Shown: positions 1 to 64,000 of the stretch, one piece after another | How the letters are laid out: every line of letters begins with the position of its first letter | Position numbering within the stretch: position 1 is the stretch's first letter | Assembly: GCA_030692565.1 (NCBI GenBank) | Contig: JAUYAO010000058.1 | Coordinates: 434,001-498,000, forward strand | From: Nitrospira sp. | GTDB taxonomy: Bacteria; Nitrospirota; Nitrospiria; Nitrospirales; Nitrospiraceae | Direction: 5' to 3' | Length of the DNA: 64,000 bases | Notes under the pieces: model-generated | Database searches by the model: none | Told to the model about the DNA's origin: nothing | The model's input: only the letters and a program-made list of their open reading frames with translations | Made by a program: the position numbers and the translations under genes

Positions 1-1350
1 GTAGGGACCCGTTCAGCCATATTTTATCCTCTTCGATCGATCGGATTGATCTGGGTTGATGGGGAAGAAGACTCCGCCCTCAAAGAGCCTCAGGAGCCGC
101 ACTATCATGCACGAGAGGTGGCCTGGATGCGGGCGCAGCACGAGTCTGCTCTATTGGTGTATGGATCTGCCCATCCGTCTCTGGAAGTGAGGAGCGTGGG
201 CGAGATCGAACGGGTGGCTCAACACAAAGAGCCAGAGAGTGTTCCCCACATCGAACTGGTGGATATGAGCCGGGAGTTCGGCGGAGCGCCATTCAGCGCG
301 ACTCTCACGGCTGCCCTGCGAGCTACCGTGGCGCAACAAGATCGCGCGATCTTATTTCTCAACCGCCGGGGGTATGCCGGGGCGCTTGTCTGTCGCGATT
401 GCGGATGGGTGCCGCGCTGTCCGTCATGTGCCGTTGCGTTGGTGTATTACCGGGAGTCCGCACGCCTCGCCTGTCGCTATTGCGGACGTAAAGAATCGCT
501 GCCTGAAATCTGCGGAGCCTGTGGAGCGTCACGCTTGAGTCCGATTGGGGAAGGGACGGAACGGATCGAGCAGGAAGTCCACCGGCTTTGTCCGGGGTCA
601 CGGATTGTCCGAATTGATCGCGACACGACTCGTGGGGTGGTGTCCGCTCGTCGATTGTGGCAGCAAGTCCATGCCCGTACCTGGGACATCTTGATCGGGA
701 CGCAGGCATTGTTTCAACGGGAGCCTATTCTGCCGGTTGGTCTTGTTGGAATCGTCGATGCCGATTCCGGACTGCACCTCCCGGATTTTCGTGCGGCTGA
801 ACGGACCCACCAGCTGTTGGTTGATGCGGTGAATCTCGCGCGGCCGGCCCCCTCCGGCGGGCGGGTCATCTTGCAAACCTCGTTGCCGATGCATCACGTC
901 ATGCAAGCGGTCGCCGCCCACGATCCGGCGAGATTTTACGCTGAGGAGATGCAGGCGCGTCGCTTGTTGGGGTACCCGCCGGTCCAGCACCTCATCTATC
1001 TGACGGTATCAGGGAAAGATCGGCGGCTGACCGAGGTGGCGGCGCAGCGATGGGTGAGTGAATTACACAAGACCCTATCCGTTCGGCATCCTGCGGCACC
1101 ATCTGGAATGGCATCGTCACAGCAGAGTCTATCGGCTGATCCACAGAGCCAGGGGATCGTCGTGCTCGGACCGGTGGCGGCGACTGGGGTTGGATCCAGC
1201 GGGACATTGGGGTGGCACATCATGGTGAAAGGTGGAGATCGCACGGCGATGCGGGACGGAGTGCGCCGATCGCTCGAGACCATGGAGCGAGCGTATCCTG
1301 GTCGTATCTTCAAGTTCAGCGTGGATGTCGATCCGGTCGATATGGGGTAG
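1..1350 (+). CDS. priA: Primosomal protein N' (PriA helicase), C-terminal part
   Basis: The reading frame is open from the first base, so the 5' end lies outside the window; about 449 residues are visible. It matches the C-terminal two thirds of PriA, the 3'-5' DNA helicase that reloads the replisome at stalled forks. The first visible residues correspond to the VGTRSA helicase motif, followed by a DEAD-box-like variant reading VDGEEDS. Around visible residues 130-175 lie paired zinc-binding cysteines (CRDC, CPSC, CRYC, CGAC), diagnostic for PriA. The motif IGTQ follows further on, then the family C-terminal domain with YPPVQHL. The gene ends with TAG four bases before the convergent membrane-protein gene. 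The family assignment is secure; only the N-terminal DNA-binding domain cannot be checked. Confidence 0.95.
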   Translation, partial: VGTRSAIFYPLRSIGLIWVDGEEDSALKEPQEPHYHAREVAWMRAQHESALLVYGSAHPSLEVRSVGEIERVAQHKEPESVPHIELVDMSREFGGAPFSATLTAALRATVAQQDRAILFLNRRGYAGALVCRDCGWVPRCPSCAVALVYYRESARLACRYCGRKESLPEICGACGASRLSPIGEGTERIEQEVHRLCPGSRIVRIDRDTTRGVVSARRLWQQVHARTWDILIGTQALFQREPILPVGLVGIVDADSGLHLPDFRAAERTHQLLVDAVNLARPAPSGGRVILQTSLPMHHVMQAVAAHDPARFYAEEMQARRLLGYPPVQHLIYLTVSGKDRRLTEVAAQRWVSELHKTLSVRHPAAPSGMASSQQSLSADPQSQGIVVLGPVAATGVGSSGTLGWHIMVKGGDRTAMRDGVRRSLETMERAYPGRIFKFSVDVDPVDMG

Positions 1351-1354
1351 CAGA

Positions 1355-1792
1355 CTATCGCTTGTTCTGGCGTGAGGGCCGTTTGGCGAGCTCAGGTGTG
1401 GAGAGGGTGGTTGAGGGTGCCGGTGTTTCTGGCTTTCGTTTGAACAGGCCGTAGGAAAAGGACATCCAAAAGACCGATGAGAACAGACCAAGCACCACCG
1501 CGGAGAGGATCGTACCCATTTCTTCATCGGAGGGTCCCGCTGGAACTGATTTGAGCTGTATCATCAGTTGCAGCGGCCAGGCGAGACTCTCAAGCCCGAG
1601 CAACAGCGTCGACCAGGCCCAAATCTCCGTGATGGTGCGGCACTTCCAATATAAAAACGATCCGACCAACCCGACCCACAGGGCGACTACCCCGGGCATC
1701 AGCGTGCCCCAGAGCAGCCAGAATCCTATGGCCACGACGAGTGTGCCGAGGCTGATATTCAGCAGCATGATTCTGTGAGTAGCTGGAGGCAT
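1355..1792 (-). CDS. Small integral membrane protein of unknown function
   Basis: About 145 residues with four hydrophobic stretches, roughly residues 10-30, 32-50, 60-85 and 95-120, and a basic Lys/Arg tail (PSRQNKR). I do not recognise a family; the pattern suggests a four-helix inner-membrane protein. It lies 65 bases downstream of a stand-alone receiver gene on the same strand and may be read through from the kinase operon. The start is unsure: the frame stays open to a TTG at 1831, and ATG codons lie at 1792 and 1768, none with a convincing Shine-Dalgarno sequence. The gene is convergent with priA with only four bases between the stops. Confidence 0.6.
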   Translation of the reverse strand: MPPATHRIMLLNISLGTLVVAIGFWLLWGTLMPGVVALWVGLVGSFLYWKCRTITEIWAWSTLLLGLESLAWPLQLMIQLKSVPAGPSDEEMGTILSAVVLGLFSSVFWMSFSYGLFKRKPETPAPSTTLSTPELAKRPSRQNKR

Positions 1793-1857
1793 GGACGCGG
1801 CAGTGTGCCGGGCAGGATGCCGTGATGTCAACGTGGAGTGAGGGCTGTGGGCGTGAG

Positions 1858-2229
1858 CTAGTGGCTGAGTTCTGATTGGGCCGCATCCAGAAGCGTCTGC
1901 ATATCGAACGGTTTCTGAAGGGTTCGTCGGGCGCCAAGCATTTTGGCCACATCGAGAAAATTCAAGATGCCGATCATGTCGCTGCCGCCGGTAATGGCAA
2001 TCACGCGCGAGGCCGGGAACTCACGGCGCAGGGTCATAATGCTTTCGAGCCCGTCTTGATCGGGCATCAGAATGTCCATGATCACGAGATCCGCGGGCTT
2101 CGTCCGATATCGCTCCAGACCCTGCTTCCCGTTGCTGGCTTCCTGTACGTCATACCCCGCCTGTTCCAGGGTCTCTCGGATCAGCTGGCGGATTTGATCT
2201 TCGTCGTCAACGACTAGGACTGATGGCAT
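1858..2229 (-). CDS. Stand-alone CheY-like response regulator
   Basis: A single receiver domain of 123 residues with no output domain. The acidic pocket (VVDDED), the phospho-acceptor aspartate in VIMDILMP, the conserved Thr in ITGG and the Lys in LQKPF are all present, so it should accept phosphate. The ATG at 2229 lies inside the end of the upstream hybrid kinase gene (23-base overlap), which points to translational coupling and makes it the probable phosphorelay partner of that kinase. As it has no DNA-binding domain, it probably acts by protein contact or as a phosphate shuttle. A longer frame extends upstream but begins inside kinase coding sequence without family similarity. Confidence 0.9.
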   Translation of the reverse strand: MPSVLVVDDEDQIRQLIRETLEQAGYDVQEASNGKQGLERYRTKPADLVIMDILMPDQDGLESIMTLRREFPASRVIAITGGSDMIGILNFLDVAKMLGARRTLQKPFDMQTLLDAAQSELSH

Positions 2230-5200
2230 CGTGTTCCTCAACAAGTTCGCGGGCGAGTTCTCGGTATCGCTGATGGGGGGACGGAGTCTCCGAGGCTGCT
2301 TGGTCCAGCACCTGTCTGATGGTGCGAGCCACATCCTGCAGCATCAGCGGTTTTAAGACGCATTTGGTTAAGCCTTGGACTTGCTTGGCTTCTGCGGACA
2401 GCGTGTGCTCCGATCCCGAACAGAGAATAATGGGAAGATCGGGACGCAATTGTCGACAGTCTTTCGCCAGGGCAATGCCGCTCATGTTCGGCATCGTGAC
2501 GTCGGTGATCAGAAGGTCGAACCGCTGAGGGGCCATGTGGAACGCCTGCAAGGCTTCCGACGCACTCATACGCACCACGGCATAGTACCCGAGCGACTCT
2601 AGCATCTCCCCTCCAAAACGGGCAAGGGATTCCTCATCGTCGACAAAGAGGACGCATTCATGCCCTTGCGGGAGCGGCTCTTCGGCATTGGGAGAAACGG
2701 ACGTGGCGTTCTGGGTGGGGATAATCGGCAAGTAGACCTCGACGGTCGTGCCGGTTCCCGGGGAGCTGTCCACAAAAATCGTTCCGCCATGGGCGGTGAT
2801 GATGCCATGCACGACGGCGAGACCCATGCCGCGCCCTGTGCCAAGATCCTTCGTAGTAAAGAAGGGATCGAAGATGCGCTCTTGAACGTCAGGCGGCATC
2901 CCTTCCCCCGTGTCCTGGACCATCAGTCGCGCGTAGGCGCCGGGCTCCAAGCGCGCCTGGGGGCCGACTCGCAGTTGTGTAACCTGGACTTCCTCCAGCG
3001 CGACGGTGAGTGTCCCGCCCGTTTTCTGCATGGCGTGCAAGGCGTTCTCCACAAGATTGAGCAGCATCTGATGCATCTGGGAGGAATCGGCCGATACCGG
3101 CGGCGTCGGCACGTGGATGCGTTCGTTGAGCTGAACCCAGGAGGGGACCAGCGGCCGGAGCAGCTTCAGGGATTCCTTGATGAGGATGTGCAACGAGAGC
3201 GGGCGTTTGAGATGGCGCCCTTGCTGGCTGAATGTAAGAAGCTGATGGACCAGATCGCGGGACTTTCGTCCTGCGGCAATGATCTGATCGAGGTGTCGCC
3301 GGACCTTGTGATCCTTGGCGATGGCTTTGATGGCCAGTTCGCTGAATCCAAGAACGGCGGTCAGGCTGTTATTGAATTCATGTGCGATCCCGCCGGCCAA
3401 GGTCCCGATCGCTTGCATCTTTTGGAGATGTTGCGTTTGCGTGAGGAGGTGTTCTCGTTCTTGTTCCGCCAGCTTGCGGGCCGAGATCTCTTCGTGGGTG
3501 ACGACGAGTCCGTCCCAGGGGCCGTGAAGCGGCATGACGGTCATGGCAAACCACCGCGCCTCAGTGGGTGTCTGGCAGGGATATTCGAGAGAAAACCGCT
3601 CACGGGTCCCTGCCCGGACGGCCTCGATCCCTTCAAGCGCGCGTTGCGCAGTGGCATCCCCTCCGTGGGCTGCGTTCTTAAGGCTGACAAGGTAGTTGTG
3701 TCCCGGGGAGATCGGTGCCGCCTCGCCGACTCCCGTCAGTCCGAATTGCCGCCACGCGGCGTTGACGGCCGTGATCTGGCCGGTCTGGTCGAGCACGGCG
3801 ACTTCAGCGGTCAGTGAATCGAGTACGGCTTGATTCAAGGCGTCCTTCTCACGCAGCAGTTCGTCCAGGGCTTTGCGAGCGGAGATATCCACGATGGTGG
3901 CGAGAACATGCGTTCCGGTCGACGTGCGAAGCGGGGCGAGTCCGATTTCAACGGAGATCTCCTTCCCATCCTTTCTTCGCGCGAGAAACTCACGGCCGGC
4001 GCCCATCGGTCGGGAGACCGGCGCAGCGAAGAAGCTTCGGCGCTGATCGGCGTGGCTGGTCTTGAATTCATTCGGCACCAGGATGTCGACCGAGTGGCCG
4101 ATGAGTTCGCCGTGACCGTATCCGAAGATCTTTTCGAGGGTCGCATTCGCCAGCGTGATCGTTCCGTCCTCGGACGTCAGGAGGATGCCGTTGGGGGCCG
4201 ATTCCACAACCATCTTGAATTGTTCATCCCGATCGTGCGCGATCTGCTCCATCATCACGTGCGGAGTGAGATCTTGCAGCGTGCCGGCTACGCGGATCGG
4301 TTGATTCGTCGTGTCTCTGACAATCGCTTCTCCGAGGCAGTGCACGTGGCGAACGGTGCCATTCGGCTGCACAATACGGCAGCTCACATCCAGCGGTGCG
4401 TCGCTCTCAAGATACTGAGTCAGGGCCGTATGGAGACGATCTCGATCGTCCGGATGGAACGAGGACAGGAACCGGTCATGGCTGGGAGCAACCGTGTCCT
4501 CTGGATGGCCCAAAATACGGTACAGCTCTTTCGACCACTGCGCGGTATGGTCTCCAGGATTCCATTCCCAGCTTCCAAGGTGAGCCGCGGTCTCCGCCGA
4601 CGTCAATTGTTGCTCGAGGCGTTGGGTGGTCGAGCGGGCCTGTTGTTCTGCGGTCAGATCCGAACAGGAGAACAGCGTCGCAGCCCTCCCCTTCCAGAGC
4701 ACGGGTGAGGCGGAGACCATGACCGTGACGACTTTGTGCAGCGTGTGCGAATCCAAACAGACGAATCGCTCTTCGTAACAGGTGCGTGGATCCCCTGAGC
4801 CGCGCAGGTGCTGCAGGCGTTGCCGCGCGGCCTCCTGCCGGTCAGGAGGCAGGATCGCCGCCAGGGGATTGCCAATGAGTTGTTCCGGAGACGTGGCGCC
4901 AAGGAGTCGAATTCCGGCGGCATTGACGTAGGCAATGCGGTTATCTTCGCCGATCACCAGAATGGTTTCGGCCATGCGCTCTGCCAAGAGGTGCGAAGGG
5001 TCGTGCGTGTGCTTCAGGGCTTCTTCGGCCTGCTGCCGTTGGGTGACATCATTCATCACCCAGATAAACTGGATCACGGTCCCCGCCCGATTCTTGACGG
5101 GGGAGAGTGTGACTTCGTTCCAGAAGGGAGTGCCGTTCTTCCGATAATGGCGGACGGTGACGCGACAGGCCCGGCTGTCCTGAAGCGCCAGCCCGATTTT

Positions 5201-5530
5201 CTCCATCGCGGTTCGGTCGGTGTGGGCTCCGTTCAGAAAGTGAGTCGATTGTCCCAAGACCTCGCTCTCCGCGTAGCCGGTCAGGAGCCGGAATGCCGGA
5301 TTGGCCTGGATGATCGGATGGCGGGGGACGGAGGCATCGGTGACCAGCACGCCGGAGTTGGTGGCGGCAATCACCCTCGATTGAAGGAAGTTGCGCCGTC
5401 GTTCACGGACGAAGGCCCAGAGAGCGGCTCCAGAGAGAAGGGCGCTGCCGAACAAGAGGTTCCCGGTTACATCCACGCCGGGCTCCCAGACGCCGCCAGC
5501 TCCGGCATGTGGCGCTTCTCGAGAACGCAT
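2207..5530 (-). CDS. Hybrid sensor histidine kinase: TM, five PAS, HisKA, HATPase, receiver
   Basis: About 1107 residues. One membrane segment lies near the N terminus (NLLFGSALLSGAALW). Five PAS domains follow; the first has the flavin-LOV layout but reads GQSTHFLNG where photoactive LOV domains have GRNCRFLQ, so the adduct-forming cysteine is missing. The dimerisation domain has the H-box GIAHEFNNS, then the N-box NLVENALHAM and G-boxes DTGEGM and GRGMGL, and finally a receiver with phospho-acceptor Asp in LLITDVTMP. The stop overlaps the start of the stand-alone receiver gene. The start is uncertain: a TTG lies at 5653, ATG at 5530, and a GTG at 5476 has a GGGAG six bases ahead. The signal sensed is unknown. 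Confidence 0.9.
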   Translation of the reverse strand: MRSREAPHAGAGGVWEPGVDVTGNLLFGSALLSGAALWAFVRERRRNFLQSRVIAATNSGVLVTDASVPRHPIIQANPAFRLLTGYAESEVLGQSTHFLNGAHTDRTAMEKIGLALQDSRACRVTVRHYRKNGTPFWNEVTLSPVKNRAGTVIQFIWVMNDVTQRQQAEEALKHTHDPSHLLAERMAETILVIGEDNRIAYVNAAGIRLLGATSPEQLIGNPLAAILPPDRQEAARQRLQHLRGSGDPRTCYEERFVCLDSHTLHKVVTVMVSASPVLWKGRAATLFSCSDLTAEQQARSTTQRLEQQLTSAETAAHLGSWEWNPGDHTAQWSKELYRILGHPEDTVAPSHDRFLSSFHPDDRDRLHTALTQYLESDAPLDVSCRIVQPNGTVRHVHCLGEAIVRDTTNQPIRVAGTLQDLTPHVMMEQIAHDRDEQFKMVVESAPNGILLTSEDGTITLANATLEKIFGYGHGELIGHSVDILVPNEFKTSHADQRRSFFAAPVSRPMGAGREFLARRKDGKEISVEIGLAPLRTSTGTHVLATIVDISARKALDELLREKDALNQAVLDSLTAEVAVLDQTGQITAVNAAWRQFGLTGVGEAAPISPGHNYLVSLKNAAHGGDATAQRALEGIEAVRAGTRERFSLEYPCQTPTEARWFAMTVMPLHGPWDGLVVTHEEISARKLAEQEREHLLTQTQHLQKMQAIGTLAGGIAHEFNNSLTAVLGFSELAIKAIAKDHKVRRHLDQIIAAGRKSRDLVHQLLTFSQQGRHLKRPLSLHILIKESLKLLRPLVPSWVQLNERIHVPTPPVSADSSQMHQMLLNLVENALHAMQKTGGTLTVALEEVQVTQLRVGPQARLEPGAYARLMVQDTGEGMPPDVQERIFDPFFTTKDLGTGRGMGLAVVHGIITAHGGTIFVDSSPGTGTTVEVYLPIIPTQNATSVSPNAEEPLPQGHECVLFVDDEESLARFGGEMLESLGYYAVVRMSASEALQAFHMAPQRFDLLITDVTMPNMSGIALAKDCRQLRPDLPIILCSGSEHTLSAEAKQVQGLTKCVLKPLMLQDVARTIRQVLDQAASETPSPHQRYRELARELVEEHDAISPSR

Positions 5531-5765
5531 TCGCGGTCCGACCGTGGCCCGGTGTTCAGGCCTGGTCTTTGTCCCAAGCAGAGGAGAGCCAATTGATACA
5601 GAGAAGGGCCAAACAGCATCACGGGGGAATAGCAACGAGGGATAGGTGCACAACTCGCCATAGATTATGGATAAGTATAAAGAAAGTCATGCGAATAGCC
5701 TAGAGGTAGACGCGTCGTCTCAAAATAAAAATAGGACCTACTGAAGTAGAGCCGTCCGACTCCAG

Positions 5766-6422
5766 CTATTGTTTCCTTTTTGCGAAAAACGCAGCGGCTT
5801 GGGCCCGCCGCGTGACGCGCAGCTTCTGAAAGACATTGGCTAAGTAATTTTTGACCGTCTTATCGCTAAGGTTCAGGGCGGTGGCGATTTCCTTGTTGGT
5901 TTGACCTTCTGCCACGAGGGCCAGGACCCGCTCTTCTTGGGGAGACAACGGCTCGGTTCCCGGTGGGGCGGAGCCCTTGCTGAGGCCTCGCAGCCATGTG
6001 AGGGCCCGTTCTGTGACACTGGGATCGAGGATCGAATGCCCTTCTGCCACGGCATGCACCGCGCGGAGCAGCGCGGAGGAGTCGATTTCTTTCAGCACAT
6101 ATCCGTGCGCGCCAGCCAATACCGCCGCGAGGACTGAATCATCATCGGCGTATGAGGTGAGGAAAATGACGCGAATGTGGGGGTGGGCCGCGAGAATCTC
6201 CCGGCAGGCATCCACGCCGGATCCGTCCGGGAGCCGCACGTCCATCAAAATTACCTCGGGCTTCAGCCGTGCCGCATCCCGAACCGCATCGGCGACGGTC
6301 GAGGATTCCCCGACGACGGTAATGCGGTTCTGGTGGGCGAGGACGGTCTTTAGTCCCACCCGAACGACTTCGTGGTCATCGACGAGCAACAGCCGAATCG
6401 GTTTGGTTTTTAACGTTGTCAT
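5766..6422 (-). CDS. NarL/FixJ-type response regulator
   Basis: 218 residues: an N-terminal receiver (LLLVDDHEVVR, phospho-acceptor Asp in VILMDVRLPDG, Thr in FLTSYAD, Lys in VLKEID) and a C-terminal LuxR-type helix-turn-helix (LSPQEERVLALVAEG, then TNKEIA). The ATG at 6422 sits 47 bases inside the 3' end of the giant kinase gene, so the two are translationally coupled. The kinase has the HisKA_3 dimerisation domain that typically partners NarL-type regulators. I infer a single two-component system. Targets are unknown; nearby genes show no obvious shared operator. Confidence 0.93.
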   Translation of the reverse strand: MTTLKTKPIRLLLVDDHEVVRVGLKTVLAHQNRITVVGESSTVADAVRDAARLKPEVILMDVRLPDGSGVDACREILAAHPHIRVIFLTSYADDDSVLAAVLAGAHGYVLKEIDSSALLRAVHAVAEGHSILDPSVTERALTWLRGLSKGSAPPGTEPLSPQEERVLALVAEGQTNKEIATALNLSDKTVKNYLANVFQKLRVTRRAQAAAFFAKRKQ

Positions 6423-9400
6423 GGCAGGTCTCCTGCGGAAGGTCGATGGTGACTCGAGTGCCGCGGTCCGGGGCGGATTGGATGGTGAAATGCCCGCCCA
6501 TTTTCTTGGCTCGCGCGCGCATGTTGGATAATCCATGTCCCAGGCTGTGCGCATCAGCAGGCTCAAAACCCTCTCCATTGTCGCGGATCGTGAGACGAAT
6601 CGAACGAGCCAAGGGTTTGAGCGAAACCGTCGCCTTGGTCGCATGCCCGTGGCGGAGGCCGTTGCTGATCGCTTCACGGATGATATTCATCATATGCAAC
6701 GCCTGTTCGGTCGAGAGGCGGCACACCGTGGTCTCATCGATGGCGAGGTGACAGCGCATCGGGTGGTTGGCGACGAGCATCTGGATCATGGCGCACAGGG
6801 CGATCGAAAACTTCCCGCTTTGAAGGACATCGGAGTCCAGCCCGGCAATGAAGTTTCGGACCTCGCCCATGACGGTATTCAGTTGGCCGACAGCTTGGTC
6901 AAGAGCCTGGGTGATGGCTTTGGCAGTTTTCTTGCGCTGCTGCTGAAGAGACTTACACGCTTCCAGTCCCAGTCCAATCGCGTAGAGCGACTGTAAGATA
7001 CCGTCATGAAGATCTTGGCTGATTCGCTCTCGTTCCTCAAGAGCTGTCCGCAAATCGTCTTCGCGTTGACGAAGCGTTTCTTCAACGCGTTTGCGTTCGG
7101 TGATGTCGATCACCGCCCCGGTGGCATACAGCGGTTGCCCCGCCTCGTCACGCACGAAACGGCCCCGATCATAGACCCAGCGAATAGCTCCGTCGCTTCG
7201 GATCAGCCGGTGCTCAACTTCATACAGGCCGCTGATGGATGCGCTTTGCCAGGCCGTCTCCATGGCGGGCCGATCATCTGGGTGGAGGAACGTGAACCAC
7301 TCGTCCATCGGTTGCACGGTGGTTTCGGCGGGAAGTCCGAGCAGCCGATTCAATCCCGTATCGCGCGTATCCAATCCGGTATGGAGATCCACCCGCCAGG
7401 TTCCGGCGCCGCTGGCCTCAAGGGCGCGCTGTAACCGGTCCTCGCTCTCGCGCAACGCCTGCTCTGCCTTCTTGCGCTCTCCGATGTCCCGCATAATCGC
7501 GCAGTGATATTCTCGGCCCGTGTACCGGAGGTAGCTGACGGTGATCTCCATGTCCAGGACGCGACCGGTTTTCGACCACTGTTTCGACTCGAGCGCCACG
7601 GATCCTTTCTGCTTCAACTCCTCCCAGTGGGCCGGCCAGAGTTCCGGCGGAAAATGCGGGTCAATATCGTGCATCGTCATGGCCATCAGTTCCTCACGAG
7701 AATACTCCAACATTCGGCAGGCTGCGTCGTTGACGTGAAGGATTCTGGCATCGGGACCAATCCAGAAAAATCCCTCGACGGCATGATCGACGGAGAACTG
7801 GGTGAGCTTCAACGCTTCTTGGATGCGGCGGATTTCGGTCAAGTCTTCGTTCAGGATCACAGCGCCTAACACCGTTCCTGACTCGTCTCTGACCGGGACG
7901 GTCGTATTGCGAATCGTCTTTGTCCCGCCATCGAGACCTTCCAGATCCAAGGTCTCATTGAGCGAGGACTTCCCCGTGGTCAGTGCGTGGCCCAAGGCCC
8001 AGCGATGCGGTTCGTTGACCGGTTCAAGCGTCTCCCACCAGCCGGATGGATTGTCCTGGGTCTGCAACCCGACGTGCTTGATGTTCGACCAGATCTGCTT
8101 GGCCGCCGGATTGGCGAGGAGGGTTTTGCCGGTTCGATCGGTAAACCAGACGCCGATCGGCAACGAATCGAGCACAGTCCGCAGCTGGCGTTCGCTGTGC
8201 CGCAGCATCGCCACTGCCCGCTTGCGTTGAATCATGAGCGCGACGTGGCTGGCGATCGTCTGCGCGATCTGAATCTCTTCCGCCGTAAACTGATGCGGGG
8301 TATCGTAATAGAGCATGAATTTCCCCACTAGTCCCTCAGCGGAGACCAGGGGAATGAACCCCAGCGCCGCAATCCCTTCCCCAACGAAAATCTTGCGGTA
8401 CGGAGCGACAGACGGGTCAGCAACCACATCTTCGACCAGCATCGGTTGAGGATTGACGGTCTCGCGCGACCATGGCGAATGGCCTTCCACGGCCATCTTA
8501 TACTCTTCCGAGAGACCCCGTGACGCCTTGAACCGCATGACGCCGTCCTCGTCGAAGAGGAGAATGGAGGCCCGATCCACCTTAAGCGCCCGCTGTACTC
8601 CATCGATTCCCTGTTCGTAGAGTTCCTCCAGTGAAGAGGCGCGGGACAGGGCGACGGTCATGCGGAAAATCGCCTGCAGCGCCTCGTATTGTCGTGCTTG
8701 CGCGATTTCGGCCTGCTTGCGTTCCGTGATGTCGTGGGCCACATAGATGAGACAGGGCGTAGCCTTCACCTGTATTCGGTCGACGGACACCATGATCGTG
8801 CGAAGCTCGCCGGACTTGGTCCGAAGGAGCCCTTCTTCGTTGTGTAGGGATCGCTGTTGAAGAATTTCCTGGATCACGTGGGCCCGTTCGAGCGGCTCGG
8901 CCCATAACTGCAATTCGGCCGTGGTATGACCGATCAGCTCCTCTCGCGAATACCCGGTCAATTGGACCAACTGGTCGTTCACATCAAGAAACCGTCCCTC
9001 CGCCAGCGTGCTGATCGCAACGGCAGAGGGGGTCCAGTGGAAGATCTGCTCGAAGTGTTTCTGCGATTCGGCTAGTTCCGTGAGCAGCTGTTTCTGCTTG
9101 TCCTCGGCCCGCTTGCGCTCGGTAAGATCCATCACCGAGGCGAGCGTCATCGGTCCGTTGCCGGTCTCGATCCGATTCAATTCGATTTCGACCGGGAACT
9201 CGCCACCGTCTTGACGCATTCCATAGAGATCGCGCCCTCTGATCGGCATCATCGTCTCGGGGGTCTTCTGGTAGGCGGCCCGCAAGCTCGGATGATGCAT
9301 GCGGAAGCGAGGAGGAATCAGGACTTCGATAGGCCGGCCAATGAGTGCTTCTCGTCGATAGCCGAAGAGCCGCTCGATTTGTCGATTGAGCAGGACGATC

Positions 9401-12400
9401 CGGCCCTCACCATCGACCATCACCAACCCATTCGCAGACGACTCCACGACCGTTCGAAGCCGCTCCTCGCTGGCTCGCAGGGCGGCGTCAGTCCGTTTGC
9501 GCTCAGTGATATTCCGAACGAACGCGCAGTGATACTCGTTCTCTCCGTAGGACAAATGGCTGATATGCACCTCGACAGGGACGATCCGGCCGTCTTTGGC
9601 CCGATGCCTCGTCTCAACAGTTGCCGTTCCGCGTTGCTTCGTCTCCGCCCAAAAGGCCGGCCACCTGTCCGCCTGGAAATCGGGATTCAAGTCGTAGACC
9701 GTCATCGCGCACAGCTCGTCTTTCGAATATCCCAACATCTCGCTGGCGGCCTCGTTCACATCCACAATTGTGGCTTGCGGATCAATCCAATAAATCGCAT
9801 CCACCGCGTGATCGATGGTGAATTGTGTGAGCCGTAACTTATGCTCCGCCTGCCTGCGTTCAGTGATGTCGGAGAAGAACCCTTGAATGGCCGGCTTGCC
9901 GTTCCAGGTGATCCGCACGGCTTCGACTTGCACGTGGATGGGGCTGCCGTCCATTTTGAGATACACCCGCTCCGCCCGATGCACGGTGGTCTCGCCGGCC
10001 AAGACGCGGCGGAGGTTCTGTGTGACGTCCTCATGGTAGCCGGGATGAATGAACTCGAAGGGGTCGCGCGCAAGAATGTCGTTCGATTCCGTGGCGCCGA
10101 GAATGGTCATGGCCATGGAGTTGACGTAGACGGCTCGTCCTTCACTAAACACAAAGACGCCGGAGGGGGAGAGTTCGACCAAGGTCCGGTAACGTTCTTC
10201 GCTTTCCCGCAGCGCTTCCTCTGCCCGCTTGCGGTCGGTGATATCGCGGATGAAGGCACTGAACATTGGTCGTCCGCCGAATTGGGTTGCAGCGATGGCG
10301 AATTCGACAGGAAACTCTCGCCCGCTTCGATGGAGGGCGAAGAATTCAAAGCGGCGATGTATAGTTGAGCCATCGCCGCTCTGCAGCATGCGGTCCATAC
10401 CCTGGGTATGGGCTTGGCGGTATCGAGCGGGGATAATGGTTTGTTCTAATGGTAGCCCCAGTACCTCTTTAGCGGAATAGCCGAACATGACCTCCGCTTG
10501 GGGGTTCCAGCCGATGATCTGGCCGCTCTCGTTGATGGACACGACGGCATCCAATGCCGTTTCAAGAATAGAACGGGTCCGCGCCTCGCTTTCCCGAAGA
10601 GCCATGTCAGCCTGCTTGCGGGCAGTAATATCCTGACAGGAGCCAGACATGCGGATGGGGCGGCCCTGCTCGTCCCACTGGGCCTGGCCACGGCCACGGA
10701 CCCAGAGATAGGTGTCGCAGTTTGTCCGCAGGCGATATTCGATATCGTAGGGAGCGTGGCAGCCTTCAATGTGTGCGGCAAGAGCGGCCATGACCGGCGC
10801 TACGTCGTCGGGATGCAATCGGTCTGTCCACTCTCCTACTGTCGTAAAGAGCTCTGATTCGGAGAGCTGTAACCACTGTCGGATGCGGGGCGACCACCAC
10901 AAGGGGACTGCGGGATCGGTCCAGTGATGGTCGGGACCTACTCGGGCATCCCAGAGGGCATCGGTCGAGCCCTCCATCGCCAAGCGTAGCTGTTCTTCGC
11001 TCGTCCAGAGGGCCGCTTCGGCCTGTTTCCGCTCTGTAATGTCGATCGCGATTCCACCGATGAATCCCGGACTCGTTTGCTCGCCTGGGATTTTGTATTT
11101 CTTGACCAGCCAGTGACGAGTCTCGTTTTCGTGGAGCGTAGTTTCGACGGTTTCCAGGGGGTGCTCCTGCATTCTGAGCGTCTGGTCGTGTTGGCTGAAC
11201 ACCGCGGCGATGTCGGGAGGAAACAGCTCCTCATTGGTCTTGAGGTACCAGTCGTTGCGCTTCAAGCCCAGGACTTGCTCAAAGCCCTGGTTTGCAAACA
11301 CGTGGCGTCCGGCGTCATCTTTGATAAACGCTGCGCCAGGCAGATGAGTCATGAATGCCGCAAAGCGCGTTTCGCTCGCGCACAGGGCTTGTTCCATCAA
11401 TTTGCGATCGGTCACATCCGATTCCGAGCCAGTCATACGAATCGGGGTGCCGTTGTCGGCCCAGAGAGCGGCACCTCGATCCAAGATCCACATATAGGAC
11501 CCGTCTTTGCGCTGGACCCGGTACTCTTCGCAAAAGGCTGAGGTCTGTTTGGCTAGATAGTGGTCGATGCTCTGGAGCACGCGGTCCAGATCGTCGGGAT
11601 GGATATGGCTGCGCCACTCGTCGATGTGGTTCCTGACTTCAGAGTCTGCGAAACCGCGCATGGCTTTCCATCGCGCGGAAAAGAAGATCTCCCCAGCCTG
11701 GATATTCCAATCCCAGATGCCGTCGTTGCTGCCTTGTACCGCCAAGTGCCAACGTTCTTCACTCGCCCGGAGGGCTTCTTCCACTTGCTTCCGCTCGGTG
11801 ATGTCGAGGGCGGTGCCAGCCATCGCGGTCGGATGCGCCGTGATGTCACGCTGGACGTCTGCGCGCATGTGAATGACGCGAATGTCCCCGTTCGGCCGGA
11901 CGATTCGGCATTCCAGATCGAGCGGGCATTTCCCGAGCAAGGCGTCGTTGACTGCCGCCAGCACGCGATCGTGATCGTCAGGAAGCAGCGCGGCCAAGAA
12001 CGTGTCATACGTGACGGCGATGGCCCCCGGCTCGTGGCCGAAGATGCGGAATTGCTCTTCCGACCACACGGTGTCTCCCGACTCGATGTCCCATTCCCAG
12101 CTTCCCAAATGGGCCAGCGCCTGGGCCTCCATGAGATGATGTTGTTGACGTTGTAAGGCCTCGGCAGTCTCTTTCTGTGCTGAGACATCTCGGCCGATTC
12201 CGGTGATGCCGATGATTCGGCCATGAAGATCCTTGAGCACGGCTCCGGTCCAATGATAGGGGATGGTCCGCTGGTCTTTGGTTATGAGATGCCCTTCGAG
12301 TTCAGCCTTTCCGTCCGTGAACGCGCGTTGAATCGCGCGCGCCGTCTGTTCTTGCTCGTGAGGGGGGACAAAGGCGAGCGCGGATTTGCCGTGTAATTCC

Positions 12401-13530
12401 TCAGGGCTGTATCCCGTGACCTCTTCGACGCGGTGATTCCATTTCACCATGTTCCCCTGGGTGTCGAGGGTGAACATAAAGTCAGGAACGGTTTCTGTGA
12501 TATTACGGAGATCCGTGAGCGCCTTGAGTCGCTCCTGCTCGACGCGTTGTCTTTCTGTGATGTCGCGAATAAAGCCGCAGGTATAGCCTGTCCCCTCGTA
12601 CTCGAGATAGGTCACCGAGATTTCGATGGGAAATTCCGAGCCGTCTTTGCGGCGGTGCACGGATTCGTAGGTGGCTGCCCCGCCTTGCGTGATCTCATCA
12701 AGCCGCTGTTGAAAATGTTCGGGATCATGGCAAGGCGCAATGTCGGCGATGGTCAGACCAAGGAGCTCTTCCCGCGAATACCCGAGCGACCGGCAGACGG
12801 CGTCATTGGCGTAGATGAATCGTGTGGAGTCGTCGGCCCACAGCACTCCATCGAATGATTGATCCACGGCAACCTGTGTGAAGCGCAACCGACTCTCCGC
12901 CGCCCGCTGTGCTGCTTCAGCCTGCTGTCGCTGCAGTTCGGCTCCTGCTCTCGCAGCGAACAGGGTGAGGACCGACTGGATCCATTCGCTCTTGCGGAGC
13001 GGTTTGGTATCCATGATGGCGAGGATGCCGATCACGGCGCCACTCTTGATGCGTATCGGGACGCCGCAGTAGCTGTCGATTCTCACCCCACCCGGCAGTT
13101 CAAATTTGGGGAAAGTATCTTGCACCTGGCTGTCAAATCGGGCGAAAGACTCTTTCAGCGCAGCCTCGCAGGGTGTCTGGGATAGGGCATATTCAAAGTT
13201 TCTGACAAGGGTCCCTCCCGAGGAGACGGCGATTGTGTGGATCGTGTGAGGGGCGGCCTCGGTGACGATGCCAATGACCGCGTACTGCACCTGCAAGGTT
13301 GAGGTGAGCTGATTCACCAAGGACGCGAAAAACCGCTCGCCGATGTCTGCGGCGGTCCCCTCAACTATCGTGCGGAGCCAGACGGACTGTTCTTGCAGGT
13401 CCTGTAGCTGGCGGTCACGGTTAGTGGTCTGCTCATACAGTGTTCGATCCCGCTCGGCGAGCTCTCGTGCCACGTCGGCGAGTTGCGTCCGCAGCGATTC
13501 CAGTTCAGGCAGTTGTCCGGTCCCACTCAT
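6376..13530 (-). CDS. Giant soluble sensor histidine kinase with 14 PAS and 2 GAF domains
   Basis: 2384 residues, among the longest kinases of its class. Order: short coiled coil (about 1-50), GAF (50-205), eleven PAS domains (about 215-1600), a second GAF (about 1615-1780), three more PAS domains (about 1790-2160), HisKA_3 with phospho-His in SQDLHDGILQS, and HATPase with N-box REAISNGLRHG and G-boxes DNGEGF and GHGLSNM. Most PAS units end in the PAC-type DITERK motif. No membrane segment is visible, so it should sense cytoplasmic signals. AAGGAG lies eight bases before the ATG at 13530. The stop overlaps the NarL-type regulator. Several PAS units are near-duplicates of one another, so assembly collapse or expansion is possible here. 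Confidence 0.93.
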   Translation of the reverse strand: MSGTGQLPELESLRTQLADVARELAERDRTLYEQTTNRDRQLQDLQEQSVWLRTIVEGTAADIGERFFASLVNQLTSTLQVQYAVIGIVTEAAPHTIHTIAVSSGGTLVRNFEYALSQTPCEAALKESFARFDSQVQDTFPKFELPGGVRIDSYCGVPIRIKSGAVIGILAIMDTKPLRKSEWIQSVLTLFAARAGAELQRQQAEAAQRAAESRLRFTQVAVDQSFDGVLWADDSTRFIYANDAVCRSLGYSREELLGLTIADIAPCHDPEHFQQRLDEITQGGAATYESVHRRKDGSEFPIEISVTYLEYEGTGYTCGFIRDITERQRVEQERLKALTDLRNITETVPDFMFTLDTQGNMVKWNHRVEEVTGYSPEELHGKSALAFVPPHEQEQTARAIQRAFTDGKAELEGHLITKDQRTIPYHWTGAVLKDLHGRIIGITGIGRDVSAQKETAEALQRQQHHLMEAQALAHLGSWEWDIESGDTVWSEEQFRIFGHEPGAIAVTYDTFLAALLPDDHDRVLAAVNDALLGKCPLDLECRIVRPNGDIRVIHMRADVQRDITAHPTAMAGTALDITERKQVEEALRASEERWHLAVQGSNDGIWDWNIQAGEIFFSARWKAMRGFADSEVRNHIDEWRSHIHPDDLDRVLQSIDHYLAKQTSAFCEEYRVQRKDGSYMWILDRGAALWADNGTPIRMTGSESDVTDRKLMEQALCASETRFAAFMTHLPGAAFIKDDAGRHVFANQGFEQVLGLKRNDWYLKTNEELFPPDIAAVFSQHDQTLRMQEHPLETVETTLHENETRHWLVKKYKIPGEQTSPGFIGGIAIDITERKQAEAALWTSEEQLRLAMEGSTDALWDARVGPDHHWTDPAVPLWWSPRIRQWLQLSESELFTTVGEWTDRLHPDDVAPVMAALAAHIEGCHAPYDIEYRLRTNCDTYLWVRGRGQAQWDEQGRPIRMSGSCQDITARKQADMALRESEARTRSILETALDAVVSINESGQIIGWNPQAEVMFGYSAKEVLGLPLEQTIIPARYRQAHTQGMDRMLQSGDGSTIHRRFEFFALHRSGREFPVEFAIAATQFGGRPMFSAFIRDITDRKRAEEALRESEERYRTLVELSPSGVFVFSEGRAVYVNSMAMTILGATESNDILARDPFEFIHPGYHEDVTQNLRRVLAGETTVHRAERVYLKMDGSPIHVQVEAVRITWNGKPAIQGFFSDITERRQAEHKLRLTQFTIDHAVDAIYWIDPQATIVDVNEAASEMLGYSKDELCAMTVYDLNPDFQADRWPAFWAETKQRGTATVETRHRAKDGRIVPVEVHISHLSYGENEYHCAFVRNITERKRTDAALRASEERLRTVVESSANGLVMVDGEGRIVLLNRQIERLFGYRREALIGRPIEVLIPPRFRMHHPSLRAAYQKTPETMMPIRGRDLYGMRQDGGEFPVEIELNRIETGNGPMTLASVMDLTERKRAEDKQKQLLTELAESQKHFEQIFHWTPSAVAISTLAEGRFLDVNDQLVQLTGYSREELIGHTTAELQLWAEPLERAHVIQEILQQRSLHNEEGLLRTKSGELRTIMVSVDRIQVKATPCLIYVAHDITERKQAEIAQARQYEALQAIFRMTVALSRASSLEELYEQGIDGVQRALKVDRASILLFDEDGVMRFKASRGLSEEYKMAVEGHSPWSRETVNPQPMLVEDVVADPSVAPYRKIFVGEGIAALGFIPLVSAEGLVGKFMLYYDTPHQFTAEEIQIAQTIASHVALMIQRKRAVAMLRHSERQLRTVLDSLPIGVWFTDRTGKTLLANPAAKQIWSNIKHVGLQTQDNPSGWWETLEPVNEPHRWALGHALTTGKSSLNETLDLEGLDGGTKTIRNTTVPVRDESGTVLGAVILNEDLTEIRRIQEALKLTQFSVDHAVEGFFWIGPDARILHVNDAACRMLEYSREELMAMTMHDIDPHFPPELWPAHWEELKQKGSVALESKQWSKTGRVLDMEITVSYLRYTGREYHCAIMRDIGERKKAEQALRESEDRLQRALEASGAGTWRVDLHTGLDTRDTGLNRLLGLPAETTVQPMDEWFTFLHPDDRPAMETAWQSASISGLYEVEHRLIRSDGAIRWVYDRGRFVRDEAGQPLYATGAVIDITERKRVEETLRQREDDLRTALEERERISQDLHDGILQSLYAIGLGLEACKSLQQQRKKTAKAITQALDQAVGQLNTVMGEVRNFIAGLDSDVLQSGKFSIALCAMIQMLVANHPMRCHLAIDETTVCRLSTEQALHMMNIIREAISNGLRHGHATKATVSLKPLARSIRLTIRDNGEGFEPADAHSLGHGLSNMRARAKKMGGHFTIQSAPDRGTRVTIDLPQETCHDNVKNQTDSAVARR

Positions 13531-13992
13531 AGCGCGGCTCCTTGCCAGATGATGCGTAGGGAACTCGTGTGATTGGCGTCGGCTGTACTCAAGGGGTGAT
13601 GCAATAGGTCCGGACGTGTAATCTCATGTACCCCATTGCGAGGCCATGGGGTTGACCTCCGGTCCATCAGGGACGCGTAGCCATTGGAAGGGAAGCCATG
13701 AGATGTCCGGGATTGTGGGTGCAGATCGGGTTGCAGGAACCGCATCGCACACTCCCACATCAGTGATCCAGAATCAGGAGGCCGAGGTCCGCAGTGTCCT
13801 ACGGACCGCCTCCAAATGTCTAGATCCAAATAGGCCGGGCACGGCGTGTACGGATGCGGGTCAGACCGCGCTGAGCGATTCAGGGTTTGCTGTCCGATTC
13901 AGGGGGAAACTTGGTGCGCGCTCATCCGCGAATCCACGGGCTAGGTGGTAGGAGCGGGTCTCTCGCGTGCGTACAGGGGGAGGAACATAAAT
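13531..13992. other. Gene-free stretch between giant kinase and tRNA-Leu
   Basis: No open frame here has coding character. The part next to 13530 must carry the ribosome-binding site (AAGGAG) and presumably the promoter of the giant kinase gene; I see no clear sigma-70 boxes. The part next to 13992 lies downstream of the tRNA gene and would hold its 3' processing or termination signal, but I see no T-rich hairpin. Confidence 0.5.
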
Positions 13993-14076
13993 TGGTGCCG
14001 AAGGCGGGACTTGAACCCGCACGGCTTGCGCCACACGCCCCTCAAACGTGCGTGTCTGCCATTTCACCACTTCGGC
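13993..14076 (-). tRNA. tRNA-Leu, anticodon GAG
   Basis: The 84-base minus-strand product folds as a class II tRNA: acceptor arms GCCGAAG and CTTCGGC, discriminator A, an encoded CCA, D-arm with TGG and GGCA, an anticodon stem CACGT/GCGTG with loop TTGAGGG (anticodon GAG at 14041-14043), a long variable arm (TGGCGCAAGCCG) and T-loop GGTTCAAGTCC. It reads CUC and CUU leucine codons. A 123-bp inverted-repeat element starts only five bases upstream of the mature 5' end; the best promoter lies beyond that element. Confidence 0.97.
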
Positions 14077-14081
14077 TACCG

Positions 14082-14204
14082 GCAGGAGCTTGAAAAACTC
14101 CCGCAACTGCGTTCTCGCATCGCTCAAACCCTCAACGTACCCAGTCGTACGCCTCGGGCTTTCGTTCGCTGCGGCCTTGTTGCAGGAATTTTTGAAGCTC
14201 CTGC
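14082..14204. repeat. REP/MITE-like element with 25-bp imperfect inverted ends
   Basis: The left end starting GCAGGAGCTTGAAAAA and the complement of the right end starting GCAGGAGCTTCAAAAA match at about 21 of 25 positions. The interior contains a second small palindromic region around a GTAC-rich core. It resembles the element at 17408-17525 in layout (GCAGG..., a GAAAAA run, an inner GCGTTCTCG block) and so looks like a dispersed non-coding family. It is inserted between the tRNA-Leu gene and its promoter. No transposase is encoded. Confidence 0.65.
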
Positions 14205-14291
14205 ACCTGGGTCACGAAATAGACCGTCACTCTAGTTTCGTATCTGCGTGGGACGCTTCACGAACGACGTGCGACGGTCCGAGGGAGGCGC

Positions 14292-14321
14292 ATTATAGAA
14301 GTAGGGCAAAATTCTTGTCAA
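14292..14321 (-). promoter_or_regulatory. Sigma-70 promoter for tRNA-Leu(GAG)
   Basis: On the minus strand a perfect TTGACA (14316-14321) is followed after 18 bases by a perfect TATAAT (14292-14297). The predicted start near 14285 is about 209 bases upstream of the mature tRNA, with the 123-bp inverted-repeat element in between. Its -35 box overlaps that of the divergent promoter for the HAD gene. Confidence 0.75.
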
Positions 14322-14343
14322 TAAAGGACACGTCCGGTAGAAT
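14315..14343 (+). promoter_or_regulatory. Sigma-70 promoter for the HAD-queE operon
   Basis: TTGTCA (14315-14320), a 17-base spacer and TAGAAT (14338-14343) lie 60 bases before the HAD gene start. The -35 hexamer shares five bases with the -35 hexamer of the divergent tRNA promoter, so only one polymerase should be able to bind at a time. Confidence 0.6.
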
Positions 14344-14402
14344 CGCCCCACTTTCACGCTGCTGTTCCTCTGTTTCCATCTGTCGAGGAGATCGTCTGCA
14401 CC

Positions 14403-15092
14403 ATGTCGGTCGCTCCCTCAGTCTCCCAACGCCGTGTGGCCGCATCGATCGCCGCGTTTTTCGACGTCGACAATACGCTGTTGCCTGGCGAAGCCAGTGA
14501 GGTGGGATTTTTTCGCTGGCTCCGGCAGCGTGGTGTGGTCGGTTGGCCGGAGGCGCGTGCCAGCGTGGCCTGGTGGCTCCGGCATCTCCCGGCGCTGTCG
14601 CTGCAGCCACTGCGTGAACGCAAATTGTATCTGGCGGGAAAGCCTGCGCAAGTCATTGAGTCGCTGGGTGAAGAGTTTTGTCGCGAAGCCCTCTGCCCGC
14701 GTGTGTCTCCCGTTGCCATGACGACGATCGAGCGACACCGGAGTGAGGGGCATCTGGTCATTTTGCTGACGGGGTCGCTGGATTTTCTGATGGAGCCCAT
14801 CGCGGATTCGCTCCAAGTCGATCGTTGTGTTGCGAGTCAGCTTGAACAGCTAGAGGGCGTCTATACCGGTCAGGTGGTCCCTCCGCTGCCGTACGGCGAG
14901 GGGAAGCTCACGCATGTGCACCGGCTTGCGCAAGAGCTGGAGTTAGATCTTGAGGCCTGTTTTGCGTACGGCGACAGTCCGGGGGATCAGGCTGTCTTGG
15001 GTGCCGTGGGGCATCCGACGGTGGTGAATCCGATTCGCGGCATGGGCCGTGTGGCCCGCCGTCATGGCTGGCCGGTGGTGTCCTGGCGATGA
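14403..15092 (+). CDS. HAD-superfamily phosphatase, subclass IB (SerB/CicA-like)
   Basis: 229 residues. HAD motif I is visible as FFDVDNTLLPG near residue 20 (nucleophile Asp and acid/base Asp two residues on), motif II as the Thr in LLTGSLDFL near residue 120, and motif IV as GDSPGDQAVL near residue 195. The helical cap insert between motifs I and II fits subclass IB, which includes phosphoserine phosphatase and CicA-type lipid or phosphomonoester phosphatases. The substrate cannot be told from sequence. The stop overlaps the start of queE by four bases (ATGA), so the two are translationally coupled. Confidence 0.85.
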   Translation: MSVAPSVSQRRVAASIAAFFDVDNTLLPGEASEVGFFRWLRQRGVVGWPEARASVAWWLRHLPALSLQPLRERKLYLAGKPAQVIESLGEEFCREALCPRVSPVAMTTIERHRSEGHLVILLTGSLDFLMEPIADSLQVDRCVASQLEQLEGVYTGQVVPPLPYGEGKLTHVHRLAQELELDLEACFAYGDSPGDQAVLGAVGHPTVVNPIRGMGRVARRHGWPVVSWR

Positions 15093-15757
15093 ATGCTCCC
15101 CCCCAACCCCAAGAACAGACGCTCCGGGTGACAGAAATCTTTCATAGTATCCAAGGAGAGTCGACGTATGTGGGGCAGCCCTGCGTCTTCGTCCGGCTTA
15201 CGGGTTGTCCGCTCCGTTGTACCTGGTGCGATACCGACTATAGTTTTTACGGCGGGACGTCTCTCGCCATCGACGAGATTCTGACGAAGGTGCGGGAGTT
15301 TGGCTGTCAGCTGGTCGAAGTGACCGGCGGCGAGCCGCTCGCGCAGCCGGAGGCGCTTCCACTGATCGCTCGTCTGTGCGATGCCGGCTATACGGTCTTG
15401 ATCGAAACCAGCGGTGCGATCGATGTGCGGCCGGTCGACCAACGGGCGAAACTCATCCTGGACGTGAAATGCCCGGGGAGCGGAATGACAGACCGCATGC
15501 ATTGGCCGAATCTCGACTGCCTGACAGCGAAGGACGAAGCGAAGTTTGTCTTGGCCTCGCGTGCGGACTATGAGTGGGCGCGCGGGATTGTGATGCAACA
15601 TCGTCTCGCCGATCGCTGTCCCGTGCTGTTCAGTCCGGTCTTCGGGTCATTGGATCTTCGCCCTCTTGCCGAGTGGATTCTGGCGGATCGGCTGTCAGTC
15701 AGGTTTCAATTGCAGATGCACAAATATATCTGGGCCCCGGATATGCGGGGCGTATGA
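15089..15757 (+). CDS. queE: 7-carboxy-7-deazaguanine synthase QueE (radical SAM)
   Basis: 222 residues, normal for QueE, which converts 6-carboxy-tetrahydropterin to 7-carboxy-7-deazaguanine in queuosine and preQ0 biosynthesis. The family signature EIFHSIQGES is near residue 12, followed by the radical-SAM cluster cysteines in CPLRCTWCDTDYSF and the SAM-binding VTGGEPLAQ. The start overlaps the preceding stop (ATGA). No other queuosine gene is visible in the window. Confidence 0.95.
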   Translation: MNAPPQPQEQTLRVTEIFHSIQGESTYVGQPCVFVRLTGCPLRCTWCDTDYSFYGGTSLAIDEILTKVREFGCQLVEVTGGEPLAQPEALPLIARLCDAGYTVLIETSGAIDVRPVDQRAKLILDVKCPGSGMTDRMHWPNLDCLTAKDEAKFVLASRADYEWARGIVMQHRLADRCPVLFSPVFGSLDLRPLAEWILADRLSVRFQLQMHKYIWAPDMRGV

Positions 15758-15808
15758 AGAGGGTTTCGTTCATTCTGTCGCGGACGACGATCATAGAAGG
15801 AGATGTGA

Positions 15809-17317
15809 ATGAAGATCATGCGAGTAGATGCACGGGCCGGGCGTGTGGAGACGGAATCAACCGATGTGTTGGTCCTGACCCATTGCGAGGGCGATGTCTT
15901 TTCGAAACAGGCGACGATGATCGATAAATCGATGAATGGGGCCTTACACGAGTTGCTGCAGTCGAAAGAATTTGAAGGCAAGGCCAATGAGCTTGTGCTG
16001 GTGCATACCCAGGGCAAGGTGCCCGCCAAGCGGATTCTCCTGGTGGGGTTGGGGAAAGAGAAGGATGTGACGGTGGATCAGCTGCGGCAGGCCGTGGGGC
16101 ATGCGGTCAAGCGCGTACGGCAGGCCAAGGCCGGTTTCTTCACGGTCGGCGTTCCCTCCGTCACCCCACAGGGTTCGACCGCCGTTGAGGTGGCCCAGGC
16201 GATGGCCGAGGGAGCCATTCTGGGCAGCTATCAGTTCACGGCCTACCGAAGCGAGGGCGCGTCGGGAAAAGATGTGAAAGGGATGTCGCTCCTGGCGGCT
16301 CAGACGAGCGAGCTCAAGTCGATGACCGAAGGGATCCGGCGCGGCGTGGCGACGGCCGAAGCCGCGGTCCTGGTGCGAGATTTGTGCAACCATCCGTCGA
16401 ATGTCATGACTCCCTCGCGGATTGCCACTGAGGCGAAGGCGATCGCGAAGGAAGAGGCGCTCACGCTCAAGATCCTGGAGCGGAAAGATATTGAAAAGCT
16501 CGGTATGGGGGCATTGCTGGGTGTGGCGCAAGGCAGTCATGAGCCGCCGAAGTTCATCATTCTCGAATACAAGGGATCGAAGAAGAAGGATGAACGTCCG
16601 GTTGTGTTGGTCGGGAAGACGATCACGTTCGATACCGGCGGAATTTCTCTCAAGCCGGCGGAGAACATGGAACATATGAAGGCGGACATGACCGGCGGCG
16701 CCGAGGTGCTGGCCTCGATTCGCGCGGCCGCGCGGTTGAAGCTGCCGCTTCATCTCATCAGCATTCTGCCGGTGGCTGAGAACATGCCGGGCGGCCGGGC
16801 GATGAAGCCGGGCGACGTCGTCACGACACTCTCCGGAAAAACAGTTGAAGTGCAGAACACCGATGCGGAGGGCCGCCTGATTCTGGCCGATGCGCTGGCC
16901 TACGCCACCCGCTACAAACCGGCGGCATTGATCGACATTGCGACGCTCACGGGCGCCTGCGTGGTGGCGCTCGGACAATTTGCCATCGGGATGTTCGGAA
17001 CCGATGCCGGCGTGAAGGAGTCGGTGCGGAACGCCGGCCTCCGCGCGGGCGAGCGTGTGTGGGAAATGCCGCTGTGGGATGAATACTTCGAGCAGCTGCG
17101 CAGCGACGTGGCGGACATGCGCAACATCGGGGGCCGCGGGGGCGGGATGATCACGGCCGCGTTGTTCCTGAGCAAGTTCGTGGGCGACTGTCCGTGGGTC
17201 CATCTCGATATTGCCAGCACGGACTGGAGCGAACGGGAGCGGGCCTATGTTCCCAAGGGCCCCTCAGGGATCGGCACCAGATTGCTGATTCAGTATTTGA
17301 TCGATCGAACGCTGTGA
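15809..17317 (+). CDS. pepA: Leucyl aminopeptidase (M17 family)
   Basis: 502 residues, the usual length. M17 dinuclear-metal motifs are present: TFDTGGISLKPAENM around residue 273, KADMTGGA, and the signature NTDAEGRLILADAL. The ATG is preceded by AAGGAG. The product is a cytoplasmic hexameric zinc or manganese aminopeptidase removing N-terminal Leu and other residues; some members also bind DNA. Ninety bases downstream lies a second copy of the last 20 codons, with only synonymous differences. Confidence 0.96.
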   Translation: MKIMRVDARAGRVETESTDVLVLTHCEGDVFSKQATMIDKSMNGALHELLQSKEFEGKANELVLVHTQGKVPAKRILLVGLGKEKDVTVDQLRQAVGHAVKRVRQAKAGFFTVGVPSVTPQGSTAVEVAQAMAEGAILGSYQFTAYRSEGASGKDVKGMSLLAAQTSELKSMTEGIRRGVATAEAAVLVRDLCNHPSNVMTPSRIATEAKAIAKEEALTLKILERKDIEKLGMGALLGVAQGSHEPPKFIILEYKGSKKKDERPVVLVGKTITFDTGGISLKPAENMEHMKADMTGGAEVLASIRAAARLKLPLHLISILPVAENMPGGRAMKPGDVVTTLSGKTVEVQNTDAEGRLILADALAYATRYKPAALIDIATLTGACVVALGQFAIGMFGTDAGVKESVRNAGLRAGERVWEMPLWDEYFEQLRSDVADMRNIGGRGGGMITAALFLSKFVGDCPWVHLDIASTDWSERERAYVPKGPSGIGTRLLIQYLIDRTL

Positions 17318-17347
17318 CTCGGTTGGGAGCGGAATTCCTACTCCTAT

Positions 17348-17408
17348 GGGCCCCTCGGGGATTGGCACCAGATTGCTGATTCAATATTTGATCGATCGAA
17401 CGCTCTAG
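17348..17408 (+). pseudogene. Duplicated 3' tail of pepA
   Basis: A 61-bp stretch repeats the last 20 codons of pepA (17257-17317). It encodes the same residues from MGPSGIG to DRTL, yet five codons differ and every change is silent: TCA/TCG, ATC/ATT, CAG/CAA, CTG/CTC and the stop TGA/TAG. The silent-only pattern indicates divergence under protein-level selection, so this is best read as the tail of a second pepA allele left by recombination and not as a fresh tandem duplication. The inverted-repeat element begins right at its stop codon. Confidence 0.75.
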
Positions 17409-17525
17409 CAGGATGCTGAAAAAGGCCGCCAGCGGCGTTCTCGTCTGCGGCCTTGCCCGCGGAACGGCGCGTCTTGGCGCGCCGGGGTTGGGCGGGTGAG
17501 AACAGGGACCTTTTTGATCATCCTG
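17408..17525. repeat. REP/MITE-like inverted-repeat element downstream of pepA tail
   Basis: Left end GCAGGATGCTGAAAAAGG and the complement of the right end CAGGATGATCAAAAAGG are clearly related; the interior is GC-rich with GCGCGTC and GGCGCGCC. It has the same architecture as 14082-14204. It contains no coding frame and may also act as a transcription barrier between pepA and nagZ. Confidence 0.6.
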
Positions 17526-17625
17526 ATGATCATGCTGGAGTTGGGACGTTACGAGGGGTTGTGACTGTAGATGTTCAGAGAGCGAGGGGTTCCTCAATCT
17601 CCTAAATCGTGTAAGGGGCAGTGCC

Positions 17626-18729
17626 ATGTTGATGTCGCGCGAGAAGATCGGCCAGTTGTTCATGGTGGGGTTCGAGGGGACCTCGGTCACGCCCGACCTG
17701 GCGGCGTTCATCAAGGAGTACAAGCCGGGCGGCGTGATTCTCTTCTCGCGCAATCTTGAATCGATCGAGCAGATTGTCGAGCTGACGAATGCCTTGCAGG
17801 CCTGCAGCCCCCATTCGCCGTTGCTGATTTCAATCGATCAGGAAGGCGGCCGGGTCTCACGATTGCCGAAGACCTTCACTATCTTCCCTCCCTGTGAGGT
17901 GTTGGGGCGATGTAATTCGTCGGAGCTGGCCTATGCGGCGGCGGCGACGATTGCGAAGGAACTCCGAGCCGTCGGGATCAACATGAACATGTCACCGGTG
18001 CTGGATGTGAATAGCAATCCTGCCAACCCGGTGATCGGCGATCGGGCCTTCGGGTCGACGCCTGGCCCGGTCTGTGAGCTGGGTTTGGCGACCGTGGGCG
18101 GATTACAGGACAATCGTGTGGTGGCCTGCGGAAAGCATTTCCCCGGTCATGGCGATACCAGCGTGGACTCGCACAAAGAATTGCCTGTGGTGGCGGCATC
18201 GAAGGAGCGGTTGGAGCAGATCGAATTCCCGCCGTTCCGGCATGCGACCGCTCACGGAGTGGCGACGCTGATGACGGCCCATGTGCTCTATCGCGCGCTG
18301 GACGATCAAAAGCCGGCTACGCTCTCTCCGGCCATCATCACGGAGTTTTTACGCGGTGAGCTGAAGTATGACGGTGTGGTATTGACGGATGATCTGGAGA
18401 TGCACGCGATCATCGATCACTATGGCATTGAAGAAGCCACCGTGCGGGCCATTCAAGCAGGGTGTGACATGCCGTTGATCTGCAAGGACCGCAACCGGGA
18501 GATTGCGGCAATCACGGCGCTGGATAGCGCCGTGGCCGATGGTTCGATCAGCGCCGAGCGGTTGGAGCAATCCCTGGCCAGGATCGCCCGATTGAAACAG
18601 CGGTTTCTGGTTCCGTACAAGCCGGTGGTGATTTCGGATGCCAAGCTGATCGTCGGGTGCCGGAGTCATCACGTGTTGCTTCGTTCCATCCATCAAGCCC
18701 GTGAACGATTGGCGAAAGCCACGGTGTGA
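17626..18729 (+). CDS. nagZ: Beta-N-acetylhexosaminidase NagZ (GH3)
   Basis: 367 residues, typical of NagZ, which removes N-acetylglucosamine from anhydro-muropeptides in the cytoplasm during peptidoglycan recycling. The GH3 signatures are present: SIDQEGGRVSRL near residue 67, the substrate and catalytic-loop motif KHFPGHGDTSVDSH near residue 165, and the nucleophile Asp in VLTDDLEMHAI near residue 245. No signal peptide is seen, as expected. The stop overlaps the GTG start of the next gene by four bases. Confidence 0.93.
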   Translation: MLMSREKIGQLFMVGFEGTSVTPDLAAFIKEYKPGGVILFSRNLESIEQIVELTNALQACSPHSPLLISIDQEGGRVSRLPKTFTIFPPCEVLGRCNSSELAYAAAATIAKELRAVGINMNMSPVLDVNSNPANPVIGDRAFGSTPGPVCELGLATVGGLQDNRVVACGKHFPGHGDTSVDSHKELPVVAASKERLEQIEFPPFRHATAHGVATLMTAHVLYRALDDQKPATLSPAIITEFLRGELKYDGVVLTDDLEMHAIIDHYGIEEATVRAIQAGCDMPLICKDRNREIAAITALDSAVADGSISAERLEQSLARIARLKQRFLVPYKPVVISDAKLIVGCRSHHVLLRSIHQARERLAKATV

Positions 18730-20009
18730 ACCTCCCGCCCTCCTTTCCAGCCGATCGACGAGAGCTCTGGGCCTGGTGCTTCTACGATTTTGCGAACTCC
18801 TCCTTTTCCACCCTGATCGTGACAGTCGCCTACAGCGTCTACTTCATCCAGGTGGTGGCAGCCGATGTGTCGCCGCCCGGTCTGGCGGAACGGTTATGGT
18901 TTTGGGGGTATGCGCTCTCGATGCTGGTGGTGGCGCTGGTGTCTCCCGTGCTTGGGGCGTTGGCGGATATCCGCGCAAACAAGCGGAAGGTGCTGATCGT
19001 TTCGACGCTTCTCTGTGTGGTCGGCACCGCGCTCTTATGGTTCGTGCATCGCGGCGATGTGGCGCTTGGACTGCTCATCTTCGGGATCGCCAATATCGGC
19101 TTCGATTTGGGGTTTGTGTTCTGTAGTGCGTTTCTGGTGGAGCTGGTGCCGCCGCAGCAGATGGGCCGCCTGTCGGGCTATGGCTGGGGATTCGGCTATG
19201 TCGGGGGATTGCTCTCCCTGGCGCTGGCCTACCCTTTCATCGCAGGTGGTTTTACCGAGGCGAATCTCGCCTCGTATCGGCTGAGTTTTGTCGTGACGGC
19301 GGTGTTCTTTCTGAGTGCCACATTGCCAACCTTTCTGTATCTGCAAGAAAGGGCTCAGCCGCGCCCCGTGACAGCCGGTCTGTCGGTGTGGCGTGCGGTG
19401 ACGATGCAGCTGAGTGACACGGCGCGTCACCTCGCCACCTATCGCGATCTCAAGCGCTATTTCATCGCTTATCTGCTCTACTCGGACGCGATCAATACCG
19501 TGATCGTAGCGTCGGCGATCTTTGCGAATAAAGTCCTGGACTTCACGCCGAGCGATCTGATTATCTACTTCCTGGTCACGCAGATTACGGCGGGTTTCGG
19601 CTCGGTCGGCTTCGGGTTTGTGGCGGATCGGATCGGGGCGGTCCGGTCGATCACGATCACGCTGTTGTGTTGGATTGGGTTAGTGATTGGCGCTGCGGCC
19701 GTACAGACGCAGATGCAGTTTTATCTGCTTGGCCTGGTGGCCGGCGCGGCGCTCGGGGCCAACCAATCGGTGAGTCGCACGTTGCTTGGCCGGTTTACGC
19801 CGCTGGGTCGCCAGGGTGAATTTTTTGGTTTCTTTTCCGTCGCCGGGAAATTTGCCGCGATTCTTGGACCGATCGTCTATGGAGAAGTGACGGCGTGGAC
19901 CGGGAGTCAGCGCTGGGCCGTGCTCTCCATGGCGGTGTTTTTTCTCGTCGGTCTGGCCGTGTTTCTTGGGGTGGATGAACGGCGCGGTATGGCTGCCGCG
20001 CAGGAGTGA
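18726..20009 (+). CDS. MFS transporter, UMF1 (Atg22-like) family
   Basis: 427 residues with about 12 hydrophobic segments. The N-terminal WCFYDFANSSFSTLI is the hallmark of the UMF1/Atg22-like branch of the major facilitator superfamily; a MFS loop motif follows as ADIRANKRK. Family members are proposed to export amino acids or nucleosides, but bacterial substrates are poorly known. The GTG start overlaps the nagZ stop, so co-translation with a muropeptide-recycling enzyme is likely; transport of a recycling product is possible but unproven. Confidence 0.88.
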   Translation: MNLPPSFPADRRELWAWCFYDFANSSFSTLIVTVAYSVYFIQVVAADVSPPGLAERLWFWGYALSMLVVALVSPVLGALADIRANKRKVLIVSTLLCVVGTALLWFVHRGDVALGLLIFGIANIGFDLGFVFCSAFLVELVPPQQMGRLSGYGWGFGYVGGLLSLALAYPFIAGGFTEANLASYRLSFVVTAVFFLSATLPTFLYLQERAQPRPVTAGLSVWRAVTMQLSDTARHLATYRDLKRYFIAYLLYSDAINTVIVASAIFANKVLDFTPSDLIIYFLVTQITAGFGSVGFGFVADRIGAVRSITITLLCWIGLVIGAAAVQTQMQFYLLGLVAGAALGANQSVSRTLLGRFTPLGRQGEFFGFFSVAGKFAAILGPIVYGEVTAWTGSQRWAVLSMAVFFLVGLAVFLGVDERRGMAAAQE

Positions 20010-20018
20010 GATCACGAG

Positions 20019-20405
20019 ATGGCGCTCAAAAAAGGCGATTTCATCGATGAGCACACACGCCATTCGCATGCCTGCGGGTTGGTCGTAAAAGTCATGGGCG
20101 GAGGTGACGGGTTTGAGAAGATCGTCTGTTGTGATCATGACCTGACCGAGCAGGATGTCGTGGCTGAGATGGGCTCGCCCGCCGGCCGGAAAAGAGGCAC
20201 CCTGCCGTCGGCGGTGGTCCTGGATGAGAAGAAGTTGTACCCGGATTCCTGCGGATTGCGGGTCATGATTATGGATGGCGGCGCGGGTTTCAAAGAAATT
20301 CGTTGCTGTGGTCATTCCTTGACGATCAGTTCGATGCGTGAATTAAAGTTTGGTCAGATGCGCGCTCCTGAGCCGGAGCAGACCGGGCAGGCTGGTACGG
20401 CCTAG
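20019..20405 (+). CDS. Hypothetical protein with duplicated CGL...CC.H.LT motif
   Basis: 128 residues, nine bases downstream of the MFS gene. Two halves carry the same motif: HACGLVVKVMGGGDGFEKI then CCDHDLT (about 19-46), and DSCGLRVMIMDGGAGFKEI then CCGHSLT (about 76-103). Each half offers three cysteines and one histidine, enough for a metal site, so an internally duplicated small metal-binding protein is a fair inference. I recognise no named family, although the half-repeat recalls small rubredoxin-like or desulforedoxin-like ligand sets. No signal peptide or membrane segment is visible. Confidence 0.75.
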   Translation: MALKKGDFIDEHTRHSHACGLVVKVMGGGDGFEKIVCCDHDLTEQDVVAEMGSPAGRKRGTLPSAVVLDEKKLYPDSCGLRVMIMDGGAGFKEIRCCGHSLTISSMRELKFGQMRAPEPEQTGQAGTA

Positions 20406-20423
20406 CTTGGACGGAGGTGATGT

Positions 20424-20951
20424 ATGGGGACTGATGAACCAAGAGCTCATCGGAATGATTTGATGCGGCGGTGGTGCGGTTACATGGAATGGTTGGACCG
20501 CCTGGGATACGCAACCGCCGGGTTCAGTTTGTTGATTCTCGGTATGTTGGTGTTCATCCATGCCTGGTATGTGTTCCTCGCCGGTCAGTTCGATCCGAAG
20601 GGGCACGTGTTAATTCTCCCGGCCGGTCTCCGATTGTTGAATGATATCCTTTTGGTCATTATTCTCCTGGAGTTGTTCCGGACCGTGGTGCGATTTTTAC
20701 AGACGGAAGTGTTGGAGTTGGAGCCCTATCTGTCTGTTGGCGTGATCGCTTGTACCAGGAAGATTTTGACGGCGAGCGCAGAACTGTCGCATCAGCAAAA
20801 CATGACGGAAACACAGTTCTATCAATACCTCATGGATGTGGGGCTGAACGTCACCGTGATCATTGCCCTGATTGGTGCCGTATTCATGATTCGGAAGCGG
20901 CCCGAACAGATACCGCTCCCGCCCGCAGCATCGGCGCGCGTGGGTCAGTAA
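20424..20951 (+). CDS. PsiE-like membrane protein
   Basis: 175 residues, with membrane segments at roughly 32-55, 68-90 and 145-163. The block LLNDILLVIILLELFRTV followed by EPYLSVGVIACTRKIL matches the PsiE (phosphate-starvation-inducible E) family core, whose function is unknown. It follows the duplicated-motif gene by 18 bases in the same direction, with GGAGG seven bases before the ATG, and probably belongs to the nagZ-to-PsiE transcription unit. Confidence 0.8.
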   Translation: MGTDEPRAHRNDLMRRWCGYMEWLDRLGYATAGFSLLILGMLVFIHAWYVFLAGQFDPKGHVLILPAGLRLLNDILLVIILLELFRTVVRFLQTEVLELEPYLSVGVIACTRKILTASAELSHQQNMTETQFYQYLMDVGLNVTVIIALIGAVFMIRKRPEQIPLPPAASARVGQ

Positions 20952-21013
20952 GGCGTTCTTGACTTGCCTGTTTCCAGGGAGTTATGGCATCATGCGCCCT
21001 CTTGGAGACCGGC

Positions 21014-21469
21014 ATGGCGAAGCTGCTTGAATACGTCGGCTGTGTGCATATCTATCTCGGTCCCTATCGAGGCAATCCGATTGCCTTGTATTTGAATCGG
21101 ACGGAATCCTCCTGCCAGATCAGCCCGAAAGCCTATCCATGGAATGATGTGATGGGTGTGGGCGAGACTCCCAACAAAGCCGCCGCCGATTTCGAAGATA
21201 AGTGGAAGACCAAGGGACTTGCGGCAGAGATGTATTCCGGTCCTTCCTGGGAAGGCGGGATCAAGCCGGAAAAGCCTGCACCGCCCAAACCAGCCGCGCC
21301 TCCCAAGCCGGCCGCCGCGCCGGCTGCTGCAGCGGGTGCCGCTCCTGCGCCTCAACCAACAGCGTCCGCTGCTGTTGGTGCTCCAGCCGTAGCCCCGACC
21401 GCCTCCTCCCCGACTGCCACTTCCTCCGCTCCGGCGCCTGCTTCCGAGCCATCCGCCGAAACGAAGTAG
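21014..21469 (+). CDS. Hypothetical protein with Ala/Pro-rich tail
   Basis: About 151 residues. The first 75 form a compact unit (VHIYLGPYRGNPIALYL, then NRTESSCQISPKAYPW), and the rest is a low-complexity Ala/Pro/Ser tail from about residue 78. I do not recognise the N-terminal unit. The frame extends upstream to an ATG at 20984, but that would add only a poor 10-residue prefix. The gene converges with the permease gene with a 21-base gap. Confidence 0.65.
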   Translation: MAKLLEYVGCVHIYLGPYRGNPIALYLNRTESSCQISPKAYPWNDVMGVGETPNKAAADFEDKWKTKGLAAEMYSGPSWEGGIKPEKPAPPKPAAPPKPAAAPAAAAGAAPAPQPTASAAVGAPAVAPTASSPTATSSAPAPASEPSAETK

Positions 21470-21490
21470 TATTTTCTGATAGCAATCTGG

Positions 21491-22996
21491 CTAGTGATTG
21501 GTCGGTGAAGGCAGGCGGGCGTCTGTTGACTGATCGGCTAATTTACTGTGTCGCATGCCGTATAACCCATAAATAATCACTCCGGCGAGCGTCCACCAGA
21601 CGAAGCGATGCCAGGTGAGGGCGGGGAGTTGCCACATCAGGCCGAGGCATGAGAGCGCTCCCAACAGCGGGATCCAGGGCATCAGCGGAGTTCTAAACGG
21701 ACGTGCCAGGTGAGGACGGGTGTAGCGCAGGACGATGAGTCCAATGCACACGAGGGTGAACGCGAAGAACGTTCCGATGTTGGTCATGTCGGCCGCGGTG
21801 CCGATGGGCACAAAGGCGGCCATGACTGCGACGCCGACGCCGGTCAGGATCGTTGCATGATGTGGTGTGCCGAAGCGTGGATGGACCACGGACAACCATG
21901 GGCCCAGGAGTCCGTCCCGCGAGATGGCGAAGAACACCCGGATCTGTCCCAGCATCATGACGACCAGCACGCTGGTAATGCCGGCGACGGCTCCCATGGC
22001 CACGACGGCTGCTCCCCACTTGTAGCCGACGAGTCGTAACGCTTCCGCAACCGGAGCGTGAATGTCGATCTGGCTATAGGGTACTAACCCTGTGAGCACG
22101 GCGGCAACGGCGACATAGAGAATGGTACAGACTCCGAGAGAGGTCATGATGCCAATCGGCAGATCGCGCTGCGGATTGCGTGCCTCTTCGGCCGTCGTGG
22201 TGACGGCATCAAATCCGATATAGGCGAAGAAGACGGTCGCGGCGGCAGCGGTGACTCCGGTGAAGCCGTTCGGCATGAACGGAGACCAATTGTCCGGGCT
22301 GACCGCAGGGGCTCCCACGGCGATAAAAAACAAGATCACCGCCAGCTTCAGGCAGACGATGATGCCGGTTGCCCGCGCGCTTTCTTTGATGCCGATGACG
22401 AGAATGATCGTCACGAGCAGGACGATGATGGCGGCCGGAAAATTCGCGATGCCTCCCTCAGGCCCTCCGGGTGCGTGTGTGGCCCAGTCGGGCAGGTCGA
22501 GGCTAGCCAGCTTCAGCAGATTGTTGAAGTAGCCGGACCAGCCGATGGCGACGGCCACACAGGCGACGCCGTATTCCAAAATCAGATTCCAGCCGGTGAT
22601 CCAGGCAAGAAATTCTCCCAAGGTGGCATAGGAATAGGTGTAGGCCGACCCGGCGACGGGAATCATCGCGGCGAATTCCGCGTAGCACAAGGCTGCGAGC
22701 ACGCAGGTCAGTCCCGAGAGGATGAAGGAGAGGACGATCCCGGGACCGGCTCCCGGCCGTCCTGCGTCTCCGACAATCGCCGTTCCGATCAGCACGAAGA
22801 TGCCGGTCCCGATGATGGCCCCGATGCCCAGCGCGGTCAGGTCCCAGGCACTCAATGTCCGTTTGAGGCGATATTGCGGATGGTCGGCATCGGCTAGAAT
22901 GCGTTCGATGGATTTGGTGCGAAAGAGCCGGCTCGTGACCGAGGGAGTCGTTGTCTGAGCGGCTGAGTGTTTGTCGGGATCAGGAGTAAGAGTCAT
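21491..22996 (-). CDS. APC-family amino acid permease (cationic amino acid transporter type)
   Basis: 501 residues with about 12-13 hydrophobic segments. The first helix region reads LTALGIGAIIGTGIFVLIG, the conserved APC substrate-binding loop, followed by LSFILSGLTCVLAALCYAE and GSAYTYSYATLGE. Overall it fits the cationic amino acid transporter branch (TC 2.A.3.3-like), usually a proton-coupled importer in the inner membrane. It stands alone on the minus strand; the specific amino acid is not predictable. Confidence 0.9.
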   Translation of the reverse strand: MTLTPDPDKHSAAQTTTPSVTSRLFRTKSIERILADADHPQYRLKRTLSAWDLTALGIGAIIGTGIFVLIGTAIVGDAGRPGAGPGIVLSFILSGLTCVLAALCYAEFAAMIPVAGSAYTYSYATLGEFLAWITGWNLILEYGVACVAVAIGWSGYFNNLLKLASLDLPDWATHAPGGPEGGIANFPAAIIVLLVTIILVIGIKESARATGIIVCLKLAVILFFIAVGAPAVSPDNWSPFMPNGFTGVTAAAATVFFAYIGFDAVTTTAEEARNPQRDLPIGIMTSLGVCTILYVAVAAVLTGLVPYSQIDIHAPVAEALRLVGYKWGAAVVAMGAVAGITSVLVVMMLGQIRVFFAISRDGLLGPWLSVVHPRFGTPHHATILTGVGVAVMAAFVPIGTAADMTNIGTFFAFTLVCIGLIVLRYTRPHLARPFRTPLMPWIPLLGALSCLGLMWQLPALTWHRFVWWTLAGVIIYGLYGMRHSKLADQSTDARLPSPTNH

Positions 22997-23065
22997 ACGG
23001 AGCGTAGTATAGCAGCCGGGGTGAAAAAAGCCGTGTGAATTGCAAAAGCCGTTGCTCCATCGGCG

Positions 23066-23806
23066 TCACGCGCGAGCGCGACCGGCGGCACGGAGCAGGG
23101 CTTGAAACAACCGGCGGTGGGCGATATGCCGTTCGAAAAGAAATTCAGGATGCCACTGGATGCCCAGAAAGAATCGGTGGCGGGGAGATTCGACGGCTTC
23201 GATGACGCCATCCGGAGCGATCGCGCTCGCGATCAGCGAAGGCGCGACGGTTTTGACCGATTGGTGGTGTGAGCTGTTGACCTGCATCGTCGCTTTCGCG
23301 ACGATCTTTCGCAGGAGACTTCCGGGTGTAATGGTCACTGCGTGCGACGGATGGATGGCTTTGGTGGCTTGTCGATGGGCCAGCGCTTGGGGCATTTGCG
23401 ATGACAGGTCCTGAAAGAGGCTGCCCCCGCAGGCGACGTTGACGGTCTGCATCCCACCGCAGATCCCGAGCAGCGGGATATCCCGGGTTCGCGCCTGGTG
23501 CACCAGCTCAAGTTCGAAGTTCGCGCGGCGTTCGCTGACCAGGGGAAACTTGTAACGTTGGCGTTCCCCGTAGAGGCGCGGAGGAAGGTCCGGTCCGCTG
23601 CCGGTGAGCAGGAGTCCGTCCACGCGTTCGAGGAGGCGTCGCCGCCCGGCCGCATCGGCTACTAAGGGAAGAATGAGGGGAATGCCTCCGAGTTCTTCGA
23701 TAGCGCGGACGTAGCGGGCGCGGAGGAAATAGGTGGGCTCACGCCCACCCCATTCCTTGCGGTCACCGGCATTGAAGTCGGGGGTCACGCCGATGACGGG
23801 CTTCAT
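23066..23806 (-). CDS. Class I glutamine amidotransferase-like gamma-Glu hydrolase (PuuD-like)
   Basis: About 246 residues beginning MKPVIGVTPDFN. The nucleophile Cys is in LLGICGGMQTVN and the catalytic His in GIQWHPE, as in gamma-glutamyl-GABA hydrolase PuuD and related C26 peptidases that cleave gamma-glutamyl amides. The ATG at 23806 lies one base after the stop of the upstream secreted-protein gene, supporting this start over a longer frame reaching 23899. The true gamma-glutamyl substrate is unknown; no polyamine catabolism genes are nearby, so a peptidoglycan or glutathione-type substrate is equally possible. Confidence 0.88.
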   Translation of the reverse strand: MKPVIGVTPDFNAGDRKEWGGREPTYFLRARYVRAIEELGGIPLILPLVADAAGRRRLLERVDGLLLTGSGPDLPPRLYGERQRYKFPLVSERRANFELELVHQARTRDIPLLGICGGMQTVNVACGGSLFQDLSSQMPQALAHRQATKAIHPSHAVTITPGSLLRKIVAKATMQVNSSHHQSVKTVAPSLIASAIAPDGVIEAVESPRHRFFLGIQWHPEFLFERHIAHRRLFQALLRAAGRARA

Positions 23807-23807
23807 A

Positions 23808-24224
23808 TTACCGAACTGGTTCTGTGGCTGGTGTGTTGGAGCTGCCCCCAGTGGAATCGCTTTCAGCTGCGACACCAAGGAATCGGACCGATCGGTCACC
23901 GGTCAGGTGTTCTGGTGTGATGACATAGGTGCCGTACATGCTGGGGACCCAAATGCTCTTTGCCGTTTGCTCGTTCAAGCCGGAGAATAAATAGGCCAGC
24001 CCGCCGACGATCCCTCCGCCGATGGCGAAGGCGGCTTTGAAGGGGAAATACAATATGGTTGAAACGGCGGCGCCTGCTTGCATGCCCGCGCCGGACGGTG
24101 TGCCCTGCTGGGTGTCTGCGGATGACGTTTGGCTCCAGGCCGGCGTGGCGACCAGCGAGGTGAATGTCATGAGAACCACAAGTGCGATCAGTGGGAGCGT
24201 ACGAATAAATCCAACGTGTGTCAC
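23808..24224 (-). CDS. Secreted small protein of unknown function
   Basis: 138 residues from a GTG at 24224, chosen because GGAAGGAGG lies six bases ahead. An N-terminal signal peptide is evident (basic start, a hydrophobic run with LIALVVLMTF, then a cleavage site such as TPAWSQ). A second hydrophobic Gly-rich stretch (about 55-85, AFAIGGGIVGGLAYLF) may be a membrane hairpin. The C-terminal part contains VPSMYGTYVITPEHL. I do not recognise a family. It is one base upstream of the amidotransferase gene and so in the same operon. Confidence 0.75.
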   Translation of the reverse strand: MTHVGFIRTLPLIALVVLMTFTSLVATPAWSQTSSADTQQGTPSGAGMQAGAAVSTILYFPFKAAFAIGGGIVGGLAYLFSGLNEQTAKSIWVPSMYGTYVITPEHLTGDRSVRFLGVAAESDSTGGSSNTPATEPVR

Positions 24225-24374
24225 GGAGACCCTCCTTCCTCTCAAAGACAGGATTCTAGGATCATGTCTACGGTTGATAAAGAAACGACAAGACTGTCAT
24301 GGCGTTATAACAAATTCATGGAGGCTTGCAAACCCCCTGCCCCGTGGGAATTACGCGAATGGCGAGAAAACCGC

Positions 24375-24821
24375 TCACGGCATCAGGTCAAGCTCGGTGA
24401 GAATGTAGGTGACGACATACTCCTGCCGAGTTGTGACGGCTTGATTCAATTCAGCGACGAGCTCCTCGGCAGGAATTCGCTGATTCTCCTGCGGGAGTCC
24501 AATGGCCAGACGCAGGTCGAGCTTGCACCAGGCAATCGCTTGCGCAGCGAGGTCCGGGATGCGGGCGGCCGCGTCGGTACGATCCTGTTCAGATAACCGT
24601 TCAAGGGCTCTGGCGACTGGAGCCGTCCGTCGCATGGCTTCTTGAAGCCCGGCAAGGTGGTCGGTGGCAATGTCGACGGAGACTTGGATGCCGGCCTTCC
24701 AACTGCGCTTCTTCACATTGAAGACGCAGGTCTGTGTGGTGGAATCGCCGTCGACCGCTTCCGGACCAAAAAAGAGCGTGACGCGATAGGGTGTAGCATC
24801 TGGTGGAGTCTCAAGAGCCAT
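24375..24821 (-). CDS. Hypothetical cytoplasmic protein
   Basis: 148 residues starting MALETPPDATPYRV, followed by a beta-rich stretch (TLFFGPEAVDGD) and a mainly helical C-terminal half. No signal peptide, membrane segment or known motif is visible. The start at 24821 was chosen because the upstream extension of the frame overlaps the divergent peptidase gene and looks non-coding. It stands alone, 85 bases from the peptidase start. Confidence 0.7.
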   Translation of the reverse strand: MALETPPDATPYRVTLFFGPEAVDGDSTTQTCVFNVKKRSWKAGIQVSVDIATDHLAGLQEAMRRTAPVARALERLSEQDRTDAAARIPDLAAQAIAWCKLDLRLAIGLPQENQRIPAEELVAELNQAVTTRQEYVVTYILTELDLMP

Positions 24822-24905
24822 GAGGGCGTATTGTAACACGCAGCCTGTTCTATGCTGCGTCTTGATTTGACGGCTTCCCACCTCGGCGAATATGATGCCC
24901 GCACG

Positions 24906-26108
24906 ATGATGATTCAACGATGGGCAGAACGGGTGGCATCTATTCAAGCCGCCATCCGAGAGAGCGGGTCGGTCGACGGCTGGCTCTTTTATGATTTTCG
25001 CGGAAGCGATCCGCTGGCCTATCGCGTGTTGTTGCTCGACCCGTCGCGCCATGTCACGCGCCGGTGGTACTACTGGATTCCCGCAGAGGGCACGCCCGTC
25101 AAATTGCTCCATCGCATTGAGCCGCATGTGCTGGAAGAATTGCCCGGCCAGGACCGGCAGTATGTATCATGGGAGCAGCAGCGGACGCTTCTGGCCTCGA
25201 TTCTAAAGGGCTCGCGCCGCATCGCGATGCAATATTCTCCGCTCAACGCGGTCCCCTATGTGTCTCGTGTGGATGCCGGTACCATCGAGTTGATTCGTAG
25301 TTTTGGAGTGGATGTCGTCAGTGCTGCGGATCTGGTGCAACGATTTGAGGCGGTCTGGACTGATGCGCAACTCGAATCACATCAATATGCGGTGACGGCG
25401 TTACGCCGGATTGTGGATGAGGCGTTTGCCCATGTCGGCTCATCGCTGCAGGCCGGCAGAGCGCTTGACGAATATGATCTTCAGCAGTTTATTCTCGGAC
25501 GGATTCATGATGCGGGGATGATCACCTCCAGCCCGCCGATTGCCGCCGTGAATGCGCATAGCGCCGATCCCCATTACGGTCCGACGGCGGCTGCGTCGTC
25601 CCCCGTATTGCGTGACAGCCTGGTGCTGATCGACCTGTGGGCGAAGCGCACGGAACCAGGGGCGGTATATGGAGACATCACCTGGACCGGATTTACGGCC
25701 CGTGACGTTCCCTCGCGCCATCGAGAGATCTTTGATTGTGTACGACGGGGTCGTGATGCGGCGCTGTCGTTTGTGCAACAGCGGGTGGCAGCCGGGCAAT
25801 TGCCCTATGGTTGGGAGGTCGACGAGGCTTGTCGTCAGGTGATTACCAAGGCCGGGTATGGAGACCGGTTTGTGCATCGGACGGGGCATTCGATCGGTGA
25901 AGAAGTGCATGGGAACGGAGCCAATATCGATAATCTTGAAACGCAAGAGAGTCGACGGCTGATGCCCAGGACCTGTTTCTCCATCGAGCCGGGTATCTAT
26001 CTTCCTGACGAGTTCGGGATTCGTAGCGAACTTGATGTGTATGTTTCTGAGGAAGCCGCAGTCGCGTACGGCCAGCCGCTACAGACGGAAATTGTCGCGA
26101 TTGGTTAG
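24906..26108 (+). CDS. M24-family metallopeptidase (Xaa-Pro aminopeptidase-like)
   Basis: About 400 residues: an N-terminal creatinase-type domain and a C-terminal pita-bread M24 domain. Metal ligands are visible as two Asp in LIDLWAKRTEPGAVYGDITW, His in HRTGHSIGEEVHGNG, Glu in FSIEPGIYL and Glu in RSELDVYV. The overall layout fits an Xaa-Pro dipeptidase or aminopeptidase, cytoplasmic and Mn-dependent. The start is uncertain: ATG at 24906 or 24909 fits the family N terminus, while the frame extends to an ATG at 24852; none has a good Shine-Dalgarno sequence. Confidence 0.87.
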   Translation: MMIQRWAERVASIQAAIRESGSVDGWLFYDFRGSDPLAYRVLLLDPSRHVTRRWYYWIPAEGTPVKLLHRIEPHVLEELPGQDRQYVSWEQQRTLLASILKGSRRIAMQYSPLNAVPYVSRVDAGTIELIRSFGVDVVSAADLVQRFEAVWTDAQLESHQYAVTALRRIVDEAFAHVGSSLQAGRALDEYDLQQFILGRIHDAGMITSSPPIAAVNAHSADPHYGPTAAASSPVLRDSLVLIDLWAKRTEPGAVYGDITWTGFTARDVPSRHREIFDCVRRGRDAALSFVQQRVAAGQLPYGWEVDEACRQVITKAGYGDRFVHRTGHSIGEEVHGNGANIDNLETQESRRLMPRTCFSIEPGIYLPDEFGIRSELDVYVSEEAAVAYGQPLQTEIVAIG

Positions 26109-26144
26109 TTCGGCCCGAAGGACTCTGTCGGCTCCACCCGTTTC

Positions 26145-26174
26145 TTGACAGGTTCTTATTGTGGCAGCTAGATT
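26145..26174 (+). promoter_or_regulatory. Sigma-70 promoter for tatA
   Basis: A consensus TTGACA (26145-26150), an 18-base spacer and TAGATT (26169-26174) lie about 65 bases before the tatA start. Confidence 0.55.
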
Positions 26175-26239
26175 CTTTGTGTTGGATGCGGGTTGAGCGA
26201 TAGCGGTTTTGACCACCTGCGAGCAGGAAGGGTGCGACC

Positions 26240-27043
26240 ATGTTCGGGACAATGGGGATTTCAGAGCTGATCATCATCCTAGTGATCGTGTTGATTATTT
26301 TCGGAGCGGGCCGCTTGCCGCAAATCGGCGAGGGTGTTGGTAAAGCTCTGAAAGGGTTCAAAAAGGAGGTGAATGAGATCCCGCCCCCTCAAGAAGTTGC
26401 CCAGGTTCAGCCTGACGTGACGGCGACGGTTGAGGCAGCCCACGTTGATAGAGCATCGGATCTTCAGCCGGCCGCACCGGTTCAGGCCGCGCCGAAGGCG
26501 ACGAATGTCCCCTATGTACCTGGTCCTGAACTCACGCCAGGAACCACGGCTTCGATGATGTACAACATGGGGCCACAATCTCCACAAGGTCCTCGTCCGA
26601 CCGGCGCCCCACCGATTCAGGCGGGTGGCGGGCAACAGGCCCTGTCGATGGAGGAGCGAGCCGCCGCTCCGGCTCCCATGTCCCGCGCGCAATATCCGCC
26701 GCTTCCACCGGGAGCGCAAGCGAAGCCAGCAGCGAAGCGCCCTTCAGCCATTGTGAACAAGGACGCAGTCGCGCGTGTACAGGCGCAGCAAGCCGCGTTG
26801 AAGGCGAAAGCGGCTCAAGCCCCAGCGGGCCTGTCTCCAAACGACATGCAGGGCCTTGGCGAAGGGTTGGGCGACGCCTTGCGAACATTCCGTCAGACGG
26901 TCGCCGATGTTCGAAATACCGTGGATCCTCAAGTGAAGACCATCCAATTTGAGATGGATTCCGCGCAGAAAGAGTTTCAGCAGTCTTTGGAAGCTGCCAG
27001 AGAACTGCCTCCGGTGGAGGAAGAGCCTCCCAAACAGGTGTGA
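26240..27043 (+). CDS. tatA: TatA/TatB-type twin-arginine translocase subunit with long C-terminal extension
   Basis: 267 residues against 60-90 for ordinary TatA. The first 50 residues are classic: a short N terminus, one membrane helix ([13 protein letters not shown]), the hinge FGAGRLP and the amphipathic helix [16 protein letters not shown]. After that come about 150 residues rich in Pro, Ala and Gln and a charged, helical C-terminal segment (about 205-260). Without a second copy one cannot tell TatA from TatB; the [10 protein letters not shown] hinge favours TatA. It would form part of the Tat channel that exports folded proteins, such as the Tat-signal binding protein encoded at 40302. 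GGAAGG lies before the ATG. Confidence 0.88.
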
Positions 27044-27076
27044 AGCGCCACCCGGCTATCTGAACCCAGTATTGGT

Positions 27077-27904
27077 ATGATGCCCTCGTTTCGTGTGTTT
27101 GTCCTACTCAGTCTCTGTTTTGCCTCGCTGCTCGGGTGCTATCAGCCGGCCGCGAGTCCCTCTCCACAACGTACCGTAGAATCACTGTTGAGGCTCTTGC
27201 ATGACAGTGATCCCGTCTCTCGGCGAACCGCTGCCGAAGCGTTGGGCAAGATCGGGAGTCCGCAGGCGGTCGATTCGCTTGTCGTGGCGTTAGGGGACCA
27301 GTCGCATATTGTTCGCGAGGCAGCCGTACGGAGTTTAGGAGGCGTAGGTCCTCTTGATCTAGGCACAAGAGTGCATCTGGCAGGGGCACTCATTGACCCT
27401 GCCGAATCTGTGCGCTCCGCAGCATCACAGACCTTGGCGTCTCTTGATTTGGTACAAGAGCCCTGGCCGCTGGCAAGGTCGCAGTTGGCTCACGCAGATC
27501 CAGAGGTCCGTCGTGTCGTCATTTACGCCTTTGAGAGCATTGACTCTCCCACCGCAGTGAGTGCGCTCGTGGATAGTCTGCATGATCCTGATCCACAGGT
27601 CCGCCAAGCCGCAGTCGCGGTGTTAGGTGAGTCGGGGGACTCCAGGGTTGCGGAATTGTTCAGGGAACAATTGAGGGCAGAGTCTTCGTCGAATGTGCGC
27701 GCGGAGATCGTCTATCGACTGCAATTCTTTTCTGAGGGAGAGTTTGAAGAAGGACTGCGATTCGTCACAATCCACGATGAGAGTGGTCAAGTGCGGCGCT
27801 GGGCTGACCACACGCTTAGGGGGCTGCGGGAAGGACGCGATTCCGGTTCAAGGCCTCGACCAATTCCACCAGCTGTGCCTGAGCTTTCTCATCAATATCC
27901 GTAA
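27077..27904 (+). CDS. HEAT-repeat lipoprotein
   Basis: 275 residues. The signal peptide ends in a lipobox (LASLLGC, Cys near residue 21), so it should be lipid-anchored. At least four HEAT/PBS-type repeats follow, such as DSDPVSRRTAAEALGKIG, DQSHIVREAAVRSLGGVG and DPDPQVRQAAVAVLGESG. These form alpha-solenoid protein-binding scaffolds. It lies 33 bases downstream of tatA in the same direction. The last 89 bases overlap the 3' end of the convergent PilZ gene. Confidence 0.85.
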   Translation: MMPSFRVFVLLSLCFASLLGCYQPAASPSPQRTVESLLRLLHDSDPVSRRTAAEALGKIGSPQAVDSLVVALGDQSHIVREAAVRSLGGVGPLDLGTRVHLAGALIDPAESVRSAASQTLASLDLVQEPWPLARSQLAHADPEVRRVVIYAFESIDSPTAVSALVDSLHDPDPQVRQAAVAVLGESGDSRVAELFREQLRAESSSNVRAEIVYRLQFFSEGEFEEGLRFVTIHDESGQVRRWADHTLRGLREGRDSGSRPRPIPPAVPELSHQYP

Positions 27905-28343
27905 ACTGTACGCCCATTCCAGGAAACAAGAGGTGGCGCTCGGGACGATTTCTCGTCCAGGCCACCTTGCCCTTGGCTTTGACCTTCTCCCAGGGTCGAT
28001 CTGGTAAGGCAAATTCCACCGACACTTCCGTTCCGGGGGCAAGTGGTGTCCCGCTTTCGATGAAGAGCCCGCCCCCGCCGATCCCACCGGTGAGGCTGTC
28101 AAATTGCTTTCCTTCGGGCGTGGAATAGCGGACTTTCAGGGCGAGCGGTGCTCGGGGGTGTGTGCGGCAATGGGCAAAGCGCGTATCGTCATCACTCGCC
28201 AGGAGTCGATCAATGATGTGTCCCCAAGGGATTCCTCCCAGGAGAGTGCCCGAGGGATCGTGGATAAGAATTATTTCTTGGTCTGCGTCGACCACGAGAT
28301 ACTTTCCTTGATGATCGGCGGTGGTGACGACGGGGTATTTCAT
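27816..28343 (-). CDS. PilZ-domain protein
   Basis: 175 residues: a 60-residue N-terminal unit (MKYPVVTTADHQGKYLVV) and a C-terminal PilZ domain with the arginine motif RTHPRAPL near residue 62 and a glycine-rich loop SLTGGIGGGGLFIES where canonical PilZ has D/NxSxxG. The first arginine motif is intact, but the second is unusual, so cyclic-di-GMP binding is likely but not certain. It is a paralogue of the next gene upstream (52 bases away) with the same layout, so the two form a tandem duplication. Confidence 0.83.
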   Translation of the reverse strand: MKYPVVTTADHQGKYLVVDADQEIILIHDPSGTLLGGIPWGHIIDRLLASDDDTRFAHCRTHPRAPLALKVRYSTPEGKQFDSLTGGIGGGGLFIESGTPLAPGTEVSVEFALPDRPWEKVKAKGKVAWTRNRPERHLLFPGMGVQFTDIDEKAQAQLVELVEALNRNRVLPAAP

Positions 28344-28395
28344 CTATGAAGAACCTCAGTCGGTCTGGCGCAAAGGAGGGCAGTCAATCGATACT

Positions 28396-28914
28396 TCAAG
28401 CGGCTCGTTCGGCGCCATCGAGGGTTTTCACGATGGCCAAGATGCGATCCCGTGCTTCTGGCTGAATGTCTGTAAATCGAACGCCCATGCCGGGACTAAA
28501 TGTGTATTGATCCGCCTTGGGACAGACCCAGGCTACGATTCCTTTGGCCTGGATCCACTCGGCGGGCTGTTCAGGAAGGGAGAAGTCCATGGCGAGTTTG
28601 GTGCCGACCGGGAGGGGCGTTGTGCTTTCGATAAAGAGCCCGCCTCCGCCGATCCCCCCTGCCCGGCTATCGTAGCGGTCTCCTTCCGGAGTCTTGTAGC
28701 GCACTCGAAACGCCAGATTAATGCGGGGTTCAGAGCGCGTTTCTTTGGGAAGGGCGGGCTTGCGGTAGGCGAGGATTTGATCAATGACGAAATCCCAGGA
28801 GAGGCTTCCGATCGCCTCACCGTTGTTCCCGAGGAGATTGACGATTTCTCGTGAGGCGTCCAGTTCGAGGGTTTTCCCTTTGTGGCGAAGGCTGAGGGAT
28901 ACAGGGAGTTTCAC
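28396..28914 (-). CDS. PilZ-domain protein, paralogue of the adjacent gene
   Basis: 172 residues. The GTG at 28914 is preferred over an upstream start because AGGAGG lies just ahead and the product then begins MKLPVSLSLRHKGKTLEL, aligning with MKYPVV of the paralogue. The PilZ domain carries RSEPRINL and the Gly-rich loop SRAGGIGGGGLFIES. Its partner shares about half of the visible residues. The product is cytoplasmic, with no other domain. A role in c-di-GMP-controlled surface or motility functions is typical of the family but not shown here. Confidence 0.83.
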   Translation of the reverse strand: MKLPVSLSLRHKGKTLELDASREIVNLLGNNGEAIGSLSWDFVIDQILAYRKPALPKETRSEPRINLAFRVRYKTPEGDRYDSRAGGIGGGGLFIESTTPLPVGTKLAMDFSLPEQPAEWIQAKGIVAWVCPKADQYTFSPGMGVRFTDIQPEARDRILAIVKTLDGAERAA

Positions 28915-29048
28915 GGGGCCTCCTAGCGCGATTCTGATACTCCCCAAATATAGCGGGTTATTTTATGTTGTCGAGTAATACGTGAGAATCATCCGAAAAG
29001 CCGCAAGGCGGGCCGAGGTAACCAGTATTGGGGGGATACGCAGGAAGG

Positions 29049-29084
29049 AAAAAGAGGTGCGCCGGGCCACGCGGGCGGCCCGGC
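29049..29084 (-). terminator. Intrinsic terminator downstream of clpX
   Basis: On the minus strand a perfect 8-bp stem (GCCGGGCC and GGCCCGGC, 29061-29068 with 29077-29084, eight-base loop) is followed within seven bases by a run of five T (29049-29053). It lies 14 bases after the clpX stop and should end the tig-clpP-clpX transcript. Confidence 0.6.
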
Positions 29085-29097
29085 TGCAATGTCGCGT

Positions 29098-30354
29098 TTA
29101 TGCGCTCTTCGCGTCTTTGTCCTGCTCGAAAATGCGAATCGGGGGATTCTTTCCGGAGATCGCATCTTCCGTGATGAGGACTTCTTTGATTTGCTTTTGC
29201 GACGGGGCGTCGTACATCACGTCCAGCATCACTTCTTCGAGGATCGCACGGAGTCCTCGGGCCCCGGTTTTCTGCAGATAGGCTTTGCGCGCGACGGCGC
29301 CGAGCGCTCCGTCGGTAAATTTGAGTTTCACTTTTTCGAAGGAGAGCAATTTCTCATATTGTTTCGTCAGGGCGTTGCGTGGTTCGGTCAAGATCCGAAC
29401 CAGCGCCCGCTCATCCAATTCTTCCAGCGTCGCGACGACGGGGACGCGACCCACAAACTCCGGGATGAGTCCGTACTTGAGGAAATCTTCCGGCTGCACG
29501 TGGGCGAGCATTTCTCCCAGTCGAGCCTCGCTGCGTCCGCGAATTTCAGCCCCAAACCCCATCGATTTGCGATTTAAGCGCTGCTCGACGAGGGATTCCA
29601 GACCGACAAACGCGCCTCCGCAGATGAACAGGATGTTGCTGGTATTGACCTGAATGAACTCTTGATGCGGATGTTTCCGCCCGCCTTGTGGAGGGACATT
29701 GGCTACGGTGCCTTCGATCAGCTTGAGCAGGGCTTGTTGCACACCTTCTCCGGAGACGTCGCGCGTGATCGAGGGACTGTCACTCTTGCGGCTGATCTTA
29801 TCGATTTCATCAATGTAGACGATGCCTCGTTCAGCCCGTTCGACATCGTAATCAGCTGCCTGGAGGAGCTTCAGGATGATGTTTTCGACATCTTCCCCCA
29901 CGTACCCGGCTTCCGTCAGGGTTGTGGCATCAGCCATGGTAAAGGGGACATCGAGATACTTGGCCAGGGTCTGGGCCAGCAGGGTCTTTCCCGTCCCGGT
30001 CGGGCCGACCACGAGGATGTTTCCTTTTTGGAGTTCGACATCGTCGACGTCTTTTTCCTTGGAGGAAATACGTTTGTAGTGATTGTGGACGGCGACGGAG
30101 AGAATGCGTTTCGCGCGGTCTTGTCCCACAACGTATTGATCGAGGTGGTGCTTGATATCGGCTGGTTTTTTGAGCTTGGAGGAGATTTCTTCCTTGGCTT
30201 CTTCCCAGTCTTCCGCAATGATGTCGTTGCAGAGATTGACGCATTCGTCACAGATATAGACGGTCGGCCCCGCGATCAGCTTGCGTACTTCATCGCGGCT
30301 TTTCCCGCAAAAGGAACACCGCAAATGTCGATCCACCTTCTCCTGCTTGGCCAT
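29098..30354 (-). CDS. clpX: ATP-dependent Clp protease ATP-binding subunit ClpX
   Basis: 418 residues. The N-terminal zinc-binding domain has CSFCGK and CDECVNLC, the AAA+ core has the Walker [11 protein letters not shown] and Walker B YIDEIDKI, and the pore loop GYVGEDVE and sensor regions are in place. ClpX unfolds tagged substrates and feeds them to ClpP. AGGAGG precedes the ATG at 30354, and clpP ends 13 bases upstream, so they form one operon. The frame extends further upstream, but into clpP coding sequence. Confidence 0.98.
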
Positions 30355-30367
30355 GCGTCCTCCTGTG

Positions 30368-31006
30368 TTACTTACCCTTGGCGCCGTCTTTGGCTGTGTC
30401 CCCAGACTCCACAGACTTGAGTCCTTTGGTCTGTCGGGAAATGACTTCGTCAATCAGGCCATACGTCTTGGCTTCTTCCGCTGACATGAAATAGTCGCGT
30501 TCGGTATCGTGAGAGATCTTTTCGATCGGCTGGCCGGTGTGCTTCGCCATAATCTCGTTCAACCGTTCGCGGATTTTGAGAATCTCTCGCGCATGGATGT
30601 CGATTTCAGTGGCTTGTCCCTGAAATCCGCCGAGGGGCTGGTGAATCATGACGCGCGCATTCGGGAGCGCGTAGCGTTTGCCTTTCGCTCCAGCGGTGAG
30701 GAGCAAGGCCCCCATGCTGGCGGCCTGCCCCAGGCAGATCGTGTTGATCGGGGGTTTTACATATTGCATCGTGTCATAGATACCGAGCCCTGCCGTGACG
30801 CTGCCGCCGGGGGAATTCACATAGAGATTGATGTCCTTTTCTGGGTCTTCGGCCTCAAGGAACAAGAGCTGGGCAATGACAAGATTCGCGAACATGTCAT
30901 CGATCGGCGCGCCCAAGAATATGATTCGGTCTTTCAAGAGACGGGAATAGATATCGTAGGCGCGTTCGCCTCGATTGGTTTGTTCGACTACGATCGGGAC
31001 CAACAT
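30368..31006 (-). CDS. clpP: ATP-dependent Clp protease proteolytic subunit ClpP
   Basis: 212 residues from ATG 31006 (GGAAAGGAA ahead); a TTG at 31027 is an alternative. The catalytic Ser is in [11 protein letters not shown], the His in MIHQPLGG, and the Asp in the ISHDTERD region. This is the tetradecameric serine protease that works with ClpX, encoded 13 bases downstream. It lies in the standard tig-clpP-clpX order. Confidence 0.98.
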
Positions 31007-31072
31007 ATATTCAATTCCTTTCCGCAATGTTTGGAGCGCGCCCCTCGCTCGAGGCGCTTGCAGGCACCGTGT

Positions 31073-32395
31073 CTAACCTTGGATCACAGAGTTGCGGTAT
31101 ACAAAGTCCAACGCTTTATCCGCCAGGATGCGCGAGCGCAATTCTTCGATGGAATCCTGGCCGCCGGCTTGAATCATTTTCACGAGCTCAGCCATCGGGA
31201 CGCGGAGTTCGGTTGCCAGCCTGGTGACTTCGTTGTTCATATCTTCCTGGCTGACCGAGATAGCTTCCTTCGTGGCAATGGCTTCGAGGATCAGGCCGAC
31301 TTTGACGCGCCGGTTGGCTTCGTCGCGGTTCTCTTCGCGGATGGTCTTGAGTTCTTCGGCCGTGGCAGCGGGTGATGGATCGGTGGCCTTCCCACGTTGC
31401 CGCTCTTGGAGTCTCTGCCGGACGATGGCGTCCAATTCACGTGTCACAAGGGTTTCCGGCAGGTCAAAGTGGTGCGTTTCGGCCAGCCGTTTGAGAATCG
31501 TATCTTTGTAGGATTCATCAATGTCGCGCTTGAGAGCTTTTTCCATCTCACTGCGCAGTTTGTCCTTAATTTCTTGAAGTGACGAGAATGGCCCGCAGTC
31601 CTTGGCAAACTCGTCGTCGAGTGCCGGCAGCGTTTTCTGCTTCACGCCTTTGATGGCTAGGCTGAACTTCACGGTCTTGCCGGCGACCCGGGTATCGGGA
31701 TGACTACTGGGATAGTTCTGAGGAATTTCGACGGTGTCTCCGTCTTTCTTGCCGACTAAATAACTGTCGATTTCGATGCCGAGGAGTGCGGCTTTGGAAC
31801 CGACTTTGTGAAGCTGGCCTTCTTTCTTGGTTCCCTCAAGCGACGTGCTATCAAGAAAGCCTTCGAGATCAACGACGGCAAAATCTCCATCGCCTAATGC
31901 GGTGCCGGGCGGGGCGGCTTCAAGCCTCGCCTGCTGTTCACGCAGGACATCAAGGGCCCGATCGAGCTGTTCGTCGGTGACGGTCCGTTTGTCCGGCTTC
32001 AGCGAAATCGGATTGGGGGCTTTGTAGTCGCGCAGTTCAATGGTCGGCTTGATTTCGACTGTGGCCGTGAAGGTGAAGGGTTCGTCCTTTTTGATTTTGA
32101 CCCGTTCCAGCGGCGGGATCTCGACCAGAACCGGGCTGATGCCGGCCTCGCGGACGGCGCGGTCGTAGAAATCCGGCACGATGCTACGAATGACATCTTC
32201 CTCGACTTCTTTGGCGTAGCGTTTTTCAAGGAGGCTCAGTGGGGCTTTCCCAGGGCGGAACCCGGGGATGCGTACTTGGCGGTTCAGTTCCGTATAGGCG
32301 CGCGAGAAACGCTGCGTGACTTCCTGAGCGGGGACTTCGATTTTCAATGCCCGCTTCATGGGGCCCAGTTCGGTCATTTCCATCTTCATCGTCAT
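31073..32395 (-). CDS. tig: Trigger factor, ribosome-bound chaperone
   Basis: 440 residues. The N-terminal ribosome-binding tail carries the signature GFRPGKAP, followed by an FKBP-type domain (GDFAVVDLEGFLDS region) and the helical C-terminal arms. It binds the exit tunnel near L23 and shields nascent chains. GGAAGG precedes the ATG at 32395. It is the first protein gene downstream of tRNA-Leu(UAG), with 59 bases between, and heads the operon with clpP and clpX. Confidence 0.97.
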   Translation of the reverse strand: MTMKMEMTELGPMKRALKIEVPAQEVTQRFSRAYTELNRQVRIPGFRPGKAPLSLLEKRYAKEVEEDVIRSIVPDFYDRAVREAGISPVLVEIPPLERVKIKKDEPFTFTATVEIKPTIELRDYKAPNPISLKPDKRTVTDEQLDRALDVLREQQARLEAAPPGTALGDGDFAVVDLEGFLDSTSLEGTKKEGQLHKVGSKAALLGIEIDSYLVGKKDGDTVEIPQNYPSSHPDTRVAGKTVKFSLAIKGVKQKTLPALDDEFAKDCGPFSSLQEIKDKLRSEMEKALKRDIDESYKDTILKRLAETHHFDLPETLVTRELDAIVRQRLQERQRGKATDPSPAATAEELKTIREENRDEANRRVKVGLILEAIATKEAISVSQEDMNNEVTRLATELRVPMAELVKMIQAGGQDSIEELRSRILADKALDFVYRNSVIQG

Positions 32396-32454
32396 GCGTC
32401 CATATCCTTCCACGTTCCATAAGGGGCGGGCCCAAACGGAGTTGCCGTCAAATT

Positions 32455-32537
32455 TGGTGCGAGCGGAGGGACTTGAACCCCCACGGTTACCCACGAGATC
32501 CTAAGTCTCGCGCGTCTGCCAGTTTCGCCACGCTCGC
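32455..32537 (-). tRNA. tRNA-Leu, anticodon UAG
   Basis: The 83-base class II tRNA has acceptor arms GCGAGCG and CGCTCGC, discriminator A and encoded CCA, an anticodon stem CGAGA/TCTCG with loop CTTAGGA (anticodon UAG at 32501-32503), a variable arm GTGGGTAACC, and GGTTCAAGTCC as T-loop. It reads CUA leucine codons. It sits just upstream of tig on the same strand and may share its promoter. Confidence 0.97.
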
Positions 32538-32872
32538 ACGGTGGGGAGCATCGCGGGGCTGTCGCCGTGGATGCTGAGACAGCAAAACACGCGATTGTGT
32601 AAGCCTTTTGTACCGTCGAAGGCGACCTACTGTCAACCCATACTCCCGTGGGGTTTACGCAGTTCTGAGTGCCTGGACCGCGACCAATAGAGAGCAGTGA
32701 GGACCATGAGCAGGGGGCTGTATGGATTGGCCTGCCTGAAGGGGGAGGTGAGGGTGGAAACGGATGGGTCCTGGCTCGTCCTGGATGGGGAGAGTATACT
32801 GACCATATCGGTGTCCGGCGGCTGCAAGATCTGGTTTATCTCGAGCTTCCGCATGGGTAAGGAGGTGGTGAG
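32538..32872. other. Intergenic region between tRNA-Leu(UAG) and HEAT gene
   Basis: The stretch carries the tRNA promoter (32607-32636) on the minus strand and the ribosome-binding site of the HEAT gene (GGAGGTGG before 32873) on the plus strand. A short plus frame from 32697 exists but runs 49 bases into the HEAT gene and has no recognisable product. Confidence 0.5.
32607..32636 (-). promoter_or_regulatory. Sigma-70 promoter for tRNA-Leu(UAG)-tig
   Basis: Minus strand: perfect TTGACA (32631-32636), an 18-base spacer and TACAAA (32607-32612). The predicted start is about 65 bases before the mature tRNA. Spacing is the same as for the other tRNA-Leu promoter. Confidence 0.5.
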
Positions 32873-33955
32873 ATGTATCGCTACTCTGTCTTTATCTCCA
32901 TCATCGTCAGTTGGGCCCTGATCCTATGGAGTGCTCCGGCTGGGGCGTATCGGGAATATTTTACCGCTGAACAGAAAGCGCAGCTCGATAAGATTCAAGT
33001 AGTGCTCGTCGAGACGCTCGCTCTGACCGATAAGGGAGCGGGTGATCCCGGTCCATTGTCTTCGGTCGTGTCGCGCCGTCTCGGCGAGGTCGGCTACAGC
33101 GTGGTGCAGGATGCCTCGAAGACGCATGATGCGGTATTCCGAGTGAAATGCGAACAGCGCAAGACCTGGGAGGGCACGGCCTCGTCGGGGGGGGACAATG
33201 ATCTGCCTGACGCACCCTCTCGTCTGTGGAAAGGACCGGCCTGCCAGCTGACGTATGCATTAGGCGGCATGAAGATTAAATGGCAGAAGGAAGTCCGCAC
33301 TGATTTTGAAGATGCCTCTGCCGCCGCCCAGGCTGCTCAGGCTGGAGATCCCGGCAGTTTTGCCATGGCGCGTCTGAAGGATCAGCTTGAGAAGTATGAG
33401 TTTCCTTTGATTCTCGCAGCCGAATGGGGCCATGCCGACCGATTACTGAAGCTGATGGATTCTTCAGAGACGAGTCTGCCCAGGAAGGTGAAAATCATTT
33501 CGCTGCTGGGGGAGATGCAGGCGGATGAAGCCCTGCCGAAGCTGAAGCAGGTGCTTCAGGATCGCGATCTGGCCAAGCAGGCCCTGGTGGCAATGGGCAA
33601 CCTCGGGAAGGAAGGGATCCCGCTGCTCGTGGATGTTATGAATACGTCCACAATGGTAGACATGCAAGCCTCTGCCGCAAAGGGTTTGGGGCAATTGGGC
33701 GGCGTGCATGGCGACGCGTCAGTTGTCCTCCCCTTGCTGGCCAAGCTGCAAGATCCGAAAACAGATTGGATGGTGCTGACCGAAGTGGCCTGGTCGTTGG
33801 GCAAGATTCCCGACAAACGGTCGATCCAACCACTCTATGATTTGGATAAGAAGCTGCAGAGACTGCGGGATCCTGACAATCAGGCACTAAAAAAATTGAA
33901 GGAAGCCGTCTTCTGGGCGATCAAGCAGTGTGATACCTGGGATCAGTTCAGCTGA
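32873..33955 (+). CDS. Secreted HEAT-repeat protein
   Basis: 360 residues. There is a cleavable signal peptide (hydrophobic run ISIIVSWALILWS, then APAGA). Residues about 25-160 form an unrecognised domain with two Cys (VKCEQ, PACQL) that could form a disulphide. The second half is HEAT/armadillo-like with repeats such as LLGEMQADEALPKLKQVL and AMGNLGKEGIPLLVDVM. An alpha-solenoid scaffold in the periplasm is the likely fold. It stands alone and borders the accessory region on the plus strand. Confidence 0.8.
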   Translation: MYRYSVFISIIVSWALILWSAPAGAYREYFTAEQKAQLDKIQVVLVETLALTDKGAGDPGPLSSVVSRRLGEVGYSVVQDASKTHDAVFRVKCEQRKTWEGTASSGGDNDLPDAPSRLWKGPACQLTYALGGMKIKWQKEVRTDFEDASAAAQAAQAGDPGSFAMARLKDQLEKYEFPLILAAEWGHADRLLKLMDSSETSLPRKVKIISLLGEMQADEALPKLKQVLQDRDLAKQALVAMGNLGKEGIPLLVDVMNTSTMVDMQASAAKGLGQLGGVHGDASVVLPLLAKLQDPKTDWMVLTEVAWSLGKIPDKRSIQPLYDLDKKLQRLRDPDNQALKKLKEAVFWAIKQCDTWDQFS

Positions 33956-33984
33956 GGAAGGGATGGAACCTGATGATCTTCTGT

Positions 33985-34003
33985 GCTCGCGCAACGCGCG
34001 AGC
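33985..34003. terminator. Hairpin after the HEAT gene, possible terminator without T-run
   Basis: A perfect inverted repeat GCTCGCGC-AAC-GCGCGAGC lies 30 bases after the HEAT gene stop. It has no T-tract, so it may be an RNA-stability or Rho-assisted stop rather than an intrinsic terminator. The rest of 33956-34341 holds the repeat copies listed below and no gene. Confidence 0.4.
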
Positions 34004-34206
34004 CTGGGAAGGCCCTCGTTGGACGCGCGCAGTGAAAGATCAATCAGCCCCCATCCCTGAAGAAGTAACGAGCGAGCTTGGAAGGATCATTTAATAAGGA
34101 TGAAGGTCGTTCGACGTGCGCTGATGAGTCGCTCCAACAAAGCCTCCCGACCCAGGTTCTTCCCTCTCACGCTCGGCGGAAAAGCCCCCGCATCCGAGGC
34201 GCCCAC

Positions 34207-34247
34207 GGCGAGATGAACTCGCTTCAAGGCTCTCCTCTCAAGCCCGC
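34207..34247 (+). repeat. 41-bp direct repeat, copy 1 (with 34912-34952)
   Basis: Starts GGCGAGATGAACTCGCTTCA and matches 34912-34952 at 38 of 41 positions in the same orientation. The two copies bracket the universal stress protein gene. Confidence 0.75.
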
Positions 34248-34260
34248 GCGGACAGGCTCC

Positions 34261-34295
34261 GCAATGTTGAATTGCAAGACCCGGCCTCTTATCTG
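34261..34295 (+). repeat. 35-bp dispersed repeat, copy 1 (GCAATGTTGRATKGCAAGAC)
   Basis: Matches 35597-35631 at 31 of 35 positions and has a shorter, more diverged relative at 36927-36959. All three point the same way and fall at the borders between accessory units. Confidence 0.7.
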
Positions 34296-34341
34296 TTCGT
34301 CCGCGGCACGTTCTTGTTCAATGACAGAGGCATTGACCATT

Positions 34342-34827
34342 TCATTCCACCACCCAGATAACAAAGCCTTTTGCGTCGCGCAGTAATTGATCGGTCACCC
34401 CGCCGCCGAAGATCCGTTTGATCCGGGACGTTCCATGCCGCCCCACGACGATGGTTTCATGATGTCCCCTTCGCGCCTCTTCGAGAATATTCCCGGCAAT
34501 ATCGTCCTCATGGCCATACCTCAACACCACATGGCTCGTGTCGAATCCGGATTGTGCCAGCGTCTCGCACGCCTTCTTCAAGACATGGCACTCGGATTCC
34601 CCTTCCTTCCGAATCCAGGCTTCTTGCTCATTACGCAACTGCACGCCCCATTGCGCCTCGGCGGCAGGATTCTCCGATCCGCCATGCTCCAGCAATTCCC
34701 GCGGCATGGGCTTGAGCACATGAAAGAGAGTGACGGCAACATCAGGGGTTCGGCGCAGGAGAGAGCCAACATACTGGGCAATGCGATGGGAGTTCTCGGA
34801 CTCGTCAACGGCCAGAAGAAATCGCAT
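34342..34827 (-). CDS. Universal stress protein (UspA family)
   Basis: 161 residues beginning MRFLLAVDESENSHR. The C-terminal ATP-binding signature is visible as VVGRHGTSRIKRI followed by FGGGVTDQLL (pattern G2xG9xG). The gene therefore probably encodes an ATP-binding Usp, cytoplasmic, of unspecified stress role. The start at 34827 was chosen from the family N terminus; upstream the frame runs into repeat sequence. It is flanked by the 41-bp direct repeats, suggesting mobilisation or rearrangement of this segment. Confidence 0.88.
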   Translation of the reverse strand: MRFLLAVDESENSHRIAQYVGSLLRRTPDVAVTLFHVLKPMPRELLEHGGSENPAAEAQWGVQLRNEQEAWIRKEGESECHVLKKACETLAQSGFDTSHVVLRYGHEDDIAGNILEEARRGHHETIVVGRHGTSRIKRIFGGGVTDQLLRDAKGFVIWVVE

Positions 34828-34911
34828 AGCGGCCTCCTTGGCAGGACGGGGCAAACGGTGCAATGTTCTATATATTATCCCCTTGAATTCGCTGATACCA
34901 GGGGGGCGCAA

Positions 34912-34952
34912 GGCGAGATGAAATCGCTTCAGGGCTCTCCTCTCAAGGCCGC
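34912..34952 (+). repeat. 41-bp direct repeat, copy 2
   Basis: Starts GGCGAGATGAAATCGCTTCA; three mismatches to 34207-34247. It lies between the Usp gene start and the toxin gene stop. Confidence 0.75.
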
Positions 34953-34977
34953 ATGCGGAAGAGGTGAGCATAACACG

Positions 34978-35298
34978 CTACAGGCTAACCCAAGTCACTT
35001 GACCTTTTGGAGCCATTGGCACCATTCGTTGGAGCTGCGGTATCAACGGTCGGAGGTCTTTCAAGCGATTCGTCGGCGCCTGCAGAACAATGACAGCGAT
35101 GGTAAATTGCGGGAGATGTTGTTGAAAGGATAGGTTTCTGTCAACCGTCACAAAGACATCGAACTGCTCCTGCGCACGCCTGAGCAGCTCGCCATTCTGG
35201 ATACCAGCCCAGCCGACCTGCGGCACAGTGACCACTTCATGGCCGTCGATCTCCTTGGCCAATCGACGGTCGATACACTCGTCAAGGAGAAGTTTCAC
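34978..35298 (-). CDS. DUF5615 PIN-like toxin
   Basis: 106 residues starting MKLLLDECIDRRLA, the hallmark of the DUF5615/PIN-like family, with acidic residues D6 and E7 and a second acidic site in VFVTVDRNLSFQQ. PIN-like proteins of toxin-antitoxin pairs are predicted RNases. Its ATG overlaps the antitoxin stop (ATGA). The pair is the DUF433/DUF5615 type, related in logic to VapBC. No active-site residue is obviously missing, so it could be functional. Confidence 0.88.
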   Translation of the reverse strand: MKLLLDECIDRRLAKEIDGHEVVTVPQVGWAGIQNGELLRRAQEQFDVFVTVDRNLSFQQHLPQFTIAVIVLQAPTNRLKDLRPLIPQLQRMVPMAPKGQVTWVSL

Positions 35299-35516
35299 GA
35301 AGCGACGGGAAGCATTCGGGCTTTGGCTTCTTCGAGGAAGGCAATCACTTGCTCACGCGTGACAGTGGGAAACCCGTCGAGGAACTCATCGATTGTCTGC
35401 CCTCCCTCCAAATACTCGATGAGGGTCTGCACCGGAACTCGCGTATCGCGAAAGACCGGCGTTCCGCCCAGAATATCAGGCGTGGAGGTAATGAGGGGTG
35501 GCTTCGCAGTCGTCAT
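35295..35516 (-). CDS. DUF433 antitoxin
   Basis: 73 residues starting MTTAKPPLITSTPDILGG, then TPVFRDTRVPVQTLIEYL and a C-terminal helical part. DUF433 proteins carry a winged-helix or HTH fold and pair with DUF5615 toxins. The stop overlaps the toxin start by four bases, the usual antitoxin-first order. The start at 35516 fits the family; the longer upstream frame looks non-coding. Confidence 0.88.
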   Translation of the reverse strand: MTTAKPPLITSTPDILGGTPVFRDTRVPVQTLIEYLEGGQTIDEFLDGFPTVTREQVIAFLEEAKARMLPVAS

Positions 35517-35596
35517 AACGAATCCTGTAGGTGGCTTAAATTCTAAGCCAGCAGGCTGGAGAAAGCAATTTCTGGCCGCCGTGCGCGGATAGGCCT

Positions 35597-35631
35597 GCAA
35601 TGTTGGATGGCAAGACCCGACCCCTTATCTG
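35597..35631 (+). repeat. 35-bp dispersed repeat, copy 2
   Basis: GCAATGTTGGATGGCAAGAC plus CCGACCCCTTATCTG; 31 of 35 bases match copy 1. Downstream, at 35662-35675, the string GACCCTCAATCTTC is shared with the third relative near 36947. Confidence 0.7.
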
Positions 35632-35682
35632 GGACTCACAAGAATTCAATACTCATACTCGACCCTCAATCTTCACTGCCTC

Positions 35683-36741
35683 CTAGTGGTCATGTCGGTG
35701 ATGCAGTTCCGACAGGTGCGGGTGATCATGGGTGAGGGGCAAGTGCTGGTGCGGGTGCGCATGTGGTCCACGAAGAAAATTCTCCCCGTCATGCCGGTGA
35801 TCGTGATGATCTTCGTGCTGATGAACATGGTCATGTTCTAACGCCTCATGCCTGTGGGCATGCGCGTGATGTGCCCGGAGGAGCAGTGAGATTCCAAGCA
35901 GCATGAGCGCAGTAGCGATCGCGTCTTGCATGTTCCATCGCTCGCCCAAGACCGGCACGGCAACCAGCGCGCCGATGAAGGGAGCGGTGGCAAAGAACCC
36001 CGCCTCACGCGCCGCGCCGAGCAGCCGGAGGGCACGCATGTCGAGCACCAAACTCACCCCATAACTGACGAGTCCCAGCAGCAATGCCGCCAGCGTCATC
36101 CTGACCGAGGGCCACGGTTGGCTGGTGAGAACCGCCAGGCCGAGCATCCCGAGACCGGCGCCGAGGGTCTTGATGCGCGTGACCACCAGTGGATCGCGAA
36201 GCGAGAGACGTTGACTCAGATTGTTATCGATCGCCCAGCAGAGACAGGCCCCCAGCACGGCAAGAATGCCAACGAGGTCGCCACGGATCGCGCCGGGCTG
36301 ATAGGTGAGTATCCCTGCCGCAACAACGATCGCGAGGACGCCGGCTAGTTCGAGTCGTCCCAAATGTTCGCGAAAGACCAGCACGGCAACCAGCACGGTG
36401 AAGGGCGCTTCCAGATTCAAGAGCAATGAGGTCAGAACGCCTGACAGGCGCTCCAGTCCCCACAACATCAGAAAGGGACCGAGCATCCCTCCGGTAAGAA
36501 TCACCCCTGCCAGCAATCCAACATCGACCCGACGAACCGGGGCCTCTTGTACGCCACGCTGAAACGGACGACCGGTTATCTCAAATAGGAGCAATCCCAG
36601 GCCCGCGCCAAGGTAGAGCAAGCCTGCGATCAGCATCGGGCCACTCTCCGGCAGCAACAGCTTGGCGAACGGAGGACTGATGCCGAACAACAGGGCAGCA
36701 GCAAGCCCGAAGAACGCTCCTTGCCGTTTCGAAGAACTCAT
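35683..36741 (-). CDS. EamA/DMT-family transporter with His-rich cytoplasmic tail
   Basis: 352 residues. About ten membrane segments and two EamA repeats are visible (first: FFGLAAALLFGISPPFAKLL; second: LVGILAVLGACLCWAIDNN). The last 64 residues contain 23 histidines and many Asp/Glu (for example HDHVHQHEDHHDHRHDG), a composition seen in Ni, Co and Zn exporters or metal chaperones. This suggests metal sensing or export, although most EamA proteins carry metabolites. The ATG at 36741 fits the domain start. It is an accessory gene between two repeat copies. Confidence 0.87.
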   Translation of the reverse strand: MSSSKRQGAFFGLAAALLFGISPPFAKLLLPESGPMLIAGLLYLGAGLGLLLFEITGRPFQRGVQEAPVRRVDVGLLAGVILTGGMLGPFLMLWGLERLSGVLTSLLLNLEAPFTVLVAVLVFREHLGRLELAGVLAIVVAAGILTYQPGAIRGDLVGILAVLGACLCWAIDNNLSQRLSLRDPLVVTRIKTLGAGLGMLGLAVLTSQPWPSVRMTLAALLLGLVSYGVSLVLDMRALRLLGAAREAGFFATAPFIGALVAVPVLGERWNMQDAIATALMLLGISLLLRAHHAHAHRHEALEHDHVHQHEDHHDHRHDGENFLRGPHAHPHQHLPLTHDHPHLSELHHRHDH

Positions 36742-36926
36742 GAAAAGGCAGCTTACCGAGGATGAAAGGAAGGTGCAACGGATCAGACGGTACCGACGGC
36801 CTGGCCGGACATTACCACCCCGGGCAGTGGCGGGAAGCAAGTGGGGGTTAGATCCCCTCAATCAGTTTCAAGCGCTGGGACACCCCGTGCCGCGAAAAGG
36901 CGAATTAATGGATTTCTTCGCCGCGT

Positions 36927-36959
36927 GATATTGGATCGCAAGACCTAGCCCTCAATCTT
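36927..36959 (+). repeat. Dispersed repeat, diverged copy 3
   Basis: GATATTGGATCGCAAGACCT followed by AGCCCTCAATCTT. Same orientation as the other two copies. It lies immediately downstream of the broken restriction-modification gene. Confidence 0.55.
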
Positions 36960-36971
36960 CTATCATTTCTT

Positions 36972-38036
36972 CTACCGATTTGCGCGTTTTTGCATTTCGT
37001 TTACTATTGAGACGGTCCGAATACTCACAGTGGTCACACGCATCAGCAGGTCGATGACCTTCTCTTTGTAGTCCGCGAAGCGGTAGGTGTCGAACTTCTC
37101 GCGGATCGTTGGGTCCTTGGGTTTCTTTTCTTTGTACTGGTCGAGAATCCATTCCAGCGCGGAGCGATTGCCAAGGGTATAAGTCCAGGCCTCTCGCGGG
37201 ATGCCGGAGAGCGTGGTTTCGCTGTCGATCACGATACAGCCCGCATCTTTGTCGGCTTTGAGCATCGCCTTGGGTGCCATGCCAGCCTTGAGCGACTTCT
37301 CATCAGGGATGTCGGTACGTGTGAGCTTTGCTGGCGCAGCCTGCTCGAAGCCGATGTGCAGCTCCATCAACTCCTTGCCCCAGTCGGCCCATTGCCAGAA
37401 ATCGGCATAGAATGGAATGCGCGGGAACTCTCTCCTCAGATTCTGCGCATATTTCTCGCGGTAGGCCGGGTCGTGAAAAACGCCGTACACGTAATGAAAG
37501 ATCGCTTCTTTTGTGATCGGGCGGTTTTGCTTGGTCCGGCCTGGTTGGTACTGCTTCTTGAACTGGTCGAGCGCCCAGTCGGTGATGTTATCCGTGCGAT
37601 TCCCTGCATCGTCATATCGATAGAGTGGAAGGCACTCTGACCCTGCCGCCGCTCCAACGAAATGCAGGTCGCAGACCGTCTCCGCTGACCCAACCATGAA
37701 AGGCTTCTGCGAACCTGGTTGTGTGTACATGATGAGACGATTCGTATCCGCCTGCGTGGGCAGTATGCTTGCCCACTGGTACACCATTCCATTGAAGTGC
37801 CGATCGAAATAGAACCACTGTTTGCAGAATGGTCGATAGAGACTTGGGACGATCGCCTCTTTGTTAAAATGCTTCTCGATTCCCCGGTTGAGGTACTTAT
37901 CGAGCTCGCGATCCCACTTAATTAGGTTTTTGGTTTGATGCTTGCCAGTTATTCTCTCCCGCTCATACTGTTCCACAAAGAATTTCATCTTCGCTTCGAG
38001 CGCCTTTGATGAGAAGTCATAAACCCACTCATCGCG
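36972..38036 (-). pseudogene. Restriction-modification enzyme, C-terminal (specificity) part after an in-frame TAG
   Basis: This is the 3' segment of one long frame (36972-40046, 1025 codons) of a Type IIG/Type ISP-like enzyme. Directly after the TAG at 38037-38039 the frame continues RDEWVYDF, exactly the motif expected there in the family, and then the DNA-recognition domain (about 350 codons) follows without any shift. A new start is only available at the ATG at 37988, 16 codons after the stop. The product alone would lack the methylase, so the segment is probably not functional on its own. Confidence 0.8.
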
Positions 38037-39683
38037 CTAAGTTTTCACACCCGCCGAAAAGAGCTTGAAGATAGCTCGCTCAGATCTTTTGCTCTTTGCC
38101 GCTTTCGTGGTCTTATCAAGAACTGGCAATAACGAATCGAAGTCATTGGGTGTTTGGTTAATCCAATTGTTCTTGGGATCTGGCTTTGTCTCCTCTCGCT
38201 CGGCTGTTTCCAACTTTGTATTTCCGAGAAAGGCGAGCTTCTCTTCAGCCGTTTCCATCTCAGGGCGGCGTGAGGAGAAGATGCGGCATCCCTGCGCTCT
38301 GTGACGCCTCACAAGAAAGCTAATGGCTACCCCCGTCTGAATCCCAAAGACATTATGGGTCGTACCAGATAATTTAGGATTCTCCCGCACATCACCCCCA
38401 AGATCGACAACCCATACTTCGTTGAACTCGGTTGTGAGGGCCTTTCGGAAACCATCAAACGTCAGGCTGTCGAGAAAACTTCTGTTGCTAATGAACGCCA
38501 GCACACCGTTCTCAGCTAAGCGGTCGCTGGCCCACCTGAAGAACCGGACATACATGTCATAGAGGGCAATCTGATTCTGTGCCGTTCCTAACTCCTGGTA
38601 AGTCTCCCGAATACGGGCATCGACATGCTGATAGGGCCGGTTCGGATTCTTGAGATTGAAATTCTCCTGCCACGCGTTGTACGGCGGATTGCCGAGAATC
38701 ACACTGATCTTTCGCCCATTCTGGCGTTTGATGCGCGCGACGTTCTCCTCACTCACGCTCCCAAACAACGCGCCCTGAGACATATGTTGCGCGGTATGGA
38801 GCCCGACGTTATCGAGCGTATCGACGAAACAGAGGTTGGGGAATTCGAGATACTGGCCGGTGATGGCCGCATAGGTCGCTTCGATGTTCAAGTTCGCCAC
38901 GTAGTACGGGAGAATCGCCACTTCATTGGCATGCAGTTCTTGCAGATATTTGTGTTTCAGCTTGGCTGGCTGACCCCGGAAGTGTTCAAGAAGTTCGGTG
39001 ATGAATGTGCCGGTGCCGGTGGCCGAGTCAAGAATTTCGACTTCGTGGTCGATGAGGTTCTTGCCGAAGTGCTTTTCACAGAGCCAATCGGCGCTTTCGA
39101 TCATGAAGCGCACGATCTCATTTGGCGTATAGACCACGCCAAGCCGGTCGGCCGGTTTCTTATTGTAGACCTTGTAGAAGTTTTCGTAGATGACCTTGAG
39201 GAAGGCCTGCTTCTCGTTGTGGCGTTCGATCTGCGCGGCGGCCGCGCTGATGGCCGAGTAGTAGGGGGCCAGCGCCTTGAGCGACTGAAACTTGGTGTTG
39301 CCGGTGAAGAAGGTGGCTTCCAGCTTGTAGAGCTCACGCGCGACGTTGTTGTCTTTGTGAAACGGCGTGTCGGGGAAGACCTTCGCGAAAATCTCTTCCG
39401 TCAGCACATGCTGGATCAGCATCTCTCGCACATCGGCGTCCGTGAGGCTGGGGTTGATGGCCTCCTGCGCGTGGACGAGGAAGCGTTCTGATGCCTTGCG
39501 GAATTCGGGATTCTCCGTATGCGCGCGCTCGATCATGCCTCGCAGCGCTTCGAGCACGGCCGGCAAGTCGGTCTTGAACTGCTCGACCGCCTTCCTGAAT
39601 TCGGCAATCTCGGTTCGCTCATAGCTGAAGAAGAGCGTGAGCAGCTTCTTGAGTGCATCGACATCCTCGACCGGGCACTCCAT
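38037..39683 (-). pseudogene. Restriction-modification enzyme, central N6-adenine methylase part
   Basis: 548 residues from ATG 39683 to a premature TAG. The linker region starts MECPVEDVDALKKLL, the methylase domain carries the SAM-binding motif DSATGTGTFITEL and the catalytic motif ILGNPPYNAW (NPPY of N6-adenine methyltransferases). The upstream end is separated from the nuclease part by a TGA at 39687-39689 and a single Val codon, all in one frame. The methylase domain itself looks intact and could still be translated, but without its recognition domain. Confidence 0.8.
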
Positions 39684-39686
39684 TAC

Positions 39687-40046
39687 TCATTGCCCGTTCT
39701 GTATCAGCACGGCGCGGGTGGTGTCCGCGAAGATGATGTTGTCTTTTGGGTAGCCGCGCTTGAACTTGTTGATGATCTCTTCATCGAGATCATCTGTGCT
39801 GTCCTTGGCCTCCCGGTAGCCGAACGGCACGCGCAGTTCGTAGAGCAACGCGCCATCGACGTAGCGTTTCTCCCTGGTCAGCGTGTCGAGTTTGTATTCC
39901 GGGATGAAAACGAGATTATGCTGCTTGCCCCAGCTTTTGAGCAGGTCCTTGAACGCCTCGCGCAGCACGGTTTCGCGCGTGGTGCCGGAAACCTTGCGGA
40001 GATCCTGCAACTGGTTGAGGGAGTGCTGGATGAGTGCGTGGCTCAC
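39687..40046 (-). pseudogene. Restriction-modification enzyme, N-terminal nuclease part
   Basis: 119 residues from a GTG at 40046 to a premature TGA. A PD-(D/E)XK-type nuclease core is visible: Asp in RYVDGALLYEL and the E-x-K in PFGYREAKD, followed by the family sequence RGYPKDNIIFADT and LIQNGQ. In related enzymes the frame would continue across the TGA into VMECPVEDV. A CGA-to-TGA transition would explain it (inference). The first domain alone would be a truncated nuclease. Confidence 0.78.
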
Positions 40047-40247
40047 TACAGAAGAATCCTTGCGTGCGTGAGACTGATCGACCGGGGAAGAACAACGACA
40101 GGCTACGTTTTGCGAGCAAGGGTGTCAACCCACTACAGCAAGGAATATCATCAACTGCTTGGCCATGTGAGTCCGACGATCTTCACTGAGCCAGGTGTTC
40201 CGATTGGAGAAGACGTGCGAGGGGTCTTCTTGCCTGGGATAGGATCG

Positions 40248-40276
40248 TTGCCGCAATATGCGCAGAGCCGTACAAT
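40248..40276 (+). promoter_or_regulatory. Possible sigma-70 promoter for the binding-protein gene
   Basis: TTGCCG (40248-40253), a 17-base spacer and TACAAT (40271-40276), just upstream of AGGAGG and the ATG at 40302. Confidence 0.4.
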
Positions 40277-40301
40277 GTCGTGAAGATTACAGGAGGATCA
40301 T

Positions 40302-41543
40302 ATGACTGCATTCTCACGCAGACGATTTCTTCAGCTGACAGCCGCAACCGGCGGCGCCTTGGTGTTTGGCGATCTGATCGACCGGGTTCTGGACGTCAGC
40401 GGCCGAGCTCACGCTGCAGTAGGTGAGCCGATTAAGATCGGGATACTTGATCCATTGTCGAGCCCGTATAAGACCTCCTCCATTCATGACGTCCATGGGG
40501 CGAATGTGGCGGTGGATCTTTTTAATAAACGGGGTGGCGTGCTGGGGCGTCCGGTGGTGATTCTCGAAGCCGATGACGCTTCGAATTCTGAGCAGGCTCT
40601 GAAAGTCGCCACCAAGTTCATCAAGGAGGATCACGTTGATGTGCTCATGGGTACGTTCAACGGGGATTGCGCGCTGGTAGTAAGCGAATTGGCTCAAAGA
40701 GAAAACAAGCTGTTCATGGTGACCGGGTCTCATCTTCCCGAGTTAAGCGGCGTCGCATGTAATTCCCACACATTTGTCTTCATGCCCCACGCAAAAATGT
40801 TGGCGCAAGCGGTGGTGCCGCATCTGGTGAAGGCCTATGGGACTCGCTGGTACATGATTACGACGAGTACGCTCGACGGCAAAGCCGCCGCGCAGGCCAT
40901 GGTTGAGGCGGCAGAGGCGCATAAGGTGGAGTTGGTCGGCGAAGCCTTGATGCCTTTTGGTTCCACGGACTTTGTGTCGGCGCTCAGCGCGGCGAAGGCC
41001 AAGGAGCCAACGGCGATCATTCTCAATCTCTATGGATGGGATCTCGTGCATGCGTTGAAGGGGTACGGCAAGCTGGAATTGGCCAAGGAGAAGATCGGGA
41101 TCGGCGGGATGATCAGCGGTGAACAGATTGGGCGCCCGCTGGGTTATGCCAACAATGCAGGAATTTGGGGCCTCATCTGGGACCCCAAGATCAACACCGA
41201 GAGTTCAACGCGATTCATCCAAGGCGTGATTGATAAGTACAACCATACGCCGACCTCCCGGTGTTATTTGGGGTATGCCGCGATGACGCAGATCCTTGAC
41301 GCGATCCAGCGCGCTGGTTCAACCGAGACGGCCGCACTGATCAAGGCATTGGAAGGGCATGAGTTCGATGGGCTGAAGGAAGGACGGTCTATTTTTCGGG
41401 CGTCGGATCACCAGCACGTGCAGGATGTTCTGGTAGGGGAAGCCTTTGGAAAAGAATTGGGGATGGGCCACTACAAGATTCTCGCAACGGTGCCGGGCCT
41501 CGCTAATATTGGGGCGGCGGACCAGCAGCACTGCAAATTGTAA
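40302..41543 (+). CDS. Tat-exported ABC-type substrate-binding protein (UrtA/branched-chain family)
   Basis: 413 residues. The N terminus SRRRFLQLTAATGG is a twin-arginine signal, so the folded protein leaves through Tat. The body is a type I periplasmic-binding fold: PIKIGILDPLSSPYKTSS, GVLGRPVVILEADD and GTFNGDCALVVSELAQ. The closest functional relatives are urea (UrtA) and amide- or branched-chain amino acid-binding proteins. No permease or ATPase gene is nearby, so it is an orphan whose transporter lies elsewhere, or a sensory binding protein. Confidence 0.85.
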   Translation: MTAFSRRRFLQLTAATGGALVFGDLIDRVLDVSGRAHAAVGEPIKIGILDPLSSPYKTSSIHDVHGANVAVDLFNKRGGVLGRPVVILEADDASNSEQALKVATKFIKEDHVDVLMGTFNGDCALVVSELAQRENKLFMVTGSHLPELSGVACNSHTFVFMPHAKMLAQAVVPHLVKAYGTRWYMITTSTLDGKAAAQAMVEAAEAHKVELVGEALMPFGSTDFVSALSAAKAKEPTAIILNLYGWDLVHALKGYGKLELAKEKIGIGGMISGEQIGRPLGYANNAGIWGLIWDPKINTESSTRFIQGVIDKYNHTPTSRCYLGYAAMTQILDAIQRAGSTETAALIKALEGHEFDGLKEGRSIFRASDHQHVQDVLVGEAFGKELGMGHYKILATVPGLANIGAADQQHCKL

Positions 41544-41546
41544 GGG

Positions 41547-41577
41547 CCCTACAGAGCCGAGGGTTTTCCGTGTAGGG
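41547..41577 (+). terminator. Weak hairpin after the binding-protein gene
   Basis: The inverted repeat CCCTACA...TGTAGGG (41547-41553 and 41571-41577) lies three bases after the stop. There is no T-run, so this is only a weak terminator candidate. Confidence 0.3.
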
Positions 41578-41714
41578 AGCTCATCCTGACTCCGTCAGTT
41601 TAGGTAGGCAAGACCGCGATCGCGGCGCGGCTACTTCTGCGTTGGATAATGATGATGTGGGGCAGAGTGCCGCCTATCGCGACCCCCTGCCCCCGCTCAG
41701 TGGAGATGAGCGAC

Positions 41715-42884
41715 TTACTTGGTGACGCGGATTTCGACCCGGCGGTTCTTTGCCCGGCCTGCGTCGGTCGTATTCGGACCCACGGGCTTGGTGTCGGCAT
41801 AGCCGTGTGTCGTAGCCGCGCCCAAGCCACCTTCTGTCAGGGCTTTAGCCGCGTTGGCCGCCCGTGCTTCAGAGAGTTCCTTGTTCGTCGGGAACGTCTT
41901 TTTCAGCGAGCTCTTGATCGGCCGGTTGTCCGTATGTCCGTCCACCGCCACTTTATATTCAGGGAAATCTTTGAGGATGGCACCAACCTGCTTCAGCGCA
42001 TCGGCGCCCGCCGGTTTCAGTTGATCTTCTCCCGAGCCGAACAGGTAGCCTGACGCCAGGTTGATGAGCAATCGCTCGTTATTCAGATCGACGGCGATCG
42101 TCTGCTTGTCGATCTGCGGCTTCAAGGCTCGGATCAAGCCGCGCTGCGCTTCTTTCAATTTCGCCATCTCAGAGGACAGATCACCACGGAGGCCCGCGAG
42201 CTCTTTGTCCCGATCCGCCAACATCTTCTCGAGTTCCGCGACGCGTTGTCTGCAGGCGGCGAGTTCGGCTGCCATCTTGTCTTTATCACCGGCGGCCCCG
42301 CCCATGGCGGCGAGCTGAGAGGTGAGGTCCGCGTTGCGCTGTTTGGCTGCGGCGAGTTCTGTGACCAGTTTCTCTTTGTCCACGGCTCCGGCTTGAAGCG
42401 CGGTGAGTTGTGACTGGGCTGCTGCGAGATCGGTTGCCAGTTTATCTTTGTCGCCGCCTGCAGACGCCTGGGCGGCGGCCAACTGCCGTTCCAGTTCTGC
42501 CGTGCGGGCTTTCGATTGATTGAGGTCGCTTTGTGTGGAAGAGAGTTGGCTCGCGAGCTTCGAAGAGTCACCGGCGCTTGAGCGGAGAGCGGCCAATTCC
42601 CGGTCACGATCAGCCAGTTGGCTTTCGAGCGCTCTTACACGGTCGCTGAGCACTCCGTTTTCTTTCTTGGCCGCGGCGAGCTCATCGGCGAGCCGCTGCC
42701 GTTCCTTTTCCAGCGCGGCGAGACGAGCGGCCATGTCTTTGGAGGGGTTGTCGGCATCCCACTGATTACGATGACGGTATTCATAGCCGCCGTCACAGCA
42801 GATGGCGTTCCAATCAAGCGCGGCGGCATTGCCTGCGATCGAGAGAAGGCCGAGGCCCAGAATGGATATGCGAATCGATTTCAT
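41715..42884 (-). CDS. OmpA-family protein with long periplasmic coiled coil
   Basis: 389 residues from ATG 42884 (AAAGGAG ahead). After a signal peptide ending at about ALD, residues 50-245 form a heptad-rich coiled coil of repeated units (KLASQLSSTQSDLNQSK; KLATDLAAAQSQLTALQ; KLVTELAAAKQRNADLT). The last 130 residues are an OmpA-like peptidoglycan-binding domain with VDGHTDNRPI and AKNRRVEIRV. The structure suggests an envelope spacer or tether bound to peptidoglycan. Two Cys follow the signal peptide (ICCDGGYEY). Confidence 0.87.
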   Translation of the reverse strand: MKSIRISILGLGLLSIAGNAAALDWNAICCDGGYEYRHRNQWDADNPSKDMAARLAALEKERQRLADELAAAKKENGVLSDRVRALESQLADRDRELAALRSSAGDSSKLASQLSSTQSDLNQSKARTAELERQLAAAQASAGGDKDKLATDLAAAQSQLTALQAGAVDKEKLVTELAAAKQRNADLTSQLAAMGGAAGDKDKMAAELAACRQRVAELEKMLADRDKELAGLRGDLSSEMAKLKEAQRGLIRALKPQIDKQTIAVDLNNERLLINLASGYLFGSGEDQLKPAGADALKQVGAILKDFPEYKVAVDGHTDNRPIKSSLKKTFPTNKELSEARAANAAKALTEGGLGAATTHGYADTKPVGPNTTDAGRAKNRRVEIRVTK

Positions 42885-42940
42885 GCGTACTCCTTTTGTG
42901 TTGACGCGCTGCATGCGGACTTGTGGTTTGGGTCTGAGTG

Positions 42941-43354
42941 TTAGTGCTTCCCCTTGAGGGCGTCGCGAATCTCCATGAGCAGCTTTTCTTCATTCGTCGG
43001 GCCGGCCGGCGGCGCCGGAGGGGCTTCTTTCTTGAAGCGGTTCATCTGCTTCACCAGCAGAAAGATCACGAAGGCGAGGATGATGAAGTCGAAAGTGGCC
43101 TGCAGAAAGACCCCGTAGTTGATGGTGGGTGCTCCAGCGGCTTTGGCGGCGATCAGCGAGGGCTGCGGTGTGCCGGAGAGATTGATGAACAGGCTGGAGA
43201 AGTCCACCTTTCCCATCAGCAGTCCCAGGGGAGGCATCATCACATCGCTCACGAGCGATGACACGATTTTCCCGAACGCGCCGCCGATGATGACACCGAT
43301 AGCCATATCGACGACGTTTCCCTTCATGGCGAACTCTTTAAATTCTTTTAACAT
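42941..43354 (-). CDS. mscL: Large-conductance mechanosensitive channel MscL
   Basis: 137 residues. The N-terminal helix and first membrane segment ([21 protein letters not shown]) are the MscL signature; the second segment is [15 protein letters not shown], followed by the C-terminal helix [14 protein letters not shown]. MscL opens under hypo-osmotic shock. AGGAGG precedes the start. It sits between the OmpA-like and DUF481 genes, a cluster of envelope genes on the minus strand. Confidence 0.96.
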
Positions 43355-43406
43355 CGTTTGTCCTCCTTAGAGGATGAGAGGGTGAGTTGCGTGCTGAGAG
43401 TGTACA

Positions 43407-44492
43407 CTATCGCTTCCTGGTCGTATCGAAGCTGTATCCGAGGGTGAAGAGATACAGATTATCGGTGTCGCCGGTGCCTGGCGCGGGCCGACTGTTGTAT
43501 CGCGTCGTCACTTGAAGGCCGCTCACGAACCCTTCCCAGATTTTGAATCGGACCCCGTTATCCATGGTTAAAAAGTAGTTCGAGGCGTTTTGCATCGAGG
43601 GGTAAAACTCGTTGTAGTGGTAAAAGGTGATGCGATCGTCAAGCAGCGGCCAATTCCATTTCATCGAGACGCGGGCACGGAGACTTGACTGATCGTCCGC
43701 GACCCGGAAGTCTTCATTGAAGAAGGACACGCCGGCTTCCGTATAGAAGGTCATGTCTTTGAAGATGCCGTTGAAATCTCCCCGTTCGATGAATTGATAG
43801 CCGGGACCGGACGACAGAGCGGTTCGCATCTTGAGGTCCTGGAAGCGATCGTTCTCGAAGTAGGCCGAGGCAAACCAGTAAAAACGCTTAGTGATGAAGA
43901 AGTCGAGCTTGATGGTGCCGCGGGCGTTCCGCGCAATGAGTGTGTTGGCATTGTCGCCGTAGACATAGCGCCCATTGATCGAAAGCCGGAGTTGTTCGCT
44001 GCGGGCGACGAAGTCTCCCAGCAAGCTGGCGTTCTTGAGATGGCTGTTGCCGGTGGTCTGGGAGTAGCCTCCCGTGAGACTGCCTGAGTAAATGACCGGC
44101 GGCTGAACCAAGGGATTGACGGATCCGATGGCATCAAGCGGAACGGTGAGCGAGCCTTTGAGCGGTTCAGATTGGATATTCAGGTTGCCGTCAGCTCCGG
44201 CCGTTGCGGTCCCCACCAGCACACTACCTTCTTTGAGATGAAACGGGATTGGATGGTTGACGGCGAGTTTGGCGACGTCGCTCCACTTCACCTTGATGAC
44301 ATTGTCAGGGCTGGATGGGGTTTTCATGACGAGCACGCCGCCTGCCATCTCGATGACTTCTCCATAGATGTTGCTGCCGTCCTTGAGGGTCACGACGTCG
44401 AGCGGGGGCGCGGGAGCATCGGCTGCCATTGCAGTGGCGACTCCACAGAGTACGGCTGTAAAGATTGCCAATGCGGCGAACAGGTTCTTCAT
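43407..44492 (-). CDS. DUF481 outer-membrane beta-barrel protein
   Basis: 361 residues from ATG 44492 (GAGGAGG ahead). A signal peptide (LFAALAIFTAVLCG) is followed by a small SH3-like N-terminal part (VVTLKDGSNIYGEVIEMAGG) and, from about residue 125, an alternating beta-barrel of the DUF481 type (GSLTGGYSQTTGNSH and LFTLGYSFDTTRKR at the C terminus). DUF481 proteins form outer-membrane barrels of unknown cargo. The upstream longer frame lacks a signal peptide at its start and was rejected. Confidence 0.85.
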   Translation of the reverse strand: MKNLFAALAIFTAVLCGVATAMAADAPAPPLDVVTLKDGSNIYGEVIEMAGGVLVMKTPSSPDNVIKVKWSDVAKLAVNHPIPFHLKEGSVLVGTATAGADGNLNIQSEPLKGSLTVPLDAIGSVNPLVQPPVIYSGSLTGGYSQTTGNSHLKNASLLGDFVARSEQLRLSINGRYVYGDNANTLIARNARGTIKLDFFITKRFYWFASAYFENDRFQDLKMRTALSSGPGYQFIERGDFNGIFKDMTFYTEAGVSFFNEDFRVADDQSSLRARVSMKWNWPLLDDRITFYHYNEFYPSMQNASNYFLTMDNGVRFKIWEGFVSGLQVTTRYNSRPAPGTGDTDNLYLFTLGYSFDTTRKR

Positions 44493-44598
44493 CTTTCCTC
44501 CTCTTGGTGTATGAAACGCGAAAATAGCGTAGTGACTCGGCGTCCTAAATAGCACTAGGGCCAATCGGCCCAGAATGCAACGGGGTTGTATACCCGAC

Positions 44599-44610
44599 CA
44601 ACCATGGTTG
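44599..44610. promoter_or_regulatory. 12-bp palindrome upstream of the DUF481 gene
   Basis: CAACCATGGTTG is a perfect palindrome, immediately followed by a second inverted repeat GGTTGTGCAACC. They lie about 110 bases before the DUF481 start and could be an operator; no regulator is assigned. Confidence 0.3.
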
Positions 44611-44718
44611 TGCAACCAGGACTCGTTAGCAGGGGCCGTTGTGCAAGGGGCGCAACATGGTGTTCGGGGATCCGAGTAATCGCGATGCCTGTATGTGTTC
44701 GTGAAATGTCCCGTTGTC

Positions 44719-45108
44719 TCATGGGTTGGGCTCATGATGGCTCAAGGCGCTCGATTGTTTTGAGGCTGGCTTGCCGAGATGTTGGCCAAGTGGCCCCATC
44801 GGGGTTTTGGGGATGCCAGGGTGTTGGCCGAACATGTGCCGAGAGCTCTGCGGGGTGACTCTTTTGATCCGCGCTGCACGATCACTACTGTGATTAAGAA
44901 TGCGACAGAGATTGCCAAAGAATTCGAGGAGGGCCCCAAGCATGCTCTCGCGGACCTTCCGTGACGATGCAGGCCGTAGGCGAACCCATTGATCTTCATC
45001 GCGCTGTAGTACCGATAGTGTGTAGCCGCCTGCCTCGACTCCCTCATCTGGGACCAGTAAAAACTCCTGACCATGTGGATCAACAACCAGGAGGCCCTTG
45101 GGACGCAT
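44719..45108 (-). CDS. Hypothetical protein, uncertain
   Basis: 129 residues starting MRPKGLLVVDPHGQEFLLV, with AAGGA ahead of the ATG at 45108. The first 70 residues look protein-like (beta-rich, ALLEFFGNL helix), but the last 50 look like translated non-coding DNA, so an older stop may have been lost. No family recognised. It lies beside the 98-bp MITE. Confidence 0.45.
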   Translation of the reverse strand: MRPKGLLVVDPHGQEFLLVPDEGVEAGGYTLSVLQRDEDQWVRLRPASSRKVRESMLGALLEFFGNLCRILNHSSDRAARIKRVTPQSSRHMFGQHPGIPKTPMGPLGQHLGKPASKQSSALSHHEPNP

Positions 45109-45172
45109 TGGCCTATCCTTTCCCACGTGTGGAGTTGCTGCGCACATCGCAGGGGTCTTGATGTGGACTTAG

Positions 45173-45270
45173 GGAAGGTCTGAATAATTCCCGATTTCTA
45201 TCAACCAGCGTACGAAACGCAGGGAATCTGGTTGGTTCCTGACCAGAACTTCGAATTAATCAGACCTTCC
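45173..45270. mobile_element. 98-bp IS5-group-like MITE with 4-bp TTAG target duplication
   Basis: The ends are inverted repeats: GGAAGGTCTGAATAATTC on the left and, on the complement of the right, GGAAGGTCTGATTAATTC (17 of 18 match). TTAG flanks both sides (45169-45172 and 45271-45274), matching the YTAR target typical of IS5; IS5 itself begins GGAAGGTGCGAA. No transposase is encoded, so it is a miniature non-autonomous element. It supplies the last codons and the TGA of the adjacent regulator gene. Confidence 0.8.
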
Positions 45271-45925
45271 TTAGTTGCGTGACGAAATAGTGAACCGCTT
45301 GGGTCCGTCGCCTAACGTGTAGTTTCTTATAGAGTGTTGACAGGAGTTTAGTGATGGCGTTCGTGGGTTGCTTGAAGGCGGTGGCAATGGCCTTGTTCGT
45401 GGCTCCCTCAGCCAGCATCGTGAGGAGCTTCAGGTCGATCGGCGAGAGGGTTGGCGGGAGAAACGCCGGAGTGTTCGCGATGGTGCGCTTCATCCACGAC
45501 AAGATGTGGGCAGTCTTTTTCGGTCCAAGGAGGGATCGCCCCGCGGCGATCGTCTTGATCGCGCGGAGGAGGGCTTTGGCCCCGACATCTTTGGTCAGGT
45601 ACCCGTGCCCGCCGGCCATCACCGCGTTATAGAGGTCGCGGTCGTCGCTGTAGGCAGAGAAGAACAGGATCCGCATACGGGGAAAAGCCGAAAGAATATC
45701 TCGGCAGGCATCGGACCCAGTGCCATCGGGCAAGCGCATATCCATGATCACCACATCAGGCTTGGTGCGATGGACTTCTTCAATGGCGCGTGCCCTGCTG
45801 CCGGCCTCTCCTACCACCTGAATGCCACGATCTAATTTGAGGATGGCCCGGATTCCCTCCCGCGCGAAGGCTGAATCATCGACCGGAACGACTCGAATCG
45901 GCGGAGGCGTGGTGGATGTTTTCAT
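45260..45925 (-). CDS. LuxR/NarL-type response regulator, orphan
   Basis: 221 residues: a receiver (PVDDSAFAREG, phospho-acceptor Asp in VIMDMRLPDG, Ser in FFSAYSDD, Lys in YLTKDVG) and a C-terminal HTH (LSPIDLKLLTMLAEG, TNKAIATAF). It is a diverged paralogue of the regulator at 5766, sharing EGATNKAIA against EGQTNKEIA. No kinase is adjacent. The final residues (RKV) and the stop come from the inserted MITE, so the original C terminus was probably longer or different. Repeated TGTCTCA strings upstream might be an operator. Confidence 0.88.
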   Translation of the reverse strand: MKTSTTPPPIRVVPVDDSAFAREGIRAILKLDRGIQVVGEAGSRARAIEEVHRTKPDVVIMDMRLPDGTGSDACRDILSAFPRMRILFFSAYSDDRDLYNAVMAGGHGYLTKDVGAKALLRAIKTIAAGRSLLGPKKTAHILSWMKRTIANTPAFLPPTLSPIDLKLLTMLAEGATNKAIATAFKQPTNAITKLLSTLYKKLHVRRRTQAVHYFVTQLRKV

Positions 45926-46068
45926 GAGCGATGGGAGTCCTGTTGCGCTCGGATGTCTTGTGCGAAAATTGTCTGCTTCTGCCGAGAAACTGTGATCAAG
46001 GTTCGTGCCATGGCCGATGGAGATATTCTTTTCGAATGGCGGGGTGTTTCTGAGCACCGCGTTCAACG

Positions 46069-46121
46069 TGTCTCAGTGAAGCTGTCACAGGAGACAGAGT
46101 TGTCTCACGGTGTGTGTCTCA
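46069..46121. promoter_or_regulatory. Cluster of TGTCTCA repeats upstream of the orphan regulator
   Basis: TGTCTCA occurs at 46069-46075, 46101-46107 and 46115-46121, and its complement GAGACA at 46091-46096. Four half-sites in 53 bases between the regulator start and the end of the sigma-54 activator gene suggest a binding region. No matching regulator is known to me. Confidence 0.3.
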
Positions 46122-46155
46122 CAATGTGTGCGGGTGTAGGCGGATCGGAGCGATG

Positions 46156-47958
46156 CTACCCGGCCACGTCGATGTGGTGGGCGAGGAGTCGGCGATAGAG
46201 TGTGGCGCGGCTGATCCCGAGAAGCTTGGCTGCCTCTGTCCGGTTCCCTTGAGCCTGTTGGAGTGCTCGAAGCAATTGCGCTTTCGGTTCTGTGCGCTGC
46301 GATTCCTGGGAGGATGGCGGCCGATGGTCACGCTGGGTGTGGCGCAGTTCCTCGGGAAAATCGGACGGCATGAGGCAGGAAGTGCGGGCGCTGATCACGG
46401 CAAATTCGACGGCGCTTTTCAGCTCTCGAACATTACCTGGCCAGGAGTAGGTCATGAGCAGATGGAGACTGTCTGGATGCAGATCAGTGATGGCTTTGCC
46501 TGTGGTGGCACAGACTTGGCCGAGCAAGGCCTGTGTGAGCAATGGAATGTCATCTCGTCGATCTCGAAGCGGAGGCAGATGGATGCGCGCCACGCGGATG
46601 CGATAGAGCAAATCAGCGCGAAAGGCGCCGCGAATGACGTCTTCGTTGAGATTGTGATGCGTCGCGGCGAGGATGCGTACATTCACCTTCCGTGGACGGG
46701 TCTCTCCCAGGCGCGTAATTTCTTTTTCCTGAAGGACCCGGAGCAGACTGGTTTGGACGGAAGTCGGGATGTCGCCGATTTCATCCAGGAACAGGGTGCC
46801 GCCGTCAGCCGATTCGAAGAGTCCATGGTGATCGTCGATCGCGCCGGTGAAGGCGCCTCGCTTGTGGCCAAACAGCTGGCTGCCCAGCAGTGAATCCGTC
46901 AAGCCTGCGCAGTTGGCGGCAATAAAGGGCCGGTCTTTCCGCGGGCTGGAGTAATGGATGGCTCTGGCGACGAGTTCCTTCCCGGTTCCTGTCTCGCCTT
47001 CGATGAGGACGGTGGAATCGACGCGCGCCACATCGCGGACGAGTTGATAAACCTGCAGCATGGCAGGACTGCGTCCGACAAGGTCGTGGAATTGGGCTTG
47101 GTGATCGAGCTGCTGCCGTAGATGGTGGACCTCTGTGCGATCCTGCAGCAGGATGATGCGCCGTTCAGCGGATTGTGGATCTGCAAGGATTTCATATTCG
47201 ATCCATCGCGGGGTTTTACTCGTCAATCGAAGGGGTCGTCGGCCGCGTTGCGGCATGAGCGCGTCCCATGTTTGGCGGAGGTGCTTTCGGTCTGGGGACT
47301 CCAGCGGGAGACTCTGCTCCCACGGCTGACCGATGACCGTCGTCGAAGGACACTCGATCCAGGCAAGGCAGCGCGGGCTGATGAAGGTGACATGGCCTTC
47401 TTGATTCGTGACGATGGCGGCCAGATCCAGATGCTGGAGAAGCGCCAGGACATCGTCGCGCTCCTGGGTGGCGATGGCAAGTGACCCGGTCAGGGATGTC
47501 CGGGTCCGTTCGTGGATTTTGACTTGGTCGAGATGGTGCAAGCGCTGATCACGGGCTTGCTGTAAGAGCCGCTGTATCTGGTCGAAGCGTTCGTCGATAC
47601 GCTCGATAAGGAGCAGTGGTCGATGAGAAGCGGTCAGTGCGGTGGCTTCGAAATGGTGCAGGATTGATGTCAGGTCACGATGACTCCACGGTCCCGATCG
47701 AACCACCCGGTCATGATCGTCTCTCCACGCGGATTCGCTTTCATCAAGGAAATGTCGCAGAAAAGGAGCGAGGCTTCCGACGTCAATGGGAGACTCGGGT
47801 GACGTCTTGAATGTTGCGGCCCACCAGAGGGGCGGATCTCCAAGCAGGCGAAACCTATTTTCCGTTGCGACTCGTTCGAGAACTGCGGTGCCAAGCCTTT
47901 GAAGGAGGGTCTCCAGCATGTTCTGGGGCAGGGAGTTGGGTGAGCTGGATGGCGCCAT
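46156..47958 (-). CDS. Sigma-54-dependent transcriptional activator (PAS, AAA+, Fis-type HTH)
   Basis: 600 residues. The N-terminal part (about 1-150) is helical and unrecognised, followed by a PAS-like region (about 165-275, AAIVTNQEGHVTFIS). The AAA+ domain has Walker A GETGTGKELVARAIH, the sigma-54 contact loop GAFTGA and Walker B TLFLDEIGDI, and the C terminus has a Fis-type HTH (NRTEAAKLLGISRATLYRR). It drives RNA polymerase with RpoN. It lies 18 bases downstream of the small GTPase gene, so it is the last member of that operon. The targets could include the sigma-54 promoter at 62118 (speculative). Confidence 0.92.
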   Translation of the reverse strand: MAPSSSPNSLPQNMLETLLQRLGTAVLERVATENRFRLLGDPPLWWAATFKTSPESPIDVGSLAPFLRHFLDESESAWRDDHDRVVRSGPWSHRDLTSILHHFEATALTASHRPLLLIERIDERFDQIQRLLQQARDQRLHHLDQVKIHERTRTSLTGSLAIATQERDDVLALLQHLDLAAIVTNQEGHVTFISPRCLAWIECPSTTVIGQPWEQSLPLESPDRKHLRQTWDALMPQRGRRPLRLTSKTPRWIEYEILADPQSAERRIILLQDRTEVHHLRQQLDHQAQFHDLVGRSPAMLQVYQLVRDVARVDSTVLIEGETGTGKELVARAIHYSSPRKDRPFIAANCAGLTDSLLGSQLFGHKRGAFTGAIDDHHGLFESADGGTLFLDEIGDIPTSVQTSLLRVLQEKEITRLGETRPRKVNVRILAATHHNLNEDVIRGAFRADLLYRIRVARIHLPPLRDRRDDIPLLTQALLGQVCATTGKAITDLHPDSLHLLMTYSWPGNVRELKSAVEFAVISARTSCLMPSDFPEELRHTQRDHRPPSSQESQRTEPKAQLLRALQQAQGNRTEAAKLLGISRATLYRRLLAHHIDVAG

Positions 47959-47976
47959 GGCAGTCCAGTTGTATCG

Positions 47977-48477
47977 CTAGGCGGCTTCTAGAATTATGTG
48001 CGTGAGCCGCATAAAGAGTTCCGGCACCCCGTCGCCGGTCTTGGCGCTTCCCGCGAACACGAGCCATCCCTTGTGTCGCAGCTGTGCGAGTGTCGCCTCG
48101 TCGATTTCCCATTCCTGGAGTTGATCGGCCTTGTTCACGATGAGGACGAAAGGCACGGGCCCGAGTGTGGATTGGGCCAGTTGGTGCAGGGATTCCGCCG
48201 TATCCAGGGTAGACCGCCTCATGCCGTCGGCGACGAGGATATAGCCGGATGAGCCTCGCAAATAGGACTCCCGCATTTTCTGAAAATCGTCTTCTCCATA
48301 GAGATCCCAAATCATCAGGGTCACGTCCCGGTCGTCGACGAGGAGCGTTTTCTTTTCGATCGTCACGCCGATGGTCGTGTGGTACTGCTCCGAAAACATG
48401 CCCGTCACGAAACGGCGGATGAGACTGGTCTTTCCGACGGCGAATCCACCCAGGAGACAGATCTTCTTTTGAATCAT
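47977..48477 (-). CDS. Ras/Rab-like small GTPase
   Basis: 166 residues. All five G motifs can be seen: G1 GGFAVGKTS, G2 TTIG, G3 WDLYG, G4 NKAD and G5 SAKTG. The position of the catalytic Gln of Ras (right after G3) is Glu (WDLYGED), so intrinsic hydrolysis may be slow or need a partner. It lacks a lipid anchor motif. It differs from MglA, which lacks the G3 Asp. The ATG overlaps the stop of the upstream longin/OmpA protein gene (ATGA), implying a joint complex. Role in the cell unknown. Confidence 0.88.
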   Translation of the reverse strand: MIQKKICLLGGFAVGKTSLIRRFVTGMFSEQYHTTIGVTIEKKTLLVDDRDVTLMIWDLYGEDDFQKMRESYLRGSSGYILVADGMRRSTLDTAESLHQLAQSTLGPVPFVLIVNKADQLQEWEIDEATLAQLRHKGWLVFAGSAKTGDGVPELFMRLTHIILEAA

Positions 48478-50258
48478 GGTGCGGAGTCCGCGCGGCCGAC
48501 GAGAGGCTTGGCTGTGACGAGGAGCGTGACCCGCCGCTGCGCATTCTGACCGCCTTTAGTTCCCCCACGTTTCTGCCCGGCGAACGAGGTTGGTTCCACG
48601 CTCGCGCTGAGGGTGAGCGGCGGGTAGGAGGCTGCTCCTCCAAGGGCGGCGATGACGGCATGAGCTCTGGCGGTGGCCAGTAGGAAATTCATGGATTCCG
48701 TTCCTGTCGGATCGGCATCGCCGATGGCTTCGACGAGAAGCGTCTCACCCGAAGCAGAGTGAGCGGACTGGCGCAAGTTTTCAATCAGGCGTTTGACCGG
48801 CGTGACCTTGCTCGATTCTGCGTCGGAGAGTGTGGAGGAGCCGCTCTCAAAGAAGAAACTGATTCGGTTCAATTGGGCGATGAGATCAGCGCGTGAGACG
48901 GTGCGGAGTTCCTCATCGTGATATTCACGAACGCCCGGAAGTAAGAGGGCCATCTGTCTGGCTTGGATGGCCCAGCTTTCCGGCGCATTCCCGCTGGCGG
49001 TGAGGCGGCCATCGTCGTAGCGGAGCGTTGCGGTCCCCGGGGGACGGAGGAGCGAGGCTGCGCGTTTGCCGACGAATTGAGGATCAAGGGAGTGGAACGG
49101 GGTCCAGTGAGAGATGATGTGCTCGCGAGGGATTCCTTCCTGAGTCAAGAGATCGTCTGGCTCCGCTGCCATTGGATCGCGGAGTCCCTCGAGGGTGACG
49201 ATACGGCCGTCGCGTTCCAGTGTCGTCACGACGACTCCGGGCATAGTTCGGATTCTCTGCGTCAGATGTTGCCATCGCTGGTTGTTTTGATAGGTGGTCC
49301 AGCCCCAGAAGGCTGTGGAGAGGGCGATGACAGTGAGGGCCACCCAGGTCATTGGGAAGGTTCTCGTGCGGGGAGTTTCGTATTGAGTCTGCGCACATTC
49401 CATGAGGCGGTCGTGCGTGGCATCGAAGCTCGAAGGGTTTCCGTCGAATGCGGCGAAGGCGTCGGCATAGTCGAGCTGGATCGATTCGAGGGTTTGCTGC
49501 ACCTGAGCCCGAAGATAGCCCGGTGCGGTTCCCCTGACGACGCAGGCCAGAATGGCCTGGGAACTTTGTTCGATCAAGACCCGGCATTCTCCAACCTCCA
49601 AGGTATTCAGGGTCTGTCCTCGCGGGGTATTGAAGGTGTCCTGCACAAAGGTTTGAATGGCCGTCAGCATGCCGGATACCAGCTGTTGATCATGAATGAT
49701 GGCGGTATCCGATCCGACGTGATGGAGCAGGAGGCCGGTGTCGCGATGAATGAGAAAGAGTTGCTCCACTCGAAAACGCAGCGTGTGCAGGAGGATGATT
49801 TCGGCGAATGGTCGTCCTGTTCGCCAGGCCTCTATTCTCCAGGCGAGCCCTTTAGGGGACAGGCTGTGATCGATGGTCTGATTGAACGACTGCATCATCC
49901 CTTGCAGCGTGCGGACGATCGCTTGGCGGATGGCCGGGCCCATGATGGGGGCGATGGCCTCAGCGATCACATGGGGATTGCGGCGTACAGAACTCGTCAG
50001 TGCGGTCTGAACATGCGGTGTGAGTGCGGCGGTCAGTCGCTCGTCCTGTTTGCCGCGTAAGGTGATGGCCTCGGCGAGGACTTTGCTGACGGAGGGCGCA
50101 TCGGTCTCCGTATGTTCCAGACGATTGCGGAGTTCGGTAAGCTGGGTTTGCTCCGGCGCAAGGAGCAGCGTGCGAAGTTCCGCCCACTCTTGTTTCAACT
50201 CGGGGCTCGCGGCGGTATCAGCCGAGGATGGCTGGGGGCTGGGCCGGGGTTGATTCAT
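48474..50258 (-). CDS. Inner-membrane protein: longin/roadblock-like domain, TM helix, BON-like and OmpA-like domains
   Basis: 594 residues. Residues 20-130 are helical; about 155-275 resemble the longin/roadblock type of GTPase regulatory fold (VEQLFLIHRDTGLLLHHV, then VSGMLTAIQTFVQDTF). A single membrane helix lies at about 305-321. The periplasmic part has BON-like segments (about 330-450) and an OmpA-type peptidoglycan-binding domain (about 465-560, IGDADPTGTESMNF). It thus puts a GTPase-contact domain in the cytoplasm and an anchor in the cell wall. AAGGAG precedes the ATG at 50258; its stop overlaps the GTPase start. The longin call is a fold-level inference. Confidence 0.8.
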   Translation of the reverse strand: MNQPRPSPQPSSADTAASPELKQEWAELRTLLLAPEQTQLTELRNRLEHTETDAPSVSKVLAEAITLRGKQDERLTAALTPHVQTALTSSVRRNPHVIAEAIAPIMGPAIRQAIVRTLQGMMQSFNQTIDHSLSPKGLAWRIEAWRTGRPFAEIILLHTLRFRVEQLFLIHRDTGLLLHHVGSDTAIIHDQQLVSGMLTAIQTFVQDTFNTPRGQTLNTLEVGECRVLIEQSSQAILACVVRGTAPGYLRAQVQQTLESIQLDYADAFAAFDGNPSSFDATHDRLMECAQTQYETPRTRTFPMTWVALTVIALSTAFWGWTTYQNNQRWQHLTQRIRTMPGVVVTTLERDGRIVTLEGLRDPMAAEPDDLLTQEGIPREHIISHWTPFHSLDPQFVGKRAASLLRPPGTATLRYDDGRLTASGNAPESWAIQARQMALLLPGVREYHDEELRTVSRADLIAQLNRISFFFESGSSTLSDAESSKVTPVKRLIENLRQSAHSASGETLLVEAIGDADPTGTESMNFLLATARAHAVIAALGGAASYPPLTLSASVEPTSFAGQKRGGTKGGQNAQRRVTLLVTAKPLVGRADSAP

Positions 50259-50285
50259 CAAAATGGGCTCCTTGCATGCGGGCGA

Positions 50286-50882
50286 CTAGGATGTGGGCGA
50301 GCCCTGCTGGAGTTTCTGAGATAGCTCAGCTAATAGCTCTGCGAGTGCCGTACGGTCTGTTTTGGCGTGCCGCAGATCTGCGACGGAACGATTGAGAGAG
50401 TCTGAGAGTTGGTCTTGTGTGGATCGGATCGTTTCCTTGAGGGCGGTGACATGATCCAGGACTTCGTGGCGGAGCGTGCGTTCGGACTGATCGGTTTGTT
50501 GGGCCAGGTCGGTGGCTTTGCGTTCGACCACGACTCCGAGGCTGGTGAGATCCCTGACGAGGTGCTGCAAGGCTTCGCCGCGGACTTCCTGTTCATGTTG
50601 CAGGCGACCGGACAGGACGGCTACTTCCTGCTGCATGAAGGCTTCGAGCGCATCGAATCGTTTCGTGAGCTCGGCTCTGAGCGCGGCAGCTTCCTTGACG
50701 AGATTTTGTTCAAGGGCGGAGAAGCGCCGGTCGTGATCACGGACTTGTGCTCCGAAGAGGATGTCGCGAATCTTTTCGAGATTGCCGTTCTGTGCATTGT
50801 CGTCACCTGATAGGAAATGCGACGACGTGGAAGACTCGGCGACGAGCGAAGGGGCTTGGGTGTCAGCGGCTTCTGTTGACAT
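50286..50882 (-). CDS. Cytoplasmic coiled-coil protein of the GTPase module
   Basis: 198 residues from ATG 50882 (AAGGAG ahead). The conserved core begins KIRDILFGAQVRDHDRRF, continues with KRFDALEAFMQQEV, and the rest to about residue 190 is heptad-rich coiled coil. I know this type only as an unnamed family that I recall occurring beside small GTPase and OmpA-like genes; no function is established. It has no signal or membrane segment, so it should act in the cytoplasm, perhaps as a scaffold bridging GTPase and membrane partner. It is the first gene of the operon, 27 bases before the OmpA-like gene. Confidence 0.75.
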   Translation of the reverse strand: MSTEAADTQAPSLVAESSTSSHFLSGDDNAQNGNLEKIRDILFGAQVRDHDRRFSALEQNLVKEAAALRAELTKRFDALEAFMQQEVAVLSGRLQHEQEVRGEALQHLVRDLTSLGVVVERKATDLAQQTDQSERTLRHEVLDHVTALKETIRSTQDQLSDSLNRSVADLRHAKTDRTALAELLAELSQKLQQGSPTS

Positions 50883-51017
50883 AAGCGACTCCTTGGTCAC
50901 GTGCTCTGGAGCATGATGGCGCCATGGTCCAGGATAAGAGAGTGATGTATTGCGCCGTCCGCGGAGGATGGCAAACGTGCGGGTCATCCCCTACGGGCAC
51001 AGGGCCTCTGCGCCGCT

Positions 51018-51044
51018 ATGTTAACACCGGCGATTTGCTGTCAA
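51018..51044 (-). promoter_or_regulatory. Possible sigma-70 promoter of the GTPase operon
   Basis: Minus strand: TTGACA (51039-51044) and TAACAT (51018-51023) with a short 15-base spacer, 136 bases before the coiled-coil gene. The spacing is shorter than ideal, so support is modest. Confidence 0.35.
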
Positions 51045-51071
51045 CAAGGTGCTGGGTAGGGAATCTGTAGC

Positions 51072-52199
51072 CTAGGCTGATGAAGAGGGAGGCAGCGGTG
51101 TTTGGCTGGATTTGGGCTCAATGGTCTCAATGATCCCGCCCCCTAGGACTCGGTCCTCGTCATAAAACACAGCGGATTGCCCGGGACTGAGTGCCCGCTG
51201 TGGCGTGCTAAATTGAACGATCATCCTTCCGGCAGATAGAGGAATAGTCGTAGCTGACGATGGGGGTGTGGCGTAACGCACTTTACAGTCGACTCGGGAC
51301 GGCGCGGCTAGAAGTCTGGGATCGAGGATATTGAGGTCTTTTACTGTACAGGAGGAGCTGAGCAGGTGTTCTTCCGGTCCAAGAACGACTGTGTTGGTAG
51401 CCGGTTGAACCCGCTGGACGTAGAGGCGTTGTCCGGTGGCGATGCCAAGCCCTCTTCTTTGTCCCGGTGTATAAAAGGGAATCCCCTCGTGGGTTCCTAG
51501 CGTGGTTCCGGTTTCGTCGACGAAGTGTCCGGGCGTGCTCTGGAGATCGGGTTGTTCCTGGAGGAAGGTCCGGTAATCGCCATGACTGACAAAGCAGATT
51601 TCCTGACTCTCTTTCATCTCCTCTTCCGGAAGCCCGAGCGAGGCGGCTTCTCGCCAGACATCGGCTTTCTGCATTTGTCCTACAGGAAATAGCAATCGGT
51701 TCAGCCAGGATGCCTGGAGGCGGTAGAGGAAATAGCTTTGATCCTTCCTGGCATCAGCTCCTTTCATGAGGGAGAGGTGCTCGCCGCTTCGGTCGACATG
51801 CGCATAATGGCCGGTCGCCACGAAAGAGATGCCTTTTGAGTCCGCGAGCTCGATGAGTTGGCGAAGCTTCACGCGTTCGTTGCAGCGCACGCAGGGGTTT
51901 GGTGTGGTGCCGTTCGCATAGGCGGAAACAAAGTCATCAATGACCGCGGTGCGGAACTCGGCGCGGGAGTCGACGAGTTCGTGCGGGATGTTGAGTTGTT
52001 TGGCCACGTATCGCGCGATGCCAACTTTGCAACAGCCGCGCTCCTCCCACCGCTTCGAGGCCGCGACTTCCTCGCTCTCATGCTCCCAGACCTGGAGGGT
52101 GACGCCATGGACTTCGAAACCCTGTCGAGTCAGAAGGAGGGCGGCTACGGAGCTATCGACTCCCCCGCTCATACCGAGGAGAACGGTTGGACGTGACAT
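51072..52199 (-). CDS. mnmA: tRNA-specific 2-thiouridylase MnmA
   Basis: 375 residues from ATG 52199, the usual length. The ATP-binding loop GMSGGVDSSVAALLL is near the N terminus; the catalytic cysteines are in NPCVRCN and ICFVSHGDY. MnmA thiolates U34 of tRNA-Lys, -Glu and -Gln, working at the same position as MnmE/MnmG encoded in this block. An upstream extension of the frame to 52340 lies inside a bactofilin gene and has no family similarity. Confidence 0.97.
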   Translation of the reverse strand: MSRPTVLLGMSGGVDSSVAALLLTRQGFEVHGVTLQVWEHESEEVAASKRWEERGCCKVGIARYVAKQLNIPHELVDSRAEFRTAVIDDFVSAYANGTTPNPCVRCNERVKLRQLIELADSKGISFVATGHYAHVDRSGEHLSLMKGADARKDQSYFLYRLQASWLNRLLFPVGQMQKADVWREAASLGLPEEEMKESQEICFVSHGDYRTFLQEQPDLQSTPGHFVDETGTTLGTHEGIPFYTPGQRRGLGIATGQRLYVQRVQPATNTVVLGPEEHLLSSSCTVKDLNILDPRLLAAPSRVDCKVRYATPPSSATTIPLSAGRMIVQFSTPQRALSPGQSAVFYDEDRVLGGGIIETIEPKSSQTPLPPSSSA

Positions 52200-52234
52200 A
52201 GTGCGGCTATTGTACTGTCTGACCGGCGAAAGGG

Positions 52235-52678
52235 CTAGAGGTCTGGCGTGCGTATTTTGCTTCGATGGAGAGTCAGGTCGTGGACATTCTTGGCCGACTG
52301 GGGATGCTCCTCGACCCAGCGATGGGCGCCCATATCGCACATACCATGAAAATGTGCTCCGTCCTCGATGGCAATGGCGGGAGTTCGGATGTCCCCAATA
52401 AGGACGCCCTGTTTGAGGATTTGGATTCTTTCTGTGGCTGTAACGGTCCCGTTAATCTTTCCGCTGGTGAGCAGCGTCCCTGCGGAGATAATTCCCTTGA
52501 CCACGGCAAACTCCCCCACGATCAGTGTGCCGGTGGTGTGGATTTCACCTTCCAGTTTCCCGTCGATGCGGACGGTGCCGTCGAAATTCACGACGCCTTT
52601 GAATTCCACCCCTTTCCCAAGAAAAGTGAAATTGTCGTCGTCCGATGGGGAAGATTTCTTATCGCCAATTGCCCACAT
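52235..52678 (-). CDS. Bactofilin
   Basis: 147 residues. The beta-helical bactofilin core (DUF583) shows its repeating pattern: GKGVEFKGVVNFDGTVRIDG, GEIHTTGTLIVGE and IAIEDGAHFHG. Bactofilins polymerise without nucleotide into cytoskeletal filaments. It lies 90 bases downstream of a second bactofilin gene, and 35 bases upstream of mnmA. A C-terminal tail of about 35 residues is basic and unstructured. Confidence 0.92.
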   Translation of the reverse strand: MWAIGDKKSSPSDDDNFTFLGKGVEFKGVVNFDGTVRIDGKLEGEIHTTGTLIVGEFAVVKGIISAGTLLTSGKINGTVTATERIQILKQGVLIGDIRTPAIAIEDGAHFHGMCDMGAHRWVEEHPQSAKNVHDLTLHRSKIRTPDL

Positions 52679-52768
52679 GCGATCAAAGGTCCTTCTAGGT
52701 ACAGCAGGCTCACCGGGTGTCTCGGGTTCAGGACCCCGATGAGCGTATTAATTGTGTCACCGGAAATG

Positions 52769-53269
52769 TTAGCCGTTGATCCTTTTTATGCCGCCTTGGC
52801 CTGAGATGCCAACCGGGTGAAGGGGCGTTTCGCGAGTGACTTCTCGAATCCCTTGTGACATTTCTAGGGTGCCGTTAAATAGTACGCCTTCTTCAATAGA
52901 AAGCATTGGTGTCTTTATTCCGCCATTGACGATGGCTGGGGCGCGAAGCTTAATCTTTTCTTTGGCAACGACATCGCCTGTGATTTTCCCTTTGCAGACG
53001 ATGGTCCCGGCCGTCACTTTGGCCGTGATCACTGCCTCTTCGCCCACGAGGAGGACGCCTTCCGTATGAATTTCTCCGTCGAGAGATCCATCAATTCTTA
53101 CGGTTCCGTTGTATGAGATGGTGCCTTTAAACTCGACCCCTTTGCCGACAAACGCACTAACATCTTCTGAGGCTTCCTGGCGACCCAGGTTTGAAGCGAG
53201 CGAGATATCCTCAGCTTCCACTTCCTCTGCCATCGTACGCTTCCCGTCCTGCTTGTCTGATTTCCACAT
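52769..53269 (-). CDS. Bactofilin, second copy
   Basis: 166 residues. The core reads GKGVEFKGTISYNGTVRIDG, GEIHTEGVLLVGEEAVITA, then MLSIEEGVLFNG. It shares the layout of the 52235 gene, with a longer N-terminal lead (about 40 residues, EAEDISLASNLGRQ). The pair next to parAB recalls the bactofilin-ParABS association in Myxococcus; a role in placing ParABS is plausible but only inferred from position. Confidence 0.92.
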   Translation of the reverse strand: MWKSDKQDGKRTMAEEVEAEDISLASNLGRQEASEDVSAFVGKGVEFKGTISYNGTVRIDGSLDGEIHTEGVLLVGEEAVITAKVTAGTIVCKGKITGDVVAKEKIKLRAPAIVNGGIKTPMLSIEEGVLFNGTLEMSQGIREVTRETPLHPVGISGQGGIKRING

Positions 53270-53434
53270 AGTCGATGCTCCTCCTCTTGGGTTCGGGACA
53301 AAAGATGATTGGGTTGACCCCTGTTAGGTGCTGTATCGGAGTGTCTAGGGAAGATATTTAGCGTTAGTTGAGAGAAAAGCAACAAATATGCCTTTTCTCA
53401 GCATGCGTCTGAGGTGTGGCGAGAGCGAGGCTGT

Positions 53435-54283
53435 CTAGGCGAGGAGATTGTCGATGATTCCCTCCAGCTCTGGTGCGGAATAATAGTGGATGATGACTTT
53501 CCCGCTTTTTCGTCCCGCTTCGATCGTGACGCGCGTTCCAAAACGTTTTTGGAGCCGTGATTCTATGTCGGTCCAATGCGACGTGGGCATTGATGGTTTT
53601 GTCCGTTTTCTTGTGGGGCTTGAGGTGGTGACGAGGCGTTCGGTCTCGCGAACGGAGAGGGTGCGGGCCGCAACCGTCTTCGCAATTTTGCATTGGGTCT
53701 CAGGAGTATCCAGCCCCAGAAGGACTTTGGCATGTCCTGCCGAAAGGGTTCCGGCCTCTACGAGAGCTTGTACGTCGTGGTGGAGGTTGAGTAGACGTAC
53801 GGAATTAGCCACAGAGGAGCGGTCGCAGCCGACCTTTTGTGCGATGCCGTCGTGAGTCAATCCGAATTCATTCATCATTCGCGAGTACGCTCTGGCAGTT
53901 TCCATGGGATTGAGGTCTTCTCGTTGAAGATTTTCAACGAGGGCGAAAAGTATCGCTTCTTGGTCGCTGCAATTTCGTACGACGGCTTGGATGGTGTCGA
54001 GGCCGGCCTCTTTGGTGGCGCGCCATCGCCGCTCTCCCGAAATAAGTTCAAAAATGCCATCACCTTTTCGGCGGACTAAAATTGGCTGAAGCAAGCCGCT
54101 TTCTTTTATTGAGGCGGCGAGTTCTGCTAGCTCGGCGGGATGGAAGATTTGCCGAGGTTGGTAGCGATTCGGTACAATCGCATCAATTCTGATCTGCTGA
54201 ATATCTGCCGCATTGCTTGGGACGGTCGGTTGGCCACCTGGCAGCAATGCATCAAGACCTCTACCTAGTGCTTTTTTCTCCAT
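53435..54283 (-). CDS. parB: Chromosome-partitioning protein ParB
   Basis: 282 residues from ATG 54283. The N-terminal ParA-contact segment is MEKKALGRGLDALLPGG. The CTP-binding domain has GERRWRA and ENLQREDLNPMETA, and the central parS-binding HTH contains LTHDGIAQKVGCDRSSVAN. ParB loads at parS and slides along DNA. The start overlaps the end of parA by 23 bases. Two perfect parS sites lie at 55065 and 55739. Confidence 0.97.
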   Translation of the reverse strand: MEKKALGRGLDALLPGGQPTVPSNAADIQQIRIDAIVPNRYQPRQIFHPAELAELAASIKESGLLQPILVRRKGDGIFELISGERRWRATKEAGLDTIQAVVRNCSDQEAILFALVENLQREDLNPMETARAYSRMMNEFGLTHDGIAQKVGCDRSSVANSVRLLNLHHDVQALVEAGTLSAGHAKVLLGLDTPETQCKIAKTVAARTLSVRETERLVTTSSPTRKRTKPSMPTSHWTDIESRLQKRFGTRVTIEAGRKSGKVIIHYYSAPELEGIIDNLLA

Positions 54284-55037
54284 GGTCGAGAAACTCCTTT
54301 GCGAGTGAGAGATACGCCTGTGATCCCGATGAGGCCGCATTATAGAGAATGCCTGGCCGACCATAGCTCGGGGCTTCAGCCAACGTCACATTTCGAGGAA
54401 TGACGGCTTGGTAGACTTTGCTTCCAAAATGGTTTCGGACTTGTTCGGACACCTGGCGAGCCAACGTGTTGCGCGCGTCGAACATGGTCAGCACGATTCC
54501 CTCGATGAAGAGATCGAGATTGATGGACTGCTTTACCCGCTCAATGCTGCCTATAAGCCGAGAGAGTCCTTCCATCGCATAGTACTCACATTGCACTGGA
54601 ATGAGAACTGACTTTGCGGCAGCAAGGGCGTTAATCGTAAGGATGCCGAGAGCTGGTGGGCAATCAAGCACAATGACATCGTATGCATTGCGGATCTCTT
54701 TGATTGCGTCACGGAGATGGTACTCTCGCCCATCAACATTAGCTAACTCGATTTCAGCTCCAGCGAGATCGGCGTTTGAAGGCAAGATAGATAGCCCATT
54801 GACGCTCGTTTTTTGAATGACATTCTCGCAAATATCTTGCTTTATTAAGCAGTTGTATATTGTTTTTTGCAATGATCGCGGGTCAACCCCAACTCCACTG
54901 GTTGCATTGCCCTGTGGGTCGAGGTCAATCAATAAGACGGATTTACCTTGGAGCGCGATTGCGGCTGAAAGGTTGACGGAAGTAGTTGTTTTCCCAACTC
55001 CTCCCTTTTGATTGGCAACCGCAACTACCCTTGCCAT
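54261..55037 (-). CDS. parA: Chromosome-partitioning ATPase ParA/Soj
   Basis: 258 residues. The deviant Walker A KGGVGKTTTSVNLS near residue 11 and IDLDPQGNATSGVG identify it; VIVLDCPPALG carries Walker B. It overlaps parB by 23 bases. A parS palindrome lies in the short intergenic gap ahead of it. Base composition of this gene is more AT-rich than that of mnmA or yidC. Confidence 0.97.
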   Translation of the reverse strand: MARVVAVANQKGGVGKTTTSVNLSAAIALQGKSVLLIDLDPQGNATSGVGVDPRSLQKTIYNCLIKQDICENVIQKTSVNGLSILPSNADLAGAEIELANVDGREYHLRDAIKEIRNAYDVIVLDCPPALGILTINALAAAKSVLIPVQCEYYAMEGLSRLIGSIERVKQSINLDLFIEGIVLTMFDARNTLARQVSEQVRNHFGSKVYQAVIPRNVTLAEAPSYGRPGILYNAASSGSQAYLSLAKEFLDHGEKSTR

Positions 55038-55064
55038 TGATCGCCCTTCTTAATAGAGAGAGAC

Positions 55065-55080
55065 TGTTCCACGTGGAACA
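55065..55080. promoter_or_regulatory. parS site 1, centre of a 36-bp perfect palindrome
   Basis: TGTTCCACGTGGAACA is a perfect 16-bp parS-type palindrome. It extends symmetrically on both sides to 36 bp (55055-55090). It lies between rsmG and parA. A hairpin in the transcript may also form here. Confidence 0.9.
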
Positions 55081-55095
55081 GTCTCTCTCTGCTAT

Positions 55096-55815
55096 TCACG
55101 ATGAAAGAGAGAGGCTTGTAACAACTCTTGTTCCATATCCGATCGGAAGGTCAAATGAGTATTCATTCTCAACGATGGTTTTTGAGTCAATCCTTGATCT
55201 ATCAACAAAGGTTGAAAGAAATAGGAGTATTCTTCCATTGCTAGTCAATATGGTTCTTGATAGGTCAATGATGAATTCAAACTTTATCCCCCTCGCAACA
55301 ATATAGTTGGCTTGTTCGTGATTTATGAAATTATCTGCGAGCTGTTCCAATGATCCTTCAAAAATATCAACGTCTCGTAATTTCAGTAACCCAATGATAT
55401 ACCTTAAAAAAGATGATTTCTTTTTTGATGGTTCGACGAGGACAAGTCTTAAGTCTGGTCGTAGTATTTTTATCGGTATTCCTGGAAAGCCTGCACCAGA
55501 ACCAATGTCAAAGATGAGGCTCCCGTCTATAAAATTTTCCGCTTTAATAGCAGCAATTGAATCGATGAAATGCTTGATGACGACTTCTTCATCTTTGACG
55601 ATGCTAGTTAGGTTCGTGGTTTTGTTCCACTCTTTAAGCTGTTTCAAATAGATCATGAACTTGCTGACTTGTTCAGCAGTCATATTTATCCCGATCGAAG
55701 AAGCTGAGCTGGACAATAGCGATTGGATATCTGCTCTCTGTTCCACGTGGAACACATACGTGATTGAAACTGTGAGGTCAAGGAAAAGGTAGGATGAACT
55801 CGGTGGTCGCGTCAA
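55096..55815 (-). CDS. rsmG: 16S rRNA (guanine527-N7) methyltransferase RsmG
   Basis: 239 residues if read from ATG 55815, which overlaps the mnmG stop (ATGA). The fold signature [19 protein letters not shown] is the SAM site, followed by [13 protein letters not shown]. RsmG methylates G527 in 16S rRNA. An alternative start at 55683 would remove about 44 residues, including the N-terminal helix. With the longer start, parS site 2 lies inside the coding sequence. Sampled 60-base blocks here are 32 to 38 percent GC, far below the window norm. Confidence 0.93.
55739..55754. promoter_or_regulatory. parS site 2, inside or just upstream of rsmG
   Basis: TGTTCCACGTGGAACA again, identical to site 1 and 674 bases away. 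Depending on the rsmG start, it is either within the first 25 codons or in the mnmG-rsmG gap. Confidence 0.9.
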
Positions 55816-57698
55816 ACTTCTGCTGGTAGTTGGCCTTGCCGTTTAGATTTCTCTATTGCGACGATGAGAAGTGAAATCGCTGCAGGAGTTACCCCTGCAA
55901 TTCTTGATGCTTGCCCAATTGTAGCCGGCCTCACGCGTGAGAACTTTTCAAGTACTTCACGTGAGAACCCTTGTATGGCTCCATAGTCAAACGCTGATGG
56001 TATGGCTTTTAGTTCGAGTCTTTTGAATTGTCCAATTTGCTGTAGTTGTCTTCTGATATAGCCTTCATATTTGATTTCCAATTCAACTTCATCAATGATT
56101 TCATCATCATCAATGGATACACCGTCAAATTTCATCAAGAGGTCTCTATATGAATACTCCTGCCTCTTGAGCAACTGGGCAAATGTTTGGGACGAGTGGC
56201 GATCCTCAATGGTTATCCAGTTCAACCGTGTGCAAATTTTATCAGTAATCTTTGGCCTGGTTGTGCTCAGCCGGACAATTTCGCTGGCGATACCGTCCCG
56301 CTTCTTAAGGAGCCGATCGTAATTATGCTGTGAAACCAATCCGACCTGGTGTCCGATATCCATTAAACGGAGATCGGCATTCCCATGTCTGAGGAGGAGC
56401 CGGTATTCGGCGCGCGATGTAAACATACGATATGGCTCGCGCGTGTCTTTCGTAATCAAATCGTCGATGAGCACTCCGATGTAGGCTTGCGATCGATCAA
56501 GAATGAGTGGTTCCAATCCTCGAATCTTCAATACTGCGTTGATTCCAGCCATGACTCCTTGAGCAGCCGCCTCTTCATACCCAGATGTTCCATTGATCTG
56601 TCCCGCATGATAGAGCCCGGAAACGTACTTTGTTTCAAGAGTCGGGTGAAGTTGACGTGGGGGAAAATAGTCATATTCAATCGCATAGCCAGGCTTGAGC
56701 ATTTTGGCATGCTCAAGGCCAGGGATGGTGCGAAGTATTTCGCTCTGTACATCAACCGGAAGGCTTGTCGAGATCCCGTTCGGATAAAACTCTTTTATAT
56801 CAATGCCTTCTGGCTCGATGAATATTTGATGCCGTTCTCGTTCAGCAAAACGTACGACTTTATCTTCGATTGAAGGACAGTACCTTGGACCAACCGAGTC
56901 GATGACGCCACTATAAAGGGGTGAGCGATCGAGATTCTCACGGATGATTTCGTGGGTTTGTTTGTTCGTGTAGGTTAAATGGCAAGGAAGCTGAGGCGTG
57001 AAAATGCGCTCAGTACGATGGGAAAATGGCGTGGGAGGGTTGTCTCCAGGCTGCGGAACCATGACCGAGAAATCGATCGAGTCGCCATCGAGTCGCGGCG
57101 GAGTACCGGTCTTCAGTCGGCCCAGCTCAAAACCCAGGTCGCGCATGCAGTCGGAAAGGTGTTCTGCGGAGGCTTCTCCGGCGCGCCCGGCCGGAAAGTG
57201 GTTCAGGCCTATGTGGATAAGTCCCTTAAGGAAAGTGCCTGATGTGAGGACGACCGCGAGTGCGCTGACCGTAACCCCGTCTCCTGTCACCACGCCGTTT
57301 ACGCACGGCCCTGAGGTAAGAAGTCGATCAACTGTACCTTCTTGAATCGTGAGGCAGGGCTCAGCAGCTAAGGTCTGTTGCATCGCCATGCGGTATAGCT
57401 TCTTATCGCATTGCGCGCGCAACGCTCTGACTGCCGGTCCTTTGCTTGTATTGATAAAGCGAAATTGTATGCCGGCTTGATCTGTGTTCCGGCCCATCTC
57501 CCCGCCAAGGGCATCGATTTCCTTCACCAGGTGGCCTTTGGCGATTCCCCCGACAGCCGGATTGCAAGACATCTGGGCGATTCGATCTTTTCCCATGGTC
57601 AGTAATAGGGTCCGCGCACCCATACGAGCTGCCGCGAGAGCGGCTTCGCACCCCGCATGGCCTCCACCGACTACGATCACATCGAACGTCTGATCCAT
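55812..57698 (-). CDS. mnmG: tRNA uridine-5-carboxymethylaminomethyl modification enzyme MnmG (GidA)
   Basis: 628 residues. The FAD-binding N terminus reads [20 protein letters not shown], followed by [20 protein letters not shown], both diagnostic. With MnmE it installs cmnm5U34 in tRNAs. mnmE lies 10 bases upstream, and the stop overlaps the rsmG start. The C-terminal half, like rsmG, is AT-rich relative to the N-terminal half. Confidence 0.98.
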
Positions 57699-57708
57699 AA
57701 ATCACCCG

Positions 57709-59142
57709 TTACTTCCCGATACAAAACTGAGAAAAGATTTGATGGAGGACCTCGTCTGAGGTAATGACCCCGGTAATTTCACCAAGCGTATCTGCCGCAC
57801 CTCGTAGATCCACCGCCACGCATTCCGGATGTGCGCCCGACTCGATTGATTCAAGGGCCTTCATCAGATAATCACGGCATCTGAGTAGAATCTCCTGGTG
57901 TCGAATATTTGCAATCATGACACTTTGAGATGGCTCGAGACCGCGAACTCCAACTCTTCTCTGGATGATCTCTCGCAATGTCTCGAGCCCTTCTCCTGTC
58001 ACGGTCGATATCGGCAACGGTACTACACCATCTGGCAAAGAGAGGTGGTCAGGCAAGTCCGCTACCTGACCGGGAGTGAGCAGGTCTATCTTATTGAGCA
58101 CGACGACACTTTCTTTGCCGTCCAGCGGAGGGATATCCAATATTTGGGCTGTCTGGACGACGTCAGTTACATCAACCACAATAATAAGAAGGTCAGCGTC
58201 ACGCACAGCCTCTTCTGTTCGGCGAATACCTTCTCGCTCAATTGCATCCGTGGTGTCCCGTAACCCGGCTGTGTCGACGAGGGATAGCGTGCATCCGCCA
58301 AAGTGAACGGTCTCTTCGATTAGGTCGCGTGTGGTCCCGGGAGTATCGGTCACGATGGCTCGACTATCTCCTAACAATCGATTCAGCAGGCTCGACTTAC
58401 CGACATTGGGTCGGCCAACGATGACGACCCTTGCCCCTTCCCTCAGTACACGGCCAGTCTGCGATGAATTCAGGGCGGCCTCGACTACATTCATAGTCTC
58501 ACGTAACACCTTCGTCAATTCATCCCGACCCACGAATTCGATGTCTTCTTCAACAAAATCTATTCCCGCTTCAAGATGTGCAAGCATGGCCAAGAGCCCG
58601 GATCGCAAATGATCGACTTCCTGCTTTAGGTCTCCCCGAAGGTGGCGTTGTGCGATAGCCAAGCTCTGCTCGGACGTAGCCTTGATTGTCGCGAGGACGC
58701 CTTCAGCTTGGGATAAATCCAGACGGCCATTCAAAAAAGCCCGTTTCGTAAATTCTCCAGGAGTTGCGAGGCGGCATCCTGCCTGTAGACAAGATTCAGA
58801 AATCATGGCCAACGAAGCCCGGCTCCCATGTGCATGAATTTCGAGAACATCCTCCGCCGTATACGAGCGCGGTGCTTTCATGTAGACCACCAGCGCCTCG
58901 TCAATGGGAGTCTGAAAATGCAAGGAGGATCCTGTTAAGGAACCGTCCGCTCGCAGGATGTCGGCGAGGTGGAGGCGATGCGACTCTATCGTGCGTAGGG
59001 CAATTCCTGAACGGATGCGGATAAACCGGCTGGCGATTGAGATGGTCTCAGGGCCGCTGATACGTATGATTCCAATCCCGCCTTCGCCCACCGGGGTAGC
59101 GATGGCACAGATCGTATCTCCTGACCCTCCAGCATTCAGCAT
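57709..59142 (-). CDS. mnmE: tRNA modification GTPase MnmE (TrmE)
   Basis: 477 residues: N-terminal formyl-THF-binding domain (TICAIATPVGEGGIGIIRIS), a G domain with GRPNVGKSSLLN, DTPGTTRD, DTAGLR and NKID, and the C-terminal FCIGK whose Cys is the family hallmark. It is the partner of MnmG, encoded directly downstream. Confidence 0.98.
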   Translation of the reverse strand: MLNAGGSGDTICAIATPVGEGGIGIIRISGPETISIASRFIRIRSGIALRTIESHRLHLADILRADGSLTGSSLHFQTPIDEALVVYMKAPRSYTAEDVLEIHAHGSRASLAMISESCLQAGCRLATPGEFTKRAFLNGRLDLSQAEGVLATIKATSEQSLAIAQRHLRGDLKQEVDHLRSGLLAMLAHLEAGIDFVEEDIEFVGRDELTKVLRETMNVVEAALNSSQTGRVLREGARVVIVGRPNVGKSSLLNRLLGDSRAIVTDTPGTTRDLIEETVHFGGCTLSLVDTAGLRDTTDAIEREGIRRTEEAVRDADLLIIVVDVTDVVQTAQILDIPPLDGKESVVVLNKIDLLTPGQVADLPDHLSLPDGVVPLPISTVTGEGLETLREIIQRRVGVRGLEPSQSVMIANIRHQEILLRCRDYLMKALESIESGAHPECVAVDLRGAADTLGEITGVITSDEVLHQIFSQFCIGK

Positions 59143-59214
59143 GGTCGCGCTCTATCGTCGATGTCATCCCAGGCTTGTCGCAGGACGAATGGCCATTGGG
59201 AAAACGCCAATAAT

Positions 59215-60885
59215 TCAAATAACCGGCTTGTTGGCGAAAATCACGCGATCCGTAATCAGCTGCTGAGAAATGGTAAGCACGTTATTTGTGAGCCAGTACA
59301 GCACTAGACCCGCCGGGAAATTGATGAACAGAAAGGTCATAAAGGCCGGAAGCATCAACATGATCTTCGCTTGGGTCGGGTCCATTGTGGTCGGAGTAAT
59401 CTTCTGCTGAACCACCATTGTGACCCCCATAATAATCGGCAGCACGTAGTAGGGGTCCTGTACGGACAGGTCTGTAATCCAAGCCATGAAGGGCGCCTGG
59501 CGTAGGTCGATGGTCATATAGAGAATGTTAAAGAGCGCTACAAACACCGGCATCTGCAAAACCATCGGGAGGCAACCACCGACGGGATTCACCTTATGGT
59601 CCCGATAGAGCTTGATCAACTCCTTGTTCAGCCGATCCCGGTCCTCCTTAAACTTCTCTTGAACCGACAAGACTTTCGGCTGGATGACCTGCATTTGTTT
59701 CATCGATTTATAGCTCTTGTACTGGAGCGGCACAAAAAGGACCTTGAGCATCATCGTGAGTAGAATAATGGTCACACCATAGTTATGGGTGTAGTCGTTG
59801 ATGAAGCGGAGTACATAGAAAATCGGTTTGGCGACCGCTTTCACAACTCCCCAACTGCCGAAAACAAACCAACCGAAATCGATCGTGTCTTCGATCCCAA
59901 TCTGCATCGCCACGAGGGTGTCATACTCTTTAGGGCCGGCATAGAGTTGGAGGTTCACCGGGGAGCCGGATGACTGAGCAGGAAAGCGTATGCTTCCAGA
60001 AAGCAGTTTGTCGCCTTCTTTCTTGACCACGGTGGAGGAGGCTTGCTTTGGGATGAGCACGGAAAGGAAATACTTGTCTTGGAGGGCGAGCCAATGCACT
60101 GCGCCTTTGCGCTCGAGCTCAGAATCCGGCGCGTCCTTGTCAACTTTTTCGTCGACGAAGGAAGCTGAACCGATTTGGCCGATTAAACCATCGCCCCATT
60201 CCACAATGCCAAAATTCGTTCCTAAGCCGATGCTCAGGTCCCCGTCCAGACCGGTCGATCGAATTGCGATATCGACCAGATAACTGTCGGCGTGGAAGGT
60301 CAGGATCTTCTCGAGTAACAGATTCTTCGACTCGTCACGAAGCTGGAATGTGATGTGGCCGATAGGATGGGAGGTATCGAGGGTGGAGAAGTCTCGTGAA
60401 ACGGTGTAGAGACCGTTCCCCAACGTTTTGGTCAATTCTGTATCAGTCGTGACGATGGCCAATGGGCCGGCAAACTTCGATCCCTGCCTGACCAATTGAA
60501 CCGGCGCCGAATCGGTTGCGGTGTGTTGGTACCGCTTCAATTCCCAGCTTGTCAGGACCGCGCCACGAGTCGAGACTTTTGCCCGATACAGATCGGTCTC
60601 AATGCTCACAAGCTCTTCCGTTGGGGTGAGCGCAGAAGCCGGTCCTTCAAGCCCTGTCGAGGAGATTTGGCTTTGTCCAGGCGTCTGTGCCGTGTTCGGG
60701 CTAGCCGGTGTCGACATTGGGGTTGGTTCGGTCGCCGGGGACATCGGTCCCGTCTCAGATGATACGGACGCTTCTTGTGTGGGCAAAGGCTGAGGGAGCC
60801 AGCCCATCTCTTTCAGCGCATAGTCGTATCCAAAAATAATCGCCAGCGATAGCACCAAGAAAGCGATGACCCGTTTCTCCATCAT
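59215..60885 (-). CDS. yidC: Membrane protein insertase YidC
   Basis: 556 residues with the Gram-negative layout: an N-terminal membrane helix (VIAFLVLSLAIIFGYDYAL), a large periplasmic beta domain with a Pro/Ser/Thr-rich spacer (about 35-80), and the conserved five-helix core with the cytoplasmic loop QEKFKEDRDRLNKEL and the helix starting GGCLPMVLQMPVFVALF. It inserts and folds inner-membrane proteins. It lies between yidD and mnmE in the standard order. Confidence 0.97.
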   Translation of the reverse strand: MMEKRVIAFLVLSLAIIFGYDYALKEMGWLPQPLPTQEASVSSETGPMSPATEPTPMSTPASPNTAQTPGQSQISSTGLEGPASALTPTEELVSIETDLYRAKVSTRGAVLTSWELKRYQHTATDSAPVQLVRQGSKFAGPLAIVTTDTELTKTLGNGLYTVSRDFSTLDTSHPIGHITFQLRDESKNLLLEKILTFHADSYLVDIAIRSTGLDGDLSIGLGTNFGIVEWGDGLIGQIGSASFVDEKVDKDAPDSELERKGAVHWLALQDKYFLSVLIPKQASSTVVKKEGDKLLSGSIRFPAQSSGSPVNLQLYAGPKEYDTLVAMQIGIEDTIDFGWFVFGSWGVVKAVAKPIFYVLRFINDYTHNYGVTIILLTMMLKVLFVPLQYKSYKSMKQMQVIQPKVLSVQEKFKEDRDRLNKELIKLYRDHKVNPVGGCLPMVLQMPVFVALFNILYMTIDLRQAPFMAWITDLSVQDPYYVLPIIMGVTMVVQQKITPTTMDPTQAKIMLMLPAFMTFLFINFPAGLVLYWLTNNVLTISQQLITDRVIFANKPVI

Positions 60886-60916
60886 CTAGATACGTACTTT
60901 CCTCAACAACGTTGAA

Positions 60917-61129
60917 CTATTTTTTAACCGGGTCAAATCCGCCGGCATGAAAGGGGTGGCATTTAAGTAAGCGGATCAAGGCCAGTCCGAGGCCCTTCAG
61001 GCAACCTCGCTGGCGTATGGCATCCATTGCGTATAGGGAGCAGGTCGGATCGAATCGGCATGCCGGGCTTAACCATGGTGAGATCACATATCGGTAGCCT
61101 TGAATCAGCCCTACGAGGAGACGGCGCAT
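60917..61129 (-). CDS. yidD: Membrane protein insertion efficiency factor YidD
   Basis: 70 residues with the family motif YRYVISPWLSPACRFDPTCSLYAMDAI and the C-terminal KCHPFHAGGFDPVKK. It helps YidC, encoded 31 bases downstream. It starts one base after the rnpA stop. Confidence 0.96.
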   Translation of the reverse strand: MRRLLVGLIQGYRYVISPWLSPACRFDPTCSLYAMDAIRQRGCLKGLGLALIRLLKCHPFHAGGFDPVKK

Positions 61130-61130
61130 G

Positions 61131-61466
61131 CTAGATCGACCTCATGTTCAGAAGGCGATGCTTGGACAGGGTAGCGGTCCACAATTCTTTCAGTTCGCCG
61201 AATGAAAGAGTCAGGGCGTCTCGCTTGGGGAATACCAGCAGGTGGTAGCCGGGAATCAAGTCTGGATAAATGGCTCTGACCAGCTCGCGGAATCGTCGCT
61301 TCGACCGGTTGCGCTTGACCGCATTACCAAATCGCCTACCGACGACGATTCCCACCTGACTGACAGAATTCTCCGTTCGGCTCGCGAGTAAATTGAAACA
61401 TTGCGTCGAGCTGCGACGCCCATGACGCTTCACTTGTTCAATATCTCGACTGACTCGCAAGAACAT
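61131..61466 (-). CDS. rnpA: Ribonuclease P protein component
   Basis: 111 residues from ATG 61466. The RNR motif GRRFGNAVKRNRSKRRFRE is the signature. The start is chosen from alignment with the family N terminus (MFLRVSRDIEQVKRHGRRSS); the frame stays open to 61646 but that part is unlike RnpA. It lies in the classic rpmH-rnpA-yidD-yidC order, with a rather long 222-base gap to rpmH if the short form is right. Confidence 0.93.
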   Translation of the reverse strand: MFLRVSRDIEQVKRHGRRSSTQCFNLLASRTENSVSQVGIVVGRRFGNAVKRNRSKRRFRELVRAIYPDLIPGYHLLVFPKRDALTLSFGELKELWTATLSKHRLLNMRSI

Positions 61467-61688
61467 AACGCCAGTTCTGGCACGTGAACTTATACCGTGA
61501 GATTCGCCAGACATGAAAGCATGTACGTTGGCAACGGTCACCGGCAGGAGTCGAGCAGACATCCAATCACGTAGGGCGCAAGGAGAGACACATACCTTCT
61601 CCAGGCTGCACACACACCGGCACTCATGCGGACCAGCTACAGGCAAACCTTCGATTCCGGCCCGTCAACGGTAGCTGAAATGGCGGCC

Positions 61689-61826
61689 CTAGACTGCCAG
61701 CCGAGCGCGGCCTTTTGCACGGCGGCGTGCAAGGACTTTCCGTCCGTTTTTTGTGCTCATGCGTTTACGAAAGCCATGCTCGCGCTTCTTTTTTAGGTTT
61801 GAAGGCTGCTGAGATGTAAAAGACAT
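61689..61826 (-). CDS. rpmH: 50S ribosomal protein L34
   Basis: 45 residues: [20 protein letters not shown], then [20 protein letters not shown], ending ARLAV. This is L34 with the usual GFR and [13 protein letters not shown] blocks plus a short N-terminal extension. GGGGGGA lies about 10 bases ahead of the ATG. It heads the rnpA-yidD-yidC cluster. Confidence 0.97.
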
Positions 61827-61874
61827 AACAATCCCCCCAGGAAATCACGTATCGTTTAGCTAATCGAGTTCGGC

Positions 61875-61903
61875 ATTATATTGACCGTGCAGCCAGGAGT
61901 CAA
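61875..61903 (-). promoter_or_regulatory. Sigma-70 promoter of rpmH
   Basis: Minus strand: TTGACT (61898-61903), 17-base spacer, perfect TATAAT (61875-61880), about 50 bases before the rpmH start. Confidence 0.75.
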
Positions 61904-62242
61904 TTTACCCACGGTTTCAATGAGGATTAATTCTCAGTGCAAATATTTATCTATGAGAGGGGGGAGCGAGGGCCTCAGCTTATAAACCATTCATTTCTGA
62001 GGCGCTTTTGTATCTGATATAGCCAGAGTGCCACAGGCTCCCCTCCTCTGACTGCGCTATTCATTTAGAAAACGCTGTTTCATCAGGCATATCTGCAGAA
62101 AGTGAAAACACTAAGTATGGCACCAAGCTTGCCAATAGAAACAAATGAATGATCGCGTTATCGCTTTGACCGTTTGATGGCAGGTCCGATGCTTCGGTGA
62201 GCATCAATATTCAATCACTTACATTACAGGAGGTTCTCTCAC
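61904..62242. other. Divergent intergenic region, no gene, with nested inverted repeats
   Basis: The 340 bases carry no gene. Besides the sigma-54 promoter at 62118 they hold nested inverted repeats between about 61957 and 62047 (GGGGAGC with GCTCCCC, and CCTCAG with CTGAGG inside) and a small hairpin at 62188-62205 (GATGCT...AGCATC). A structured RNA is possible; I could not match it to a known class. No cluster of DnaA boxes is apparent, although the neighbourhood is one often found near an origin. Confidence 0.45.
62118..62132 (+). promoter_or_regulatory. Sigma-54 promoter (TGGCAC-N5-TTGC)
   Basis: TGGCACCAAGCTTGC matches the -24/-12 consensus at all ten core positions with the required ten bases between GG and GC. 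It faces the Lys-rich secreted protein gene, 111 bases upstream of its ATG. Confidence 0.65.
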
Positions 62243-62488
62243 ATGGGTAGAATTTTAGCTAGCATGCTTGCGCTTACGATCACTGCCATGTTCTCAACCG
62301 GGACCTACCTGCATGCGCAGGAAACAGCTCCAGTCGCGGCACCAGCCGCCACAGCTCCTGCAGCCCCAGCGATGAGTGCTCCGGCTGAGACTGAAAAGAA
62401 AGTGGATGGAGAAAAGGAAAAGAAGGGTAAAAAGGGGAAGAAGGCCGGCAAGGGCAAGAAGAAGGGTAAGGAAAAGAAGAACGGCTAG
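62243..62488 (+). CDS. Small secreted Ala- then Lys-rich protein
   Basis: 81 residues with a signal peptide (MGRILASMLALTITAMFSTG, cleavage near LHAQE), then an Ala/Pro stretch and a very basic tail of Lys and Gly (EKKGKKGKKAGKGKKKGK). ACAGGAGG precedes the ATG. The basic tail would bind nucleic acid, teichoic-like polymers or lipopolysaccharide; no function is known. It lies behind a sigma-54 promoter and is followed by two envelope genes. Confidence 0.8.
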   Translation: MGRILASMLALTITAMFSTGTYLHAQETAPVAAPAATAPAAPAMSAPAETEKKVDGEKEKKGKKGKKAGKGKKKGKEKKNG

Positions 62489-62609
62489 GTTTTCTCCTCC
62501 CTTGTCTTCCAGGCTGAGAAGGTCGCTCATGTTTGGTGAGGGACCTTCTCAGCCGAGGGAGCACGAAGTGTGCACGGTAGTCCCCCCGCTTAAACCATCA
62601 AGGAGAATT

Positions 62610-63233
62610 ATGATGAACGTCACGATCAATCGGCTCGCGCCACTGATGCTTGGAGCGATTTTGCTCGCCGGCTGCGCCAAGCCACCCGCCGAGCAAATCG
62701 ATGCAGCGGAAAAGGCCCTGAAGGAAGCGCAGATGAGCGGAGCGGCGACCTATACGGCGCAAGAATATGCCAAGCTCGAAGCGTCCTTGACCGCCATGAA
62801 AAAAGAAGTAACGGATCAGGATGGAAAGTTTGCCCTCTTTCGTGACTACGGGAAAGCCGAGCAACTTGCGGCTTCTGCCAAGGTCGATGGTGAACGGGTG
62901 AAGGCCGACGCAGTGAAAAAGAAGGAAGAGGCGAAGGCCGGCGCTCTTCAAGCGCAACAAGTCGCTCAGGAAGCGGTAAAGTCAGCCGTCGAGCTGGTGG
63001 CCGGCGCTCCGGTGGGCAAAGACCGTGCGGCACTTGAAGCCATCAAGAATGATGTGGAGGCCTTAAAGGCGTCGTTGAATCAGATCCAATTGGCGATCGA
63101 TAAAGAAGACTATCCGGCTGCCCAGACTCAAGCGAAGGCCATCCATGACAAGGGGCAAGCAGTCTCTGCGGAATTGCAGAATGCGTTGGCGAAAGTGGGG
63201 AAGGGAAAACCTTCTGCGCATAAGAAAAAGTAA
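62610..63233 (+). CDS. Helical lipoprotein, possibly envelope-associated
   Basis: 207 residues. The lipobox is LLAGC (Cys near residue 19-20). The rest is almost all alpha-helical and Lys/Ala/Glu-rich (QIDAAEKALKEAQMSG; KKKEEAKAGALQAQQVAQ), ending in a basic tail KPSAHKKK. The style resembles DUF4398 or coiled-coil lipoproteins, but I make no firm family call. AGGAG precedes two tandem ATG codons; 62610 is taken. Fourteen bases separate it from the transpeptidase gene. Confidence 0.8.
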   Translation: MMNVTINRLAPLMLGAILLAGCAKPPAEQIDAAEKALKEAQMSGAATYTAQEYAKLEASLTAMKKEVTDQDGKFALFRDYGKAEQLAASAKVDGERVKADAVKKKEEAKAGALQAQQVAQEAVKSAVELVAGAPVGKDRAALEAIKNDVEALKASLNQIQLAIDKEDYPAAQTQAKAIHDKGQAVSAELQNALAKVGKGKPSAHKKK

Positions 63234-63247
63234 GGTAGTATTGATTC

Positions 63248-64000
63248 ATGGCTGCTTCTTTAGTGAGAAATGGTCTGATCGCTCTCGCCCAGGGATTCTT
63301 CCTGGCGGGGGCGCTCTCTGCCTGTGCCCAAGCTATTCCGCCTGAACTGGTCAGTGCGATTGATCGGATCGATCAGCAATTGGTCGCGCTCAAAGCACCC
63401 GAAATCGCTCCTGAAGAATATGCCCGTTTCGTGCGGCAATGGGTGCCGCTCCGTGCCCGTGTACAGTCGGATGATGATCTGGTGCGATGGCCGTGGGAAA
63501 CCAATGATCTTGAAACGGAGCTTCGTCGGCTCCACGAAGAGGGCGGGAGTACCCTCGCGAAGTTGCATGGTGAACGACAGGCACAACAGCATCGTGCTCA
63601 ACAGAACGTGCTGCGTGTGGAAGAACGGTTGCGCGCGCTCTCCTCGCAAATTGATGCCATTGATGGCCGCATTGTCTTAGGAGGCAAGCCCGTCCAAACC
63701 GATTTATTGGTGAAGCAGGCCAGATCATTTTTGGATCAGCATGACTATCAGCGCTCAATTGAAGCTGCTGATTTGGCCGGCAAGGCCTTGCACGTGCAGT
63801 CCGCACTTCTTGCCCGCGAACTTGGGCGGTATGCGGATGAGCAGCACATCCGCAGGTGGCAGGCCATGGCGCAGCAGACGATCGAGTGGTCCCGCACTCA
63901 CCGATCAACGGCCATTGTCGTCAGCAAGGCAGAGAGAACCCTGACGCTCTATAAAAACGGGAGCAGGGTGCTATCATATCCTGTCCGTTTAGGGTTCAAT
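63248..64000 (+). CDS. L,D-transpeptidase (YkuD) lipoprotein, 5' part only
   Basis: The frame runs open to the window end (251 codons). A signal peptide ends in a lipobox-like LSAC near residue 26, then about 200 residues of helical, Gln/Arg-rich sequence follow, and the last 28 residues (VVSKAERTLTLYKNGSRVL) are the N-terminal strand pair of a YkuD domain. The catalytic His/Cys motif lies beyond the window. Such enzymes form 3-3 cross-links in peptidoglycan or attach lipoproteins to it. The position 14 bases after the helical lipoprotein suggests a common operon. Confidence 0.8.
   Translation, partial: MAASLVRNGLIALAQGFFLAGALSACAQAIPPELVSAIDRIDQQLVALKAPEIAPEEYARFVRQWVPLRARVQSDDDLVRWPWETNDLETELRRLHEEGGSTLAKLHGERQAQQHRAQQNVLRVEERLRALSSQIDAIDGRIVLGGKPVQTDLLVKQARSFLDQHDYQRSIEAADLAGKALHVQSALLARELGRYADEQHIRRWQAMAQQTIEWSRTHRSTAIVVSKAERTLTLYKNGSRVLSYPVRLGFN

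Follow-up and report, generated by a model that had tools for sequence, protein, structure and literature searches.

A repeat-derived leader between a conserved promoter and a conserved tRNA-Leu(GAG) gene as a candidate turnover hotspot in Nitrospira

Introduction

The window analysed here, a stretch of 64,000 nucleotides from the Nitrospira genome that we label G000 (G000:C58:434001-498000), carries on its minus strand, in this order, a perfect promoter, a 123-bp inverted-repeat element and a tRNA-Leu(GAG) gene. This arrangement raises two questions: what kind of sequence came to lie between a promoter and its tRNA, and how the tRNA is made with that sequence in place. We approached them by comparing the locus across the genus and with outgroup genera.

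Results

Anatomy of the locus

The tRNA-Leu gene (13993–14076, minus strand; 84 nt, anticodon GAG, CCA encoded) was identified by ARAGORN and by Rfam RF00005 at 50.8 bits; almost every Nitrospira pair compared shows 100% identity over it. Its mature 5′ end, as placed by the sequence and the predicted fold, is separated by a 5-nt spacer, CGGTA (5′→3′; 14077–14081, minus strand), from the element, hereafter E (14082–14204, minus strand), a dispersed, imperfectly palindromic, MITE-like repeat recognized by its inverted repeat and by its copies elsewhere in the genome. The two arms of this copy measure 26 nt each and are 88% complementary: the left terminal inverted repeat (14179–14204, minus strand) would come first in the transcript, and the right one (14082–14107, minus strand) adjoins the tRNA side. 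The other 86 nt of the leader, outside E, include in its first part (14205–14285, minus strand) a remnant of a second repeat family, B, with a predicted hairpin of its own (14221–14280); it was assigned from the fold, from alignment with B-type leaders, from B units in a relative's genome and from a match in the window. The promoter, TTGACA-18-TATAAT (14292–14321, minus strand), is a 12/12 match. The first-pass annotation had described such an element between a tRNA-Leu gene and a perfect promoter, ending five bases before the tRNA, and a 209-base leader; all of its coordinates hold, the 209 nt (14285–14077) with a start assumed 7 nt past the −10 box.

An HAD-family phosphatase gene (14403–15092, plus strand; Pfam PF12710, E = 7e-32), with orthologues across the genus and its best relatives in Nitrospira, is the neighbor that we used for phylogeny. 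Its putative divergent promoter, TTGTCA-17-TAGAAT (14315–14343, plus strand), was found in the promoter scan; its −35 box overlaps the −35 box of the oppositely oriented tRNA promoter, and 66 of the 68 genus genomes keep TAGAAT or TAAAAT at a constant distance. Since the −35 region is common and the −10 box of the HAD gene is kept at a fixed distance, the two promoters may compete for RNA polymerase. Downstream of the tRNA lies a gene for a 2384-aa sensor histidine kinase (6376–13530, minus strand) with many PAS domains as well as GAF, HisKA_3 and HATPase_c.

E is a dispersed repeat family

Blast searches of this genome gave 40 matches with the leader copy and 43 with a consensus, and 47 distinct copies with usable flanks were obtained after combining loci. 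Across the genus, E matches occur in 71 of 79 genomes. Twenty aligned copies measured 123–130 bp, with mean identities of 68–82% to one another, and the leader copy, with a mean of 73%, belongs to the more divergent ones. The ends are conserved, (G)CAGGATGCTC ... GCATCCTG(C), and are often followed by TA; they read GCAGG...CCTGC and then TA(G). At one site (L012), E is present in G000, G030, G033, G025 and G065, and the site is cleanly empty in G026: TA flanks the element on both sides when filled and is single when empty, a TA target duplication seen at this one locus. No TA lies to the left of the copy in the tRNA leader. Since the filled and empty sites point to insertion with TA duplicated, and the length agrees, E fits an ERIC/Correia-type MITE better than a classical REP.

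Some copies carry in the apical loop a further palindrome of ~65 bp (GGTACATACCAAGCTTCGCTTGA...), either a longer variant or a nested element; these are the G063 leader copy (L207), L375 in G065, and L266, L276 and L278 in the window's own genome. A Y1/RAYT transposase was considered as a partner of E and rejected, as no convincing E copy (best E-value 0.49) was found within the ~1.5 kb flanks of the five PF01797 (Y1-transposase) matches. The idea that E inserts at tRNA genes in general was likewise set aside, with only 1 of 47 tRNA genes here having E in its leader; one more, tRNA-Ala CGC, has an E copy farther off, 153 nt upstream, and a promoter-like site separates the two.

Most orthologous E copies differ by only 1–8% between G000 and G030. 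The copy at L008 differs by 31%, and the G000 version looks chimeric; because its flanks are intact at 4% difference, it suggests replacement in place by conversion between E copies. Only 1 of about 15 G000/G030 orthologues was replaced, which speaks for occasional events and against frequent in-place replacement of all E copies.

Leader turnover between a conserved promoter and tRNA

Leaders were gathered from 71 genomes of the genus and from 9 of the outgroup, many of the relatives being draft or metagenome-assembled genomes, and the promoter was readable in 68. In Nitrospira, 33–233 nt follow the −10 box, as compared to 8–13 nt in the outgroup genera, where the promoter nearly abuts the tRNA. 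By type, 36 of the 71 leaders are E (including diverged and deleted forms), 16 are B (including those with a nested insert), 10 are short, 6 belong to a type that we call X and 3 are unclassifiable.

Repeat B makes up the whole leader in other Nitrospira species, and its core, GTCGTTCGTGAAGCG, lies at 14254–14268 in the first part of the window's leader. B units also occur at several further sites away from the tRNA in 320 kb of one B-leader genome. With the B core in place and B itself a repeat found away from the tRNA in a relative, the window's leader is, by sequence comparison, a composite of two repeat families, a B remnant followed by E. Four B leaders (L204, L033, L203 and L196, from G071, G021, G070 and G078) have a third sequence inserted in the B hairpin; the inserts are similar (AGCTGATAGCTGATGGCGTATAGC...) in three of the four, and that of G078 is different.

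On a tree built from the DNA of the adjacent HAD gene in 66 genomes, with E and diverged E merged as one label, the E label needs 12 changes (bootstrap range 11–12), at least 10 of which are forced by well-supported branches, and the four leader types together need 15; the tree rests on one neighbor gene and may itself be affected by recombination. Close pairs give the same picture. G019 and G089 share 98% identity in the HAD gene, 100% in the promoter, 100% in the tRNA and 92% downstream, and their leaders are unrelated; G016, with a short leader, and G024, with an E leader, are 97% identical in the HAD gene. Judged from the tree and these pairs, the leader is a turnover hotspot, refilled or replaced by repeats at least 10 times with the promoter and the tRNA unchanged. 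In L042 (G029), the −10 region of the promoter appears deleted, with TTGAC joined directly to the 3′ end of E, which may be an assembly error.

How the leaders were swapped can be read in more than one way. It is possible, and for this step somewhat unlikely, that the exchange took place by homologous recombination between species, with the identical promoter and tRNA as anchors, and not by transposition or conversion from other copies of the repeat. Identical anchors around different leaders are what such recombination would leave. It would also account for the non-E flanks (CTTTTCCCCTCATAGCTGAC... and TGAGT) common to the E-type leaders of several clades and for the B leader of G067, which carries an E-type 3′ end. 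The in-place replacement at L008 with intact flanks argues instead for conversion. A further point against interspecies recombination comes from the window's clade, where three different E copies (the G000 type, that of G025/G026 and that of G033) share the same CGGTA junction. A broader version, to which we give slightly less than an even chance, covers both routes: the leader would be a genus-wide exchange site at which unrelated repeat-derived cassettes are swapped between the promoter and tRNA anchors, through interspecies recombination or conversion by copies elsewhere in the genome, at a pace far above that of change in the neighboring coding sequence. The repeat hairpins may themselves set off the exchange, for instance if cut as cruciforms.

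Predicted fold of the precursor and tests for selection

The precursor expected from the upstream promoter folds with a z of −5.2 relative to shuffles, into the 10-bp hairpin at 14221–14280, the long E hairpin and then the acceptor, anticodon and T stems of the tRNA. In its minimum free energy (MFE) structure, the E hairpin pairs only with itself and the acceptor stem of the tRNA stays closed; the GGU just 5′ of the tRNA is predicted to pair with ACC at the tRNA 3′ end. B-type leaders (e.g., L219) differ from most E leaders: for 11 of 12 genomes, the MFE structure is predicted to have its acceptor stem opened, which may reflect a limit of the energy model.

In E. coli, leader stem-loops and pairing of the leader with the 3′ RCCA slow RNase P (PMC9433436), so an effect of the leader on tRNA maturation is possible. 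Both features are known RNase P anti-determinants, and the predicted precursor has both, which lends some substance to an otherwise improbable reading of the leader as a selected regulatory or processing device, in which the E hairpin, only 5 nt short of the cleavage site and with GGU paired to the 3′ ACC, would slow RNase P or make maturation need another nuclease and thereby tune the level of the tRNA. Low divergence is the other point in its favor: within the clade of the window, the leader's rate is 0.16 of that at fourfold sites (about six times slower), with ratios of 0.27–0.92 in the other larger groups. Slow evolution was rejected as proof of function, given that L005, an E copy away from tRNA genes, is roughly as slow in the single distant comparison made over its full length (with G095) and that most E orthologues of G000 and G030 differ little. 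The device reading also sits poorly with leaders that change type and sequence repeatedly between close species, and with the diverged-E (Ediv) and X leaders, which have no excess structure (mean z of −0.9 and 0.2).

Structural constraint through compensatory changes was considered as well and rejected. Variable positions make up 12 of 92 paired and 8 of 31 unpaired columns (p = 0.16), and the pair changes in the window's clade comprise 1 double, 12 single and 10 broken. Altogether, the rates, paired columns, pair changes and fold z values gave no convincing sign of selection on leader structure. As L005 is equally slow in that comparison, paired columns are not significantly conserved, pairs are broken nearly as often as kept, and X and diverged-E leaders lack excess structure, we prefer to read the leader as a tolerated hotspot.

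The upstream promoter and the likely transcript

The promoter scan found 2 promoter-like sites, compared with 0.2–0.4 in shuffles. All 68 readable genus genomes have the upstream promoter as a 12/12 match and with an 18-bp spacer, whether E is present or absent. From this promoter to the tRNA, E included, the minus strand holds no other site of ≥9/12, and no intrinsic terminator was found on it. Since only 8–13 nt separate the −10 box from the tRNA in the outgroup genera, this promoter almost certainly drives the tRNA there. A bacterial RNase P RNA was found in the genome (276 bits). Taken together, a promoter conserved with or without E, the lack of an inner promoter or terminator in these scans, the RNase P RNA and the outgroup arrangement make it likely that tRNA-Leu(GAG) is cut by RNase P from a precursor of ~290 nt.

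The first-pass annotation had posed a long structured precursor and a promoter within the element as alternatives, and this evidence favors the former. That the tRNA is now transcribed from a promoter that lies in E or that E created, conceivable in that Correia elements of Neisseria can generate promoters at their ends (PMC2649163), is very improbable, with no minus-strand candidate in E, an intact upstream promoter in every readable E-bearing genome and an element ending 5 nt from the tRNA, such that a −10 box would have to fall within the final ~12 bases of E, CAAGCTCCTGC.

The precursor had also been called unusually long, which is borne out within this genome and against the outgroup genera. 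Among the 47 tRNAs of this genome, tRNA-Leu(GAG) alone has a 12/12 promoter, and most others with a good promoter match have it within about 60 nt. The length is no peculiarity of the strain, since more than 120 nt follow the −10 box in 38 of the 68 readable leaders of the genus.

Discussion

The account that we consider probable is that a long, repeat-made precursor is transcribed from the conserved promoter and processed by RNase P, and that its leader is a tolerated hotspot of replacement. It builds on the anatomy of the locus, the repeat family, the TA duplication at one copy, the conservation of the promoter and the turnover of the leader, all read directly from the genomes compared. Transcription from the 14321–14292 promoter would give tRNA-Leu(GAG) a 5′ leader of ~209 nt, made of the remnant of the short-palindrome repeat B and then of the 123-bp MITE-like E. 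The leader RNA is predicted to form two hairpins, each closed on itself, so that the tRNA can fold unhindered; RNase III may cut the long E stem first, and RNase P would then make the mature 5′ end. Because the segment between promoter and tRNA would be removed from the transcript, it could tolerate almost any sequence, and so become an insertion and replacement hotspot across the genus, where E, B, short and other leaders would take each other's place while the promoter and the tRNA on either side stay fixed. Two observations run counter to this account: the slow leader of the window's clade, relative to fourfold sites, could mean function, and B-type leaders, with their predicted disturbance of the tRNA fold, are a poor fit to a neutral insulator.

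For a specialist, the unexpected point is that one tRNA leader has been replaced repeatedly between an unchanging promoter and an unchanging tRNA. A transcribed and discarded part of a tRNA gene would thus take up mobile repeats again and again, with the promoter and the tRNA left as they were. The series of leaders is a natural test of the tolerance of bacterial RNase P for leader structure, and the locus is a well-sampled site at which to study small palindromic repeats replacing each other in place. We found no account of this Nitrospira repeat in the literature searched, and a Nitrospira repeat family with TA duplication is now described.

Comparison with known repeat families

REPs are 20–40 bp long and carry a GTAG or CGTC tag (PMC3733652). 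E resembles the REP/BIME repeats associated with RAYT (TnpA-REP) in being a dispersed intergenic palindrome of many copies. It differs in its 123–130 bp, in lacking the GTAG/CGTC tag and in having no convincing copy within ~1.5 kb of the five Y1-transposase matches; it is thus neither a tagged 20–40 bp palindrome nor, within those flanks, a repeat found beside a RAYT gene. Of the earlier label "REP/MITE-like", therefore, the MITE part stands, on length and TA duplication, and the REP part does not.

ERIC/IRU elements of enterobacteria are 127-bp intergenic imperfect palindromes with TA at their termini, co-transcribed with their neighbors (PMC2229807). By description, as opposed to sequence, E is alike in its similar length, its imperfect palindrome and TA; ERIC has a terminal inverted repeat of only 7 bp and a different host group.

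Correia/NEMIS elements of Neisseria are non-autonomous, 104–157 bp long, with 24-bp terminal inverted repeats and a TA target, and one of them, situated between mtrCDE and the native promoter of these genes, is transcribed and cut by RNase III (PMC2649163, PMC2229807). E recalls them, again by description and not by sequence, in its small size, long terminal inverted repeats, TA and place between a promoter and genes; it differs in its unrelated genus and in having no promoters at its ends and a tRNA downstream, and RNase III may cut it as well. In being a dispersed, non-coding element within ~100–160 bp, with terminal inverted repeats and, at one locus, a TA duplication, E agrees with Correia/ERIC-type MITEs.
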